A stretch of DNA of 64,000 nucleotides from Oscillospiraceae bacterium (lineage in GTDB: Bacteria; Bacillota; Clostridia; Oscillospirales; Oscillospiraceae). The notes beneath the pieces were generated by a model that worked only from the letters and a program-made list of their open reading frames with translations, was not told where the DNA came from and did no database searches. This document shows, one piece after another, positions 1-64,000 of the stretch. A program made the translations under genes and the position numbers. The stretch covers positions 1 to 64,000 of the forward strand of contig JAAWKB010000001.1 in assembly GCA_022797115.1 (NCBI GenBank), in the 5' to 3' direction. The stretch's first letter is position 1. Every line of letters begins with the position of its first letter.

Positions 1-711
1 GGAGCCGAAGGGGCCGGGGACGGCGGCGGTGCCGCCCTTGGCGATGGGGAACATGGTGTCGATGATCCGCTGGCCGGACTGGAGGGGGGCCACCGGGTTA
101 TACTTGCGCTTGTAGGGGCGGCCCACACGGACGGGCCACTTCTGGACCATGGTCAGCTCCACGGTCTCGCCCTTGTCGGTCTTGACCTTGGCAATGACCT
201 CATCGACGATATAATTGCCCGGCTTGATGGTCCAGGAGAGGGTGCCGCTGATGCCGTTAGGCACCATGATCTTGTGGAGCACGACCTCCGTCTCGGGGAC
301 TGTGCCCAGCACGTCGCCGCCCACAACCCGCTCGCCTACCTTGGCCACGGGGGTGTATGCCCACTTCTTCTCACGGGAGAGGGCGGGGACCTCCACGCCG
401 CGGGCCAGGTTGGAACCGATCTTCTTGACGATCTCCTCCAGCGGGCGCTGGATGCCGTCGTAAATGTTCTCAATGATGCCCGGCCCCAGCTCTACGCTCA
501 GGGGCGCGCCGGTGCTTTCCACCTTCGCGCCGGGACCCAGGCCGCTGGTCTCCTCGTAGACCTGGATGGAGGCCTGGTCGCCGGTCATGTTCAGGATCTC
601 GCCGATCAGCCGCTGCTCGCCCACGCGGACCACGTCCGCCATGTTGGCGTCAGCCAGGCCGTCGGCCACCACCAGCGGGCCGGAAACCTTGATGATTTTT
701 CCTTGACTCAT
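1..711 (-). CDS. ntpA: V-type ATP synthase subunit A (catalytic), N-terminal part; gene continues beyond the left edge
   Basis: Reverse translation from ATG at 711 gives MSQGKIIKVSGPLVVADGLADANMADVVRVGEQRLIGEI...GQRIIDTMFPIAKGGTAAVPGPFG; P-loop region reached at window edge; last gene of the V-ATPase block. Confidence 0.95.
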   Translation of the reverse strand, partial: MSQGKIIKVSGPLVVADGLADANMADVVRVGEQRLIGEILNMTGDQASIQVYEETSGLGPGAKVESTGAPLSVELGPGIIENIYDGIQRPLEEIVKKIGSNLARGVEVPALSREKKWAYTPVAKVGERVVGGDVLGTVPETEVVLHKIMVPNGISGTLSWTIKPGNYIVDEVIAKVKTDKGETVELTMVQKWPVRVGRPYKRKYNPVAPLQSGQRIIDTMFPIAKGGTAAVPGPFGS

Positions 712-831
712 TCCTTCACTGCCTTCCTTTACAAAATTAAAGGACCATTGCGTATCCCGCGCGCGCTGCGCGGAAAGTCATTTGTTCTTGATGGGACACC
801 GGAGCTAATCCCACCCCGGCAGGGGGTAGGA

Positions 832-1158
832 TTAACCGATGTCCGCGCCGACGGCCCGCTCCACGGCGCTTTGCAGCGCCTGGGCCCCCAGGCCCAGAGA
901 GCCGGTCTTTCCGGGGATGAGGATCACCGCCGGTGTGACAGAGGTCTTATACTTGTCGATATCCGCGCGGAGCACAGACGCCAGCTGCTCCGTGATATAG
1001 ATGATGGCGTACTCCGCCTGGGCGCCGGCGGACGGCCGGGCCAGCTGATGGAGGGTGTGGCGTGCCTGCTCGGCGTCCTCCACGAAATAGGTGTCCAGGC
1101 CCAGGGCCTTGAAGCCCATCACGCTGTCCCGGTCGCCTAAAACCGCGATCTTATACAT
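832..1158 (-). CDS. ntpG: V-type ATP synthase subunit F
   Basis: MYKIAVLGDRDSVMGFKALGLDTYFVEDAEQA...; position between subunits C and A as in the E. hirae ntp operon. Confidence 0.9.
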   Translation of the reverse strand: MYKIAVLGDRDSVMGFKALGLDTYFVEDAEQARHTLHQLARPSAGAQAEYAIIYITEQLASVLRADIDKYKTSVTPAVILIPGKTGSLGLGAQALQSAVERAVGADIG

Positions 1159-2176
1159 ACGCCTCACGCAGCCTTTCCCGGATGGTGTCCCCGCCGATGC
1201 CAGCCATGCGGCTGGACATGATGATGCGCACCGCCGTAAACTCGATCTCCTTGGCCACCAGGTAGCTGATGACCGCCTCCACGCCGAAGGGCACGCTCTT
1301 GGCACGGGCGGCCACAGCCGTCACCGCGTCGTCGCACGCCTTCTCAAAGGCCGTGAGGCTGCCGCCCTGGGCGGCGGCTGTCCCCAGCTCCGCCGCAGTA
1401 CGCAGCTCTGTGGGACGGTAGAGCTCCTCCAGGCTGCCGGAGAGCGCGGCGGCCTGGACGCTGTCGGCCCGGATGGAGCCGCCCTCTACCAGGACCTTTT
1501 TGAGCAGGTCCGCGCCCTTCTTCATCCGCAGGGTGCGCACCGCGCCGCGCAGGTTGGCCGCGTCAATGGCCGCCTGGACATAGCGCACCAGGAAGTCGCT
1601 GCCAGTGGCGCGGGCGGCGGAGAGCATCTCCGCATAGTAGGCCCGGTCCAGCACAAAGTCGCTCAGCTGGGGGTCGCCGGTGGCGCTGAGCACTTCGCCC
1701 GCCTCCACAGCGGCCCGGCGCAGGAGCTCCGGCAGGGAGCCGTACTCCCCCTCCGTCACCGCCCGGCGCATCTCCTCCGCGCTTACCCGCCCGGCGTCCA
1801 GCAGCAGCCGCGTCCCGTCCACGCCTACGGCGCGGGCCTTGAGCAGCGTCTTGAGGTTGTGGTAGTCATACTTGACCTTGAACACATCCACCACCGCCTT
1901 GTCGGGGACGAACCGGTAGAGGTCCTGGAACAGCTTCTCCTGCTCCTGGGCCAGCACGGCGCTCAGCTCCTGGTCGTTCACAGAGGCCAGCTCGCCATAG
2001 CCGATCTCCTGGAGCACCTTGGCCGCATCCTCCGCCGTGGGCGCTTCAATCATGCGCTCCATGCGGGCGGCGGTGAGCAGGTCGCGCTCCCGGCTGTGCA
2101 GGTATGTGGAGATGAACAGATAGTCGGTATCCTTCAATTTCTTTGCCAAAGCCATCCTCCTTTCTTGCGATTGCAT
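1151..2176 (-). CDS. ntpC: V-type ATPase subunit C (subunit d-like)
   Basis: 341 aa ORF, V-ATPase C/AC39-like, in operon order; start may be a few codons downstream. Confidence 0.9.
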   Translation of the reverse strand: MQSQERRMALAKKLKDTDYLFISTYLHSRERDLLTAARMERMIEAPTAEDAAKVLQEIGYGELASVNDQELSAVLAQEQEKLFQDLYRFVPDKAVVDVFKVKYDYHNLKTLLKARAVGVDGTRLLLDAGRVSAEEMRRAVTEGEYGSLPELLRRAAVEAGEVLSATGDPQLSDFVLDRAYYAEMLSAARATGSDFLVRYVQAAIDAANLRGAVRTLRMKKGADLLKKVLVEGGSIRADSVQAAALSGSLEELYRPTELRTAAELGTAAAQGGSLTAFEKACDDAVTAVAARAKSVPFGVEAVISYLVAKEIEFTAVRIIMSSRMAGIGGDTIRERLREAYV

Positions 2177-2190
2177 GTATTGGATTGGCT

Positions 2191-2865
2191 TTATGCGAAG
2201 AGGATTGCGGCAATCTCCGCCGCCATATCCTCGCGGAGGACGCGCAGCTCCGTCTCAAAGGCGCAGTTGACCTCCACATTGCCGTCGCGCAGGGTCAGGC
2301 CGCCCTCCATCTCCCGGGTCTCGTCGGACAGGGTGAGGGAGGCTGTGCCCTGGAGCAGGGCCGCCGCGCCGGTGACTACCTTGGAGAGCAGGCCCTTGCC
2401 CTTGCCGCCCTTGGCGGGGGCCTCCGCCGCACCGGCCAGCAGAGCGTTGGCCTTGCTGACCACCTGGGTGCCTACACGCTTGTGGTCCTTGGCGTTGAGC
2501 AGGATCTCCTCGTGCCCCGTCTTGGCCGCCCGGACCGCCATGCGGGCCAGCAGGTCCGCGTACTTCTCATCGGGCAGGGCGAGCAGCTGCTTCTGTGCGC
2601 TGGCGAAGGCTTCGTCCAGGCACGCCTGCTTGGCTGCCAGCATCCGCTTCTTTGCCTCCATATGGGCGGCGCTCTCCAGGCGCTCGGCCTGGCGCTTGGC
2701 GGCCTCGCGGCCAGCCTCAGCGGCGGCCTTGGCCTCATCCTCCGCCTGGGCCTTGAACTGCTGGCGGACGGCCTCAGCCTTCTCCTCCGCCTCCCGCAGG
2801 AGCCCACGTACCTCGGATTTGGTGTCGGTCTCGATGCGCGCGGTGATTTTTTCGATTCCGTTCAT
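2191..2865 (-). CDS. ntpE: V-type ATP synthase subunit E
   Basis: MNGIEKITARIETDTKSEVRGLLREAEEKAEAVRQQFKAQAEDEAKAAAEAG coiled-coil stalk subunit. Confidence 0.9.
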   Translation of the reverse strand: MNGIEKITARIETDTKSEVRGLLREAEEKAEAVRQQFKAQAEDEAKAAAEAGREAAKRQAERLESAAHMEAKKRMLAAKQACLDEAFASAQKQLLALPDEKYADLLARMAVRAAKTGHEEILLNAKDHKRVGTQVVSKANALLAGAAEAPAKGGKGKGLLSKVVTGAAALLQGTASLTLSDETREMEGGLTLRDGNVEVNCAFETELRVLREDMAAEIAAILFA

Positions 2866-2893
2866 ATCGAATCCCCTTTTCTTCGTGGGATAA

Positions 2894-5341
<2,448 letters not shown>

Positions 5342-5342
<1 letters not shown>

Positions 5343-5656
5343 TAACTCTCTACCACCCTTCCTAAGATCGCCTGCGCCGCTTTGTCCATGCGTGTGCGCG
5401 CGTCCTTCTTGAGCTTTTCGCAGTCTTTCTCTGCCTGGGCCAGGATCTCCTTCCGCCGCTCCTCCGCTTGGCCCTCCGCTTGCTTCATCGCGGCAGCGGC
5501 GGCGGCAGCAGCCTTCTCCTTGCCCTCCTGTAAAAGGGCCCGGCCTTCCCGCTCGGCGTCGGCAACCAGCTTCTGCGCCTGGGCCTTTGCGTCGGCCCTG
5601 GAACGCTCCATACTTTCTTCCACCGCGCGGATTTTGCTGATGGCTTCCAGTGACAT
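5342..5656 (-). CDS. ntpF: V-type ATPase peripheral stalk subunit G/H-like
   Basis: MSLEAISKIRAVEESMERSRADAKAQAQKLVADAEREGRALLQEGKEKAAAA; first gene of the operon, overlaps ntpI. Confidence 0.85.
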
Positions 5657-5759
5657 TCTCTCACCCCTTTTCACGTTGTTTTTCCCCGCCTGGGCCTGCC
5701 TGGCCGGAGGGGATATGCACTGTGCGTACCATAATTTGTCGGCAGCAAGCGCGCATATC

Positions 5760-5768
5760 ATTATAGCA
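5760..5768 (-). promoter_or_regulatory. Putative extended -10 promoter (TGCTATAAT) of the V-ATPase operon
   Basis: Reverse complement of attatagca about 100 nt upstream of the first V-ATPase start codon. Confidence 0.55.
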
Positions 5769-5887
5769 CATTTCTCCTACGCGTACCAGTATTTTTTTAG
5801 GAGATTTGGTTGTTTTTGCAAAACCCATAAAATGGTGCCCCTGCTTGGCTTCTCTTTGTCGCTTTTGTCCACTGCGCCCGCCTGCAT

Positions 5888-5925
5888 ACAAAAGAAACCC
5901 CTTGCAACACGGGGGTTGCAAGGGG
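5888..5925 (-). terminator. Rho-independent terminator
   Basis: Minus strand CCCCTTGCAAC-CCCCGT-GTTGCAAGGGG followed by TTTCTTTTG. Confidence 0.8.
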
Positions 5926-5948
5926 GGAGCGGCGCGGGGACATGCCGG

Positions 5949-6158
5949 TTAATCCGGCCAGCCCTTCCGCCAGCGGTCCTCCGCCTCCAGCTGCTTTTGG
6001 GCCTCCTGGGGGGAGATGCCCTGGGCAATCATGGGGTAGAGGTTTTCCATGCCGTTGGTGCGCTGGATCTCGTAGGTGCCATATTTGTTGATGACGTCGT
6101 CGTCACCCTCCGGCCAGCCCGGCTTCCGCTCGGGCGGCTGGCTCTTGTGGTCTTTCAT
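5949..6158 (-). CDS. Small uncharacterised protein (about 69 aa)
   Basis: ATG with GGAGGTGA SD; MKDHKSQPPERKPGWPEGDDDVINKYGTYEIQRTNGMENLYPMIAQGISPQEAQKQLEAEDRWRKGWPD; followed by a terminator. Confidence 0.65.
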   Translation of the reverse strand: MKDHKSQPPERKPGWPEGDDDVINKYGTYEIQRTNGMENLYPMIAQGISPQEAQKQLEAEDRWRKGWPD

Positions 6159-6168
6159 CAAAAAATCA

Positions 6169-6194
6169 CCTCCGGGGCTAGTATGCCCCGGAGG
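6169..6194 (-). promoter_or_regulatory. 10-bp stem hairpin containing the SD of the small ORF
   Basis: CCTCCGGGGC-ATACTA-GCCCCGGAGG then TGATTTTTTG-ATG on the minus strand. Confidence 0.7.
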
Positions 6195-6239
6195 CGGGTG
6201 TTTCTTGTATATGGCTGGGGGATGGGGGCCCAGCAGGGC

Positions 6240-7163
6240 TTAAAGGACCGACCGGATGCCCTCCGCGATCTGGGGGGCGGTGAGGCCGTACTCCTCCAGG
6301 ACGGCCTTGGCCTTGCCGGACTGGCCGAAGCGGTCCTGTACGCCGATCTTATGAAACGCGCAGTCCACCTTGCCCAGCAGCGCGTCCGCTACCGCGTCGC
6401 CCAGGCCGCCGATGACGCTGTGCTCCTCCACTGTGACCACCTTGCCGCACTTGCGGGCGTAGGCGGCGACGCACTCCGCGTCCAGGGGCTTGATGGTATG
6501 GACGTTGATGACGGCGGCGCTGACGCCCTGCGCCTCCAAAAGCTTCGCGGCTGCCAGGGACTCACTGACCATCAGGCCGGTGGCAAATACCGCCACGTCG
6601 CTCCCCTCCCGCAGCACATTGGCCTTGCCGATGGTGAAGGGCTGCTCATCCTCGAATACGGGGCTGGCCAGCCGGGCCAGGCGCAGGTAGACCGGCCCGT
6701 CCAGCTCGGCGGCGGCGAAGACGGCGCGGCGGGTCTCGTTGGCGTCGGCAGGGCAGATGACCGTCATGCCGGGGATGGCCCGCATCAGGGCCAGATCCTC
6801 CACGCACTGATGGCTGCCGCCGTCCTCCCCCACGGACACGCCGGCGTGGCTCATGGCCAGCTTTACGTTCAGATGGGGGTAGGCAACGGAGTTGCGCACC
6901 TGCTCATAGGCCCGGCCTGCGCCGAACATGGCAAAGGTGGAGCAGAAGGGCACCAGCCCCATAGTGGCCATGCCTGCGGCCATGCCCACCATGTTGGCCT
7001 CGGCAATGCCCGCATTGAAGTGGCGGTCGGGATAGGCGTTTTTAAAGGTGACGGTCATGGTGGCGTGGGCCAGGTCCGCATCCAGCGCCACAACCTTGCT
7101 GTTCACAGCCCCCAGCTCCGCCAGGGCCTCGCCATAGGCGGCTCTTGTTGCTTTTTCACTCAT
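6240..7163 (-). CDS. Transketolase C-terminal subunit
   Basis: MSEKATRAAYGEALAELGAVNSKVVALDADLAHATMT...; pyrimidine-binding and C-terminal domains. Confidence 0.93.
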   Translation of the reverse strand: MSEKATRAAYGEALAELGAVNSKVVALDADLAHATMTVTFKNAYPDRHFNAGIAEANMVGMAAGMATMGLVPFCSTFAMFGAGRAYEQVRNSVAYPHLNVKLAMSHAGVSVGEDGGSHQCVEDLALMRAIPGMTVICPADANETRRAVFAAAELDGPVYLRLARLASPVFEDEQPFTIGKANVLREGSDVAVFATGLMVSESLAAAKLLEAQGVSAAVINVHTIKPLDAECVAAYARKCGKVVTVEEHSVIGGLGDAVADALLGKVDCAFHKIGVQDRFGQSGKAKAVLEEYGLTAPQIAEGIRSVL

Positions 7164-7167
7164 GGTC

Positions 7168-7980
7168 TCAGCCCTCCAATTCCTGTAATGCCTGCTGGCG
7201 CTGCTCCTCGTTGGGCGCCTTGCCGTGCCAGCCCACCTGGTTCTCCATATAGGAAACGCCCTTGCCCTTGCAGGTGTGGGCCAGGATAGCCCGGGGCTGC
7301 CCCGCTGCGGCGGGCGCGTCCAGCGCCGCCAGCACCTGCTCCAGGTCGTTCCCGTCGGCAACCTCCACCGTCTGGAACCCGAAGGCCCGCAGCTTGGCCG
7401 CCAGGTCGCCCAGGCTCATGACCTCGTCGTTGCTGCCGTCGATTTGCAGGCCGTTGTTGTCCACCACCACGGTCAGGTTGTCCAGCTTGTAATGGCTGGC
7501 CGCCATGAAAGCCTCCCAGACCTGGCCCTCCTGGCACTCGCCGTCGCCCAGGATCGTGTAGACCTTGACGTCCTGGCCCTGGTGCTTGGCCGCCAGGGCC
7601 ATGCCCGCCGCGATGGAGACGCCCTGGCCCAGAGAGCCGGTGGAGGCGTCCACGCCAGGGATCTTCTTCATATCCGGATGGCCCTGGAGCATCCCGTGGA
7701 GCTGGCGGAAACTCTCAAAGGCCGATTTGTCAAAATAGCCCAGCTCCGCCAGTACGCCGTAGTAGCAGGGGGCGGCGTGGCCCTTGCTCAAAACGAAGCG
7801 GTCCCGGCCCGGGTCCTGGGGGTTCTTGGGATTGATGCGCATCTTTGTACAGAAGATGGCGCTCATCAGCTCCACGGCGGACAGAGAGCCGCCGGGATGG
7901 CCGCTGCCCGCGTTGGCCGTCATGTTGATAATGTCCCGGCGGACGGCGGTGCAGAAGCGTTTCAGTTCCGCTGTGTTCAT
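7168..7980 (-). CDS. Transketolase N-terminal (TPP-binding) subunit
   Basis: ANAGSGHPGGSLSAVELMSAIF; GDGECQEGQVWEAFMAASHYKLDNLTVVVDNNGLQ. Confidence 0.93.
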   Translation of the reverse strand: MNTAELKRFCTAVRRDIINMTANAGSGHPGGSLSAVELMSAIFCTKMRINPKNPQDPGRDRFVLSKGHAAPCYYGVLAELGYFDKSAFESFRQLHGMLQGHPDMKKIPGVDASTGSLGQGVSIAAGMALAAKHQGQDVKVYTILGDGECQEGQVWEAFMAASHYKLDNLTVVVDNNGLQIDGSNDEVMSLGDLAAKLRAFGFQTVEVADGNDLEQVLAALDAPAAAGQPRAILAHTCKGKGVSYMENQVGWHGKAPNEEQRQQALQELEG

Positions 7981-8114
7981 GGTTGGTCGTACCTCCCGTA
8001 TTGTAATACCTGTCTCTTAGGATACTCTGATTATGCGGCAAAGTCAATTCTTCTCGAAAAAGCGCCCGGTTCAGCTGATATAGTTTCAGACCTGCTTTTC
8101 ATGGATGAGATCCA

Positions 8115-8312
8115 TCAGGAGAAGGGGCGTGTATCAATGACTGCATTCCCGCTGCTGTCAAGCAGGGGCGTGATAGAGGAACCGCCGGCGCCAGCTGTCA
8201 TAATATAATGAACGCCCGTCCTGGTGTCAACGATCACCCGGATGATGACAGAGCCATCGTTTTCTTCTTCCAGTACATGGAATCTTTTTTTCCTTTTTTC
8301 AAACATAAGCAT
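8115..8312 (-). CDS. DUF6440-like small protein
   Basis: MFEKRKKRFHVLEEENDGSVIIRVIVDTRTGVHYIMTAGAGGSSITPLLDSSGNAVID. Confidence 0.7.
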   Translation of the reverse strand: MLMFEKRKKRFHVLEEENDGSVIIRVIVDTRTGVHYIMTAGAGGSSITPLLDSSGNAVIDTRPFS

Positions 8313-8332
8313 TCCTCACTTTCCAATCCTGG

Positions 8333-9133
8333 TCAGTGGCGCGTGACCTCCCCGGTGGCGCAGTTGACGAAGTAGACATAGGTGTCCGTCTCCACCCGCC
8401 ACATGGGCAGCAGGCGGGGGGCAGCCCCGCCCTGCAATTCATAGACGCACCGCACGTCCGTCACCTCGCTGCATACCACGCCGGCGGTGTTCCGGTAGTC
8501 CAGGAACCGGACCAGGGCGGTGACGCAGTTCATCCGCTCGGCGGGCTCCGGGACAGCATCCTCCAGGCTCACATGCGCACCGTTGACGGAGGCCAGGACC
8601 CCGCGCTCGAAGCGCAGCGTCAGGCTGCACCCGGCCACCGGCACGCCCGACACCTGCTGGATGGCGGTGACGCTGCCGGTGCGGTTCTGGATCTGGACCT
8701 GGAGGTCCGCATAGCCAAACTGCTGGCAGAACTGCTGGCAGAAAGCGGTGATGTCGTCCACCGCCAGCGTCAGGCTGCTGCCGTCAAAGCTGCCGCCCGC
8801 CCGGAAATGGATGGCGCCGTGGTCCCCCTCATAGCTGTAGATTCCGCCGCCCTGGCTGGCAGGCTCCGCCGCACCGCCCAGGAGAAAGGAGGCGATGGCC
8901 TGCTCGGTCTCCCCTTGGCGGGAGAGGGAGAGCGGGGAGAGGACGGGCTGGTCCAGGTCAACCCCGCTGCCCAGCTTCAGCTGGTTGGCCGCATAGAGGG
9001 CCTCCAGCTGCCCGGCGGTGTCCGTCTCCGCCCGCATGGCCTGGAGATTCTGATATCCCAGCAGGAGCAGGAGGCACCCGTTGAGCAGCAGCAGGATCAA
9101 AATGGCGATATTTTTCAGACGGTAGGTCTCCAA
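8333..9133 (-). CDS. walI: Two-component regulatory system protein WalI/YycI-like
   Basis: LETYRLKNIAILILLLLNGCLLLLLGYQN membrane anchor; TTG start with AGGAGGGG SD; downstream of walH/walK. Confidence 0.8.
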   Translation of the reverse strand: METYRLKNIAILILLLLNGCLLLLLGYQNLQAMRAETDTAGQLEALYAANQLKLGSGVDLDQPVLSPLSLSRQGETEQAIASFLLGGAAEPASQGGGIYSYEGDHGAIHFRAGGSFDGSSLTLAVDDITAFCQQFCQQFGYADLQVQIQNRTGSVTAIQQVSGVPVAGCSLTLRFERGVLASVNGAHVSLEDAVPEPAERMNCVTALVRFLDYRNTAGVVCSEVTDVRCVYELQGGAAPRLLPMWRVETDTYVYFVNCATGEVTRH

Positions 9134-9170
9134 GGGGGCGTCCCCTCCTTTCCCGCAAGCGAATATGCCC

Positions 9171-10445
9171 TCAGCCCGCCAGCCAGTGGGCGGCCAGGGG
9201 CCCGGCCCCCCCGTCCACATACCCGACGGACAGCCCCGCCTCCGGGTAGAGGGAGGCGATGGCCTGGGCCATGGCGGCGGGCAGCAGGGGGGAAGTGTCC
9301 TCTGTGGGCGTATAGGCCCGGCAGCGGTAGGTGAAGGCGGTGATGGCTGCGCCGCTGATGGTGACGGAGAGGGCGTCCTTCTCGTCGGAGAAAAAGACGG
9401 GGATTGCCCCGGCGTGGTAGCCGAAGCGGACTGTGCAGCCCCCCTCCGCCATCTCCACCGCCCGCAGGTACAGCGGCGACGCGCCGGTCCCCTCGGTCAG
9501 CGCCGCCGCCAGGCGGCCGGCGGCGGACAGGCACTCCGGCATGGTGGGCTGTTCCCCCGCGGCGGGTACCTGATAGAGGGGGGATGCGTCCTCGCCGCGG
9601 CTGGTGAAGCTGACCGCGCCGTCGGGGCTGACCCGGAGGGTGCGGGGGGATTCCTCCACCACCTCCGCCCCGCTGCTCTCCGTGTAGCGGAAGAGGGGGT
9701 GGGCGTTGAAGTCCAGGGCCGTGAGCAGGTTGTAGACAGAGTAGGCGGCGGGCAGCTCCGTCTGGACCGCAGGCGCCTCCGGCGTCTCCGCCACCAGGAC
9801 GGTGTAGGGGTCCAAGGGGGCGTAGTTGCTCTCGTAGGCGAAGATGCTGCCGTTGGAGGTCTGGCTGCCGCAGACCTCGCGCACTGCGGATACAGGCAGG
9901 GCGGTGTTGTAGCGGAAGATGTCCCCCGATTCACTGCGCAGATAGAGCGTGGCGGTGTCCTCCTGCTCGGAGGTCAGGGCCATGGAGCGCACCTCCCGGC
10001 TGAACCCGGCGGTCTCCCCCAGCCAGGCGGCCACCGCCTCCAGGGGGAGCTGGGTCGTGAGATCCAGGTACAGGCACGGGGAATCCAAGGCGCTGCGCAG
10101 GGTCAGCTCTGCGGAGGCCCCCGTCTCGCTGGCGGAGCCCAGGGCCTCCTGGAATAGGGGGATGATCTGCTCCAGGAGGGGGTCGTCCCCGGGGACGTAG
10201 AGCCGCCCGTACCGGCGGTATTCAATGTCCTGCGTCACCATGACATGGACAGAGGGGAACATGTCCGCCAGTGTGGAGGACTGGGCGTGGCCGCCGCTGG
10301 CGGGGTGGGGGGCCAGCAGGCTCTGGACCTGGTCGGTCCAGCTGATGTGGAACAGCGGCATACTGCCCAGCAGGAACAGGGCCGACAGGCTCAGCAGCAC
10401 CAGGGCCAGGTTTTGAAGGAAGCCGCGCAGCCGTTTATTCTGCAT
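9171..10445 (-). CDS. walH: WalH/YycH-like regulator of WalK
   Basis: MQNKRLRGFLQNLALVLLSLSALFLLGSMPLF...; overlaps walK 3' end. Confidence 0.82.
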   Translation of the reverse strand: MQNKRLRGFLQNLALVLLSLSALFLLGSMPLFHISWTDQVQSLLAPHPASGGHAQSSTLADMFPSVHVMVTQDIEYRRYGRLYVPGDDPLLEQIIPLFQEALGSASETGASAELTLRSALDSPCLYLDLTTQLPLEAVAAWLGETAGFSREVRSMALTSEQEDTATLYLRSESGDIFRYNTALPVSAVREVCGSQTSNGSIFAYESNYAPLDPYTVLVAETPEAPAVQTELPAAYSVYNLLTALDFNAHPLFRYTESSGAEVVEESPRTLRVSPDGAVSFTSRGEDASPLYQVPAAGEQPTMPECLSAAGRLAAALTEGTGASPLYLRAVEMAEGGCTVRFGYHAGAIPVFFSDEKDALSVTISGAAITAFTYRCRAYTPTEDTSPLLPAAMAQAIASLYPEAGLSVGYVDGGAGPLAAHWLAG

Positions 10446-12297
10446 GGAATCCCTCCCTGGTCTGGCGGATGGGCAGGACGATGCGCACCGTGGTGCCGGG
10501 CCCGTCGTGGCTGGACAGGCCAATCGTGCCGTGATGGCGCAGCACGATTTCACGGGCAATAGAGAGGCCCAGTCCCGTGCCGCCGCTCTCCCGGCTGCGG
10601 GCCTTGTCTACCCGGTAGAAGCGGTCAAAGATCCGTTCCCGGTCCTGGGCGGGGATGCCGATGCCGGTGTCAGAGACCTCAATCCACACATTTTTACCGG
10701 AGACGCCGGCGTCCACAGTGATGGTGCCGCCGTCGGGGGTGTACTTGATGGAGTTGCCCACCACGTTCATCATCACCTGCTCCAGGCGGCTGCGGTCGCC
10801 CATCATGAGGGGCAAAGGCGGCGAGAATTTCCGCACCAGGGTGTGGCCCCGGCGCTGGGCCTCCAGCTCCACGGCCCGGCAGACGGACTCGATGGCCTCC
10901 AGCAGGGAGAAACGGACCATCTTGATCTCCGCCCGGCCTGAATCCAGGCGGCTGAGGGTCAGCAGGTCCTGGACGATGCGGGTCATGCGGTCGGTCTCGC
11001 TGATGATGATGTCCAGAAAGCTGTTGGTCGTGTCCCGGGGGATGTCCTCGCTGTCCCGGAGGGTCTCGGCGTAGCTGCGCACGTTGGTCAGGGGGGTGCG
11101 CAGCTCATGGGAGACGTTGGCGACGAACTCCTTGCGCATCTCCTCGTTTTTCCGCTGGGCAGTGACCTCGTGGAGTACGGCCATCGCGCCGCCGTCCTCC
11201 CCGTCAGAGACGGGGGCCAGGTACAGCTCCAGGATGCGCCCGCCCACCGTCAGCTCCCCGGAGACGGAATTGGGCCGCTGGAGGCTCATGACCTTCCGGA
11301 AGGGGAACTGCTGGCCGAAGAGGGCGTCGTAGTCGTAGAAAGCCACCTCCCGGCCCAGCATCCGGCTGGCGGCGGGGTTGCTGGTGAGGACGGCGCCGTC
11401 GCGGCCAAAGGAGACCACGCCGTCGGACATGTGCAGGAAGAGGGTATCCAGCTTGTTGCGCTCGTTCTCCACCGCCTCCAGCGTCTCCTGGAGGACGGAG
11501 GCCATGTCGTTGAAGGTGGTGGTAAGGATGCCGATCTCGTCAGTGGAATCGACCTCGATGGTGGAGCCGAAGTCCCCGGCGGCCACCCGCTCCGCCCCCT
11601 CCGTCAGGCGCTCGATGGGGATAATCATGGTCTTGCTGAGCAGGAAACTGAGCAGCACGGAGATCAGCAGGCCCACCAGCAGCGCCTGGACGATGATGAG
11701 AAAGAGCTGGCTGTTGAGGGCGCTGACGGTGTCGCGGTTGTCGTAAATATAAATGATGAAGGCGTTGTTCCCGCCGGTGATGGGGATGGCGATATCCATG
11801 TAGCTGGCGGTGATGTCGCTCTGGTCGCCCACCACGTCCGTACCGGAGGCGACGCTGCCCTGGGCGGCCAGCAGGTTGGGGGTGGCCTGGAGGCGGTTGA
11901 AGCCCTCCTGGCCGTCGGAACCGGCCAAAAATGCGCCGGTGTGCCCGTCCAGGATGTAGTAGTTGCGGGTGTTGGAGTTCAGGCCCAGATCCCGGGCCTT
12001 GACCTCGATCATCTCCTGGAGCTTTTTTGCGCCGTCCTCCTGGGCGGCCTCCCGGCGCAGGGAGTTGACGAAGGTGGCGTTGGCGGGATTGGAGTCGCCA
12101 AATACGCTCTCCATCTGCTGGTAAAACTCGTCAATGTAAAAGCCGGTGATGCTGGTCATCATGAACGCGCCCACTACGGTCATCAGGGACGTAATGAGCA
12201 GCAGCATGATGAGCACCAGCTTCATATGCAGGCTGCGGAACACCGGGACCTCCCCCCTCTCTCTGCCGGCGGTAGACATTCTTTTCTTTGTGGACAA
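10435..12297 (-). CDS. walK: Sensor histidine kinase WalK/VicK-type (HAMP, PAS, HisKA, HATPase)
   Basis: FVANVSHELRTPLTNVRSYAETL H-box; GGTGLGLSIAREIVLRHHG; two TM helices. Confidence 0.93.
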   Translation of the reverse strand: MSTKKRMSTAGRERGEVPVFRSLHMKLVLIMLLLITSLMTVVGAFMMTSITGFYIDEFYQQMESVFGDSNPANATFVNSLRREAAQEDGAKKLQEMIEVKARDLGLNSNTRNYYILDGHTGAFLAGSDGQEGFNRLQATPNLLAAQGSVASGTDVVGDQSDITASYMDIAIPITGGNNAFIIYIYDNRDTVSALNSQLFLIIVQALLVGLLISVLLSFLLSKTMIIPIERLTEGAERVAAGDFGSTIEVDSTDEIGILTTTFNDMASVLQETLEAVENERNKLDTLFLHMSDGVVSFGRDGAVLTSNPAASRMLGREVAFYDYDALFGQQFPFRKVMSLQRPNSVSGELTVGGRILELYLAPVSDGEDGGAMAVLHEVTAQRKNEEMRKEFVANVSHELRTPLTNVRSYAETLRDSEDIPRDTTNSFLDIIISETDRMTRIVQDLLTLSRLDSGRAEIKMVRFSLLEAIESVCRAVELEAQRRGHTLVRKFSPPLPLMMGDRSRLEQVMMNVVGNSIKYTPDGGTITVDAGVSGKNVWIEVSDTGIGIPAQDRERIFDRFYRVDKARSRESGGTGLGLSIAREIVLRHHGTIGLSSHDGPGTTVRIVLPIRQTREGFHAE

Positions 12298-12408
12298 AGA
12301 AAAGAATCAAAAGAAAGACTTTAAACGGGCTTTGTAATATAAGTCCATGTTATTAGGGCGTACTGTATCAAGTTCTTTTTGATTCTTTTTCTTTCAAGAA
12401 AAAGAATG
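12279..12408. repeat. Inverted pair of TTCTTTTTGATTCTTTTTCTTTcaagAAAAAGAAT-type elements
   Basis: Minus copy about 12279-12320, plus copy 12371-12408, between walK and walR. Confidence 0.65.
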
Positions 12409-12417
12409 ACTGCCCGC

Positions 12418-13125
12418 CTACGCCTGCCCCGCGAAGTAGTACCCCACGCCGCGGCGGGTCAGGATCAGCGCCGGGCTGGCGGGGTCGTCCTCGATTTTTT
12501 CCCGCAGGCGGCGGACGGTCACATCCACCGTGCGCACGTCGTCCCCGACATATTCATAGTTCCAGACCTGCTCCATCAGGTCGATCCGGGAGTAGACCTT
12601 CCCCGGGTGGCTGGCCAGGAAGGTGAGCAGCTCATATTCCCGCTGGGTCAGGTCAATGGGCTTGTCGTGCTTGCAGACCTGGTAGTTCTCCGGGTTGATG
12701 GTCAGCCCGCCCCCCGCGCTCATGGCCGCCGCGTCCGGCCCGGCCTGCTGCATGGCTGTGCGGCGGATGTTCGCCTTTACCCGCGCCATCAGCTCCCGCA
12801 TGGAGAAGGGCTTGGTGATGTAGTCGTCCGCGCCCAGCTCCAGGCCCAGGACCTTGTCAGTCTCCTCCTCCCGGGCGGTGAGGATGATGACCGGCACGCT
12901 GCTGCCGTTCTCCCGCAGGATGCGGCACACATCAAAGCCGTTCATCTTTGGCAGCATCACGTCCAGGAGGATGATATCCGGGTTTTTCTCCTGGGCCAGG
13001 GCAAGGCCGGTCTCCCCGTCATAGGCGGTCAGGACGGCGTAGCCCTCCTTTTCCAGGTTGAAGCGGAGGATATCCACGATCCCTTTTTCGTCCTCTACAA
13101 TGAGGACGGTCTTTTTTTCTTCCAT
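12418..13125 (-). CDS. walR: Response regulator WalR (OmpR/PhoB type)
   Basis: VLIVEDEKGIVDILRFNLEKEGY... winged helix VDVTVRRLREKIEDDPASPALILTRRGVGYYF. Confidence 0.95.
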   Translation of the reverse strand: MEEKKTVLIVEDEKGIVDILRFNLEKEGYAVLTAYDGETGLALAQEKNPDIILLDVMLPKMNGFDVCRILRENGSSVPVIILTAREEETDKVLGLELGADDYITKPFSMRELMARVKANIRRTAMQQAGPDAAAMSAGGGLTINPENYQVCKHDKPIDLTQREYELLTFLASHPGKVYSRIDLMEQVWNYEYVGDDVRTVDVTVRRLREKIEDDPASPALILTRRGVGYYFAGQA

Positions 13126-13154
13126 GTCGTCCTTCCCTTCCCTTCGTTGCGGCC

Positions 13155-13691
13155 CTACAGATCCAGCAGCAGCTTGGCCTTCAGTACGGCGGCAATGGTC
13201 TTGGCGTCCTTGATCTCGCCGGAGAGCACCTGCTCCACCAGCTGGCTGAAGGGGATGCGCTCCAGGTTCAAAAACTCGTCCGCGTCCAGATGGGTTTCCC
13301 CAAAGGACAGATCCCGGGCCAGATACATGCGGATGATCTCGCCGCAGTAGCCCGGGGAGGGATAGAGCTCCCCCAGGGAACGGAATTCGCCTGGCGCCGC
13401 GCCGGTCTCCTCCTTCAGCTCCCGGATGGCGGCGGCGTCCGGGTCCTCGCCGTACTCCAGTTTCCCGGCGGGCAGCTCCCGCACCACCCGCTCATAGGGG
13501 TAGCGGAACTGGCTGACCAGCAGGGCCTGGTTTTCCTCGTCCAGGGCCAGGATGCATACGCCGCCCGGATGGTCCACCACCTCCCGCACGGACTGCGTCC
13601 CGTCGGGCAGCTCGACAAGGTCCCGGCGGATGTGCAGGATGCGCCCGTCAAAAATCTGTTCGGTGGATAGCCTTTTCTCTGTCAGTTCCAT
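13155..13691 (-). CDS. NUDIX hydrolase (ADP-ribose pyrophosphatase-like)
   Basis: Nudix box AAIRELKEETGAAPGEF. Confidence 0.92.
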   Translation of the reverse strand: MELTEKRLSTEQIFDGRILHIRRDLVELPDGTQSVREVVDHPGGVCILALDEENQALLVSQFRYPYERVVRELPAGKLEYGEDPDAAAIRELKEETGAAPGEFRSLGELYPSPGYCGEIIRMYLARDLSFGETHLDADEFLNLERIPFSQLVEQVLSGEIKDAKTIAAVLKAKLLLDL

Positions 13692-14758
13692 GTTGATTCT
13701 CCTTCTTCCTTGGGTTCCCCGGTATCCTGGGGGATGTCGTTCTCTGCCGCCGGGGCGAGATCCCCGGGGGTCAGTTCGTCAGTATAGACCGCCTTTACCC
13801 CCTCGTCCAACAGCCGGGCAGCCTCGGCGGCATCATTGACGGTGTGGGTGTAGACCGCCAGGCCCAGCTGGCCAGCAATGGGCGCGTACTCCGCGCGCCA
13901 CCAGTAGTCCCACATGGTAATGCCCAAAATGCCGTTTTCCACGCAAAAGGCGGCTTTCTCCTGGAAATCCTCCTCCGTGCGCGCAAAGCCGTCGGTGTAG
14001 AGGGTGTAGATATAGTAGCGGAAGTGGTGGACAGCATCCACCACGCGGAACATCAGCGGGTCATAGATCTGGATGGCCATCCGGTCAAAGAGGTAGCTCA
14101 GACCCAGCTCCCGGGCATCCTGCAGCATGGCCTCAAATTGCAGGGTAACAATCTCCGCCTCGGTGAATTTGGAGTCCGTGATGATGCAGATATCCGGGTA
14201 TTCCTCCATCAGCAGCAGCAAATCCTGGAAGGAGAGGGGGGTATATTTTTTCTGGATGGGTTTGGAGAGGAATTCCTCCAGGGTGGGGACGGCGGTCTCT
14301 CCGACCCCATCCTGCCAGCCGGTGCGCCAGTCGTGGCGCAGCACGACCTTCTGGTCGCGGGTCAGCCGCAGGTCCACCTCGAAGACCCGTACACCCTTGG
14401 CATACTGCTCCAGAAAGCCCTCCCGGCAGTTGAGGGTGGCCTCCCCACCGGCCGCGCCCATGCCGTGGGCGATCACCTGCGCACTGGAGAGAATTTCCGC
14501 CGCTGTCAGCTCGCCGGGCGGGGGGGATTTTTCGACGATGACGGTCGGGGTAGGCTCCAGCCAGGCGGGCATGACTTCCTCCTCCGCTGCCGGAGCGGCC
14601 GGGTCCTCCACGTCGGCCGCAAGGGCCGTCGGACCGGCCCCCTCCTGCCCGCCCAGCAGCAGCACGCCCGCAAGGCCGATAAATTCCAGCGCCGCCACGG
14701 CCAGCAGCAGATAGATCATAGCGGTATATTTCCCAAAGCGCGCCATAGAGCACCTCAT
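13682..14758 (-). CDS. Membrane-anchored glycerophosphodiester phosphodiesterase family protein
   Basis: IAHGMGAAGGEATLNCREGFLEQYAKGVRVFEVDLRLTRDQKVVLRHD; N-terminal TM. Confidence 0.85.
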   Translation of the reverse strand: MRCSMARFGKYTAMIYLLLAVAALEFIGLAGVLLLGGQEGAGPTALAADVEDPAAPAAEEEVMPAWLEPTPTVIVEKSPPPGELTAAEILSSAQVIAHGMGAAGGEATLNCREGFLEQYAKGVRVFEVDLRLTRDQKVVLRHDWRTGWQDGVGETAVPTLEEFLSKPIQKKYTPLSFQDLLLLMEEYPDICIITDSKFTEAEIVTLQFEAMLQDARELGLSYLFDRMAIQIYDPLMFRVVDAVHHFRYYIYTLYTDGFARTEEDFQEKAAFCVENGILGITMWDYWWRAEYAPIAGQLGLAVYTHTVNDAAEAARLLDEGVKAVYTDELTPGDLAPAAENDIPQDTGEPKEEGESTWN

Positions 14759-14855
14759 CTGTTTATTTGTGTACGTTGCTTAGTATACCATGGTAATGCG
14801 GAAAATTCCACAAGAATTTCTCCATATTGTCCGGCAAATGACGGGCAAAGTACGA

Positions 14856-14884
14856 TTGACAAAGAAACCGCCCCCCTCTATAAT
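14856..14884 (+). promoter_or_regulatory. Consensus sigma-A promoter TTGACA-N17-TATAAT
   Basis: ttgaca 14856-14861, tataat 14879-14884, spacer exactly 17. Confidence 0.9.
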
Positions 14885-14945
14885 AGGTATAGAGAAAAAG
14901 GCGCGGCCTCCGCTGGGACCGGCGGAGGAGCGGGGAGGTGTAAGC

Positions 14946-15203
14946 GTGTATCGGATCGTTCGGATCACAGACAAGGAGGGTGTCGCCAAGGCCGGCGCGG
15001 AGGGCATGGGCTGTATCGGTGAGCCCAAGATGGAGGATGGCTGTGTGCTCATCCACTGCCGCTACGACCGGCGGGGCGACCCCTGTGACCGGTATATCCG
15101 CACCAGCCTGGTCCAGACCTGGAAGAAGGACAAGGAGACAGGCCGGGTGGTGGTGGAGACAAAAAACAGTATCTACTATATGGACCCGGTAAAGAATACA
15201 TAA
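14946..15203 (+). CDS. Uncharacterised 85-aa protein
   Basis: GTG start after GGAGGTG SD; MYRIVRITDKEGVAKAGAEGMGCIGEPKMEDGCVLIHCRYDRRGDPCDRYIRTS...; promoter upstream, terminator downstream. Confidence 0.8.
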   Translation: MYRIVRITDKEGVAKAGAEGMGCIGEPKMEDGCVLIHCRYDRRGDPCDRYIRTSLVQTWKKDKETGRVVVETKNSIYYMDPVKNT

Positions 15204-15239
15204 TGGCGCAGCCCGCCAGGGTGCGCGCAGCAGAAAAAC

Positions 15240-15281
15240 AGGGCCCGCCTGACACAACCGTCGGGCGGGCCCTGTTTTTCT
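15240..15281 (+). terminator. Rho-independent terminator
   Basis: agggcccgcc...gggcgggccct followed by gttttt. Confidence 0.85.
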
Positions 15282-15664
15282 AAATCTACTAATATAGGTC
15301 AATAAGAGGGGGATGGCAGGCGGAACGGGCCGCAAAGGGACTCCCTGCTGCCATCTGGTCGGGCTTCTGTTCCCATTTCCACCTCCCATCTCTCCTGAAA
15401 ACGACCGCTCTGATTCCATGCACTGTGCGCTGCGCCGTCCGAAAGCACCGCGTACATGCTTCTGCCGTCAAGCACCGGCAGCTACATAAGGGCACTATAG
15501 CATGTGGTTTCTTTTGCGTCAAGAACTCGCGAGAAATGTAGAACTTTGTTTCAAAAAAAGATTTCTTTTTGCCGCTTTTATTAATAATGATGAAACTTAC
15601 TGGATTACATTTACTGGAATTGGGGTTTTTATACAAAAAATATAGAGAAATTTGCAGAATTCCC

Positions 15665-15692
15665 TTGACGGGACGAAAAAAGCTGGTATACT
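15665..15692 (+). promoter_or_regulatory. Sigma-A type promoter TTGACG-N16-TATACT
   Basis: Read directly; about 210 nt upstream of the tandem PBP4B gene. Confidence 0.75.
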
Positions 15693-15699
15693 AAAGGTA

Positions 15700-15820
15700 C
15701 AAGCAATCTAAGGCGATCAAACCGCTCGATCTCCGTGCATGGATGTCCGAGTCCAGTGCCAACCTTTCTGTGGCAGGCGTTACCCTGCCCAGAAGGCGGC
15801 CTGTGGCGCGGGCATTTTTT
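15700..15820 (+). ncRNA. Candidate structured leader or small RNA ending in a T-run
   Basis: Hairpin CCTTTCTGTGGCAGG-cgttac-CCTGCCCAGAAGG (15763-15796), possible outer stem CCGTGC/GCGCGG, then ATTTTTTG. Confidence 0.4.
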
Positions 15821-15906
15821 GTATCCGGCGGGATACATTAAATAAAAACGCACATGTGGCGCCCGTCCGCCAGAAGCTCAGTTAATGTGTGAAATAGGAG
15901 ACAAAC

Positions 15907-18900
15907 ATGAAAAAAGCAATGCAGAGAATGCTCAGCCTGGTACTGGCCGCAGTACTCAGCCTGTCACTGGCCTGTCCCGCCTTTGCTGCCGGGGGTGCGC
16001 AGCCCGTCGCCCTGCCGGACCAGGATTGGCAGGGGGCCGTCACCTTCCCCGATTGGAAGGGCTATGTTGACGACACGCTGGCAATGAACAGCCTGTACAG
16101 CTTCACCTGCTTCCGTGACCAGGGCGAGCTGTACGTCACCCCCGCCGAGGGCGTGACCAGTTTCCGCCTCTTTGTCAACAATGCCGAGGTTGACACCTCC
16201 GGCATGGGGGCGGGGCGCACCTGGAAGGTGGATATCTCCGGCCTGACTGTGGACGGTACCAACACCATCCAGGTCTCCGCCATCACCCCGTCCACCCTCA
16301 CCGTCGCCGTCAACATCCCCTATCCCACGCTCATCAGCGGGACCCCGGAGGATGTGGGCATGGACGCGGATACGCTGTCGCTGATTGGCGATCTGGTCAG
16401 GGCCGAGGTGAAGTACGGCTTCTCCGGCGCACAGCTGGCTGTGGTGAAGGACGGCAAGCTGGTGGTCAACGAGGCGTGGGGCGCTGTGAACGGCTACCGC
16501 AATGACAACAGCCGCATCCAGCCCGGTGACAGCGACTATGTCCCCGTCACCACCGATACCCTCTATGACCTGGCCTCCAACACGAAGATGTACTCCGTCA
16601 ACTACGCCCTTCAGTACATGCTCAGCCACGAGGGCTACGACATCGCCCTGGACGACCCCATCACCAAGTTCTTCCCGGAATTTGACGATCAGGGGAAGAC
16701 CATCTTCAAGGCCGGCACCGGCGCGGCAGAGCAGGCGCAGATCTGCGCCTGGAAGAGCCAGCTGACCATCCGGGACGTCCTGATGCACCAGGCCGGCTTT
16801 GACCCGGACCCCCAGTACCACAACGACCAGTTTGACCAGGCTGCCCAGACCCCCCAGGCCGGTGTGGACAACCCCCTCTTCTCCCAGGACCGCTCCGCCA
16901 CCCTGGGGAAGGTGCTGGCCTCCCCGCTGACCTATGAGCCGGGCACCCAGACCAAGTACTCCGACGTGGACTATATGCTTCTCTGCTTCATCATCGAGAA
17001 GGTGGCCGGCAAGGGGCTGGACCAGTTCCTCAAGGAGACCTTCTGGACCCCGATGGGCCTCAAGCACATCACCTACAACCCCCTGGAAAATGGCTTTGCC
17101 AAGGATGACTGCGCCGCAACAGAGCTCCAGGGCAACACCCGGGACGGCGCGATCCACTTCGCCAACGTCCGCACCGATGTGGTCCAGGGCGAGGTCCACG
17201 ATGAGAAGGCGTTCTACGCCATGGACGGCGTATCCGGCCACGCGGGCCTCTTCTCCAACGCGGAGGATCTGGCCAGGCTGGCCTCCCTGATGCTCACCGG
17301 CGGCTACGGCGGCCATCAGTACTTTAGCACCGATATCATCGATGAGTTCACAAAGCCCAAGAGCATCGAGGCGCCCACCTGGGGGCTGGGCTGGTGGCGG
17401 CAGGGCAACGCAGGCCGTAACAACTACTTCACCACCCATTCCTCCAGCGGCACCATCGGCCACCAGGGCTGGACCGGCACGCTGACCGTGATTGACCCGG
17501 AGCAGGATCTGGTTGTCGTACTGCTGACCAACAAGAAGAATTCCCCCGTCCTGGACAACACCGTCAGCGCCAATGACTTCTACTCCGACAACATGGTCCT
17601 GGGCGGCCTGGGCTGCGTGGTGGGCTATGTGTACGAGTCCCTCACCTCATCCCCGGAGGCCATGGACGCCAGCCTCATGCAGCTGGCGATGGACCGCATC
17701 AGTATGCTGCCCGAGCACAAGGGAGCTTATGACGAGGCCCCCCACATGAATGACGCGTTTGCCCTGGCAGACCTCTCGGTCACTCGGGCGGAAAAGCGTC
17801 TCAACCAGGCTGCCAAGGGCTATGCCCAGTCCGCCCTGGACGCCCTGGCCGAGGCTGCTGCGGCGTATGTGGACAAGGATGAGAACAAGGCCAACGCGGA
17901 GAAGTGGCTGGCAGAGCTCCAGGCGCGTCTGGATGCCGTCACCGCGGCCGGGGACGCCGCCCCCTCCGCCGGGCTGAAGGCAGTCTCCGTTTCCTCCATG
18001 CCCTGCGCGGACAAGGACGGCAAGTACACCGGCGGCGACCAGAACGCCGTCTATTTCCCCAGGGCCTATGGCACCGGCACATCCTACTGCTACCAGAACG
18101 GCGTGACCTGGTTTGACACCTACAAGGGCCAGGGCACCATCTACTTCGCCGTGCGCAGCGCCATCCCCTCCCTCCAGGTGTTCGTCAACGGTGTGGCTGT
18201 GGATGTCTCCGCCATGCTGGAGAAGACCGGCTTCTTCGCCGTAGATGTGTCCAAGGTGGCTGTGAATGGCCGCAACAGCGTGCAGGTGAGCGGGATGCCC
18301 GTGGGTACCCCCAGGGGTGAGGACGCGCCGCTGCTGATGGTCAGCGTCAATCCGGAGGTCATCAAGGGCAAGCCGGCGGACGTGGGCCTGGACAGCAAGG
18401 TCCTGAATCTGATCAGCGATATCATCCAGGGCGATGTGGACCGGGGCTTTACGTCCGCCCAGCTGGCGATTGTCAAGGACGGCCGGATGGTCTACTCCAA
18501 CGCATGGGGCGCGGCCAACTCCTACACCTCCGACGGGGAGCGCATCCTGCCCAGCGACAGCGGCTATGTCCCCGCCACCACCGATACCCTCTACGACCTG
18601 GCGTCCAACTCCAAGATGTACGCCGTGAACTACGCCCTCCAGTACCTGGTCAAGGAGGGGCAGCTGCACCTCGGCGACCCCATTACCAAATACTTCCCCA
18701 GCTTCGCTGAAAAGGGCAATATTGCCTTCAAGACAGGCACTGCTGAGGCTGACAAGGACAAAATAACTGCCTGGAAGCAGCAGCTGACCATCCAGGATAT
18801 CCTCCAGCACCAGGCCGGCTTTGATCCGGACCCCCAGTTCCACAACGACCAGTTCAACCAGGATACCCAGACCCCCGAGGCCGGGACGGCCAACCCCCTC

Positions 18901-20376
18901 TACGCCATCGGCAGCGGGAAGGTGGCCGAGGCCATCTGCAAAGCCCCCCTCAACTATGAGCCGGGCACCAAGACGGTCTACTCCGATGTGGACTACATGC
19001 TGCTGGGCCTCATTATTGAGAAGGTCTCCGGCAAGGATCTGGATACCTTCCTGAAGGACGTGTTCTTCAAGCCCCTGGGGCTCAGCCATATCACCTATGC
19101 CCCCCTGGAGCACGGCTTTGACGCCGGCGACTGTGCGGCCACCGAGCTCAACGGCAACAGCCGGGACGGCGCGATCCACTTCACCGGTATCCGGGAGGGC
19201 GTCATCCAGGGGACGGTCCACGACGAGAAGGCATACTATGCGATGAACGGCGTATCCGGTCACGCGGGCCTCTTCTCCAATGCGGAGGATCTGGCCAAGC
19301 TGGCCCAGGTGATGCTCAACCACAGCGGCTACGGGAAAACGGCCCTCTTTAACCCCAATGTCAACAGCTATTTCACCGCCCGCAAGGACACCCTGGCCAA
19401 CTGGGGGCAGGGCTGGTGGCGGCAGGGCAGCTGCCTGCGCCCGTGGTACTTCGGCGTTCAGGCGTCCCGGGATACCATCGGCCACCAGGGCTGGACCGGC
19501 ACGCTGACCATGATCGACCCGGAGCAGGATCTGGTGGTGGTCTACCTGACCAACAAGATCAACTCCCCCGTCACGGACAACACCGCCAACCCCAACCAGT
19601 TTGACGGCAACTGGTACACCGCCTCTACCCTGGGCTTTGTGGCCAACATCCTCTACCAGGGCCTCAGCAGCAACAGCGCCGCCTCCGATATCCAGCCGGC
19701 CCTGGATTCCCTGCTGGGCAGCATGGCCATTGACCATCTGCGCCTGGTGGACGAGGCGGAAACTGCGGATGCGGAACACCCCATCGTCCAGTCCGCCTAT
19801 GCGGTGGCGGAGCAGGTCCTGGCCGTGGCAAAGGAGCGCGGGAACGCGGAAAATCTCCAGGCGGCCCAGGCTGTTGTTGATGCGCTGGACCCGGTGCGCG
19901 ACGCCCAGTTCCTGGCCGGGCAGGACGCAGCCCCGGTCCCGGCCGCTGCCCTCCCTTTCAATGATGTGGCGGCAGACGCCGCCTACTACGGCGACCTTCT
20001 GGCCGTGTATCAGGCGGGGCTGATGCGGGGTGTTACAGCGGAGCAGTTCGTGCCGGAGACATCCGTTACCTGGAGTATGCTGGCAAACATCCTCTATCAG
20101 CTGGAGGGCCGACCCGAGACGGAATCCACCGGCAGCCGCTGGTTCTCCAAGGCGGTTGCCTGGGCGGACGCCAACGGCCTGCTGCCCGGCTATGAGGACG
20201 GCGTTACCGACCCTACCGCGGGCCTGACCGGTGACGAAGCCGCCGCCATCCTCACCGGCTACGCTGAAAAGCAGGGGATCACCCTGGAGGAAGGCGCGCT
20301 GCCCGGCGGAGATGGCACGGTATCCCGCGCCGCCCTGACCTCTGTGCTCGCCCATTTCGTGGACAGCGCGGCCTGA
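15907..20376 (+). CDS. Secreted tandem PBP4B (YfeW)-like serine hydrolase, two beta-lactamase-family units, C-terminal SLH-like repeats
   Basis: Signal peptide; two copies of ...TTDTLYDLASN[TS]KMY..., YSDVDYMLL, [AC]AATEL.GN[TS]RDGAIHF, VHDEKA[FY]YAM[DN]GVSGHAGLFSNAEDLA, GHQGWTGTLT; C-terminus FNDVAADAAYYGDLLAVYQAGLMRG. Confidence 0.9.
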   Translation: MKKAMQRMLSLVLAAVLSLSLACPAFAAGGAQPVALPDQDWQGAVTFPDWKGYVDDTLAMNSLYSFTCFRDQGELYVTPAEGVTSFRLFVNNAEVDTSGMGAGRTWKVDISGLTVDGTNTIQVSAITPSTLTVAVNIPYPTLISGTPEDVGMDADTLSLIGDLVRAEVKYGFSGAQLAVVKDGKLVVNEAWGAVNGYRNDNSRIQPGDSDYVPVTTDTLYDLASNTKMYSVNYALQYMLSHEGYDIALDDPITKFFPEFDDQGKTIFKAGTGAAEQAQICAWKSQLTIRDVLMHQAGFDPDPQYHNDQFDQAAQTPQAGVDNPLFSQDRSATLGKVLASPLTYEPGTQTKYSDVDYMLLCFIIEKVAGKGLDQFLKETFWTPMGLKHITYNPLENGFAKDDCAATELQGNTRDGAIHFANVRTDVVQGEVHDEKAFYAMDGVSGHAGLFSNAEDLARLASLMLTGGYGGHQYFSTDIIDEFTKPKSIEAPTWGLGWWRQGNAGRNNYFTTHSSSGTIGHQGWTGTLTVIDPEQDLVVVLLTNKKNSPVLDNTVSANDFYSDNMVLGGLGCVVGYVYESLTSSPEAMDASLMQLAMDRISMLPEHKGAYDEAPHMNDAFALADLSVTRAEKRLNQAAKGYAQSALDALAEAAAAYVDKDENKANAEKWLAELQARLDAVTAAGDAAPSAGLKAVSVSSMPCADKDGKYTGGDQNAVYFPRAYGTGTSYCYQNGVTWFDTYKGQGTIYFAVRSAIPSLQVFVNGVAVDVSAMLEKTGFFAVDVSKVAVNGRNSVQVSGMPVGTPRGEDAPLLMVSVNPEVIKGKPADVGLDSKVLNLISDIIQGDVDRGFTSAQLAIVKDGRMVYSNAWGAANSYTSDGERILPSDSGYVPATTDTLYDLASNSKMYAVNYALQYLVKEGQLHLGDPITKYFPSFAEKGNIAFKTGTAEADKDKITAWKQQLTIQDILQHQAGFDPDPQFHNDQFNQDTQTPEAGTANPLYAIGSGKVAEAICKAPLNYEPGTKTVYSDVDYMLLGLIIEKVSGKDLDTFLKDVFFKPLGLSHITYAPLEHGFDAGDCAATELNGNSRDGAIHFTGIREGVIQGTVHDEKAYYAMNGVSGHAGLFSNAEDLAKLAQVMLNHSGYGKTALFNPNVNSYFTARKDTLANWGQGWWRQGSCLRPWYFGVQASRDTIGHQGWTGTLTMIDPEQDLVVVYLTNKINSPVTDNTANPNQFDGNWYTASTLGFVANILYQGLSSNSAASDIQPALDSLLGSMAIDHLRLVDEAETADAEHPIVQSAYAVAEQVLAVAKERGNAENLQAAQAVVDALDPVRDAQFLAGQDAAPVPAAALPFNDVAADAAYYGDLLAVYQAGLMRGVTAEQFVPETSVTWSMLANILYQLEGRPETESTGSRWFSKAVAWADANGLLPGYEDGVTDPTAGLTGDEAAAILTGYAEKQGITLEEGALPGGDGTVSRAALTSVLAHFVDSAA

Positions 20377-20453
20377 CCCAAACCGGCTGGAGGGATATTC
20401 CGGCTGATAGAAAATCCAGAGCAGGCGGCTATCGCGGCCGTTTGACAAGCTGG

Positions 20454-20497
20454 ACCGCCCCTGCGGCTGATGTTGGTCAGCTGCAGGGGCGGCTTAT
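20454..20497 (+). terminator. Rho-independent terminator
   Basis: ccgcccctgcggctga-tgttgg-tcagctgcaggggcgg then cttatt. Confidence 0.8.
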
Positions 20498-20667
20498 TAT
20501 ATCGCCCCAAAACCGGCAAGGCCCGGCAAAAATGCACATCCCCAAAAGGCTTGGCAGGCCGGGCCCCCCGCGCAGAAATATAGGCTTGATTTTCCGGTGG
20601 TTTTCATTTAAAATGAGCTCCGTGGGCTTTTTAGAAATATCGATCAACGAAACAGGGAGGCTGCTCT

Positions 20668-21030
20668 ATGAAAAAGCGTATTTTGGTGGTAGATGACGAC
20701 AGTATGAATCTGGCGCGGACAAAAAAGATCCTGGGGAAGGAGTATGATGTCGTGCTGGCGGATTCAGGTAAAAAGGCGCTTGAAAAGCTGAGGGACGAGA
20801 CCGTCGATCTGATCCTTATGGATATTGAAATGCCCAAAATGAACGGCTTTGAGACCTTTTCCCGTATAAAGGATCTGGGTGACGAGATACCGGTGATCTT
20901 TTTAACCGCGTCGGGGATGGAGGACGATGTAGTCAGCGCCATCAGGCTCGGCGCAGTGAATTACCTGAAAAAGCCATATTTGCCGCAGGAGCTGCAAAAG
21001 CGGGTCTCACAGGAGTTTGAGCGGCAATGA
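20668..21030 (+). CDS. Stand-alone receiver-domain response regulator
   Basis: RILVVDDDSMNLARTKKILGKEYDVVLADSGKKALEKLRDETVDLILMDIEMPKMNG; no output domain. Confidence 0.92.
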   Translation: MKKRILVVDDDSMNLARTKKILGKEYDVVLADSGKKALEKLRDETVDLILMDIEMPKMNGFETFSRIKDLGDEIPVIFLTASGMEDDVVSAIRLGAVNYLKKPYLPQELQKRVSQEFERQ

Positions 21031-23600
21031 GGGCGGAGACGCAGACAAGCCGGCATCTGCTGCTGGCTGTCATCACCACGATATTTGGCGGGATGATGTG
21101 CCTGGTGGCGATGGTCATGGCGTGGGAGTTCTGGATGGTCCTGCTGATGACGGCGGGCTGTTTCAGCGTATGGGTCCTGCATATTGCGAGGATCGGTTCA
21201 GACGCGCTCTATGAGAACCTGTGCGCCGGGCTGATGCTGACCGAATTCTTTTTCTTTTGCGCGCATGAGGGCAGCCTGTTTGACATACCCGCTGTGGCCT
21301 GTATCCTGATCCTTGCGCTGTTCATGCTGAATAAGAAATGGGTTCTGCATGTCATCGTCTCCCTGTATGTGCTTGCGCTGCTGTATCATATCCTGGTCCT
21401 CCATACCATTTCTTATCAGATGGAGAGCCGGGATATGTTTCGTTTGGGGTTCGGGGCCGTTGTGACCTTTTGCGGGGCGGCGCTTGCCAGGTACTGGATC
21501 TACCAGCGAAATGAACAGCGGAAGTGGTATAACAGTGTATTTGCGGAGCTGGAGACAGCAGGGAAGCAGAACGCTGTTTTTTTGTCGAATGTTTCCCATG
21601 AGCTGCGTACACCGATCAATATGGTGATCGGGATCAGCGAGGTGGCCCTTGGCAGGGAGCTCCCCCCGGAGATCCGGGCGGATATGGCATCCATCAAGCT
21701 GGCGGGAAAGCGGCTGTCCAACCAGATCAATAACATGATGGACTATACGGAGATCATGGAGGGCACGCTGTCGCCGTCAAAGAAAGAATATATGATTACC
21801 TCGGTGCTTAACGATGTGATCACAATGACCGCATTGCAGAGCAACCGGCAGCATCTGGAGCTGGTATTTGATATCGATCCCAATGTGCCGGCGGTCCTCG
21901 TCGGGGATGCAGAGAAAATTTCTCATGTGTTCAAAATCCTGGTGGAAAACTCCATCAAGTTTACGGAGGAGGGCGGCATCAATGTATGTATTGGATACCG
22001 GCAGGAGAAGTACGGCGTCAACCTGATTGTAGATATCCGTGATACCGGTATCGGGATGACGGATTCCCAGCTGCTGAAGATGTATAACGTCTTTTACCAG
22101 GCAGATTCCGGCAGCAGCCGCTTTGCGGGAGGGCTTGGGCTTGGGCTGCCCATTGCCCGGGGGCTTTTGAACGCAATGGGCGGCTTCGTCCATTTTGACA
22201 GCCAAAAGCAGCAGGGCCTGCACGCCCATATCGTGATCCCCCAGGGTGTCGCGGACGACCGGCCGTGCATCGTACTGAATCATGCGGACCAGTTTTGCAT
22301 TGTGTGCTATTTCAAACCGGAGAAGTACAGCTGTGACGAGGTCCGGGAATATTATGACGGGCTGATCCTGAATTTGGTGCAGGGGCTTGGCATCCGGGGA
22401 TATCAGGCGCACAATTTTGAGGGCCTGCTCAAGCTGCAGCGCACCAAAAAGCTGACCCATGTGTTCATTGCACAGGCGGAATATGAGGAAAACCAGGAAT
22501 ATTACGAGGACCTGGCAGGTACGCTCCGGGTCATTGTGATTGCGGAGAGGGAATTCGTACTGGACCGCGGCAGCAAGCTGCTTGTCATACATAAGCCGTT
22601 CTCCGCCCTCTCTGTCGCCAACCTGCTGAACGGGGAGACGGGGGAGCGCGGGTTCATAGAGGCGCAGGCCGCAGGCCGGAAGCCGTTTACCTGCGTGGGC
22701 GTCCGGGCCCTGGCTGTGGATGACGAGGAAATGAATCTTGTGGTTGCCAAGGGCGTGCTGGGGAGCTATGGGATCGAGGTGGATACCTGCCTGAGCGGAA
22801 GGGAGGCGGTGGTGCAGTGCAGCAGCGTTTCCTACGACATCATCTTCCTGGATCATATGATGCCGGGCTTTGACGGCGTGGAGACGCTGAAAAAGATCCG
22901 TGAGATCCACAACGGGATCTATCAGGATCTGCCGGTGATCGCGCTGACTGCAAATACCGTCAGCGGCGCAAGGGACATGTTCCGCAGCGAAGGCTTTACA
23001 GAATTTGTCCCCAAGCCCATCGAACGCACCGTCTTGGAACGGGTGCTGCGGAAGGTGCTGCCCAAGGGCTGCATCCAGTACAGCATGAGCCCCACAAAGG
23101 ATAGGGAGAGGGCTGCTCCGGAAGATGAGCCGCCGGAGGCGCACGAACAAGGCGCCGGGCTGGCAGAGGCCCCGGAGCCTGCGGAGATGGCCGGTCTGCC
23201 GGAGGCTGCGGCGGAGGGGCCGTCGATTCCCTGTGGCCAGCTGGCCCAGGCCGGCATCAACGTGACGCTCGGGCTGGAGTATTGCGGCGGGGATGAGGAA
23301 TTTTACCAGGAAATGCTCCAGATGTTCTGTGAACAGAGCGCAGAGAAGCAGGCGGAGATCGTGTCCCTGTATGAAAGCGCCGGCTGGGCGGACTATGCGG
23401 TCAAGGTCCATGCGTTAAAGAGTACATCGCTGACAATTGGCGCAGAGGCGCTTTCCGCACAGGCAAAGGAGCTGGAGCTGGCGGGGAAAAGGGGCGACGC
23501 GGACTATATCCGTACGCATCACCCTGCGCTGATGCGTGCGTATGAAACACTGTGTGCGCATATTTCCGGCGTTTTTCCAGCAGATCCGGCTTCTACATGA
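21027..23600 (+). CDS. Hybrid sensor histidine kinase (TM-HisKA-HATPase-pseudoREC-REC-Hpt)
   Basis: VFLSNVSHELRTPINMVIG; GLGLGLPIARGLLNAMGG; FLDHMMPGFDG; Hpt VHALKSTSLTIGAEALS; ATGA overlap with the receiver gene. Confidence 0.92.
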   Translation: MRAETQTSRHLLLAVITTIFGGMMCLVAMVMAWEFWMVLLMTAGCFSVWVLHIARIGSDALYENLCAGLMLTEFFFFCAHEGSLFDIPAVACILILALFMLNKKWVLHVIVSLYVLALLYHILVLHTISYQMESRDMFRLGFGAVVTFCGAALARYWIYQRNEQRKWYNSVFAELETAGKQNAVFLSNVSHELRTPINMVIGISEVALGRELPPEIRADMASIKLAGKRLSNQINNMMDYTEIMEGTLSPSKKEYMITSVLNDVITMTALQSNRQHLELVFDIDPNVPAVLVGDAEKISHVFKILVENSIKFTEEGGINVCIGYRQEKYGVNLIVDIRDTGIGMTDSQLLKMYNVFYQADSGSSRFAGGLGLGLPIARGLLNAMGGFVHFDSQKQQGLHAHIVIPQGVADDRPCIVLNHADQFCIVCYFKPEKYSCDEVREYYDGLILNLVQGLGIRGYQAHNFEGLLKLQRTKKLTHVFIAQAEYEENQEYYEDLAGTLRVIVIAEREFVLDRGSKLLVIHKPFSALSVANLLNGETGERGFIEAQAAGRKPFTCVGVRALAVDDEEMNLVVAKGVLGSYGIEVDTCLSGREAVVQCSSVSYDIIFLDHMMPGFDGVETLKKIREIHNGIYQDLPVIALTANTVSGARDMFRSEGFTEFVPKPIERTVLERVLRKVLPKGCIQYSMSPTKDRERAAPEDEPPEAHEQGAGLAEAPEPAEMAGLPEAAAEGPSIPCGQLAQAGINVTLGLEYCGGDEEFYQEMLQMFCEQSAEKQAEIVSLYESAGWADYAVKVHALKSTSLTIGAEALSAQAKELELAGKRGDADYIRTHHPALMRAYETLCAHISGVFPADPAST

Positions 23601-23640
23601 AAAATGCAGGAACCATCGTGTTTTGAGAGGGGAAGAGTGC

Positions 23641-26340
23641 GTGATTAAAAAATGGCTGGAGATCATCACCGATCACAGGATCAGCCTGCGGGAGCGTATG
23701 TTCCGCATTGTATCTGGCACCTGCATGGTCGCGCTGGTATTTATCCTGCCGATGGGCAGGAATATTTGGAATATCCTGATCCTGGCGGTAAGCCTTGCCG
23801 TCATGGGGATGATTGTGAATATCAGCATCCGGAAGAAGAAAATCCGCACAGGCGCTACGGCCATCGCGGTGCTGATGCTGCTGCTGTTTCCCATCAGCTT
23901 TTTTACCGCAGGCGGATTTTACAGCGGGGTGCCGGAGTGGTTCGTATTTTGCTTTATCTATGTCTGCATCACCCTGCAGGGAAGGCGTATGGCCGTGTTT
24001 CTCGTACTTTGCACGGCGGAGACGCTTCTTTGCTATGGCGCAGCCTACTATTTCCCGGAGTTTGTCGCTTGGAATACCCAGCGCAATTCCTTCTTTAACT
24101 CCGCGTTTTCCGTTGTCATGGTTGGACTGCTGACCTGTGTGCTGCTCCTGTTCCTGAACAGGATGTATGAGGAGGAGAATGCGCTCACCCAGCAGCAAAA
24201 GAAGAAGATCGAAGAGCTGAACCGGGCGGAGAACCACTTCTTTTCCAGTATGAGCCACGAGATCCGCACGCCCATCAATACGATTATCGGGCTGAATGAG
24301 ATCATCCTGCGGGAGGATATTTCGGATGAGGTGGTGGAGAACGCAAAGAATATCCAGGGGGCCAGCAAGCTGCTGCTGACGCTGATCAATGACATCCTGG
24401 ACATATCCAAGATTAAATCCGGAAAGATGGAGATTGTCAATGTTTCTTATGAGACAGGCGCCCTTTTTTCGGAAATCGTCAATATGATATGGATCAAGGC
24501 AAAGGAAAAGGGCTTGGAATTCAAGCTCCAGGTGGACCCATCCATTCCGAGTATGCTCTGCGGGGATGAGGTGCGCATTAAGCAGATCCTGATCAACCTG
24601 CTGAGTAATGCGGTGAAATATACCAGCGAGGGCTCTGTCACCCTCTCGATCCGGTGCGAACGGCAGACGTTTAACAGGGTGCGCGTCTGGTACGCTGTGG
24701 AGGACACCGGGCAGGGGGTGAAGAAGGAGAATATCCCGTATATTTTCAACGCATTCCGGCGGGTGGATGAGGAAAAGAACCGCTATATTGAAGGGACGGG
24801 GCTGGGGCTGAGCATAGTCAAGCAGCTGGTGGAGCTGATGGGCGGTGAGATCAGCGTAAACAGTGTCTATACCAAGGGCTCGAAGTTTATCGTCATGCTG
24901 GAGCAGGATATCGTGGATGAAAAGGAGCTGGGGACGTTTACGCTGGCTTCCCGTTCCAGGGTCCACGAAGGGGAATCGTACCAGCAGAGCTTTGAGGCCC
25001 CGGATGCGCATATCCTGGTGGTAGATGACAACGATATGAACCTGACGGTAGTAAGCAAGCTGTTGGCGGAGACAAAGGTCCAGATCGATACCGCGTCAAG
25101 CGGGGCCGAGTGCCTGAAGCTGACGCAGAACCACCACTATGACTGCATCCTCATGGACCACATGATGCCGGAGATGGATGGAATCGAGTGCCTTCATGCG
25201 CTGCGCGTACAGCCGGGAGGGCTGTGCCAGGATGTACCTGTGGTGGCCCTGACCGCCAACGCTGGCAGCGACAACCAGCTGCTCTACCGGAAAGAGGGCT
25301 TCAGCGGCTATTTGGCCAAGCCGGTCAGCGGCGCGCTGCTGGAGGCGGCGGTATTGAGCATTCTTCCCAAGGGGCTGGTGCGGATCAGCGCGGAGGTCAA
25401 GCAGTCGGATATTGACAAAGATATCCTGATTTTTGAACAGGCGCAGCGGCGCTCCGTCCTGGTTACAACGGACAGTGTCTGCGACCTCCCGGAAACCCTC
25501 AGAAAAGAGTTCGGCATCTCCGTATGCCCGTATTATGTCTGTACAGATGAGGGGCGTTTCCTGGATGAACAGGAGCTGGGAGCGGATGAGCTGCTGATGC
25601 ATATCGCCAGAGGGCAGGCGGGGTATTCCCAGCCGCCAGAGGTGGAGGACTATGAGAGGTTTTTTGCGCAGAAGCTGACGGAGGCGCAGAATGTGATCCA
25701 TATCACGATGGCACGGCATGTCAGCGAGGGATATCAAAATGCCTGTGAGGCAGCGAAATCCTTTGAAAATGTCACGGTGATTGATTCCGGCCATCTCTCC
25801 AGCAGTATGGGGCTGTCGGTACTGTGCGCGGCCTATATGGCGGAGCATCATGCCGCAAAGGCGGAAATTGTGGAGTCAGTGAGGCGGATCGAACGATTCA
25901 TTTCCTCCGCTTTTATCATCAACAGCACCCATATGATGTGCCGTTGCGGGCGGATATCGAAACGAGTACAGATCCTCTGCGATGCGCTGCTGCTGCACCC
26001 GGTCCTCGTGCTGAGAAAGAGCAAGATGGTGGTTGGCAGTATGGAGATGGGGAGCTTTTCCCATGTGATGAAGAAATACGTCAAAAAGACGCTCCAGGAT
26101 ACCAGGAATGTTGACCGGCGCATCCTGTTCATCACATATTCCGGGATGGATGAGAAGCAGCTCCAGTACATCCAAAGCCTGGTACAGCAGTACTGCCCAT
26201 TTGAGCGGGTCTATCTGCAAAAGGCGTCCTCGGCCATCGCGAGCAACTGCGGTCCGGGATCGTTTGGCCTGCTGTTTATGAGAAGGGACGATGCTGCAAT
26301 CCCTTTTTTCCAGACGTCCAACCAGGACGGGGCAGCGTAG
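23641..26340 (+). CDS. Hybrid sensor histidine kinase-REC fused to a C-terminal DegV/EDD-fold domain
   Basis: FFSSMSHEIRTPINTIIGLNE; ILVVDDNDMN...DCILMDHMMPEMDG; then VLVTTDSVCDLPETLRKEFGISVCPYYV...VIDSGHLSSSMGLSVL...CRCGRISKR...PGSFGLLFMRRD; GTG start assumed. Confidence 0.88.
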   Translation: MIKKWLEIITDHRISLRERMFRIVSGTCMVALVFILPMGRNIWNILILAVSLAVMGMIVNISIRKKKIRTGATAIAVLMLLLFPISFFTAGGFYSGVPEWFVFCFIYVCITLQGRRMAVFLVLCTAETLLCYGAAYYFPEFVAWNTQRNSFFNSAFSVVMVGLLTCVLLLFLNRMYEEENALTQQQKKKIEELNRAENHFFSSMSHEIRTPINTIIGLNEIILREDISDEVVENAKNIQGASKLLLTLINDILDISKIKSGKMEIVNVSYETGALFSEIVNMIWIKAKEKGLEFKLQVDPSIPSMLCGDEVRIKQILINLLSNAVKYTSEGSVTLSIRCERQTFNRVRVWYAVEDTGQGVKKENIPYIFNAFRRVDEEKNRYIEGTGLGLSIVKQLVELMGGEISVNSVYTKGSKFIVMLEQDIVDEKELGTFTLASRSRVHEGESYQQSFEAPDAHILVVDDNDMNLTVVSKLLAETKVQIDTASSGAECLKLTQNHHYDCILMDHMMPEMDGIECLHALRVQPGGLCQDVPVVALTANAGSDNQLLYRKEGFSGYLAKPVSGALLEAAVLSILPKGLVRISAEVKQSDIDKDILIFEQAQRRSVLVTTDSVCDLPETLRKEFGISVCPYYVCTDEGRFLDEQELGADELLMHIARGQAGYSQPPEVEDYERFFAQKLTEAQNVIHITMARHVSEGYQNACEAAKSFENVTVIDSGHLSSSMGLSVLCAAYMAEHHAAKAEIVESVRRIERFISSAFIINSTHMMCRCGRISKRVQILCDALLLHPVLVLRKSKMVVGSMEMGSFSHVMKKYVKKTLQDTRNVDRRILFITYSGMDEKQLQYIQSLVQQYCPFERVYLQKASSAIASNCGPGSFGLLFMRRDDAAIPFFQTSNQDGAA

Positions 26341-26350
26341 TGGAAACAGC

Positions 26351-26388
26351 CTGAAGGGGCGGCGACACAGTTCGCCGCCCCTTCAGGC
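26351..26388. terminator. Bidirectional terminator between convergent genes
   Basis: ctgaaggggcggcga-cacagt-tcgccgccccttcag. Confidence 0.85.
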
Positions 26389-26422
26389 TGTCTGGTGTTA
26401 TGTTAAGGATAATGGGGAAAGG

Positions 26423-27619
26423 TCAGTTGCCGCGCTTGTTGTACGCCTCAATGCCCTTAGCCAGCAGGTCCATGGCCCGCTCCAGATCCTTCTGCTTGAG
26501 GACGTAGGCGATACGGATTTCGTTGACGCCCTTGCCGGGAGTGGCGTAGAAGGGGCCGCCGGGGGCAAACATGACAGTGTCGCCGTTGTCGTCAAAGTCG
26601 GTGAGCAGCCACTTCTGGAAGGCGTCCGCATCGTCCACCGGCAGGGCGGCCATCAAATAGAACGCGCCGCGGGGGCACTCGCAGATAACGCCGGGGATCT
26701 CCTTGAGCTTGGCGACCACCGTGTCGCGGCGGAGCTTATATTCCTCCCGGACAGCGGCGAAGTACTCGGGGCCCACGTCGTACAGGGCGGCGGAGGCGAT
26801 CTGGTCCAGGGTGGCCACGGACAGGCGGGCCTGGCAGAACTTGATGGCCTCGCTCAGCAGCTCCTTGTTGCGGGTGATGATGCAGCCGATGCGGGCGCCG
26901 CAGGCGGAGAACCGCTTGGAGACAGTGTCGATAACGATGACATTCTCCGGCGCGTCGGCAAACTCGCCCAGGGACTGGAGGGGCTCGCCGGCGTAAACGA
27001 ACTCGCGGTAGGCTTCGTCACCGATGATGAACAGGTCATGCTCCTTGGCGATGTCCACCATCATGCGCATCTCCTCGGGGGTGAGGACGGAACCGGTGGG
27101 GTTGCCGGGGTTGGTACACATGATGGCGCGGGTGTGCTCGTTGATCTCCGCTTCAATCTTGGCCCGGTCGGCGTAGTGGTAGCCCTCATCGGGGGAGGTG
27201 TGGATGGGATGGATCTTCGCCCCGCAGGCGTTGACCATGGTGTTGTAGTTGGGGTAGAAGGGCTCGGGGATGAGGATCTCGTCGCCGTCGTCCAGGATGC
27301 AGTTGAGGACGATCTGGAGGGCCTCGCTGCCGCCGGTGGTGATCAGGATCTCGTCCTTCTCAAAGTGCATGTTGAGGTTGTCGTAGTACTTCTGGATGGC
27401 CTCGATGAGAACCGGAAGGCCGGGGGAGGGGGCGTACTCCAGCACCGGCAGATGGAAATTGCGCACCGCCTCGAAGTACTGGGGCGGCGTCTCAATATCC
27501 GGCTGGCCGATGTTCAGGTGGTAGATCTTCTTGCCGGCCGCCTCGGCGGCCACAGCGTAGGGATGGAACTTCCGCATGGGGGAAAGCCCGCACTTTTTCG
27601 CCTTGCTGGAAAATTTCAT
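26423..27619 (-). CDS. Pyridoxal phosphate-dependent aminotransferase, class I/II
   Basis: NPGNPTGSVLTPEEMRMMVDIAKEHDLFIIGDEAYREFVY; SKRFSACGARIG. Confidence 0.93.
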   Translation of the reverse strand: MKFSSKAKKCGLSPMRKFHPYAVAAEAAGKKIYHLNIGQPDIETPPQYFEAVRNFHLPVLEYAPSPGLPVLIEAIQKYYDNLNMHFEKDEILITTGGSEALQIVLNCILDDGDEILIPEPFYPNYNTMVNACGAKIHPIHTSPDEGYHYADRAKIEAEINEHTRAIMCTNPGNPTGSVLTPEEMRMMVDIAKEHDLFIIGDEAYREFVYAGEPLQSLGEFADAPENVIVIDTVSKRFSACGARIGCIITRNKELLSEAIKFCQARLSVATLDQIASAALYDVGPEYFAAVREEYKLRRDTVVAKLKEIPGVICECPRGAFYLMAALPVDDADAFQKWLLTDFDDNGDTVMFAPGGPFYATPGKGVNEIRIAYVLKQKDLERAMDLLAKGIEAYNKRGN

Positions 27620-27847
27620 AGTCGTTTCCTCATTTCTCTCAAAAAATGGAAGGTGGAGCAGGCGCAGATCCAGCCGGGAGAGGACGTCCGCCCTCCTGAT
27701 GATACCTCTATTTTAGTATATCCGGCCCGTGATGTCAAGGCGCGGGAAGGCGCAGTTTTGCGGATCTCCCGCCGTCCGCAGGCTTTTGGCAGAATAGACA
27801 GAATGGGGGACGGTTTCCCGGCAAAATCCCGAAATTCACTTCCCGCC

Positions 27848-27876
27848 TTGACTTTCCTTTTGGATTCCAGTATCCT
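27848..27876 (+). promoter_or_regulatory. Sigma-A type promoter TTGACT-N17-TATCCT
   Basis: Read directly; about 200 nt upstream of the MsmK-type ATPase. Confidence 0.65.
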
Positions 27877-27919
27877 AGTAAGTAGCTTGGGTGGTGACGC
27901 TCAGGTATTGAATCACGAG

Positions 27920-28079
27920 CTGCCCCGCCACTCCACAAAATGGCGCGGCAGACTGACAAGAAAGGATGAATCCCGCGTAGGCGTGCGGTGCGGCAGTGTG
28001 GAGACCTGCCGCAATGGGGAAGCGGTATCGCTCCGCTTCTTCCGAGGTGGGTTTTGCGGAGGCATACCCACTAACGCCT
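27920..28079 (+). ncRNA. Candidate structured 5' leader RNA (hairpin plus four-way junction)
   Basis: Complementary pairs: 27920-27930/27941-27951, closing stem AGGCGT 27979-27984/ACGCCT 28074-28079, and internal stems GCGGCAG/CTGCCGC, GAAGCGG/CCGCTTC, GTGGGT/ACCCAC. Confidence 0.55.
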
Positions 28080-28085
28080 GGAAAG

Positions 28086-29285
28086 ATGGCAACTGTATCC
28101 CTGAAGAACGTCATGAAGATCTATCCCCACAGCGGCGACCAGAAGAAAAAGAAGGCCAAGAAGGGCGAGGCCCCTGTCCAGGAGAAGAAGGTCAACCTCC
28201 AGGTCACAGAGCGGGGCGTCGTTGCTGTCCAGCAGTTCAACCTGGATATCAAGGACCAGGAGTTCATCGTGCTGGTCGGCCCCTCCGGCTGCGGCAAATC
28301 CACGACGCTGCGCATGGTGGCAGGTCTTGAGGAGATCAGCGAGGGCCAGCTGCTCATTGACGGCAAGGTCATGAACGACGTCGCCCCCAAGGACCGCGAT
28401 ATCGCCATGGTCTTCCAGAGCTACGCCCTCTATCCCCACATGACGGTCTACGAGAACATGGCTTTCTCTCTCAAGCTCAAGAAGGTTCCCAAGGACGAGA
28501 TTGACCGCAAGGTCAAGGAGGCTGCCGAGATCCTGGACATCACCCAGTACCTCGACCGCAAGCCCAAGGCCCTGTCCGGCGGCCAGCGCCAGCGTGTCGC
28601 CATCGGCCGCGCCATCGTCCGTGAGCCCAAGGTCTTCCTGATGGATGAGCCTCTCAGTAACCTGGACGCCAAGCTGCGTAACCAGATGCGCGCAGAGATC
28701 ATCAAGCTGCGTCAGAAGATCAACACCACGTTCATCTACGTCACCCACGACCAGACCGAAGCCATGACGCTGGGCGACCGCATCGTCATTATGCGCGACG
28801 GCTTCATCCAGCAGATCGGCACCCCCCAGCAGGTGTTCGACCATCCCGCCAACCTCTTCGTGGCCGGCTTCATCGGCACGCCCCAGATGAACTTCTTCGA
28901 CGCTAAGCTGGAGAAGGACGCCAAGGGCTACTACGTCACCGTCGCCGGTGCGCGCATGGAGCTGCCCGAGGATAAGCAGTCCATCCTCAACTCCAAGAAC
29001 ACGGCCCCGCAGAGCATCACTCTGGGCATCCGTCCCGACCACATCATGCTGTGCGAGGCCAACGCCCCCCACGCCCTGTCCGCCACTGTGGACGTGACCG
29101 AGCTGATGGGCGCTACCATCCACATGCATGTAAACGTTGCCGGCAAGGACGCGATCATTATCCTGCCCACCATCGACCTGACCGGTGAGCAGAAGAGCCT
29201 GGGCTACGGTGCCAAGATCAACATCACCTTTGGCGGCAATGTGATGCACCTGTTCAGCAAGGCTGACGAGAAGAGCCTGCTGTAA
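28086..29285 (+). CDS. ABC transporter ATP-binding protein, MsmK/MsiK/UgpC-type sugar importer ATPase
   Basis: GPSGCGKSTTLRMVAGLEE; LSGGQRQRVAIGRAIVREPKVFLMDEPLSNLDAKLR; MOBE-like C-terminus. Confidence 0.94.
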   Translation: MATVSLKNVMKIYPHSGDQKKKKAKKGEAPVQEKKVNLQVTERGVVAVQQFNLDIKDQEFIVLVGPSGCGKSTTLRMVAGLEEISEGQLLIDGKVMNDVAPKDRDIAMVFQSYALYPHMTVYENMAFSLKLKKVPKDEIDRKVKEAAEILDITQYLDRKPKALSGGQRQRVAIGRAIVREPKVFLMDEPLSNLDAKLRNQMRAEIIKLRQKINTTFIYVTHDQTEAMTLGDRIVIMRDGFIQQIGTPQQVFDHPANLFVAGFIGTPQMNFFDAKLEKDAKGYYVTVAGARMELPEDKQSILNSKNTAPQSITLGIRPDHIMLCEANAPHALSATVDVTELMGATIHMHVNVAGKDAIIILPTIDLTGEQKSLGYGAKINITFGGNVMHLFSKADEKSLL

Positions 29286-29336
29286 GAGCGGCGCCTGTAC
29301 ACAAAGGCGAACCAGAACATAAGTAAATCCGTAACC

Positions 29337-29368
29337 GAAGCCCCGGAACCATCTGGTTCCGGGGCTTC
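29337..29368. terminator. Bidirectional terminator
   Basis: gaagccccggaacc-atct-ggttccggggcttc. Confidence 0.85.
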
Positions 29369-29374
29369 GCGCTG

Positions 29375-29794
29375 CTAGTTGAGCTTGTGCTTTTGGGCCA
29401 CGCTGTTGGTATCGAGGGAGCCCCGGAACACTACGAACCGGTCAAACAGGAACTCCAGGATAAAATTGGCGGCCATATTCAGCAGGGTCACAAGGTATTC
29501 ATTCCACTCCAGCGTATCCGCCAGATAGCCTCCCAGCCAGGTGGACAGGGGCGTGAAGACGCAATAGAACCCGAATACCTGGGCCATGGCCTTGGGCACG
29601 TTGCCTGCCGACTGGAAGGTGTAACGCCGGTTGAGGGTGAAGTTCCACAGCACCGACAGCGTCAGGGCGATCAGGTAGCAGGGCCAGTAGCTCCAGGCGG
29701 TCAGCTCATTGAGCAGGGAGAAGGTCCCCAGCTCGATGATACCGGCGGAGAGGGAAAACAGAAGAAACTTCAGCGTGCGCAGAAGCTCGGACAT
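29375..29794 (-). CDS. GtrA family membrane protein
   Basis: 139 aa, four TM; WNFTLNRRYTFQSAG typical of GtrA. Confidence 0.88.
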   Translation of the reverse strand: MSELLRTLKFLLFSLSAGIIELGTFSLLNELTAWSYWPCYLIALTLSVLWNFTLNRRYTFQSAGNVPKAMAQVFGFYCVFTPLSTWLGGYLADTLEWNEYLVTLLNMAANFILEFLFDRFVVFRGSLDTNSVAQKHKLN

Positions 29795-29813
29795 GTCGGA
29801 ATACCCCCTTTGA

Positions 29814-31403
29814 TCAGCCGCCGTTCAGCGCCCGGAAAAGGGCCCTGTTGGACGGATAGAGCTTTTGGAATACCTGGTAGTTTTGATCGTAGGCGGCCCG
29901 GTTGGCCGGGCAGGGCGTATGGGTCCGCTCCACCGGGATCAGGCCGGCCGCCGCGTCCAGATCCCGGACGATCCCCAGCCCTACGCCGGCCACCGCCGCC
30001 GCGCCCACAGAGCCCGCATTCTGGGGGCTGGCCGTCACCTGGACGGCCCGTCCGGTGACATCCGCAAGGATTTGCGCTGTCACCGGGGACAGCGCGCCGC
30101 CGCCCACAAAGCGGACCGGGTCGGAGACCGGCAGCTTGCGCGCCTGGCACTCCAGCATCCAGCGCAGATGGTAGCAGACACCCTCCAGCACTGCCCGGAT
30201 CAGCTCGGTCTTGCCGGTGTCCAGCCGGATGTTGAAGAACATCCCTGCCGCCGCCGGGTCCTCGAAGGGGCAGCGGTTGCCGTGGAGCCAGGGGGTGAAG
30301 AGCACGCCCCCCGCCCCCGGCGGGACCTGCTCCACTGTCTCGGTCAGGTAGTCGTAGAGGCTGGCGTACACCGCCTCCTGGCCCCCTGTGATGTCCTTTT
30401 TCTCCAGATAGACGCCGATCTCGTCCAGGGCCAGATGATCCTTCACCCACTCCAGGCACTTCCCGGCGGTCTCCATCTCAGCGAAGTAGTTGTACCGCCC
30501 CCGCTGGGCCCCTACGATAGCGGCAATCATGGCCGATACATCCACCCGCTGCCGGTCCGTGACCGTGGAGACCCAGCCGGAGGTGCCGCAGTAGATATGG
30601 GTGCTGCCTACGGCAGTGGCCCCGGCCCCTACGCCGATGAGGGAGGCGTCCCCGCCGCCGCCAAAGACCGGCGTGCCCGGGGTGAGGCCCAGCTCTGCCG
30701 CCGCCTGGCCCGTCAGGCCGCCCACCTGGCTGGACGCCTGGATGATCGGGGGCAGGTGGGCCATGTCCACACCGAAGATCCGGCACAGCTCATCGCTCCA
30801 CGCCCCCTTCCGGGTGTCATAGAGCAGGGCGGCATAGGCGGAGTCCTCTGTCATGACAGCCCTGCCGGTACAACGCAGGAGCAGATAGTCCTTTACGTCC
30901 AGCCACTTATCCGCCCGCCGGAAGACCTCCGGCTCATGGGCCTGCACCCATTTGTACTTCCAGACCGGGTCCTTCACGCTGCTGGGCACTGCGCCGGTGG
31001 ACCGCAGGCACTTCAGAAGCTTCCCCACGTTGGCCCCGGCGATCTGGGGGCCGTGGGCCAGCCCTTTTTTCAGCTCCGCGCCTGCCCGCTGGTCCATGTA
31101 GCTCATGGCCCGGCGCACCGGCTTCCCGGCCCGGTCCACCAGTACCAGCCCCTGCATCTGGGAGCAGAAGGAGAGGCCCGCCACCGCCTGGGGGGCTACA
31201 TCCGCCTTTGCAAACAGCGCCCGGGTGGTGCGGCACATGGCCCCCCACCACTCATCCGGTTCCTGCTCCGCGCCGCCGCCGGGCAGGAGATACAGCCTGT
31301 AACCCTCCTGGGCGCTGGAGAGCAGGGTGATCCGCTCCCCAATGCCGAACAGGCAGGTCTTTACCCCTGTGGTACCGATATCATATGCCAGCACATAGGT
31401 CAT
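29814..31403 (-). CDS. FGGY-family carbohydrate kinase (xylulokinase-like)
   Basis: MTYVLAYDIGTTGVKTCLF; GGGGDASLIGVGAG; VRFVGGGALSPVTAQILADVTGRAVQV. Confidence 0.92.
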   Translation of the reverse strand: MTYVLAYDIGTTGVKTCLFGIGERITLLSSAQEGYRLYLLPGGGAEQEPDEWWGAMCRTTRALFAKADVAPQAVAGLSFCSQMQGLVLVDRAGKPVRRAMSYMDQRAGAELKKGLAHGPQIAGANVGKLLKCLRSTGAVPSSVKDPVWKYKWVQAHEPEVFRRADKWLDVKDYLLLRCTGRAVMTEDSAYAALLYDTRKGAWSDELCRIFGVDMAHLPPIIQASSQVGGLTGQAAAELGLTPGTPVFGGGGDASLIGVGAGATAVGSTHIYCGTSGWVSTVTDRQRVDVSAMIAAIVGAQRGRYNYFAEMETAGKCLEWVKDHLALDEIGVYLEKKDITGGQEAVYASLYDYLTETVEQVPPGAGGVLFTPWLHGNRCPFEDPAAAGMFFNIRLDTGKTELIRAVLEGVCYHLRWMLECQARKLPVSDPVRFVGGGALSPVTAQILADVTGRAVQVTASPQNAGSVGAAAVAGVGLGIVRDLDAAAGLIPVERTHTPCPANRAAYDQNYQVFQKLYPSNRALFRALNGG

Positions 31404-31419
31404 CCCGGTTCCCTCCCCG

Positions 31420-32073
31420 TCATGCCTGCCGGTGAACAATGCTGTCCCGCTCCAGGGTGAAGGCGGACTCGAAGAACTTGAGCAGCTCCCGCTCCACCAG
31501 ATCCTCCCGCTCCGCAACCTCCCCGCCGGCGTACAGCCGGAACCGCTCCCGGTAGTAGCCGCAGCAGCCGGAGAACTGCACCATCATCAGCAGGCTGTCA
31601 AAAAAGAATGCGAACATTGCCGGGTCCATGTCCCGGCGCAGGTCCCCGTTGGCCTGGCACTGGGCAATACGCCCGGCGTAGAGCCGGGCCGCCGCCCCCT
31701 CGATCTTCTCCGCCAGCAGGGCGGCCTGCTCCCCGCCGGCCACGGTGAGCATACTGTACAGGCGCACATAGTCTGGGTGCTCCCGGGAGAAGGCCAGCAG
31801 GGCGCGGATGATCTGCCGGGCCTGCTCCAGCACCGGCCCCTCCCGGGCCGCCGCCGCGGAGAGCACTGCGTCCAGGCCCTCCAGGCTGCGGTCCAGGCAG
31901 GCGCGGAAAAAGCCGTCCTTGTCCCCGTAGTATTTATAGAGCGCCCCCACACTGATGCCGGCCCGGGCTGCGATGGCGCGCATATTGGCACGGCCAGGGC
32001 CATGGAGGGCAAATTCCTCAATGCCTGCCTCCAAAATCTCCGCCAGCTTCTCCGGCGGCAGCTTTTTCAGCAT
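31420..32073 (-). CDS. TetR/AcrR family transcriptional regulator
   Basis: KLAEILEAGIEEFALHGPGRANMRAIAARAGISVGALYKYYGDKDGFF. Confidence 0.92.
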   Translation of the reverse strand: MLKKLPPEKLAEILEAGIEEFALHGPGRANMRAIAARAGISVGALYKYYGDKDGFFRACLDRSLEGLDAVLSAAAAREGPVLEQARQIIRALLAFSREHPDYVRLYSMLTVAGGEQAALLAEKIEGAAARLYAGRIAQCQANGDLRRDMDPAMFAFFFDSLLMMVQFSGCCGYYRERFRLYAGGEVAEREDLVERELLKFFESAFTLERDSIVHRQA

Positions 32074-33176
32074 AACCGCTTCTTCCCCGCGTAAGAGGCG
32101 ACAAACAGTGTGCGCTGGACCAGGGCATCCAGCCGCCCCAGGGGGCGGCAGCCGGGCGCGGCAGCCGCGAACCGCCGGGCCGCACAGCCCTTGCGCAGCA
32201 GGAAACGCAGGGCCTCCAGGTCGCTGGCCTCCGCGCCCATGCACAGTGCCCCTGCGTCCCGCAGCAGCACGGCATTCCGTCCCCGCATAGCCCTTGCTAC
32301 CTCGCCGGGCTCACCCTTCACGCACCGCACGTCCACGCCCGCCAGCTGGGCCAGGTCGTCCAGCATGGGCCGCAGGGCCCGCCCCTCCCGGCTGGCCGCC
32401 ACCACCGCCTGGGCGGCCTCATGGGCGACGTACTGGGCGTTGGTGGAGCGGTAGACAGCGGCATGGAGGGCGGCGGCCAGGGGCAGTTTCCGGTCCTCCA
32501 GCCAAAACGCCTGCCGGCGGCAGCCCAGGGTCAGGAGGAAGGCATCCCCCCGCCGCTCACTGCTGCCGTAGTCAAGGACCCGGCCCGCAGGGGCCGGCTC
32601 CCCTCCGGCGCGGAGCCGGATATGCTCCCCGCAGGCATCCTCCAGGGCCTCCGCCACGGAGAACGCGTCCTCCATGGAGTCCCCCATGCATAGCGCGCCA
32701 TGGCGGCGCAGCAGCACGGCGGGGCTGTCCGGCCACGCCGCCACCTGGGCCTCCACCGCCCGCCGCAGGCGGTTCGTGGAGGGCAGGCCGTAGGCCGCGC
32801 AGGGGACCCAGCCCCCCAGCCGGGCATGGCCCAGATCCGGCAGGCCCTCCCCGGCCACACCCACTACAGAGGCGTTGTCCTGGTGGGTGTGGATGACGAA
32901 CTGGACCTCCGGCCGCAGCCGGTAGGCCCCGGCGTGGATGCCCCGCTCGCTGGAGGGCTTGATGTGCCCCTGATAGGCGCAGCTCTCTATATCCACCAGC
33001 ACCAGCTGCTCCGGCCGCAGGGCCGTATAGTCCATGCCGCTTGGGGTGATGACGAACCGTCCCCCCGTCACCCGGGCGCTGACATTGCCCCAGGTGCGGG
33101 TCACCAGCCCTGCCGCCAGGAGCCTGCGCCCCGCCTCAACGACCAGCTCCCTGGCCTCTTTTTCTGTATACGCCAT
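32067..33176 (-). CDS. Class II aldolase/adducin family protein with second aldolase-like lobe
   Basis: TWGNVSARVTGGRFVITPSGMDY; VIHTHQDNASVVGV; LRRHGALCMGDSMEDAF; second motif LLRDAGALCMGAEASDLEALRFLL. Confidence 0.88.
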   Translation of the reverse strand: MAYTEKEARELVVEAGRRLLAAGLVTRTWGNVSARVTGGRFVITPSGMDYTALRPEQLVLVDIESCAYQGHIKPSSERGIHAGAYRLRPEVQFVIHTHQDNASVVGVAGEGLPDLGHARLGGWVPCAAYGLPSTNRLRRAVEAQVAAWPDSPAVLLRRHGALCMGDSMEDAFSVAEALEDACGEHIRLRAGGEPAPAGRVLDYGSSERRGDAFLLTLGCRRQAFWLEDRKLPLAAALHAAVYRSTNAQYVAHEAAQAVVAASREGRALRPMLDDLAQLAGVDVRCVKGEPGEVARAMRGRNAVLLRDAGALCMGAEASDLEALRFLLRKGCAARRFAAAAPGCRPLGRLDALVQRTLFVASYAGKKRLC

Positions 33177-33179
33177 GGC

Positions 33180-34664
33180 CTATCCCTCCAATGGGCCGCA
33201 GTTGGACAGCACCCGGTCAAACCGGGAGAGCACGTCGTCCACCATCTCCTCCGTATAGGCGGCGCTGGTGTAGAGCCGGGAACCGGCCAGGGTGACGATC
33301 CCCTCGGCCATGTAGGCCGCCCCCATGTGCTCCATCTCCCGCTGGCGGATGCTGGTCTGCTTCAGCACCTCCCGGATGGCCCAGGGCTTTTTCCAGTCGA
33401 TGGAAAAATGCATGGTCCCGACGCTGTCCAGATGGCAGATGGAGCCCTGGTTGAAGGCCACAAAGGGCAGATCATACTTCTTGATCAGCCCCTGCAGGCC
33501 CCGCGTCAGCCGGTCGCCCATCCGCCCGGCAGCCTCGCAGGCATTGGTGCGCTCGATCTCGCACAGGGTGTAGTACCCCGCAGCGCAGGAGAGGGGGGTG
33601 GCGGCCATGGTGCCGCCGCACATGGCCTTTGCCACCTTCTTACCCGACGAGTCCAGCCCGGCCCCCAGGTGGGCCATGCAGTCCGCGTGGCCTCCCACGC
33701 CGCCGGCTCCCGGGTAGCCTCCGGCGATGATTTTGCCGAATACCGTCAGGTCCGGGTCTACGCCGAAGTAGCCCTGGGCCCCGCTCAGCCCGATGCGGAA
33801 ACCTGTCACCACCTCGTCAAAGACCAGCAGGGCCCCATACTTGCGGGTCAGCTGCGCGGCGCCCCGGACAAACTCCTTTGACAGCGGCCGGGTGCCGCTC
33901 TCCGGCCCCATGGGCTCCAGATAGACCGCCGCCGTGCCGCCGGTGAACTGGTTGGCCTTGAGCTTGCGCTCCAGATCCTCCAGGTCGTTGGGGAAAAACT
34001 CGTTTGTGTGCCGGAACACGAAGCTGGGCACGCCCTTGGACAGGATGCCCTTGGTGCCCGGAATGCGCATCCCATAGGCCAGCTGGTCGGACCAGCCGTG
34101 GTATGCGCCGCCCATTTTCAGGATGTTCTTTTTCCCCGTCTTCAGCCGGGCGATCCGGGCCGCACACATGCCCGCCTCCGTGCCGGAGCCCAGCATCCGG
34201 AACATCTCCACCGAGGGCACCAGGTCGGAGATCTTCTTGGCCAGCTTGTACTCGAACTCATGGAACAGCCCCGTAGAGGGCCCACAGGTTTGCAGCAGCT
34301 CGATCACCCGGTCCCGGACCGCCGGCACGTTGCTGCCCAGGATGGTGGGGCCGCCGGCCTGGAGCAGGTCGTAGTACCAGTTGCCGTCAATGTCGTATAG
34401 CTTGGCCCCCTCCGCCTTGGTGATGACGATGGGGAAGGGGTAGTTAAACGCCAGATTGTGCTGCACGCCGCCGGGGATCACCTTCCGGGCCTGCCCGGCC
34501 ATCGTCTTGGATGTGCGGCACTTGGCGTTAAAATAGCCCTCCACGTACTCCGCCAGCTTTTCCCGCCGGATGGAGTATACCGGCTGCCGGATCAGTCCGT
34601 CCAGCTGCGCTGTTACCGCCGCCGCGTCCAGATATTCGTCTATCGCAAAACCGTTGTATGCCAT
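33180..34664 (-). CDS. Class III aminotransferase (glutamate-1-semialdehyde aminomutase-like)
   Basis: FDEVVTGFRIGLSGAQGYFGVDPDLTVFGKIIAGGYPGAGGVGG. Confidence 0.92.
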   Translation of the reverse strand: MAYNGFAIDEYLDAAAVTAQLDGLIRQPVYSIRREKLAEYVEGYFNAKCRTSKTMAGQARKVIPGGVQHNLAFNYPFPIVITKAEGAKLYDIDGNWYYDLLQAGGPTILGSNVPAVRDRVIELLQTCGPSTGLFHEFEYKLAKKISDLVPSVEMFRMLGSGTEAGMCAARIARLKTGKKNILKMGGAYHGWSDQLAYGMRIPGTKGILSKGVPSFVFRHTNEFFPNDLEDLERKLKANQFTGGTAAVYLEPMGPESGTRPLSKEFVRGAAQLTRKYGALLVFDEVVTGFRIGLSGAQGYFGVDPDLTVFGKIIAGGYPGAGGVGGHADCMAHLGAGLDSSGKKVAKAMCGGTMAATPLSCAAGYYTLCEIERTNACEAAGRMGDRLTRGLQGLIKKYDLPFVAFNQGSICHLDSVGTMHFSIDWKKPWAIREVLKQTSIRQREMEHMGAAYMAEGIVTLAGSRLYTSAAYTEEMVDDVLSRFDRVLSNCGPLEG

Positions 34665-34686
34665 GGTACGCCTCCCTTTTCACGCT

Positions 34687-34704
34687 CGTGAACCAATATT
34701 CACG
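34687..34704. promoter_or_regulatory. Candidate TetR operator, CGTGAA-N6-TTCACG
   Basis: Perfect 6-bp arms directly upstream of the first gene of the operon encoding TetR. Confidence 0.6.
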
Positions 34705-34936
34705 TCTTACCCACAGGGTAGCACAGGTTGGCGGGGTTGTCAAGGGTGTGCTGGTCATTATGCACAAGCGGAGGGCGGACGCTATGAAAGAAACCGTTTG
34801 TTTCGACTATTCTGCAGGGCGGAGATATTACAAATTTGTTAATTCCTTATAGATTTACTTCCAATCTTTTGTCGGTTATGGTAGACTGGTGTCGATTCAT
34901 TTCTGGCCTTTTCTGCCGGAAGAAGGGGGAAATTTG

Positions 34937-37015
34937 ATGGAAAAGAGGGGCTGTATCAAGAAAATACTATCTTTGGGCCTATGTATGCTGCTGGTGCTGA
35001 CCATGCTGCCGGCGGCGGCCCTGGCGGTGGAGACCTTTACCACCAGCGACGAGGGCGTGGCCCTGATTAAGGAATACGAGGACTTCCGCGCCATGCCCTA
35101 CAGCGACGACGGCGCGTGGTACATAGGCTACGGCACCCTCTGCGACCCGGCGGACTACCCCGGCGGCGTGTCGGAGTGGGAGGCGGAGCAGCTGCTGCGG
35201 GAGGCGCTGGTGACAATGGAGGATTGGGTCAACACCCTGCTGATGGACTACAGCATCTCCGTCACCCAGTACCAGTTCGACGCCATGGTGGATTTGACCT
35301 ACAACCTGGGGGCGCAGTGGATCAACCCGGAATACCGCTTCTGCTCCTACCTCATCAACGGCAGCTACCAGTACAGCGAAGCGGAGATCGTCAACGCCAT
35401 CGCTACCTGGTGCCACAAGGGGACCACCGTGATGGAGAACCTGGTGGACCGCCGGCTGCGGGATGCGTTCCTGTTCCTGTATGGCATCTGTGACAACGAC
35501 GGGCCGGACGCCTACACCTATATCCATTTTGACCCCAGCGGCGGGTCCATAGAAAACCAAACCGTCTTTTACCCGGTGGGCGCGGCCTACGGCCAGCTGC
35601 CCGTCCCCACCCTCCGGGGCAGGAGCTTCCTGGGCTGGCATACCACCGGCGGCGGGGCTCCCCTCACGGGGGATGAGCTGGCGCTGTCCCCCCTGCACGT
35701 CACAGCCCAATGGGATGCGGAGGCCCCCAGCCAGCCGGAGGTCGACCTGTCCGCCTGGGTCAACCCCTACAGCGATGTGAAGGACAACGACTGGTTTTTC
35801 AGCTATGTCCGGGAGTTGAGCGCCAAGGGGATTGTAGGCGGCTATCCTGACGGCACCTTCCAGTCTGCCAAGCAGCTGACTGCCGGGGAGGCGCTCAAGC
35901 TGATCCTGGTAGCCGCCGGGTACCAGGACCCCGGCAACACCCCCAGCGGCCACTGGGCGGGCAACTATCTCGTCCTGGCGGAGAGCCTGGGGTGTGTCTA
36001 CCCCGGTGAGATCGTCGACCTGGACGGCACCATCAGCCGCCTGACCATTGCCAGGATTGCCGCGGTGGCCATGAATTTGCAGCCCCGGACGGGCGCGTCG
36101 CCCTTTGCGGATATTGACGACGGCTATACCCTCGCCCTCTATGAGGAGGGTATCCTCAACGGCACCGCCGTGGGCGGCCTGCGCTATTACTACCCCAACG
36201 ACGGCATCAACCGGGCGGAGGTGTGCGCGATTGTCTCCCGAATCAGCGGCTGGGAGTACACGGAGAAGAATGACCCCGCTGTGTCCGGCTACATCCAGTA
36301 CCGGGAAAAGACCCTGCCGCTGCTGCGCAATGTACCGGCGGCGCCCTACAACACAAACCTCTTTGTTGCTGACGGCAGTATCATGCACTACAACGACGTG
36401 AATTACACCACCGCCATCGGCATTGACGTATCCTCCCACCAGGGGGAGATTGATTGGCAGAAGGTGGCGGGCTCCGGAGTGGAATTCGTGATGATCCGCC
36501 TGGGCTACCGCGGCTACGGCGAGGAGGGGAAAATCAATCTGGACCCCTATTTCCAGCAGAACATCGCTGGGGCCAAGGCTGCTGGGCTGAAGGTGGGCGT
36601 ATACTTCTTCTCCCAGGCCATCAATATCCAGGAGGCTGCGGAGGAGGCCGCGTTTGTTTTGGAAAATCTGGGCGGCCAGTACCTGGATTACCCGCTGGTC
36701 TATGACTGGGAGACCATCAGCTCCAGCGGGGCCCGGACCAAGGGGCTGGACAACACCACGCTGACTGACTGCGCTATCACCTTCTGTGACAGCGTGGCCA
36801 TGGCGGGTTACACGCCCATGATCTACTATAATCTCCCGGTGGGGTACACCCACTACCAGCTGGACCGCCTGACGGCCTATGACGTGTGGTTTGCACAGTA
36901 TGCCTCCACACCCAGCATGTACTACAATTACCAGATTTGGCAATACAGCGACAGCGGGTCCATCCCCGGCATCTCCGGGAAGGTGGACATGGATCTGGCG
37001 TTTATCCCCTATTGA
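34937..37015 (+). CDS. Secreted double muramidase: GH24 lysozyme, InlB B-like repeat, SLH domains, GH25 lysozyme
   Basis: ALIKEYEDFRAMPYSDDGAWYIGYGTLCDP; HFDPSGGSIENQTVFYPVGAAYGQLPVPTLRGRSFLGWHT; SDVKDNDWFFSYVRELSAKGIVGGYPDGTF; IGIDVSSHQGEIDWQKVAGSGVEFVMIRLGYRGY. Confidence 0.9.
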   Translation: MEKRGCIKKILSLGLCMLLVLTMLPAAALAVETFTTSDEGVALIKEYEDFRAMPYSDDGAWYIGYGTLCDPADYPGGVSEWEAEQLLREALVTMEDWVNTLLMDYSISVTQYQFDAMVDLTYNLGAQWINPEYRFCSYLINGSYQYSEAEIVNAIATWCHKGTTVMENLVDRRLRDAFLFLYGICDNDGPDAYTYIHFDPSGGSIENQTVFYPVGAAYGQLPVPTLRGRSFLGWHTTGGGAPLTGDELALSPLHVTAQWDAEAPSQPEVDLSAWVNPYSDVKDNDWFFSYVRELSAKGIVGGYPDGTFQSAKQLTAGEALKLILVAAGYQDPGNTPSGHWAGNYLVLAESLGCVYPGEIVDLDGTISRLTIARIAAVAMNLQPRTGASPFADIDDGYTLALYEEGILNGTAVGGLRYYYPNDGINRAEVCAIVSRISGWEYTEKNDPAVSGYIQYREKTLPLLRNVPAAPYNTNLFVADGSIMHYNDVNYTTAIGIDVSSHQGEIDWQKVAGSGVEFVMIRLGYRGYGEEGKINLDPYFQQNIAGAKAAGLKVGVYFFSQAINIQEAAEEAAFVLENLGGQYLDYPLVYDWETISSSGARTKGLDNTTLTDCAITFCDSVAMAGYTPMIYYNLPVGYTHYQLDRLTAYDVWFAQYASTPSMYYNYQIWQYSDSGSIPGISGKVDMDLAFIPY

Positions 37016-37033
37016 CCGCCTACCGGCAATGAG

Positions 37034-37067
37034 AGGGCTTGGCTTTCGCAGCCAAGCCCTCTCATCT
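37034..37067. terminator. Bidirectional terminator
   Basis: gagagggcttggct-ttcgc-agccaagccctctc. Confidence 0.85.
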
Positions 37068-37108
37068 CATTGTTGTACGCTGAAACAGGGATGCCCCCTG
37101 TGGGGCTG

Positions 37109-38350
37109 CTACTCCACGGTAATGCCGCGTTCCGCAAACGCCTTCAGCAGCTGGTCCATATCATTGGGGATGGAGACCGGCTCGCCGCAGGAGGCGATGG
37201 CGTTGGCCACATCCTTGAGGCCATTGCCAGTCACGACGCTGACGGCCGTGGCGCTGGCGGGGATTTTACCCTGCTCACAAAGCTTCTTCAGCCCCGCCGT
37301 ACCGGTCACGCCGGCGGGCTCTCCGAACACGCCGCAGGTCCGGCCCAGCAGCTTCTGGGCGTCCATGATCTCCTGGTCAGAGACATTGACCGTCAGGCCG
37401 TTGGACTCCCGGATTGCCAGCAGGGCCTTGTCCGCATTCCGCGGCACGCCTACGGCAATAGAGTCGGCCAGGGTGTTCTCTTCCATGGGGCGCCACGCCT
37501 CTCCCGTCTCAATGGCCCGGTTCAGGGGGCAGCAGCCCTCCGCCTGGGCGGAGATCAGCCGGGGGAGCCGGTCAATGAAGCCAATGGCATAGAGGTCCTT
37601 CAATCCCTTCCAAAGCCCGGCGATGGTGCAGCCGTCGCCCACGGAGATGGCGATATAATCGGGGACAACCCAGTGCAGCTGCTCCATGATCTCCAGGCCC
37701 ACGGTTTTTTTGCCCTCGGAGAGGTATGGATTGATGGCGGCGTTACGGTTGTACCAGCCCCACCGGCTGATCGCGGCCTTACTCAGCTCGAAGGTGTCCT
37801 CATAGCTGCCCTGGACGGAAATGACCGTCGCGCCAAAGGCCATCAGCTGGGCAACCTTGCCCTTGGGGGCACGGGAGGGGACGAAGATGTACGTCTTGAG
37901 GCCCGCCGCCGCGGCGTTCCCAGCCAGGGAGGAGGCGGCGTTGCCGGTGGAGGAGCAGGCGATGACCTCCGCACCGGCCTCCCGGGCCTTTGCCACCGCC
38001 ATGGCGCTGGCCCGGTCCTTCAATGAGGCGGTGGGGTTGATGCCGTCGTCCTTGATATACAGCCTTTGGATACCCAGCTGGCCAGCCAGCCTGTCCGCCT
38101 GGTAGAGGGGGCTCCAGCCTACCCGCAGGGGCGGCAGCTCCGTGCCTGCCTCCACCGGCAGCAGCTCCCGGTAGCGCCAGATCGTATATTCCTGGCGCGC
38201 CGCCAGGTCCGCTTTGGACAGGCTGGATTTGATGGAATCATAGTCGTAGACGATGTCTAAAATTCCCCCACAGGCACAGTTGGTCAGATTGGGGGCGGCA
38301 TCGTAGGTTCTTCCACAGATTACGCACTTGGCGTGGAGGACGTTCTTCAT
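37109..38350 (-). CDS. thrC: Threonine synthase with N-terminal zinc ribbon
   Basis: CVICGRTYDAAPNLTNCACGG; KDDGINPTASLKDRASAMAVAKA; CSSTGNAASSLAGNAA. Confidence 0.93.
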   Translation of the reverse strand: MKNVLHAKCVICGRTYDAAPNLTNCACGGILDIVYDYDSIKSSLSKADLAARQEYTIWRYRELLPVEAGTELPPLRVGWSPLYQADRLAGQLGIQRLYIKDDGINPTASLKDRASAMAVAKAREAGAEVIACSSTGNAASSLAGNAAAAGLKTYIFVPSRAPKGKVAQLMAFGATVISVQGSYEDTFELSKAAISRWGWYNRNAAINPYLSEGKKTVGLEIMEQLHWVVPDYIAISVGDGCTIAGLWKGLKDLYAIGFIDRLPRLISAQAEGCCPLNRAIETGEAWRPMEENTLADSIAVGVPRNADKALLAIRESNGLTVNVSDQEIMDAQKLLGRTCGVFGEPAGVTGTAGLKKLCEQGKIPASATAVSVVTGNGLKDVANAIASCGEPVSIPNDMDQLLKAFAERGITVE

Positions 38351-38586
38351 AGGCCATCTCCTTCTTGGTCGTTATCCCGGGGCTGCGCACCCCGGATCTG
38401 CGGTCCCCTTTATACGCAGCCCAAAAGGGACCAAAAAGCTGCCGGACTGTCGATCCGCCCCCCCTATCCCGTGGGGGGTATTTTTTCGCTCCGACGGCCA
38501 CGACTGCCCCTACCCGGCAGTGTATGCCTCCATGCGCCGCTGCCGTACGCCGGATCACGGATTCTGCCGGCGGATTCCCGGGACAC

Positions 38587-38793
38587 CTACGGTTCCTGCG
38601 CCCGGCCGTCTGCGGCGGATGCCTCATCCTCCTTCAGGTTCTCCAGGGCGACGCGGGTCGCCTCGATCACAAACGCAGAGAAATTGCAGTCCTTCCCGCG
38701 GATCACCTCTTCGACCTGTTCAATTAAATCGTCCGGGAAACGGATACTTTTGTTCGTTGTGGTAGGGATTTTGGGGATTTGAAATTTCCGCAT
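38587..38793 (-). CDS. Ribbon-helix-helix (Arc/CopG-like) DNA-binding protein
   Basis: TTTNKSIRFPDDLIEQVEEVIRGKDCNFSAFVIEATRVALENLKED. Confidence 0.75.
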   Translation of the reverse strand: MRKFQIPKIPTTTNKSIRFPDDLIEQVEEVIRGKDCNFSAFVIEATRVALENLKEDEASAADGRAQEP

Positions 38794-38807
38794 ACGCAAC
38801 ACACCTC

Positions 38808-38826
38808 GCAATATAGATTATATTGC
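38808..38826. promoter_or_regulatory. Perfect palindrome GCAATATA-GAT-TATATTGC, candidate RHH operator
   Basis: 8-bp arms in the divergent intergenic region just upstream of the RHH start codon; further attgc motifs at 38834 and 38859. Confidence 0.6.
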
Positions 38827-38907
38827 AAATTGTATTGCTAAAATATACCGATAAAAATATTGCGTTTTGTTGCACAAATGTGCTACAATCTAAAAGGGGT
38901 GATAAAA

Positions 38908-39075
38908 ATGGAAAATTTCCCGAAATATTACACTTGCCTGTTTAACAGTATAACAGATGCCATTGAGGCGATCCAGCATCAAAACTACATTGCAGCGCAG
39001 GATATTCTGATCAAGGCGCAGCAGGAGGCGGAGGAGCTGTATCTGGCGGATGGGGATGAGGGAATCCCCGGCTGA
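38908..39075 (+). CDS. Small uncharacterised protein (55 aa)
   Basis: ATG after AAAGGGGTG SD; MENFPKYYTCLFNSITDAIEAIQHQNYIAAQDILIKAQQEAEELYLADGDEGIPG. Confidence 0.65.
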   Translation: MENFPKYYTCLFNSITDAIEAIQHQNYIAAQDILIKAQQEAEELYLADGDEGIPG

Positions 39076-39317
39076 TGCTGCGCGCCAAGTGAGCGGGCAT
39101 ATCCGTTGGCAATTCGCCTCCCGGCGGCCCAGAGGGCCATACAGGGGGCTGTCCGCCGGATCCAACCCCCGTATCAAAGGATTCCGGAGCCGCAGGCTCC
39201 CGTGTGCTTTTGCTGCCGTTACACAGGCAAAAGCAGCCCTGCCACGGCAGCGGCAAGACGAGCATTCCGCAGAATGGAGAGAGGGCGGGGCCGGAGGCCC
39301 CGCCCGTTCGCGTTATA

Positions 39318-40799
39318 TTATAGATTTTTCAGCAGCCCGGTTGCCTCATTGAACTCGTGAATAAGCTCGTCAAGCTCCTTGGCCTGGGCATGAACGGCGT
39401 CCCAGGTGTTCTCCGTGTCATACCACAGGTCGTTGAGGTCCTGGACATCCCGCGCCTGCTGCTCCACCCAGGTGTAATATTTGAGGTTGTGTACCCGCTT
39501 GCGGTCCACATAGGTCAGCTCCATCATGCTGTCTGTCTTCAGCCCCAGGATGTGCAGGCTGTGGTCAATGGCCGCCCCGGTGGCGCTGTAGGCCCCGTGC
39601 ATCTCATCCAGCTCGGCAATGCGGCTCTGGTACATAGCCGCGCTGTCGGTCAGCACCGTGCCCACCACATCGTGCTCGGTGAGCTCATAGTACTTTGCCA
39701 GCTTGATGCAGCAGAGTACGTTGGCAATGCCGGAAATGCCCAGCCAGCTGAGCTGCTCAATGAGCGCATCCTCCAGGCCCAGCTCATTTTTCAGGTAGGC
39801 GTGGCCTTCGGGGGTGTTGAACAGGCGCAGCAGCCGCTGGCTGTCCTCATCGTCAATGGCAATCGCCATATCCGTATTCTTCACATTGTGAATCCAGGGG
39901 ATGTGCTTGTCACCGATGCCCTCGATGCGGTGGCCGCCAAAGCCATTTTCCAGGATGGTGGGGCACTGGAGGGCCTCGCCCACCGCCAGCTTCAGCTGGG
40001 GATACCGCTCCTTGAGCAGGTCGCCCGCGCTCATGGTGCCGGCGGAGCCGGAGGTGAAGCACGCGCCGGCAAAGCGGTCCCCGGGCCGCTTGATGGCCTC
40101 ATACAGATCCGCCAGGGCGCAGCCCGTCACATTGTAATGCCACAGGGGGTTGCCCATCTCCTCAAACTGGTTGAAAATCATATACTGGGGGTCGGCCTTC
40201 AGCTCCCAGGTCTTGTCAAAGATCTCCTTGACATTGCTCTCGCAGCCCGGGGTGGCAATGACTTCCCCGGCAATGGACTTCAGCCAGCTGAACCGCTCCT
40301 GGCTCATCTCAGCTGGGAGGATGGCGACGCTCTCGCAGGCCAGCAGCTTTGAGTTGAACGCGCCGCCCCGGCAGTAGTTGCCGGTGGAGGGCCACACGGC
40401 CTTGTGCCAGGTGGCGTCAAACTGCCCTGTGACCAGCCGGGGGGCCAGGCAGCCGAAGGAGGCGCCCACCTTGTGGCAGCCGGTGGGGAACCATTTGCCG
40501 GCCATGGCGATGATGCGGCAGGGTACGCCGGAGAGGACGCTGGGGATCTCCACGTAGTTGGGCACGGCCTGGAACAGGCCGCCGCTCTCCTTGGCCTCGT
40601 TCTTCCAGGTGATGCGGAAGAGGTTAAGGGGGTTCACATCCCACAGCCCCACACCCTTCAGCCGCTCCTGGATGGGGGCGGGGATGGACGCGGGGTTCTG
40701 CATCTGGGCGATGGTGGGGATGATGACGCCGTTCTCCCGGGCCTTCTGGACGTTCTTTTGCAGGACGTCCCTGTTGATGCTGAGATCAATCTTGCTCAT
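39318..40799 (-). CDS. PLP-dependent fold-II enzyme (TrpB/cysteine synthase-like), substrate unknown
   Basis: 493 aa; [46 protein letters not shown]; adjacent to YgeY/YgeW/carbamate kinase. Confidence 0.8.
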
Positions 40800-41445
40800 G
40801 CCGCTTTTCCTCCTGTTTCAGGTCAATATAGGAATACAATGTATATTTGGAGATGCCAAAGTACTTTGCCACCTTGTCGCCGGATTTGGTGACAAGGAAC
40901 GCGCCGTGGCGGCTCAGGAACTGGATGGCCCGGACCTTGTCGTCCTTGTTCATCAGGGCCACGGGCTTCCCCACCAGGGCCACGCTCTGCTCGATGAGGT
41001 CGTCGAGCAGGTCGCTGACGTTGAGCACGGTGATGCGCTCCTCCTGCCCGCCCCCGTCCGCCGTGCGCACAAGGCCGCTGAGGGCGTTTTCCACCATCAG
41101 CAGGGCGGAGATGTCGTAGTTGATGGCGAGGATGGCGTCCACCTGCCCCGCCCCATCCCGGATGTAGACGGTGGAGGACTTGAGGATCTTGCCGTCCGGG
41201 GTGCGGGTGAGATAGGCCAGGTGGTCCTGGGGGTCCTCATCCCCGTGGAGGATCTGCTCCATCACCACCGTGGAGGGCCCGTCCCCCAGCCTGCGCCCGG
41301 TGACATGCCCGTTTTCAATGTGCGCGATGGACTGCTCCGGGTCCTGGGCGGCCAGGTCGTGGATCACCACCTCGCAGCTGGGCCCGAACTGGGCGGCCAG
41401 GGCGGCCGCAATCTGCTTGAGCATCTCCATCCGGCTGCTGTCCAA
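40786..41445 (-). CDS. YheO-like PAS + HTH transcriptional regulator
   Basis: [24 protein letters not shown]...; C-terminal [24 protein letters not shown] start with GGAGGTGA SD. Confidence 0.82.
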
Positions 41446-41578
41446 TGCGCTATCACCTCCCTGGCCGTAAAGCCCTTGCATTCCTGGCGCTCCGGCAGTT
41501 TTCAAGTCCATCATACCAGCATTGCAGGCGGATTGCAAGGACTTTTCAAAAAGTTTTTTAGGTTTTCAAAAATTTTGT

Positions 41579-41606
41579 TTGACAACCGCGTTTTCTATGA
41601 TATGAT
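41579..41606 (+). promoter_or_regulatory. Promoter TTGACA-N16-TATGAT upstream of ygeY
   Basis: Read directly; preceded by direct repeats TTTTCAAAAA at 41543 and 41563. Confidence 0.7.
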
Positions 41607-41685
41607 AGGAGCAGAGAGAGCCGGCGCAGGCCGCGTCCGGGTCAAAACAGACGGAATACGCGCAAGCGAGATGGAGGGCTGCACC

Positions 41686-43053
41686 ATGGATTTTGAAGCG
41701 ATCAAGAGGGCTGCTGAAGGCTATCAGGCGGATATGACAAGGTTCCTGCGGGATCTGATCGCCATCCCCAGCGAGAGCTGCGAGGAGGAGGGGGTCATCA
41801 AGCGCACGATCCTGGAGATGGAGCGCCTGGGCTTTGACAAGGCGGAGATCGACCCGGAGGGCAACGCTCTGGGCTGGATGGGCGAGGGCGAGAAGATCAT
41901 CGCCTTTGACGGGCACATCGATACGGTGGGCATTGGCAACCGGGACAACTGGGACCACGACCCCTACCAGGGCTATGAGACAGACGACGTGATCTATGGC
42001 CGCGGCGGCTCCGACCAGGAGGGCGGCGTGGTATCGGCGGTGTACGGCGCGAAGATCATGAAGGAGCTGGGCCTGATCCCCGCCGGATACAAAATCCTGG
42101 TGACAGCCACCGTCCAGGAGGAGGACTGCGACGGCCTGTGCTGGCAGTACATCCACAATGAGGACGGCATCACCCCTGAGTTTGTGGTGTCCACCGAGCC
42201 CACTGACGGCGGCATCTACCGGGGCCACCGGGGCCGCATGGAGATCCGGGTGGACGTGAAGGGCGTCAGCTGCCACGGCTCTGCCCCTGAACGCGGGGAC
42301 AACGCCATTTACAAGATGGCCGATATCATCCGGGAGGTCCGCGCCCTCAACGAGAACGACGACGCAGAGGGCACGGAGATCAAGGGCCTGGTGAAGATGC
42401 TGAACCCCCAGTACAACCCCGAGCACTATGAGGACGCCCGGTTCCTGGGCCGGGGCACCTGCACGGTCTCCCAGGTGTTCTACACCTCCCCCAGCCGCTG
42501 CGCCGTGGCCGACAGCTGCGCCATCTCCATCGACCGCCGCATGACCGCCGGGGAGACCTGGGACAGCTGCCTGGATGAGATCCGCGCCCTGCCCGCTGTG
42601 CGCAGGTACGGCGAGGATGTCAAGGTGAGCATGTACATGTATGACCGGCCCGCCTGGACTGGCCTGACGTATGAGACGGAGTGCTATTTCCCCACCTGGA
42701 TTAACAAGGAGACCGCCCCCCACGTCCAGGCCCTGGCCGAAGCCCACAGGGCGCTCTACGGGGAGAAGCGGGTGGGCCATCCCGACGCCATGCCCCTGCG
42801 GGACCGCCCGCTGATCGACAAATGGACCTTCTCCACCAACTGCGTGTCCATCCAGGGCCGCTACGGCATCCCCTGCGTGGGCTTCGGCCCCGGCGCGGAG
42901 AGCCAGGCCCACGCCCCCAACGAGATCACCTGGAAACAGGATCTTGTCACCTGCGCCGCCGTCTACGCCGCCTGCGTGGGCCTCTACAAAGGCAGGAGCG
43001 GCGAGGATGTGTGCGAGTACCGGGGCGGCAGGACAGATAACAATATCCGGTAA
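41686..43053 (+). CDS. ygeY: YgeY-type M20 family hydrolase
   Basis: [62 protein letters not shown]. Confidence 0.88.
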
Positions 43054-43095
43054 ACATACGTGAGAAAAGCTTAATACGGGGATATCCTGTGTAAA

Positions 43096-43133
43096 AGTTC
43101 TTTTTGACCCTTTTTCTTTCAAGAAAAAGGGTG
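43096..43133 (+). repeat. Dispersed hairpin repeat, same family as 12371-12408
   Basis: agttctttttgaccctttttctttcaagaaaaagggtg. Confidence 0.7.
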
Positions 43134-43173
43134 GCCACCTAAATAAAAATCGACGGAATAGGAGAACATAGCC

Positions 43174-44367
43174 ATGAGCAAGACGGAAAAGCTGGCCCAG
43201 CATCTGGAGAAGCTGCGGATCAACAATATGTATAAGAACGATTTCTACTGGACCTGGGACAAGACGGACGATGAACTGGACGCTATCTTCACTGTGGCCG
43301 ACGCCCTGCGGGATCTGCGGGAGCGGAACATCTCCACCAAGGTCTTTGACTCGGGACTGGGGATCTCCATCTTCCGGGACAACTCCACCCGCACACGCTT
43401 CTCCTTCGCCTCCGCCTGCAATCTGCTGGGCCTGGAGGTCAGCGACCTGGACGAGAAAAAGAGCCAGATCGCCCACGGCGAGACGGTGCGCGAGACAGCC
43501 AACATGGTCTCCTTTATGGCCGACGTAATCGGCATCCGTGACGACATGTTCATTGAGGAGGGCCACAAGTACCAGAAGACCTTTATGGACGCCCTGGACG
43601 AGGGCTATGCCAAGGGCATCCTGGAGCAGCGCCCCACCCTGGTGAACCTCCAGTGCGACGTGGACCACCCCACCCAGTCCATGGCCGATCTGCTCCATGT
43701 CATCCATGAGCTGGGCGGCGTGGAAAACCTGAAGGGCAAGAAGGTGGCCATGACCTGGGCCTATTCCCCCAGCTACGGCAAGCCCCTGAGCGTGCCCCAG
43801 GGCGTGATCGGCCTGTTCAGCCGCTTCGGCATGGACGTGGTGCTGGCCCATCCGGAGGGCTATGAGATCCTGCCGGAGGTGGAGGAGATCGCCAAGGCCA
43901 ACGCGGAGAAGTCCGGCGGCTCCTTTACAAAGGTGAACTCCATGGAGGAGGCATTCCGGGACGCGGATATCGTCTATCCCAAGAGCTGGGCCCCCTTCCA
44001 GGCGATGGAGAAGCGCACCCGGCTCTACCGCGAGGGCGACAAGGCGGGGATTGACCAGCTGGAGCAGGAGCTGCTGGCCCAGAACGCCCAGCACAAGGAC
44101 TGGTCCTGCACGGAGGATATGATGCAGCTGACGAAGGACGGCAAGGCCCTCTATATGCACTGCCTGCCCGCCGATATCAGCGGCGTGAGCTGCACGGAGG
44201 GCGAGGTGGACGGCAGCGTCTTCGACCGCTATATGGAGCCCCTGTACAAGCAGGCGTCCTTCAAACCCTATATCATCGCGGCCATGATCTTCCTGAGCAA
44301 GGTCAAGGACCCGGTCGCCGCCCTGCGGGAGCTGGAGAGCCGGGGCGAAAAGCGCAAGGCGTTTTAA
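43174..44367 (+). CDS. ygeW: Knotted carbamoyltransferase YgeW
   Basis: SIFRDNSTRTRFSFASACNLLGLEVSDLDEKKSQIAHGETVRETANMVSFMADVIGIRDDMFIEEG; HCLPADISGVSCTEGEV. Confidence 0.92.
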   Translation: MSKTEKLAQHLEKLRINNMYKNDFYWTWDKTDDELDAIFTVADALRDLRERNISTKVFDSGLGISIFRDNSTRTRFSFASACNLLGLEVSDLDEKKSQIAHGETVRETANMVSFMADVIGIRDDMFIEEGHKYQKTFMDALDEGYAKGILEQRPTLVNLQCDVDHPTQSMADLLHVIHELGGVENLKGKKVAMTWAYSPSYGKPLSVPQGVIGLFSRFGMDVVLAHPEGYEILPEVEEIAKANAEKSGGSFTKVNSMEEAFRDADIVYPKSWAPFQAMEKRTRLYREGDKAGIDQLEQELLAQNAQHKDWSCTEDMMQLTKDGKALYMHCLPADISGVSCTEGEVDGSVFDRYMEPLYKQASFKPYIIAAMIFLSKVKDPVAALRELESRGEKRKAF

Positions 44368-44370
44368 GCG

Positions 44371-44432
44371 TACATACTTTTCCTTGCATAGCGTTCGGTT
44401 TGATCCCTGTTCTTTCAAGAAAAAGTATGTAC
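44371..44432 (+). repeat. Dispersed hairpin repeat, diverged copy with long arms
   Basis: tacatacttttccttg ... tttgatccctgttctttcaagaaaaagtatgta. Confidence 0.6.
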
Positions 44433-44464
44433 ACTAAAAGCTGTGATGGTTGAGGAAGAAGAGT

Positions 44465-45406
44465 ATGAGCAAGCGTATCGTCATCGCCCTGGGCGGCAAC
44501 GCCTTGGGCAGCACCCTGCCGGAGCAGGCCGCCGCTGTGAAAATCACTGCCCGTGCGATTGTGGATCTCATTGAGGACGGCAATCAGGTGGTGGTGGCCC
44601 ACGGCAACGGCCCCCAGGTGGGGATCATCAACAACGCCATGGCCGCCCTCCAGAAGGAGGACCCCAACCAGGGCTTTACGCCCCTGTCGGTCTGCGGCGC
44701 TATGAGCCAGGCTTATATTGGCTACGATCTGCAAAACGCTTTCCGGGAGGAGCTGCTCAACCGGGGCATCATCAACATGCCTGTCTGTTCCATTGTTACC
44801 CAGGTGGAGGTGGACCAGGCCGATCCGGCCTTCGAGAACCCCACCAAGCCCATCGGCAAGTTTATGACCGAGGCGGAGGCCCAAGCCTACCAAGCCTCTA
44901 CAGGCAACCCGGTCCGGGAGGACGCGGGGCGGGGGTGGCGGCGCTATGTGGCCTCCCCCCAGCCCAAGCACATCATTGAGGCCGGCGCCATCCGGGCGCT
45001 GACCGAGGACGGCCATCTGGTGATCTGCTGCGGCGGCGGCGGAATCCCCGTCTACCGCACGGAGAAAAACCACCTCAAGGGCGCGGCGGCGGTGATTGAC
45101 AAGGACTTCGCTTCTGAGCTGCTGGCGGAACAGCTGGACGCTGACATGTTGATTATCCTCACTGCTGTGGAGAAGGTGGCAATCAACTTCCGCAAGGAGA
45201 ACGAGCAGTGGCTGGACTCCATGACGCCTGCCGAGGCACGGCGGTACGCTGCGGAGGGCCAGTTTGCCCCTGGCTCCATGCTGCCCAAGGTGGAGGCTGC
45301 GGTGAAATTCGCAGAATCCAAGCCCGGCCGCCAGGCCCTGATTACCCTCCTGGAGAAGGCCCGGGATGGGATTGCCGGCAGGACAGGGACTGTGGTTGCG
45401 CAGTAA
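44465..45406 (+). CDS. arcC: Carbamate kinase
   Basis: RIVIALGGNALGSTLPEQ; VVVAHGNGPQVGIINNAM; VICCGGGGIPVY; LLPKVEAAVKF-type C-terminus. Confidence 0.93.
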   Translation: MSKRIVIALGGNALGSTLPEQAAAVKITARAIVDLIEDGNQVVVAHGNGPQVGIINNAMAALQKEDPNQGFTPLSVCGAMSQAYIGYDLQNAFREELLNRGIINMPVCSIVTQVEVDQADPAFENPTKPIGKFMTEAEAQAYQASTGNPVREDAGRGWRRYVASPQPKHIIEAGAIRALTEDGHLVICCGGGGIPVYRTEKNHLKGAAAVIDKDFASELLAEQLDADMLIILTAVEKVAINFRKENEQWLDSMTPAEARRYAAEGQFAPGSMLPKVEAAVKFAESKPGRQALITLLEKARDGIAGRTGTVVAQ

Positions 45407-45458
45407 AGCGGATGGCAGCCGCCCTCCATCTGTGAATACAGGTTCCCAATCAGACAAC

Positions 45459-45491
45459 AAGCGCCGGACAGGATGGCCCTGTCCGGCGCTT
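45459..45491. terminator. Terminator hairpin between convergent genes
   Basis: aagcgccggacagg-atggc-cctgtccggcgctt. Confidence 0.8.
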
Positions 45492-45567
45492 CAGACTGTC
45501 AAAAAACCTCCGCTTTGACACGGAGAAGGGAGGGGCGGCACGCCCCTCCCTCTCTAGCTATGTAGCT

Positions 45568-45957
45568 TTACTTCTCCTCCACGGACAGGATGCCCATGGG
45601 GCAGGCCTTGGCACAGATGCCGCAGGCAATGCACTTGCTGGGCGCAGCCGCCTCGGGGGCCATGACCATCACATGCATGGGGCAGGCCTCGACGCACTTG
45701 CCGCAGCCAACGCACTTCTTCTTATCGATCATGTACACGCCCTTGGCGTTCTGGGAGATCGCGCCCTCAGGGCATGTGCGGGCGCACTTGCCGCACATGA
45801 TGCAGTTGTTGACCTTGGGCTCGCCGTCAGGCTTGGCGGTGATGCGAATGCAGCTCAGATCCGGGTCAAACTTCTTGTAAAATGCCTCGGAGCAGGCACG
45901 CACGCAGGACAGGCACGCCATGCAGGGATTTTCTTTGCTGACAACCAGTTTTTTCAT
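45568..45957 (-). CDS. Polyferredoxin, four CxxCxxCxxxC clusters
   Basis: CMACLSCVRAC, CIMCGKCARTC, CVGCGKCVEAC, CIACGICAKAC. Confidence 0.92.
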   Translation of the reverse strand: MKKLVVSKENPCMACLSCVRACSEAFYKKFDPDLSCIRITAKPDGEPKVNNCIMCGKCARTCPEGAISQNAKGVYMIDKKKCVGCGKCVEACPMHVMVMAPEAAAPSKCIACGICAKACPMGILSVEEK

Positions 45958-46009
45958 GTTGAGGAAAGCCTCCAATCCGTTTGAATGATTCCGCCTCTAT
46001 CCTACCAGA

Positions 46010-46035
46010 AATATTGTTAAATTGCAAACAATATT
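46010..46035. promoter_or_regulatory. Rex-like dyad AATATTGTT-N8-AACAATATT
   Basis: Perfect 9-bp arms; core TTGTTAAATTGCAAACAA resembles Rex operator TTGTTAANNNNTTAACAA. Confidence 0.6.
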
Positions 46036-46065
46036 TTTGCCGGGCAGCGGCTGTTTTCCGGCCTG

Positions 46066-48009
46066 TTACCGGCTCCGCCGCCCCCTCCGGCCGCTGCCGG
46101 ACGGACGGTCCCGGCGTTCCTTACCGCGTGAGGAGCCCTGGTGCCGTCCGCTTTCTTTACCGCCCCGGCGGGGATGGCCGCTGTCTGGACGCTTTTCCTC
46201 TGTGCGGCCCGCCAGGGGCCGCACCAGACAGCCCTTTCCATAGCCAATCAAATCCTCCCGGCCGGCCCGGTGGAGGGCCTCCACCACCAGCCGCCGCAGC
46301 TCTGGCCGTTTCCACTGGAGCAGCGCCCGCTGGAGGGCCTTGTCATGGGGGCTCTTAGCCACGTAGACCGGCTCCATAGTCCGGGGGTCCAGCTCTGTAT
46401 ACCACATGCAGGTGGACAGGGTGCCGGGGGTGGGATAAAAGTCCTGGACCTGCTCCGGCTGGCGGCCCGTTTGATTGAGGAATACCGCCAGATCCACTGC
46501 GTCGCCCAGGGTGCAGCCCGGGTGGGAGCTCATCAGGTACGGTACCAGATATTGCTCCAGGCCGTAACGCTGGTTGAGACGCTGGTATTTTTCCCGGAAC
46601 CGTTCGTACACATCAAAATGGGGCTTGCCCATATAGTCGAGCACCCGGGAGGAGCAGTGCTCCGGAGCCACCTTCAGCTGGCCGGAGATGTGATGCTTGA
46701 CCAGCTCGGAAAAGAATTCACTGTTTTTCTCGCACAGCATGTAGTCATACCGGATGCCGCTGCGGATGAACACCTTTTTTACCCCCGGTATGGCCCGGAC
46801 CTTCCGCAGGAGCGCCAGATAGTCGCTATGGTCCGGGTCCAGGTTCTTGCAGGGCGCGGGGGCCAGGCAGGAGCGGTTTTTGCACATGCCGTTTTTCAGC
46901 TGCTGCTTGCAGGAGGGATGCCGGAAGTTGGCGGAGGGACCCCCTACGTCGTGGACATAGCCCTTGAACTTGGGGTCCTGGACGAAGCCCTCCACTTCCC
47001 GGACAACGCTCTCATGGCTGCGGGAGGTAATCATCCGCCCCTGGTGGAAGGCCAGGGAGCAGAAGTTGCACCCGCCAAAGCAGCCCCGGTTGTGGGTGAC
47101 GGAGAAGCGGACTTCCTCAATAGCGGCCACGCCGCCCAGGCTGTCGTACATGGGGTGTACCTCCCGGGCGTAGGGCAGCCCGGCCACCGCGTCCAGCTCA
47201 TCCCGGCCCAGAGGCATGGCGGGCGGGTTGACCACCAGCAGATGGCTGCCGTGGCGCTGGCAGACCGCCTTGCCCCGGATCGGGTCGTGCTCATCGTATT
47301 CGATTCTGGTGGCCACGGCATAGTCCCGCTTGTCCGACGACACCGCCTCAAACGACGGGATCGCGACAGAAGGAAAGGCGCAGCGGCCTTTCCCCTTCGC
47401 TGCCCATGCCGTCCCCCGGATGTCCGTAAGCTGCTCCACCGGCTCCCCTTTCGCCAGGCGGCGGGCGATCTCCCGGGTGGCCCGCTCCCCCATGCCATAG
47501 ACCAGAAGATCCGCCTGGGCGTCAAGAAGGATGGAGCGGCGCACCGCGTCATCCCAGTAATCGTAGTGGGCGAAGCGGCGCAGGCTGGCCTCCAGGCCCC
47601 CGATCACGATGGGCGTGTCCGGGAACGCCTCCCGGGCCCGGTTGGCGTAGACGATGGTGGGCCGGTCGGGCCGCAGGCCCATCCGGCTGCCGGGGCTGTA
47701 GGCGTCGCTGGAGCGGCGTTTTTTGGCGGCAGTATAGTGGGCCACCATGGAGTCGATGTTCCCCCCGCCGATCAGCACGCCGTAGCGGGGTTTCCCCATG
47801 GCGCAAAATGCGCCGGCGCTGTGCCAGTCCGGCTGGGCGAGGACGGCTACACGGTAGCCCTCCGACTCCAGAACCCGGGAGATGATGGCGGTACCAAAGC
47901 TGGGGTGGTCAATATAGGCGTCGGCGGTGACAACGAGGAAGTCGTAGTACCACCAGCCTCTGCTTTGCATGTCCTCCCGGGAGACAGGGAGAAAGCTGAG
48001 AGAATCCAT
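46066..48009 (-). CDS. YgiQ family radical SAM protein
   Basis: SVTHNRGCFGGCNFCSLAFHQGR; DVGGPSANFRHPSC; LVPYLMSSHPGCTLGDAVDLA. Confidence 0.93.
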   Translation of the reverse strand: MDSLSFLPVSREDMQSRGWWYYDFLVVTADAYIDHPSFGTAIISRVLESEGYRVAVLAQPDWHSAGAFCAMGKPRYGVLIGGGNIDSMVAHYTAAKKRRSSDAYSPGSRMGLRPDRPTIVYANRAREAFPDTPIVIGGLEASLRRFAHYDYWDDAVRRSILLDAQADLLVYGMGERATREIARRLAKGEPVEQLTDIRGTAWAAKGKGRCAFPSVAIPSFEAVSSDKRDYAVATRIEYDEHDPIRGKAVCQRHGSHLLVVNPPAMPLGRDELDAVAGLPYAREVHPMYDSLGGVAAIEEVRFSVTHNRGCFGGCNFCSLAFHQGRMITSRSHESVVREVEGFVQDPKFKGYVHDVGGPSANFRHPSCKQQLKNGMCKNRSCLAPAPCKNLDPDHSDYLALLRKVRAIPGVKKVFIRSGIRYDYMLCEKNSEFFSELVKHHISGQLKVAPEHCSSRVLDYMGKPHFDVYERFREKYQRLNQRYGLEQYLVPYLMSSHPGCTLGDAVDLAVFLNQTGRQPEQVQDFYPTPGTLSTCMWYTELDPRTMEPVYVAKSPHDKALQRALLQWKRPELRRLVVEALHRAGREDLIGYGKGCLVRPLAGRTEEKRPDSGHPRRGGKESGRHQGSSRGKERRDRPSGSGRRGRRSR

Positions 48010-48061
48010 GTCGCCTCCTTCTTCGCGCTGCGGCGCGAGGGTGTATGATTTCCAGGCCCGG

Positions 48062-48814
48062 TTACACCGGCGGCTGGGGGCGGGAGGGGAGAAGCACCCG
48101 GCCAAAGCAGACCATGCTGCGCCCGCTGTCCCGGGGCAGGACCACGTCGGCGTCCGCCCGGAGGCGGTTGAGGGAGAACAGGTAGACCATGCCAAGCACG
48201 TCCCGCACGTACTGCTTGCACAGCATCTCCCCGTCTACGCAGAAAATCCCCACATCGCCGCTGGACAGGGGGTCCCGGTTGACATAGGCGATGGAGCCGT
48301 CCATGATATAGGGCTCCATGGAGTCGCCCTGGATGCGCACGGCAAACTCCGCCCCCCGGGGGACGCTGCCGGTGACGTCGATATAGTCGAAGTCCTCCCC
48401 AAACACCGGGGCTGTGTAGCCCGCCGCCGCCGGGCAGCGGTAGAGGGGGATCTGGCGGACCTCCGCAGCGGCGGGCGCGTCCCCCTCCAGGTCCGCCTGG
48501 TAGGCGCCCAGCGCATCCGCCACCGCATGGAGGGTCTGCCGCCCGGTGGTGCGCAGGCCGCGGTACTTCTTTACAAGGGACTGCTCATCCGCCGAGCAGT
48601 GGAACGCCCGGCCAGTGAACGAGTCCTGATAGAGGTAGTTCGGCTCGATCTCCAGCACGCGGAACAGGCGCAGCAGCACATCCTCCCGCATGGCGTTCAG
48701 GCCGTTTTCGTAGTTGCTGACAGCGGACAGGCTCACGCCCAGCGCCTTGGCCAGCTCCCCCTGGCTGAGGCCCAGCTCCTTTCGCCGCTCACGCAGCCTC
48801 TGTCCAAAGCTCAT
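48062..48814 (-). CDS. XRE-family HTH repressor with S24 (LexA-like) domain
   Basis: LGLSQGELAKALGVSLSAVSNYENGLNAM; RIQGDSMEPYIMDGSIAYVNRD. Confidence 0.9.
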   Translation of the reverse strand: MSFGQRLRERRKELGLSQGELAKALGVSLSAVSNYENGLNAMREDVLLRLFRVLEIEPNYLYQDSFTGRAFHCSADEQSLVKKYRGLRTTGRQTLHAVADALGAYQADLEGDAPAAAEVRQIPLYRCPAAAGYTAPVFGEDFDYIDVTGSVPRGAEFAVRIQGDSMEPYIMDGSIAYVNRDPLSSGDVGIFCVDGEMLCKQYVRDVLGMVYLFSLNRLRADADVVLPRDSGRSMVCFGRVLLPSRPQPPV

Positions 48815-49049
48815 GTTCCCGCCTCCTTTGTGAGATATATATAGGATATCTGGTTCATTTCAAAAAGTCAACAGCAAAGTTGAAATTAACACTTGACATT
48901 ACAGGAAAGATGTGCTAGGATATCCACATAAACGAACTGCCGTTTCTTAATAAAGGCGGAATCAAAGAACTACTGTTCAGAACCAAGGGGACAACCAGAG
49001 GAAAGGGGGGCCATGGCCGGCGGAAAGCAGGATGGCTGGGGAACAGAAA

Positions 49050-49076
49050 ACCGCCGCACCTTACGGCACGGCGGTC
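49050..49076 (-). terminator. Terminator downstream of the tRNA pair
   Basis: Minus strand CCGCCGTGCC-GTAA-GGTGCGGCGG-TTTTCT. Confidence 0.8.
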
Positions 49077-49080
49077 TGTC

Positions 49081-49165
49081 TGGTGGGAGCGGGTGGATTC
49101 GAACCACCGAAGTCGAAGACAACAGATTTACAGTCTGCCCCCTTTGGCCACTCGGGAACGCTCCC
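49081..49165 (-). tRNA. tRNA-Tyr (anticodon GTA), encoded CCA
   Basis: GGGAGCG...CAGACTGTAAATCTG...GGTTCGAATCC...CGCTCCCACCA; long variable arm. Confidence 0.95.
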
Positions 49166-49196
49166 ATATTACATTGGCTGTACAAGCGAAGATAGG

Positions 49197-49272
49197 TGGA
49201 GCTGGTAGACGGACTCGAACCCCCGACCTGCTGATTACAAATCAGCTGCTCTACCAACTGAGCTATACCAGC
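49197..49272 (-). tRNA. tRNA-Thr (anticodon TGT), encoded CCA
   Basis: GCTGGTATAGCTCAGTTGGTAGAGCAGCTGATTTGTAATCAGCAGGTCGGGGGTTCGAGTCCGTCTACCAGCTCCA. Confidence 0.95.
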
Positions 49273-49291
49273 ACGTTCAGCAACGTGTTGT

Positions 49292-49320
49292 ATAATAACA
49301 GACTTTCTTCGATTTGTCAA
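49292..49320 (-). promoter_or_regulatory. tRNA operon promoter TTGACA-N17-TATTAT
   Basis: Read directly on the minus strand upstream of tRNA-Thr. Confidence 0.85.
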
Positions 49321-49352
49321 CCTCTAAATCTCATTTTAGGAGGAAAATTTTT

Positions 49353-49553
49353 TTGAGGACTGTACATAAGACATACCAGGACCCCCAGCGGGCCTATCCG
49401 GTGGGGATATGCAGCCAGTGCGGGCGGGATCTGTACCCGGGCTCGCCCTGCTGGCGGCTGTGTGGGCAGAGCCTGTGCGGGGACTGCCTGCTTCCCTGGC
49501 TGATGGATGAGCTGGCCGCCTTCCGTGTGCGGTGGGAGGAGGCGCGGCAATGA
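49353..49553 (+). CDS. Small Cys-rich (zinc-ribbon-like) protein
   Basis: TTG start after AGGAGG; CSQCGRDLYPGSPCWRLCGQSLCGDCLLPWLMDELAAFR. Confidence 0.65.
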   Translation: MRTVHKTYQDPQRAYPVGICSQCGRDLYPGSPCWRLCGQSLCGDCLLPWLMDELAAFRVRWEEARQ

Positions 49554-49759
49554 CATTGATGCATATGGCAGCCAGCTACCGGCACAGCGGGGAACTGATC
49601 CGGCTGCGGATCATCGCGCTGAAGGACCAGGCCCGCTCGGCGGAGCCGGAGGAACGCCGCCAGCTGGAGCAGCGGATCAAGGATCTCAACACGCTCTACC
49701 GGGAGACGCGGGAGACCGCCGTGATCCTGGAGCGGTATTATGACAGGAGGTATCACTGA
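49550..49759 (+). CDS. Small charged helical protein, unknown function
   Basis: ATGA overlap with upstream gene; MTLMHMAASYRHSGELIRLRIIALKDQARSAEPEERRQLEQRIKDLNTLYRETRETAVILERYYDRRYH. Confidence 0.65.
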   Translation: MTLMHMAASYRHSGELIRLRIIALKDQARSAEPEERRQLEQRIKDLNTLYRETRETAVILERYYDRRYH

Positions 49760-49760
49760 T

Positions 49761-50072
49761 ATGGAACGCTATCGCGCCGCCAAGCCCGCCCTCACGCGGC
49801 GGGACAACGAGTTTTTGGGGGACATGGCCGCCTGGGAGCAGTCCCACAGTGGGGACAACAGTGAGCAGATCGCACGCCTGCGGCGGAACCTGCGGCGGGT
49901 GTGGGAGGCCGAGCTGACAGAGCGGCAGTCCCAGATGCTCCACATGTATTATGATTTGGGACTGAATATGCCGCGGATCGCACAGGAGCTGGGGATCACC
50001 AAATCCGCCGTGTCCCGCACCCTGTCCCGGGGCCGGACACGGCTAAAAAGATACTTGCAATATAGCCTATAA
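49761..50072 (+). CDS. Sigma-70 region 4-like HTH protein
   Basis: LTERQSQMLHMYYDLGLNMPRIAQELGITKSAVSRTLSRGRTRLKRYL. Confidence 0.78.
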   Translation: MERYRAAKPALTRRDNEFLGDMAAWEQSHSGDNSEQIARLRRNLRRVWEAELTERQSQMLHMYYDLGLNMPRIAQELGITKSAVSRTLSRGRTRLKRYLQYSL

Positions 50073-50122
50073 TCTGGTACACTTCCTCTCAGCGGGGCTG
50101 TCCGCGAGAGGGGGACGTACAT

Positions 50123-51007
50123 ATGGTACAAAACGCGATGAAAAGCAGCTGGGGAAGACTCTTTGTAGCTATTATGGGCGCTCTGATCTATGCGCTGGGG
50201 ATTAACCTGTTTGTGGCCCCGCTGGGCCTGTTTACCGGCGGGCTGATGGGCCTGTGTCAGCTGCTGCGCTCGCTGATTTTGATGCTGCTGGGGATTGAAT
50301 CGCTGAACTTTGAGCTGGCTGGCGTCATCCTGTACGCTTTCAATGTCCCGCTGCTGATTCTGGCCTACCGTTCCATGGGGCGGGTTTTCTTCCGGAACAC
50401 ACTGATCTGCTCCACCGCCTATGCGGTGTTTGCCAGCGTTGTGCCCGTCCCGGCTGCCCCCATTGTGGAGGACATGCTCACCGGCTGTTTGTTGGGCGGC
50501 GTGATTTCCGGTGTGGGCTCGGGGCTGGCCCTGACCAGCGGCTGCTGCGGCGGCGGGCTGGACCTGCTGGGGCTGTATCTGGCAAAGCGGGGGGCCAAGG
50601 TCACGATTGGGCGTTTTAACCTGGCGTTCAATGCGGTGCTCTTTGCTACCTGCGGGGTACTCTTCGACCTGACCACGCTGATCTACTCCGTGCTGAACAC
50701 CATTTTCAACGCCATGGCAATTGACCGCGCCCACCGGCAGAGCGTGACGGTACAGGTGCTGATCTTCACAAAGAAGGACGGCGATGAGGTGGACCGCTTC
50801 ATCATAGACAACCTGCACCGGGGGATCACCCGTTGGGAGGGCAAGGGCGTCTACACCGGGGAGGCTACCCACATCCTGTGCGTATGTATGAACAAGTATG
50901 AAATCGATGACCTGCGGGACGCGCTGGGCCGTATCGACCCCAAGGCGTTCTTTATCGTCCAGGAGGGCGTCCATGTGAGCACCAACTTTGAACGGCGTCT
51001 GTCATAA
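50123..51007 (+). CDS. YitT family membrane protein (DUF2179 C-terminus)
   Basis: 294 aa; GLFTGGLMGLCQLL, SGCCGGGLDLLGLYLAKRG; C-terminal HRGITRWEGKGVYTGEATHILCVCMNKYEIDDL. Confidence 0.9.
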   Translation: MVQNAMKSSWGRLFVAIMGALIYALGINLFVAPLGLFTGGLMGLCQLLRSLILMLLGIESLNFELAGVILYAFNVPLLILAYRSMGRVFFRNTLICSTAYAVFASVVPVPAAPIVEDMLTGCLLGGVISGVGSGLALTSGCCGGGLDLLGLYLAKRGAKVTIGRFNLAFNAVLFATCGVLFDLTTLIYSVLNTIFNAMAIDRAHRQSVTVQVLIFTKKDGDEVDRFIIDNLHRGITRWEGKGVYTGEATHILCVCMNKYEIDDLRDALGRIDPKAFFIVQEGVHVSTNFERRLS

Positions 51008-51020
51008 GGAATCAAATCCC

Positions 51021-51047
51021 AGAGGGGGCGGCTAAGCCGCCCCCTCT
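51021..51047. terminator. Terminator hairpin between convergent genes
   Basis: agagggggcggc-taa-gccgccccctct. Confidence 0.85.
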
Positions 51048-51055
51048 CTGACTGT

Positions 51056-53197
<2,142 letters not shown>

Positions 53198-53217
53198 TCA
53201 ATAGTTGGCGCATATAT

Positions 53218-53268
53218 AAAACCCATACCAGGCGCACGGGTCCCGGCCCGACCGCCTGGTATGGGTTT
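53218..53268 (-). terminator. Attenuator terminator in the ptsG leader
   Basis: Perfect 16-bp stem AAACCCATACCAGGCG/CGCCTGGTATGGGTTT followed by TATATA on the minus strand. Confidence 0.85.
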
Positions 53269-53291
53269 CGCCCGCTCTGCGGTAACGACCC
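53263..53291 (-). promoter_or_regulatory. RAT (ribonucleic antiterminator) sequence overlapping the ptsG terminator
   Basis: GGGTCGTTACCGCAGAGCGGGCGAAACCC, resembling BglG/LicT-class RATs (GGATTGTTACTG...CAGGCAAAACC). Confidence 0.85.
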
Positions 53292-53298
53292 CAGCCCC

Positions 53299-54156
53299 CT
53301 ATTTCCCGCCGGTATTGATCCGCTTGAGGTGGATGGTCAGGTAGATGAGCTCTTCCTCCGTGAGCTCCTTGTGGTAGGTGTTGCGCACATAGTCCCCCAC
53401 GCACTGGGCGCACCGGTAATGCTGCTTGCAGCTGCGGGCGATCATCTGCCGGAACAGCGCGTCGTTCTCGCCGCTGCCGTCCGGGATGGCCTGCCCCTGG
53501 AACAGCCGCTGGGCAAAGTAGCGCAGATGTACCACAAAACGGCTGAAGTCCAGGGATTCCCGGTCATAGGTTTTCTGGTAGTAGTATTCTACCACCGCCA
53601 GCGTCCCTTCAATCATGCGGGTGATCTCATACATATCGCTCATGTTGGTGTTTAATTCCGCATTGACGATGTGCAGGGCGATAAACGCCGCCTCGCTCTC
53701 GCTCAAATCCACCTGGGTCTGCTCCCGGATCAGCCGCAGGCAGTACTGCCCCAAGCGGTATTCGGTGGGGTAATAGCACATGATGGCCCCCTGCAGAGGG
53801 TTGCTGAAGGCGATCCCCTCCTGCTTGCGCTTGATGGCGAAGCTGATGTGGTCGGCCAGGGTGATGAGCAGGGATTCGTTGAGGGGGGAGGTGATCTCGC
53901 CCTTCACGTATTCGATCAGCTCCTGGGTCAGGCGCAGATGCTCCAGCGGGATCTGCTCACACAGCTCCCGGAGCTTGCGCTGCTCGGTCTTCCCCTCCAT
54001 GCGGTAGGATTTCTCCACCAGGGCAGGGTCCACCCGCTCGCCGGTTTTGCGCTGGAAACCCAGCCCCCTGCCGGTGACGATCATCTCCCCGCCCTTTTCG
54101 TCGACAACGCAGAGGATATTGTTGTTGATGACCTTTTTAATCCGCAAGTCCCCCAC
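53299..54156 (-). CDS. PRD-containing transcriptional antiterminator (BglG/LicT family)
   Basis: RIKKVINNNILCVVDEKGGEMIVTGRGLGFQRKTGERVD; two PRDs. Confidence 0.93.
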   Translation of the reverse strand: MGDLRIKKVINNNILCVVDEKGGEMIVTGRGLGFQRKTGERVDPALVEKSYRMEGKTEQRKLRELCEQIPLEHLRLTQELIEYVKGEITSPLNESLLITLADHISFAIKRKQEGIAFSNPLQGAIMCYYPTEYRLGQYCLRLIREQTQVDLSESEAAFIALHIVNAELNTNMSDMYEITRMIEGTLAVVEYYYQKTYDRESLDFSRFVVHLRYFAQRLFQGQAIPDGSGENDALFRQMIARSCKQHYRCAQCVGDYVRNTYHKELTEEELIYLTIHLKRINTGGK

Positions 54157-54168
54157 CTCTTTTCTCCG

Positions 54169-54233
54169 AAAAATAGACCAACCCCATCTTCTGTGCTCCC
54201 TGCCCGCAGGACAGGGAGGAGACGGAGTTGGTC
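54169..54233 (-). terminator. Attenuator terminator in the antiterminator gene's own leader
   Basis: Outer arms GACCAAC/GTTGGTC, inner CTCCCTG/CAGGGAG, then TATTTTT on the minus strand. Confidence 0.75.
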
Positions 54234-54258
54234 AAGCCCGGACAACCGGTAACATTCC
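54230..54258 (-). promoter_or_regulatory. RAT sequence upstream of the antiterminator gene
   Basis: GGAATGTTACCGGTTGTCCGGGCTTGACC on the minus strand, overlapping the terminator's 5' arm. Confidence 0.82.
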
Positions 54259-54388
54259 AACAATCAATTTGCGGATGTATCGTAACATGTTCCCGCCGGG
54301 CTGTCAAGACGGTGGGGACAGAATCTACGATTTGCATAATTTTAAGCGGCTGTTTTTGCGGATTTTCCCAGGGGTACGGCACATCCTG

Positions 54389-54829
54389 TCACCGCAGGCC
54401 CCGGAAAAAGCGGCTGAGCAGGGCGGCGCACTCATCCTCCAGAATGCCGCCCACCAGGGCGGGCCGGTTGGGGAAATCCTCCATAAAGAGGTTCATCACC
54501 CCGCCGCAGGCCCCCATGCCCCGGTCCCTGGCCCCGAAGTACACCCGCCGGAGGCGGGCGTTGAGAATGGCCCCGGCGCACATGGGGCAGGGCTCCAGGG
54601 TGACGTACAGGTCGCAGCCGTCCAGCCGCCAGGAGGACAGGGCCGCGTTGGCCTGGGCGATGGCCTCCGTCTCCGCATGGGAGAGGGCGCTGCGCTTCTC
54701 CTCCCGGCGGTTCCGGCCCCGGCCCACCACCAGGCCGTCCTGGACGATGACGCAGCCCACCGGTACCTCCCCGGCCGCCGCCGCCGCCTCCGCCAGGGCG
54801 ATGGCCTGGCGCATATAGAGCTCCTGCAT
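54389..54829 (-). CDS. tadA: tRNA-specific adenosine deaminase
   Basis: SHAETEAIAQANAALSSWRLDGCDLYVTLEPCPMCAGAILNARLRRVYFGARD. Confidence 0.92.
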   Translation of the reverse strand: MQELYMRQAIALAEAAAAAGEVPVGCVIVQDGLVVGRGRNRREEKRSALSHAETEAIAQANAALSSWRLDGCDLYVTLEPCPMCAGAILNARLRRVYFGARDRGMGACGGVMNLFMEDFPNRPALVGGILEDECAALLSRFFRGLR

Positions 54830-54925
54830 ATGCCTCCCTTCTGGGAAAAATTTCCCCACAGCGTTATAAAACCAGGAATAGTTGTCCAAACTGGACATAG
54901 ACTGGAAAGCGAGGAGGGATCTTCC

Positions 54926-55198
54926 ATGAAACGTATTTCCCCCATCCGCGGCCGCCAGACGGACGGCCCCGCCCTTACGGAATTAAAGACAAGCTTGCAG
55001 GAGACCCAGAGCGCCCTGAACAGCGCGTACACAGCCTTTGACTATGCCAGCGACCCGGAGCTGACAGAGGCGTGCATCTTCGAGATCCGCTCACTACAGG
55101 CCAGGATGAACTATCTGGTCCGGCAGATCAAGGAATTGGAGCTGTGCGCCGCCACCGCCGTCACGGCCCATGCGGCAGGGAGGGCAAGATGGACGTAA
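54926..55198 (+). CDS. DUF2508 (YaaL-like) small protein
   Basis: LTELKTSLQETQSALNSAYTAFDYASDPELTEACIFEIRSLQARMNYLVRQIKE. Confidence 0.82.
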   Translation: MKRISPIRGRQTDGPALTELKTSLQETQSALNSAYTAFDYASDPELTEACIFEIRSLQARMNYLVRQIKELELCAATAVTAHAAGRARWT

Positions 55199-55455
55199 GG
55201 CTGATCCTCCTGCTGGCCCTGGGCGGCCTGGCGCTGCTGATCGCGGCAGCCCGGGCCTTCTCGGCGCCCTTCCAGCTGCTGCTGAAGGCGGGGCTCAACA
55301 CCCTGCTGGGGCTGGCGGCCCTGCTGTTGGTGAACGCGACCACGCCTTACACCGGGCTGTCGCTGGGGCTGAACCTGTTCAATGGGCTGGTCGTGGGCGT
55401 ACTGGGCGTCCCGGGCCTGGTCCTGCTGCTGCTGGCGCAGTGGGTGCTTACATAG
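55189..55455 (+). CDS. bofA: Pro-sigma-K processing inhibitor BofA family protein
   Basis: 88 aa, TM; LLLKAGLNTLLGLAALLLVNATTPYTGLSLGLNLFNGLVVGVLGVPGLVLLLLAQ. Confidence 0.85.
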   Translation: MDVRLILLLALGGLALLIAAARAFSAPFQLLLKAGLNTLLGLAALLLVNATTPYTGLSLGLNLFNGLVVGVLGVPGLVLLLLAQWVLT

Positions 55456-55524
55456 CGGTATGATCCCCCCTCCTTTGCCCTTTGCCGGGAAAGAAGGGGG
55501 GATCGTCTCTTCTCCAATGCGCAC

Positions 55525-56202
55525 CTACCCCAGATGGGCAAGCTGCTCAATCCCGATGGCGGAAACCATAGCCCCGGCCTCGGACTCCAGGCCGTGCTCC
55601 CGGTTGATGGCCTCCATCACCTTGTTGCGGATCTCTGTGGCCACGACGATGAAAATCAGCTCCTTCTCCGCCTGGAGGGAGGTGATGCCCCGGGACTGGG
55701 CGAAGCTCTCGTCCCCCACCCAGCGGCCGCGGATGATGGTGCCGCCCCGGGCCCCGGCCTTACGGGCCGTATCCATGACAGTGTCCGTAAAGCCCTGGTT
55801 TACCGTCACCAGGATCATACTGCTCTTCTGCTGCTTATCCATCTCTCCGCCTCCTCCGCTGTCCTTCCTGGTTTTCAGGGATATGAATGTGGCAATCAGG
55901 CTGTTGACCGCCGACAGGTGCATGGTAAAGGCAATCCCCCGCCCGGGGACAGCCCCCCGCAGCTCGTCGTCCAGCAGCTCCAGCAGCCGCTGGGCCGTGG
56001 AGACGGGGGCAAGGCTCAAAATGATATCCTTCTCCGAGCTGCCCAGGCCCAGGATGTCCATGATCTCCGAGGTGGCGGTCCCCGTCCCCTCGCAGCGCAG
56101 GTGGGTGAATACCTGCTGCTTGTTGTACAGCTTGATCAGCTTGCTGCCGCTGCCACGCTCCACAATCGTCATGATAATTGCCAGCTGTTCCGGCCGTTTC
56201 AT
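55525..56202 (-). CDS. Tandem P-II-like nitrogen regulatory protein (two domains)
   Basis: N-half LAIIMTIVERGSGSKLIKLYNKQQVFTHLRCEGTGTATSEIMDILGLGSSEKDII; C-half SSMILVTVNQGFTDTVMDTARKAGARGGTIIRGRWVGDE. Confidence 0.85.
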   Translation of the reverse strand: MKRPEQLAIIMTIVERGSGSKLIKLYNKQQVFTHLRCEGTGTATSEIMDILGLGSSEKDIILSLAPVSTAQRLLELLDDELRGAVPGRGIAFTMHLSAVNSLIATFISLKTRKDSGGGGEMDKQQKSSMILVTVNQGFTDTVMDTARKAGARGGTIIRGRWVGDESFAQSRGITSLQAEKELIFIVVATEIRNKVMEAINREHGLESEAGAMVSAIGIEQLAHLG

Positions 56203-56217
56203 CGCTCCGCCCCCTTC

Positions 56218-57756
56218 CTAGTCATAGTAAAGCACGCAGTCCTTCACCCGCATCAGCTCTGCGCGCAGCGCGTCGCTGGCCAGCTTCCTGCGCACACGGC
56301 CGGCAAGGCCCAGCACCTGGATGGTCACCAGCGGCGTCATGGCCACCAGGGCTACCAGGCCGAAGGCGTCGGTCATCAAATTGCCGCCCACCGCCTCGCA
56401 GGCCCCCATGGCAAAGGGCAGCAAAAATGTGGCGGTCATGGGGCCGGAGGCCACGCCGCCGGCGTCGAAGGCCACGCCGGTGAAGAGCTGGGGCACAAAG
56501 AACGTCAGCGCCAGGGAGATGGCGTAGCCGGGAATGAGGAACCACAGGATGGAGATCCCCGTCAGCACCCGCAGCATGGCGATGCCGATGGACACCGCCA
56601 CGCCGATGGACAGGCCCCGGCGCATGGCAGACTGGGAGATGGAGCCCATGGAGACTTCCTCCACCTGCTTGATGAGCACATGGACCGCCGGCTCCGCCGC
56701 CACGATGAAATAGCCCATCAGCATCCCGATGGGGATCAGCAGGAAGGGGCTCTCCCCCGTGGCGATGGTGGCCCCGATCAGCTGCCCGGCGGGCATGAAG
56801 CCTACGTTCACACCGGTGAGGAACATGACAAGACCTGCGTATGTATACACCAGCCCGCTGATGATTCGCAGCAGCTGGGTGCGCTTGAAGCGCCGGGTGA
56901 TCAGCTGGAAGAGCAGGAACATGGCGCAGATGGGGACCATGGCTCCGGCGACCTCCCGGGCGTAGACGGGGGCGGCGGCGGCAAACTCCCGGGCCGCATC
57001 CTGGGTGGTGGCGATATCCGGCAGGGCGGCGGGGGTGTAGCTGGCGCTGTCAGGGGAGAAGCAGATGCCCAGAAGCAGCACCGAGAGGATGGGCCCGATG
57101 CTGCACAGGGCCACCAGGCCGAAGCTGTCGCTGGTGGAGTTCTTGTCGCTGCGCACCGAGGCCATGCCCACGCCCAAGGCCATAATGAAGGGCACCGTAA
57201 TGGGCCCTGTGGTCACGCCGCCGGAGTCAAAGGACACCGGGATAAAACCCTTGGGCGCGAACAGCGCCAGGGTGAAGACAACCAGGTAGAACCCCACCAG
57301 CAGCCGGGAGAGGGGGATCTTCAGCAGGATGCGCAGCAGCGCCACCACCAGGAACAGGCCAACCCCGGCGGCCACGGTGAAAATCAACACCTGGTTGGGG
57401 ATGGCGGGCACCTGCCCGGCCAGCACCGTCAGATCTGGCTCCGCTACCGTAATCAGCACCCCCAGCACAAAGGCGACTGCCAGGGGGATCGCCATGTGCC
57501 GGGCCCGGCTCATATAGATGCCGATGCCGCTGCCCATAGGCGTCATGGACATATCCACGCCCAGGGTGAACACCCCGACCCCCACAATCAGCATCAGAGA
57601 GCCGAACAGGAACAGCACCAACGCCCCCGGCGTCAGCGGGACGATGGTGATGCTCAGCGCCAGCACGATGGCTGTGATGGGCAGGACGGAGGAGAGGGAC
57701 TCCTTGATCTTTTCCAGCAATTGCGGGTTAATACGCACCGGCGGCTCCTTTCCCAT
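56218..57756 (-). CDS. DUF1538 family multi-TM protein (two DUF1538 repeats)
   Basis: Repeated motifs FDSGGVTTGPITVPFIMALG...DSFGLVAL and FDAGGVASGPMTATFLLPFAMG...DAFGLVAL. Confidence 0.88.
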   Translation of the reverse strand: MGKEPPVRINPQLLEKIKESLSSVLPITAIVLALSITIVPLTPGALVLFLFGSLMLIVGVGVFTLGVDMSMTPMGSGIGIYMSRARHMAIPLAVAFVLGVLITVAEPDLTVLAGQVPAIPNQVLIFTVAAGVGLFLVVALLRILLKIPLSRLLVGFYLVVFTLALFAPKGFIPVSFDSGGVTTGPITVPFIMALGVGMASVRSDKNSTSDSFGLVALCSIGPILSVLLLGICFSPDSASYTPAALPDIATTQDAAREFAAAAPVYAREVAGAMVPICAMFLLFQLITRRFKRTQLLRIISGLVYTYAGLVMFLTGVNVGFMPAGQLIGATIATGESPFLLIPIGMLMGYFIVAAEPAVHVLIKQVEEVSMGSISQSAMRRGLSIGVAVSIGIAMLRVLTGISILWFLIPGYAISLALTFFVPQLFTGVAFDAGGVASGPMTATFLLPFAMGACEAVGGNLMTDAFGLVALVAMTPLVTIQVLGLAGRVRRKLASDALRAELMRVKDCVLYYD

Positions 57757-57945
57757 CCCGCAGGGGGGATGTGTCCCAATTTTATGTTTGATCTCAGGAT
57801 CTATTTTACAGGAAGTTTCCGCAGATGTACAGCCTTTTTGCTTTTTTAACGCCGCCTTTACAAAAAGTTCAGATTCCGGGGAGGGGATTCCCCTCTTTTT
57901 GACACGCAGAGAGGCCAGCCGGGCGCCCCGGCTGGCCTCCTTCTC

Positions 57946-58275
57946 TTATCTGGCAGCGGCCTGGTGCAGGCCGATCATATCCAGGATTTCCTCCTTGGAC
58001 TTGCCGCCCACCTCACGGCGGACCAGCTCCCCGTTCTTGAAAAATATGAGAGTGGGGATGCTCATCACGCGGTATTGCCGGGCAAGCTCCGGCTGCTCAT
58101 CCACGTTGACCTTGCCCACCTTTACCTCGCTCTGCTCCGCGGCGATCTCGTCAATCACAGGGGACAGGGCCGAGCAGGGGCCGCACCAAGGTGCCCAGAA
58201 GTCCACCAGCACCGGCTGGGCGGAGCGCAGGACCTCCTGGTCGTAGTTATCCTTCGTCAAAGTAATATATGCCAT
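57946..58275 (-). CDS. trxA: Thioredoxin
   Basis: VLVDFWAPWCGPCSALSPVIDEIA. Confidence 0.95.
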   Translation of the reverse strand: MAYITLTKDNYDQEVLRSAQPVLVDFWAPWCGPCSALSPVIDEIAAEQSEVKVGKVNVDEQPELARQYRVMSIPTLIFFKNGELVRREVGGKSKEEILDMIGLHQAAAR

Positions 58276-58421
58276 TTTCTTTCTCCTTTCTGTCTGTTGG
58301 GGTCCAATGGGTGTAGTATACCCCGTTTTTCAAAAAAGCTCAACAAATTTTTTAAAGACTCCCCGCCGCACCTCCCCAGCGGCTGCGGCATAGGATGGGA
58401 AAAACAGGAGGTATCCCGCCT

Positions 58422-59159
58422 ATGCCCATCGTTTATTTGAGCCCAAGTACGCAGGAAAATAACGCCTATGTCACCGGCACCGGCAGCGAGGAGTACTGGA
58501 TGAACCGCTTGGCGGACGCCATGATCCCCTATCTCAACAGCTGCGGCATCCGCTACAAGCGCAATACACCCGACATGTCCGCCGGAAGCTCCATCCGCCA
58601 GGCCAACCAGGGGTGGTATGACTTCTATCTGGCCCTCCATTCCAACGCGGCGGGGGCCGGCAACTACGGCGGCGTGCGGGGGATCATCGCCTTCTACTAC
58701 CCCACCAGCACCCAGGGCCAGCGGGCTGCCCAGATTTTTATCAACAACCTGCGGGAGATCTACCCCCTGCCCGACCGGGCCGTCACCCGCGCCACCACCA
58801 GCCTGGGGGAGGTGCGCGACTCCAAGTTCCCCGCCGTACTGCTGGAGCTGGGCTACCACGACAACGTGGAGGATGCGCGGTGGATTGAGAACAACCTCAC
58901 GGAGATCGCCCGGAACCTGGTCCTGAGCCTGACGGACTACTTCGGCATCCCCTTCATCTGGCCCACCGACCCCTGGGACGCCACCGTTTACGCCGGGGGC
59001 GGCGCGCTCAACCTCCGCAGCCGTCCCAACACCAGCTCCACCATCATCGCCAGCATACCCGACGGCGCGCAGGTGCGGGTCTACGGCCGGTATGAGGACT
59101 GGTACGTGGTGCGCTACGGGGACTACACCGGCTACGCCTCTGCCCAATACATCAAGTGA
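58422..59159 (+). CDS. N-acetylmuramoyl-L-alanine amidase (Amidase_3) with SH3b domain
   Basis: FYLALHSNAAGAG, VLLELGYHDNVEDARWIENN; SH3 LNLRSRPNTSSTIIASIPDGAQVRVYGRYEDWYVVRYGDYTGYASAQYI. Confidence 0.92.
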   Translation: MPIVYLSPSTQENNAYVTGTGSEEYWMNRLADAMIPYLNSCGIRYKRNTPDMSAGSSIRQANQGWYDFYLALHSNAAGAGNYGGVRGIIAFYYPTSTQGQRAAQIFINNLREIYPLPDRAVTRATTSLGEVRDSKFPAVLLELGYHDNVEDARWIENNLTEIARNLVLSLTDYFGIPFIWPTDPWDATVYAGGGALNLRSRPNTSSTIIASIPDGAQVRVYGRYEDWYVVRYGDYTGYASAQYIK

Positions 59160-59162
59160 TCC

Positions 59163-59192
59163 CCCTCCCGCCGGCGCGGGACCCCGCGCCGG
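59163..59192 (+). terminator. Possible terminator hairpin (no T-run)
   Basis: ccgccggcgcggg-acc-ccgcgccggcgg. Confidence 0.5.
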
Positions 59193-59294
59193 CGGGCCCG
59201 GTTGCATGGGGGAGGGAAACTTCCCGCCCAGTCTTCTCCTATATAGAGCCGGCGTTGACGATCAAAGGCGCGCCGGCTGGAAAGGAGAAGACAC

Positions 59295-59960
59295 ATGCGG
59301 TACATAGTGGACAGGCCCGGCACGCTCTACCTGGGAAAGCAGGGGGAGCACCTGGCGCGGGAGCTGGCCTTTACCGAACCGGCGGCGTGGGAATCATCCT
59401 GCGGGACGGGGGCGGTGCAGCTGCTCTACCGCCCGCCCGGCGGCGCACCGTCCTACCCGGTGGTCCTGGAGCGGGAGGAGGGCGCCTACCTCTGGCACAT
59501 CACCTCCGCCGACACCGCCCGGGAGGGATACGGCCGGTGTGAGCTGCGCTACAGCGTGGGGAATGTGGTCATCCGGTCCGTGACCTACGTCACCCTGGTG
59601 GCGGACGGCGTGGGGGCCGCGGGGCCACAGGACCCCTACCTGAACTACCTCGAGCAGGTGGCCCGGGTGGGGGCCGAGGCCCTGGCGGCGGCGGCCCGGG
59701 CCGAGGGTGCGGCGCTGCATCCGCCTACCATCCAGGACGGGAACTGGTGGCTCTGGAACCCGGAAACCGGCGCGTATGAGGATGCGGGCGTGCCCGCCTC
59801 CGGCGATAAGGCCATGTCCGACCACCGGTACATGAGCCATCTGGACGAGGTGGATCAGCACCCGCTGGACGCCATTACGGGCCTGCGCAGCGCCATCGCA
59901 CGCATCCCGGCACCGGTGGAGGCAATCACAAATTTGGAAATGGAGGAGCTGTTGAAATGA
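59295..59960 (+). CDS. Phage baseplate/tail-like protein
   Basis: MRYIVDRPGTLYLGKQGEHLARELAFTEPAAWESSCGTGAVQLLYRPPGGAPSYPVV...GNWWLWNPETGAYEDAGVPASG. Confidence 0.6.
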   Translation: MRYIVDRPGTLYLGKQGEHLARELAFTEPAAWESSCGTGAVQLLYRPPGGAPSYPVVLEREEGAYLWHITSADTAREGYGRCELRYSVGNVVIRSVTYVTLVADGVGAAGPQDPYLNYLEQVARVGAEALAAAARAEGAALHPPTIQDGNWWLWNPETGAYEDAGVPASGDKAMSDHRYMSHLDEVDQHPLDAITGLRSAIARIPAPVEAITNLEMEELLK

Positions 59961-60451
59961 GCAAATATTTGGATTCTGACGGCCTGCTCTACCTGTGGAG
60001 CAAGATCAAGTCCCTGGCCGGCGGCAAGGTGGACAAGGTGGAGGGCATGGGCCTGACCGCCAACAACTACACCGACGGCGAGAAGGAGAAGCTGGCGAAC
60101 CTGTATAATTACACGCTGCCGGAGGCCGGCCCCCAGACCCTGGGCGGCGTGAAGGTGGGCGCGGGCCTGGCCGTGGAGGCGGGGGTCCTCTCCGCCCATG
60201 TGGGCTGGGAGAGCCTGCTGGACAAACCGGATGTGGCCCTCAAAAGCGATATTACCGCCATGTACCGCTATAAGGGCAGCAAGGCCAGCTTTGCCGCCCT
60301 CCCGCTGGAGGGGAACGAGACGGGCGACGTGTGGAACGTGGAGGAAACCGGGATGAATTACGCCTGGACAGGCTCCCAGTGGGACGCACTGGGCCAGGCC
60401 TTTGAGATCCAAAGCATCACCAACGCGGAAATTGACGCGCTGGCCCTGTAA
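59957..60451 (+). CDS. Phage tail/head-fibre-like protein
   Basis: MSKYLDSDGLLYLWSKIKSLAGGKVDKVEGMGLTANNYTDGEKEKLANL...GGVKVGAGLAVEAGVLS. Confidence 0.68.
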   Translation: MSKYLDSDGLLYLWSKIKSLAGGKVDKVEGMGLTANNYTDGEKEKLANLYNYTLPEAGPQTLGGVKVGAGLAVEAGVLSAHVGWESLLDKPDVALKSDITAMYRYKGSKASFAALPLEGNETGDVWNVEETGMNYAWTGSQWDALGQAFEIQSITNAEIDALAL

Positions 60452-60506
60452 GCCTGTACTTTTCCCCGCCCGTGTGATATACTGCCGGTAGAAAGGGGTT
60501 GCTGAA

Positions 60507-61454
60507 ATGATTGATCTCTCCCGCGCCGCGGCCTACCGCGACAAGATCCTGCAAAACTGCTCCAGAGTCATTGTGGGCAAGGAGGACGCCATCCGCCTGG
60601 TGCTGGTGTGCTTCCTCTGCTCAGGCCATGTGCTGCTGGAGGATATCCCCGGCACCGGCAAGACCATGCTGCTGCGCGCCTTCGCCCGGACCATCGGCGG
60701 TGCGTTCAAGCGCATCCAGTTTACGCCGGACCTGCTGCCCTCCGACCTGACGGGCATCAATTTCTACAACCAGAAAACCGGCGATTTCCAATTCCGGCCC
60801 GGCCCCCTGCTGGCCAACGTCGTCCTGGCCGACGAGATCAACCGGGCCACCCCCCGCACCCAGTCCGCCCTTCTGGAGGCCATGGAGGAGCGGCAGGTCA
60901 CAGTGGACGGCGTTACCACCGTCCTGGCCGAGCCCTTCCTGGTCATGGCGACCCAGAACCCCGTCGAGTCCGCCGGGACCTTCCCCCTGCCTGACGCCCA
61001 GCTGGACCGGTTCTTCATGCGCCTGTCCCTGGGCTATATGACCCGGGAGCAGGAGATGGGCGTGGTGGCCCGGCCCTCCACCCAGGCGGTGCTGGAGGAG
61101 CTGGAGCAGACGGCGTCCGCAGAGGAGACCGCCTATGTCCGCGCCGCCTGCCAGGAGGTACAGGTGGGCCAGGAGGTGCTGGGCTACCTGATGGACATCG
61201 TGGAGGCCACCCGCCAGGACGGGCGGCTGAGCCGGGGCGTCTCCACCCGCGGGGCCATCGCCCTCTACAAGGCCGCCCAGGCCCTGGCTTTGCTGGCGGG
61301 GCGGGAGTACGCCATCCCCGAGGATGTGAAGTACGCCGCCCCCTATGTGCTCGCCCACCGGATCGCCCCGGCGGGCGGGAACCGGGCCGGGACGGCGGAA
61401 CGCCTGATCCGGGAGCTGCTGGACGCCGTCCCTGTCCCCTTGGAGAGCGTGTGA
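60507..61454 (+). CDS. MoxR family AAA ATPase
   Basis: VLLEDIPGTGKTMLLRAFARTIGGAFKRIQFTPDLLPSDLTGINFYNQKTGDFQFRPGPL. Confidence 0.95.
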   Translation: MIDLSRAAAYRDKILQNCSRVIVGKEDAIRLVLVCFLCSGHVLLEDIPGTGKTMLLRAFARTIGGAFKRIQFTPDLLPSDLTGINFYNQKTGDFQFRPGPLLANVVLADEINRATPRTQSALLEAMEERQVTVDGVTTVLAEPFLVMATQNPVESAGTFPLPDAQLDRFFMRLSLGYMTREQEMGVVARPSTQAVLEELEQTASAEETAYVRAACQEVQVGQEVLGYLMDIVEATRQDGRLSRGVSTRGAIALYKAAQALALLAGREYAIPEDVKYAAPYVLAHRIAPAGGNRAGTAERLIRELLDAVPVPLESV

Positions 61455-62497
61455 TGCTGCTGACGGTGCTGTTTGTGGCGCTCCTGGCGCTGCTGCTGGA
61501 GCGCCGCTCCAGGAAAAGCCTGGAGGATGTCCGGGAGGGATGCAGCCCCTCGGAGACGTTGGTGGACCCGGACGAGACCTTCTATCTCCGCTATTCCCTG
61601 CGCAACACCGGGCCCCGGCACGTCCTGTTCCTCCGGCTGCGGCAGGATTTGCCCGACGCCTTCTGCCCGGGAGAAAGCGCCATCGTCCGCGCCGCCATCA
61701 CAGGCAAGCAGATGGCGCTGACCACCTGGCTGCGCCCCCGGCAGGAGGCGCACTTTGCCCTGCCGGTATCCGTATCCCGGCGGGGGTTCTACCGCCTCCC
61801 CTCCCTGGAGGTCTCTGGCGGGGACTTTTTGGGGCTGCGGGAGGAGGTCCGCCGGTCCAGCGGCTTCCGGGCTGTCACAGTGGCCCCCCGGGGGCTGCCT
61901 CAGCGGGATCTGGGGGAAGTGCTGGGCGGTTTCCTGGGGGAGATCTCCGTGCGCCGGTTCATCCATGAGGACCCGGTGCTGACTGTGGGCTACCGGGAGT
62001 ACACCGGCCGGGAGCCGATGAAGGCCATCTCTTGGACACAGAGCGCCCGGGGGATGGGCCTGATGGTGAAGAACTACGACCACACCGCCCAGCCCGCCGT
62101 GTCCGTACTGCTCAACGTGGATGCGGACACAGAAGCGGAGGAGCTGGAGGTCTGCTTCTCCCTGGCCCGGACGGTGTGCGGGGCGCTGGAGGAGCGCGGC
62201 GTGGCGTACAGCTTCTCCACCAATGCCCTGGATGCGGAAACCCTCTTTTACACCGTCAGCGATGTGGAGGAGGGCCTGGGGCCCCTCCATTTTTCCGCGC
62301 TGCTGGAGCGGCTCGGCCGGGCCTGCTGCCGCGCCGGCTATCCTGGGGAGCGGCTGCTGGAGCACGCCGCAGCCGCAGGCTCCGGACGGGGGCGCATCCT
62401 CATCACCCAGGGCGGGGAGCTGGACGGCTCTGCCGCCTTAGCCCGGCTGCGGGAGCTGGGCAGCGTAGTCATCCTGCGGGCAAGGGAGGCGGCGTGA
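61454..62497 (+). CDS. DUF58 domain-containing protein
   Basis: REYTGREPMKAISWTQSARGMGLMVKNYDHTAQPAVSVLLNVD. Confidence 0.92.
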   Translation: MLLTVLFVALLALLLERRSRKSLEDVREGCSPSETLVDPDETFYLRYSLRNTGPRHVLFLRLRQDLPDAFCPGESAIVRAAITGKQMALTTWLRPRQEAHFALPVSVSRRGFYRLPSLEVSGGDFLGLREEVRRSSGFRAVTVAPRGLPQRDLGEVLGGFLGEISVRRFIHEDPVLTVGYREYTGREPMKAISWTQSARGMGLMVKNYDHTAQPAVSVLLNVDADTEAEELEVCFSLARTVCGALEERGVAYSFSTNALDAETLFYTVSDVEEGLGPLHFSALLERLGRACCRAGYPGERLLEHAAAAGSGRGRILITQGGELDGSAALARLRELGSVVILRAREAA

Positions 62498-62498
62498 T

Positions 62499-63704
62499 AT
62501 GCTTCTGATGCACTTTTTGCGGGCCCTCTCCAATTTGGGGCTCTATTATACCTTCGCCGGCACAGTGGCGGGGGCCTTCGGCGCGTCCATGGCCCTGGCG
62601 AATCTGCTGGCCCAGAGCGCCTGCTTCGCCCTCTCCGCCCTCTTGCAGAGGCGGCGGTGGGCGCGGCTGGCCGCCCTGGTCCCGGCGATACTGCTCCTGC
62701 TCGGCGTGGGAACAGTGGACAGGCTGGCCGCCCTGCCGGGCCTGGCCTACCTCGCCTATCTGGCCTGGCAGGGGGAGTACAGCTTGCGCTGGGGATGGCA
62801 GGCCGACGTGTTCTCCCTGCTCTGGAAGGCATTTTTGCCCTTTGCCCCCCTATCGGCCCTCTTCGGCTGTCAGGAGAGCATCGTCACCCAGGGGATGCCG
62901 GTGTTCCTGACTGCGGCTGTGTCCTCGGTACTGCTGCTGCGCTCCATCCGCCACGGGCCGGAGATTTACTGCCAGCGGCGCTATCAGGCCCGCAACTGGC
63001 TGGCAGTCGCCCTGCTGCTGGGGGGCGCGTGGCTGGCCAGCACCGACTGGTCCATGGCCTGTGTGGGATTTGTGTATACTTGGGTGGTGGTCCCGGTGCT
63101 GCTGGGCATTGCCATGGCGGTGGGGGTTGTCTGCATGACGGTTCTCCCGCTGCTGCTGCGGCTGGTGGTGGGGCTGATCAACCTCCTGTTCCAAAAAGGA
63201 GGGGAGCCGCCCCCCGCTATGTCCAGCTTTGACGATATCCTGTTCAAGGTCCAGAAGATGGCCGGTGTGAACGAGGGCTTTGGCAGGGACTTTTTGACAG
63301 CCCTGGTGATCCTGATCTCCGCAGGGGCCGCGCTATGGCTCTTCCGCTGGATGGTCCGGCGCAGGCCGGGCCCGGAGGGGGACGCCTCCGCCCAGCTGGA
63401 GCGGGCATCCCTCCCGGAGCCGCCCAAGGATGAGCGGCCTGTCCTGCCGGGGACTTATGCGGGGCGGGTTCGCAGCCAGTACCGCCGGTTCCTGAAGCTG
63501 TGCCAGAAAAACGGGGTGGAGCTGGCCCCGGCAGACACCAGCGCGGAGGTCAGCCGGAAGGCCGCCGCCTGGACAGCGGACCGGCCGGAGCTGGAGGCGC
63601 TGGAGGGGATCTACCGCCGGGCGCGCTACTACGGCCAGGCATCCCGGGAGGATGTGGCTGAGGCGAAGCGTCTGTACGCGAAGCTCCGCAAATCCATGAA
63701 ATAA
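62499..63704 (+). CDS. Membrane protein with DUF4129-like C-terminus
   Basis: Multi-TM N-terminus; YAGRVRSQYRRFLKLCQKNGVELAPADTSAEVSRKAAAWTADRPELEALEGIYRRARYYGQ. Confidence 0.75.
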   Translation: MLLMHFLRALSNLGLYYTFAGTVAGAFGASMALANLLAQSACFALSALLQRRRWARLAALVPAILLLLGVGTVDRLAALPGLAYLAYLAWQGEYSLRWGWQADVFSLLWKAFLPFAPLSALFGCQESIVTQGMPVFLTAAVSSVLLLRSIRHGPEIYCQRRYQARNWLAVALLLGGAWLASTDWSMACVGFVYTWVVVPVLLGIAMAVGVVCMTVLPLLLRLVVGLINLLFQKGGEPPPAMSSFDDILFKVQKMAGVNEGFGRDFLTALVILISAGAALWLFRWMVRRRPGPEGDASAQLERASLPEPPKDERPVLPGTYAGRVRSQYRRFLKLCQKNGVELAPADTSAEVSRKAAAWTADRPELEALEGIYRRARYYGQASREDVAEAKRLYAKLRKSMK

Positions 63705-63709
63705 GACGA

Positions 63710-63758
63710 AGCCCCGCCTGCACAACCGGGATTGCCGGTGATGCAGGCGGGGCTTTCA
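63710..63758. terminator. Bidirectional terminator
   Basis: gaagccccgcctgca...tgcaggcggggcttt. Confidence 0.8.
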
Positions 63759-63770
63759 GAATGAATTTAT

Positions 63771-64000
63771 TTAGTCCGTCAACTGGCTCACGACAGCCGC
63801 GCACCGGGCGCAGAGGGTGGGGTGCGCGCTGTCCCGGCCCACGGAGGGCAGGATCTTCCAGCACCGCTCACACTTCATACCCTGGGCGGGCTCCACCTGG
63901 ACGGACAGATCCACCCCGGCCTCCGCCTCCGCCTGGGAGACGATGAGCACGTCCGCCAAGGCGTCTGCGTCCATGTCCGCCAGGAACGCGCTGGCGGCGG
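63771..64000 (-). CDS. ileS: Isoleucyl-tRNA synthetase, C-terminal end (partial, runs off the window)
   Basis: QVEPAQGMKCERCWKILPSVGRDSAHPTLCARCAAVVSQL, the C-terminal IleRS zinc finger. Confidence 0.88.
   Translation of the reverse strand, partial: AASAFLADMDADALADVLIVSQAEAEAGVDLSVQVEPAQGMKCERCWKILPSVGRDSAHPTLCARCAAVVSQLTD

Follow-up and report, generated by a model that had tools for sequence, protein, structure and literature searches.

Regulatory RNA upstream of a gene for a shared sugar-importer ATPase has been described in Actinobacteria. The msiK motif (Rfam RF01747) lies in the 5' untranslated region (UTR) of genes for MsiK/MsmK-type ATPases and consists of one long hairpin with an 11-nucleotide bulge and a ribosome binding site in the basal stem, and binding of the leader by the ATPase that it precedes has been proposed (PMC2864571). 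The malK-I RNA (RF03069), which Rfam lists under the type Cis-reg, is an orphan catalogued RNA for which the search for a ligand is naturally guided by sugar transport. The accession RF03069 was not found in the searchable literature, the name malK-I was met there only within a methods list of a single paper, and we found no ligand or mechanism assigned to this RNA in the searchable papers. Pseudoknots at ribosome-binding sites are familiar from the rpsO leader of Escherichia coli, where the pseudoknot traps the initiation complex and a known ribosomal protein locks it. To our knowledge, ribosome-binding sites that are bridged by a structure are known only from single phage genes. In phage T4, structure located between the Shine-Dalgarno (SD) sequence and the start codon shortens the spacing from 22 to 5 nucleotides in gene 38 and from 27 to 11 nucleotides in gene 25 (PMC3014915).

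We analysed a stretch of 64,000 nucleotides from a member of the Oscillospiraceae, hereafter called the window, in which a leader RNA precedes a gene for an ATPase of the MsmK/MsmX/UgpC type. The open reading frame (ORF) carries ABC_tran, OB_MalK and TOBE_2 domains (Pfam), exceeds the cut-off of the UgpC subfamily (NCBIfam) and is close to MsmX of Bacillus subtilis (PDB match 6yir), a 'multitask' ATPase shared by several sugar importers (PMC7658222). This gene, referred to here as msmK, is solitary, as the genes on both sides (an aminotransferase gene at 26423-27619 and a GtrA-like gene at 29375-29794) are on the opposite strand. The promoter proposed for msmK in the initial annotation was recovered by a consensus scan, and the transcript would begin near position 27883. 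The divergent aminotransferase gene has a promoter-like sequence as well (TTGACA-N17-TAAAAT, 27738-27710 on the minus strand, 11/12 matches), which lies about 110 nucleotides from that of msmK. No terminator-like site was found in a scan of the leader, which favours translational over transcriptional control.

The leader is a malK-I RNA, a 5'-UTR element situated directly before the gene of the shared sugar-importer ATPase. Positions 27913-28091 of the plus strand match RF03069 with 132.1 bits (E 8.7e-25, cmscan), where the gathering score is 60.3 bits. The match is full-length, with the same hairpins, a malK-type gene directly downstream and the start codon inside the model, and in the alignment both the 5' hairpin and the multistem junction match the consensus structure with few broken pairs. 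The RNA occurs as a single copy in the assembly that we searched. The window copy itself is ordinary, a new member of a catalogued family. Folding energy by itself is modest evidence for structure in this leader (minimum free energy (MFE) -89.9 kcal/mol; an equally stable fold is reached by 4 of 200 dinucleotide shuffles, z -2.62), and the covariance-model match is strong evidence.

Features of the locus are collected in the table below. The initial annotation had described a structured RNA in the leader of an MsmK-type ATPase gene, and this description is strongly supported by the RF03069 match, by covariation in the stems and by the domain and subfamily matches of the ATPase. It gave no family name and it missed the SD-like site AAAGGA, the CCGC/GCGG helix and the loop-loop pairing that are described below. 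The relation to the actinobacterial msiK motif that it had raised was not borne out, and we rejected this identity because cmscan returned no match to RF01747 up to E 1 in positions 27700-28300; the msiK structure also differs. Both RNAs occupy the 5' UTR of a gene for the same type of shared sugar ATPase. However, the malK-I leader has its SD sequence 5' of the structured domain, whereas the ribosome binding site of the msiK motif is inside the basal stem (PMC2864571).

Table. Positions of the leader features, promoter-like sequence and downstream gene in the window.
Feature	Position	Strand	Basis
Promoter-like TTGACT-N17-TATCCT	27848..27876	+	consensus scan, 9/12 matches
malK-I RNA (RF03069), whole match including first two codons	27913..28091	+	cmscan, model 1-181
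Hairpin 1 (hp1), stem CUGCC-CGCCA / UGGCG-GGCAG	27920..27951	+	sequence; RF03069 structure line
hp1 loop CUCCAC, predicted 5' half of kissing pairing	27931..27936	+	exact complement of 27998-28003
SD sequence AAAGGA, linker from hp1 to S1	27961..27966	+	family consensus AAAGGAGG; genus GGAUG
S1 helix, 5' strand CCGC	27973..27976	+	covariation; absent from nested RF03069 model
Pseudoknot (closing) stem, 5' strand UAGGCGU, inside S1 loop	27978..27984	+	6 covarying pairs
S1 helix, 3' strand GCGG	27985..27988	+	covariation
Hairpin 2 (hp2) UGCGGCAG-[UGUGGAGAC]-CUGCCGCA	27989..28013	+	99.7% paired in 94 relatives
hp2 loop GUGGAG, predicted 3' half of kissing pairing	27998..28003	+	94/94 relatives
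Hairpin 3 (hp3)	28016..28043	+	RF03069 structure line and MFE
Hairpin 4 (hp4), loop GGAG at 28058-28061	28047..28071	+	about 90% paired with much covariation
Pseudoknot stem, 3' strand ACGCCUG, ends 5 nt before start codon	28074..28080	+	covariation
MsmK/MsmX/UgpC-type ABC importer ATPase, 399 aa	28086..29285	+	Pfam, NCBIfam and PDB matches

RF03069 matches 193 of 401 sampled genomes of the window's own taxonomic family, 4 of 388 genomes of its class and 3 of 398 of its phylum, with the window's own genome included in each of the three samples; among 14 control genomes there was no match. Named carriers include Anaerotruncus colihominis DSM 17241, Flavonifractor and Oscillibacter. The downstream ORF is MsmK-like in all 118 malK-group loci tested from Oscillospiraceae and their neighbours, and likewise in 113 of 118 loci of a second set, the other five being truncated by the end of a contig or not long enough for the test. 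Several genomes have two malK-I RNAs, each of them preceding its own msmK paralogue (loci L036/L037, L038/L039, L040/L041, L042/L043, L048/L049 and L050/L051). One leader, L206, carries a long insertion in the hp3 region, downstream of hp2.

To examine the fold we used an alignment (A1) of 94 leaders that are less than 85% identical. The 5' hairpin, the closing stem, the three enclosed hairpins and the start codon at 28086, as first drawn, are all present in the window, and the covariation by which that drawing was to be checked is found in the relatives. The closing stem (AGGCGU at 27979-27984 with ACGCCU at 28074-28079) is 92% paired over the 94 relatives and has changes on both sides in six of six pairs (A1 columns 90-95/196-201), and hp4 covaries too. 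For the whole structure, the covariation score is 0.43, versus 0.18 in shuffled alignments and at most 0.24 when the structure is slid along the alignment. The nucleotides of the UGUGGAGAC loop and a GAG between hp3 and hp4 are very strongly conserved in the 94 leaders.

In the nested Rfam model, CCGC and GCGG flank the upstream strand of the closing stem on its 5' and 3' sides, respectively, and both are unpaired. These two segments form a helix, S1, that is supported by compensatory changes. Among the relatives, 21 have a 3' strand other than GCGG, and 19 of these have its exact Watson-Crick partner upstream; CCGC, the partner of GCGG, is present in none of the 21. The pairs observed are CCGC/GCGG, CCGU/ACGG, CCCC/GGGG, GCCC/GGGC, CCGG/CCGG, CCCU/AGGG and CCCG/CGGG. 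In 88 of the 94 leaders, S1 and the entire core of the closing stem are both possible with 0-3 nucleotides between them, which suits an H-type pseudoknot. Because the upstream strand of the closing stem lies within the loop of the covarying S1 hairpin, this stem represents the second helix of such a pseudoknot. The stems of the 'four-way junction' reported initially therefore stand, whereas a plain junction does not. The comparison of relatives thus demonstrates hp1, then a linker that is single-stranded and holds a strong SD sequence, and then a predicted H-type pseudoknot, made up of S1 and the closing stem, that encloses hairpins 2-4 and is followed by the start codon 5-8 nucleotides further on. 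Judging from the geometry, the two stems are probably formed simultaneously.

Relatives of this RNA were also identified before three other kinds of gene. Two leaders from another class precede noc, the gene for nucleoid occlusion (TIGR04285 above cut-off). These leaders (L256, 1501-1694 on the minus strand, and L257, 1501-1696 on the plus strand) score 68.7 and 47.8 bits to RF03069, so that one is above the gathering score. A close relative in yet another class (L263, 1429-1620, minus strand) precedes pilM (PF11104), which has a UUG start codon. It scores 39.9 bits to RF03069 and 27.1 bits to model R1, which was built without it, and most of it can be aligned with the noc leaders. Although the genes are unrelated, hp1 and hp3 of L263 are almost identical to those found before noc. 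A further form, found in two congeneric genomes of the window's class (L278 and L286, about 1500-1640 on the reverse-complement strand), precedes the gene for a TrkH/KtrB potassium transporter (TIGR00933), which in L278 is followed by ktrA. RF03069 fails to match this form at E 1, and we include it because it matches model R2, built without these two sequences (38.4 and 29.1 bits), and keeps the anatomy. In both genomes the ktr leader is preceded on its own strand by an L20-leader-like match.

All of the noc, pilM and ktrB leaders retain S1 (as GCGU/ACGC and GCGC/GCGC in the ktrB relatives), the closing stem and the complementarity between hp1 and hp2; they lack the hp4 loop sequence GCGGAGGC. 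The presence of the same anatomy before these genes argues that the class has no fixed link with sugar transport. Other weak matches to R1 or R2 (L260, L262, L264-L270, L279-L284, L289 and L290) lacked the anatomy, lay mostly within coding sequence and were regarded as chance matches.

The hp1/hp2 complementarity involves the two loops. GUGGAG occurs in the hp2 loop of all 94 malK-I leaders and of 13 further loci, and all six loop-loop pairs can be formed in 83 of the 94 leaders of the malK group. Since the hp2 side is invariant within this group, the pairing cannot be tested there and the distant relatives decide. The combinations found in these are CUCUAC/GUAGAG (L256, L257 and L286), CCCUAC/GUAGGG (L263) and CUCUAU/GUAGAG (L278), so that two positions are altered on both sides. 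In 2000 shuffles of the hp1 region, a 6-base-pair partner of equal quality arose once for L263, 9 times for L256, 6 times for L286 and 83 times for L278. These exchanges, from few distant sequences and two to three independent events, establish a predicted loop-to-loop pairing of hp1 with hp2. Rfam draws hp2 with a GGAG tetraloop closed by GU/AC pairs. These pairs never vary in malK-I, and in the leaders of noc and pilM the closing C of hp2 is replaced by A or G and the GU/AC pair is lost, so that an hp2 loop of 9 nucleotides is the more likely form.

In these leaders a strong SD sequence is distant from the start codon. In computing duplex energies we assumed the anti-SD sequence of the window's organism. 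The SD sequence of the linker that separates hp1 from S1 forms a duplex of -5 kcal/mol or stronger in all 94 leaders, with a family median of -12.2 kcal/mol. The window's genus differs from the rest of RF03069 in this linker. All of the genus members that we read (L001, L109, L118, L126 and L131) have AAAGGAUG in place of AAAGGAGG, and the window and its genus carry AAAGGAUGA instead of the conserved AAAGGAGGA; nevertheless, the window's linker still forms a duplex of -9.1 kcal/mol with the assumed anti-SD. The linear distance from the linker SD to the start codon has a median of 118 nucleotides in the 94 leaders, and the noc, pilM and ktrB leaders likewise have a strong linker SD 118-131 nucleotides before the start.

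Close to the start codon, pairing with the anti-SD is poor. As the initial annotation had noted, no SD sequence is found at the normal distance in the window, where the region from -20 to -1 reaches only -3.3 kcal/mol. Over the 94 leaders the median for this region is -3.0 kcal/mol, weaker than that of their own shuffles (-3.9 kcal/mol), and the median is -7.9 kcal/mol at the first ATGs of the window's other long ORFs. The corresponding value is -6.4 kcal/mol for the pilM leader and -2.1 to -2.7 kcal/mol for the other non-malK leaders. A GGAGG in the loop of the last hairpin, which had been pointed out at the outset, is present in the window and is not required in the family, as GGAG is absent from 10 of the 94 malK-I leaders and the loop SD is also lost in the noc, pilM and ktrB relatives; it is unlikely to be the ribosome site.

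Two other roles for these motifs were considered and rejected. The CUCC of the hp1 loop might act as a lid on the linker SD, as leaders of the malK group could pair it with GGAG (four base pairs). However, the window's genus has GGAU at that place, and the hp1 loops of the noc (CUCUAC) and pilM (CCCUAC) leaders misfit their own SD sequences and still fit hp2. The GGA motifs as sites for a CsrA-like protein were set aside because the noc, pilM and ktrB relatives have other sequence in place of GGA in their hp2 loop.

A fairly probable explanation of this arrangement, judged from the sequence comparisons, is a structure-bridged ('split') ribosome-binding site in which translation of the ATPase would be set by the fold. 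The element would control, or at least carry, translation initiation of the shared sugar-importer ATPase, with the pseudoknot domain dividing a single ribosome-binding site into two halves. In the folded state, the spacing between SD and start codon would drop from about 118 to roughly 11-16 unpaired nucleotides and initiation would be possible; in the unfolded state, the start codon would be left without an SD sequence. Any signal that stabilises or breaks the fold, whether a metabolite, an ion, a protein or a physical condition, would then set the protein level. That this device also precedes noc, pilM and ktrB speaks against a signal specific to sugars for the entire class. When the pseudoknot is folded, the unpaired spacers add up to a median of 14 nucleotides, and there is no length compensation between the two spacers (r = 0.09). 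This spacing, to which the pseudoknot itself must be added, exceeds the usual 5-9 nucleotides, and both observations speak against bridging.

The resemblance to T4 genes 38 and 25 is that the SD sequence is linearly too far from the start codon and that structure lies between the two (PMC3014915). As expected of an arrangement of this type, the malK-I leaders have a strong distant SD, no proximal one, and a conserved, covarying structure in between. In contrast to the single hairpin of about 16-17 nucleotides in the T4 genes (PMC3014915), the malK-I leaders have a pseudoknotted domain of 100-114 nucleotides with three hairpins and a loop-loop contact, which is conserved across genera and precedes four kinds of gene. 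More tentatively, with a chance we put at slightly short of even, malK-I may be a branch of a wider, gene-independent leader class, in which a domain of about 110 nucleotides with kissing loops and an H-type pseudoknot, placed within the ribosome-binding site, must fold to join the SD to the start codon, the cassette being reused before msmK, noc, pilM and ktrB.

Several other explanations could account for some of these features. It is possible, though we hold it doubtful, that the RNA is a riboswitch in the strict sense, with hp2, the loop-loop contact and the junction forming a putative pocket for a small molecule. The conserved nucleotides of the UGUGGAGAC loop and of the GAG between hp3 and hp4 would suit such a pocket, as would the Cis-reg type in Rfam, and this reading is compatible with a split site. 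However, a sugar ATPase, nucleoid occlusion, pilus assembly and potassium uptake share no metabolite, and the groups differ in the hp4 loop and in parts of the hp2 loop.

An unlikely alternative is a repressing switch in which the 30S subunit docks at the linker SD and the pseudoknot blocks the start until it is opened by a signal or by the ribosome, so that the folded state is OFF. The rpsO leader provides a precedent for such entrapment and is similar in having its pseudoknot at the ribosome-binding site; malK-I is unlike rpsO in that the SD sequence is outside the knot. Entrapment would agree with the single-stranded SD of the model and with a closing stem that ends only 5-8 nucleotides before the start codon, but an unfolded start codon would still have no SD nearby, which makes for a poor initiation site in a Firmicute.

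Feedback by binding of MsmK to its own leader is very improbable. This RNA always precedes an msmK gene in Oscillospiraceae, including the two-copy genomes, yet the same architecture is found before noc, pilM and ktrB, none of which encodes such a protein. Least probable is a short upstream ORF served by the linker SD, with coupling or attenuation controlling msmK: the ktrB relative L278 does have an AUG 4 nucleotides after the linker SD, but a start codon 4-12 nucleotides after it exists in only 15 of the 94 malK-I leaders (AUG in 3) with ORFs of unlike lengths, so that the SD serves no conserved leader peptide and a conserved upstream ORF was rejected, as was transcription attenuation for want of a terminator-like site.

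The split ribosome-binding site, if true, would be a chromosomal and widespread counterpart of the T4-type arrangement. The SD outside the fold, on which this mechanism is based, and the non-malK relatives appear new with respect to the searchable literature, the founding paper of the family lying outside it. S1 and the loop-loop pairing, which are outside the nested RF03069 model in cmscan, also appear new in the searchable literature, and the founding malK-I drawing could already hold them. With relatives before chromosome-segregation, pilus and potassium-transporter genes, sugar transport is too narrow a guide in the search for a ligand. With the SD located outside the fold, a folding-dependent ribosome-binding site becomes a testable mechanism for which knowledge of the ligand is not needed.

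Elsewhere in the window, on the plus strand at 23536-26340, we observed a single ORF that encodes HisKA, HATPase_c and response-regulator domains followed by a C-terminal DegV (fatty-acid-binding) domain. This hybrid histidine kinase fused to DegV looks unusual.
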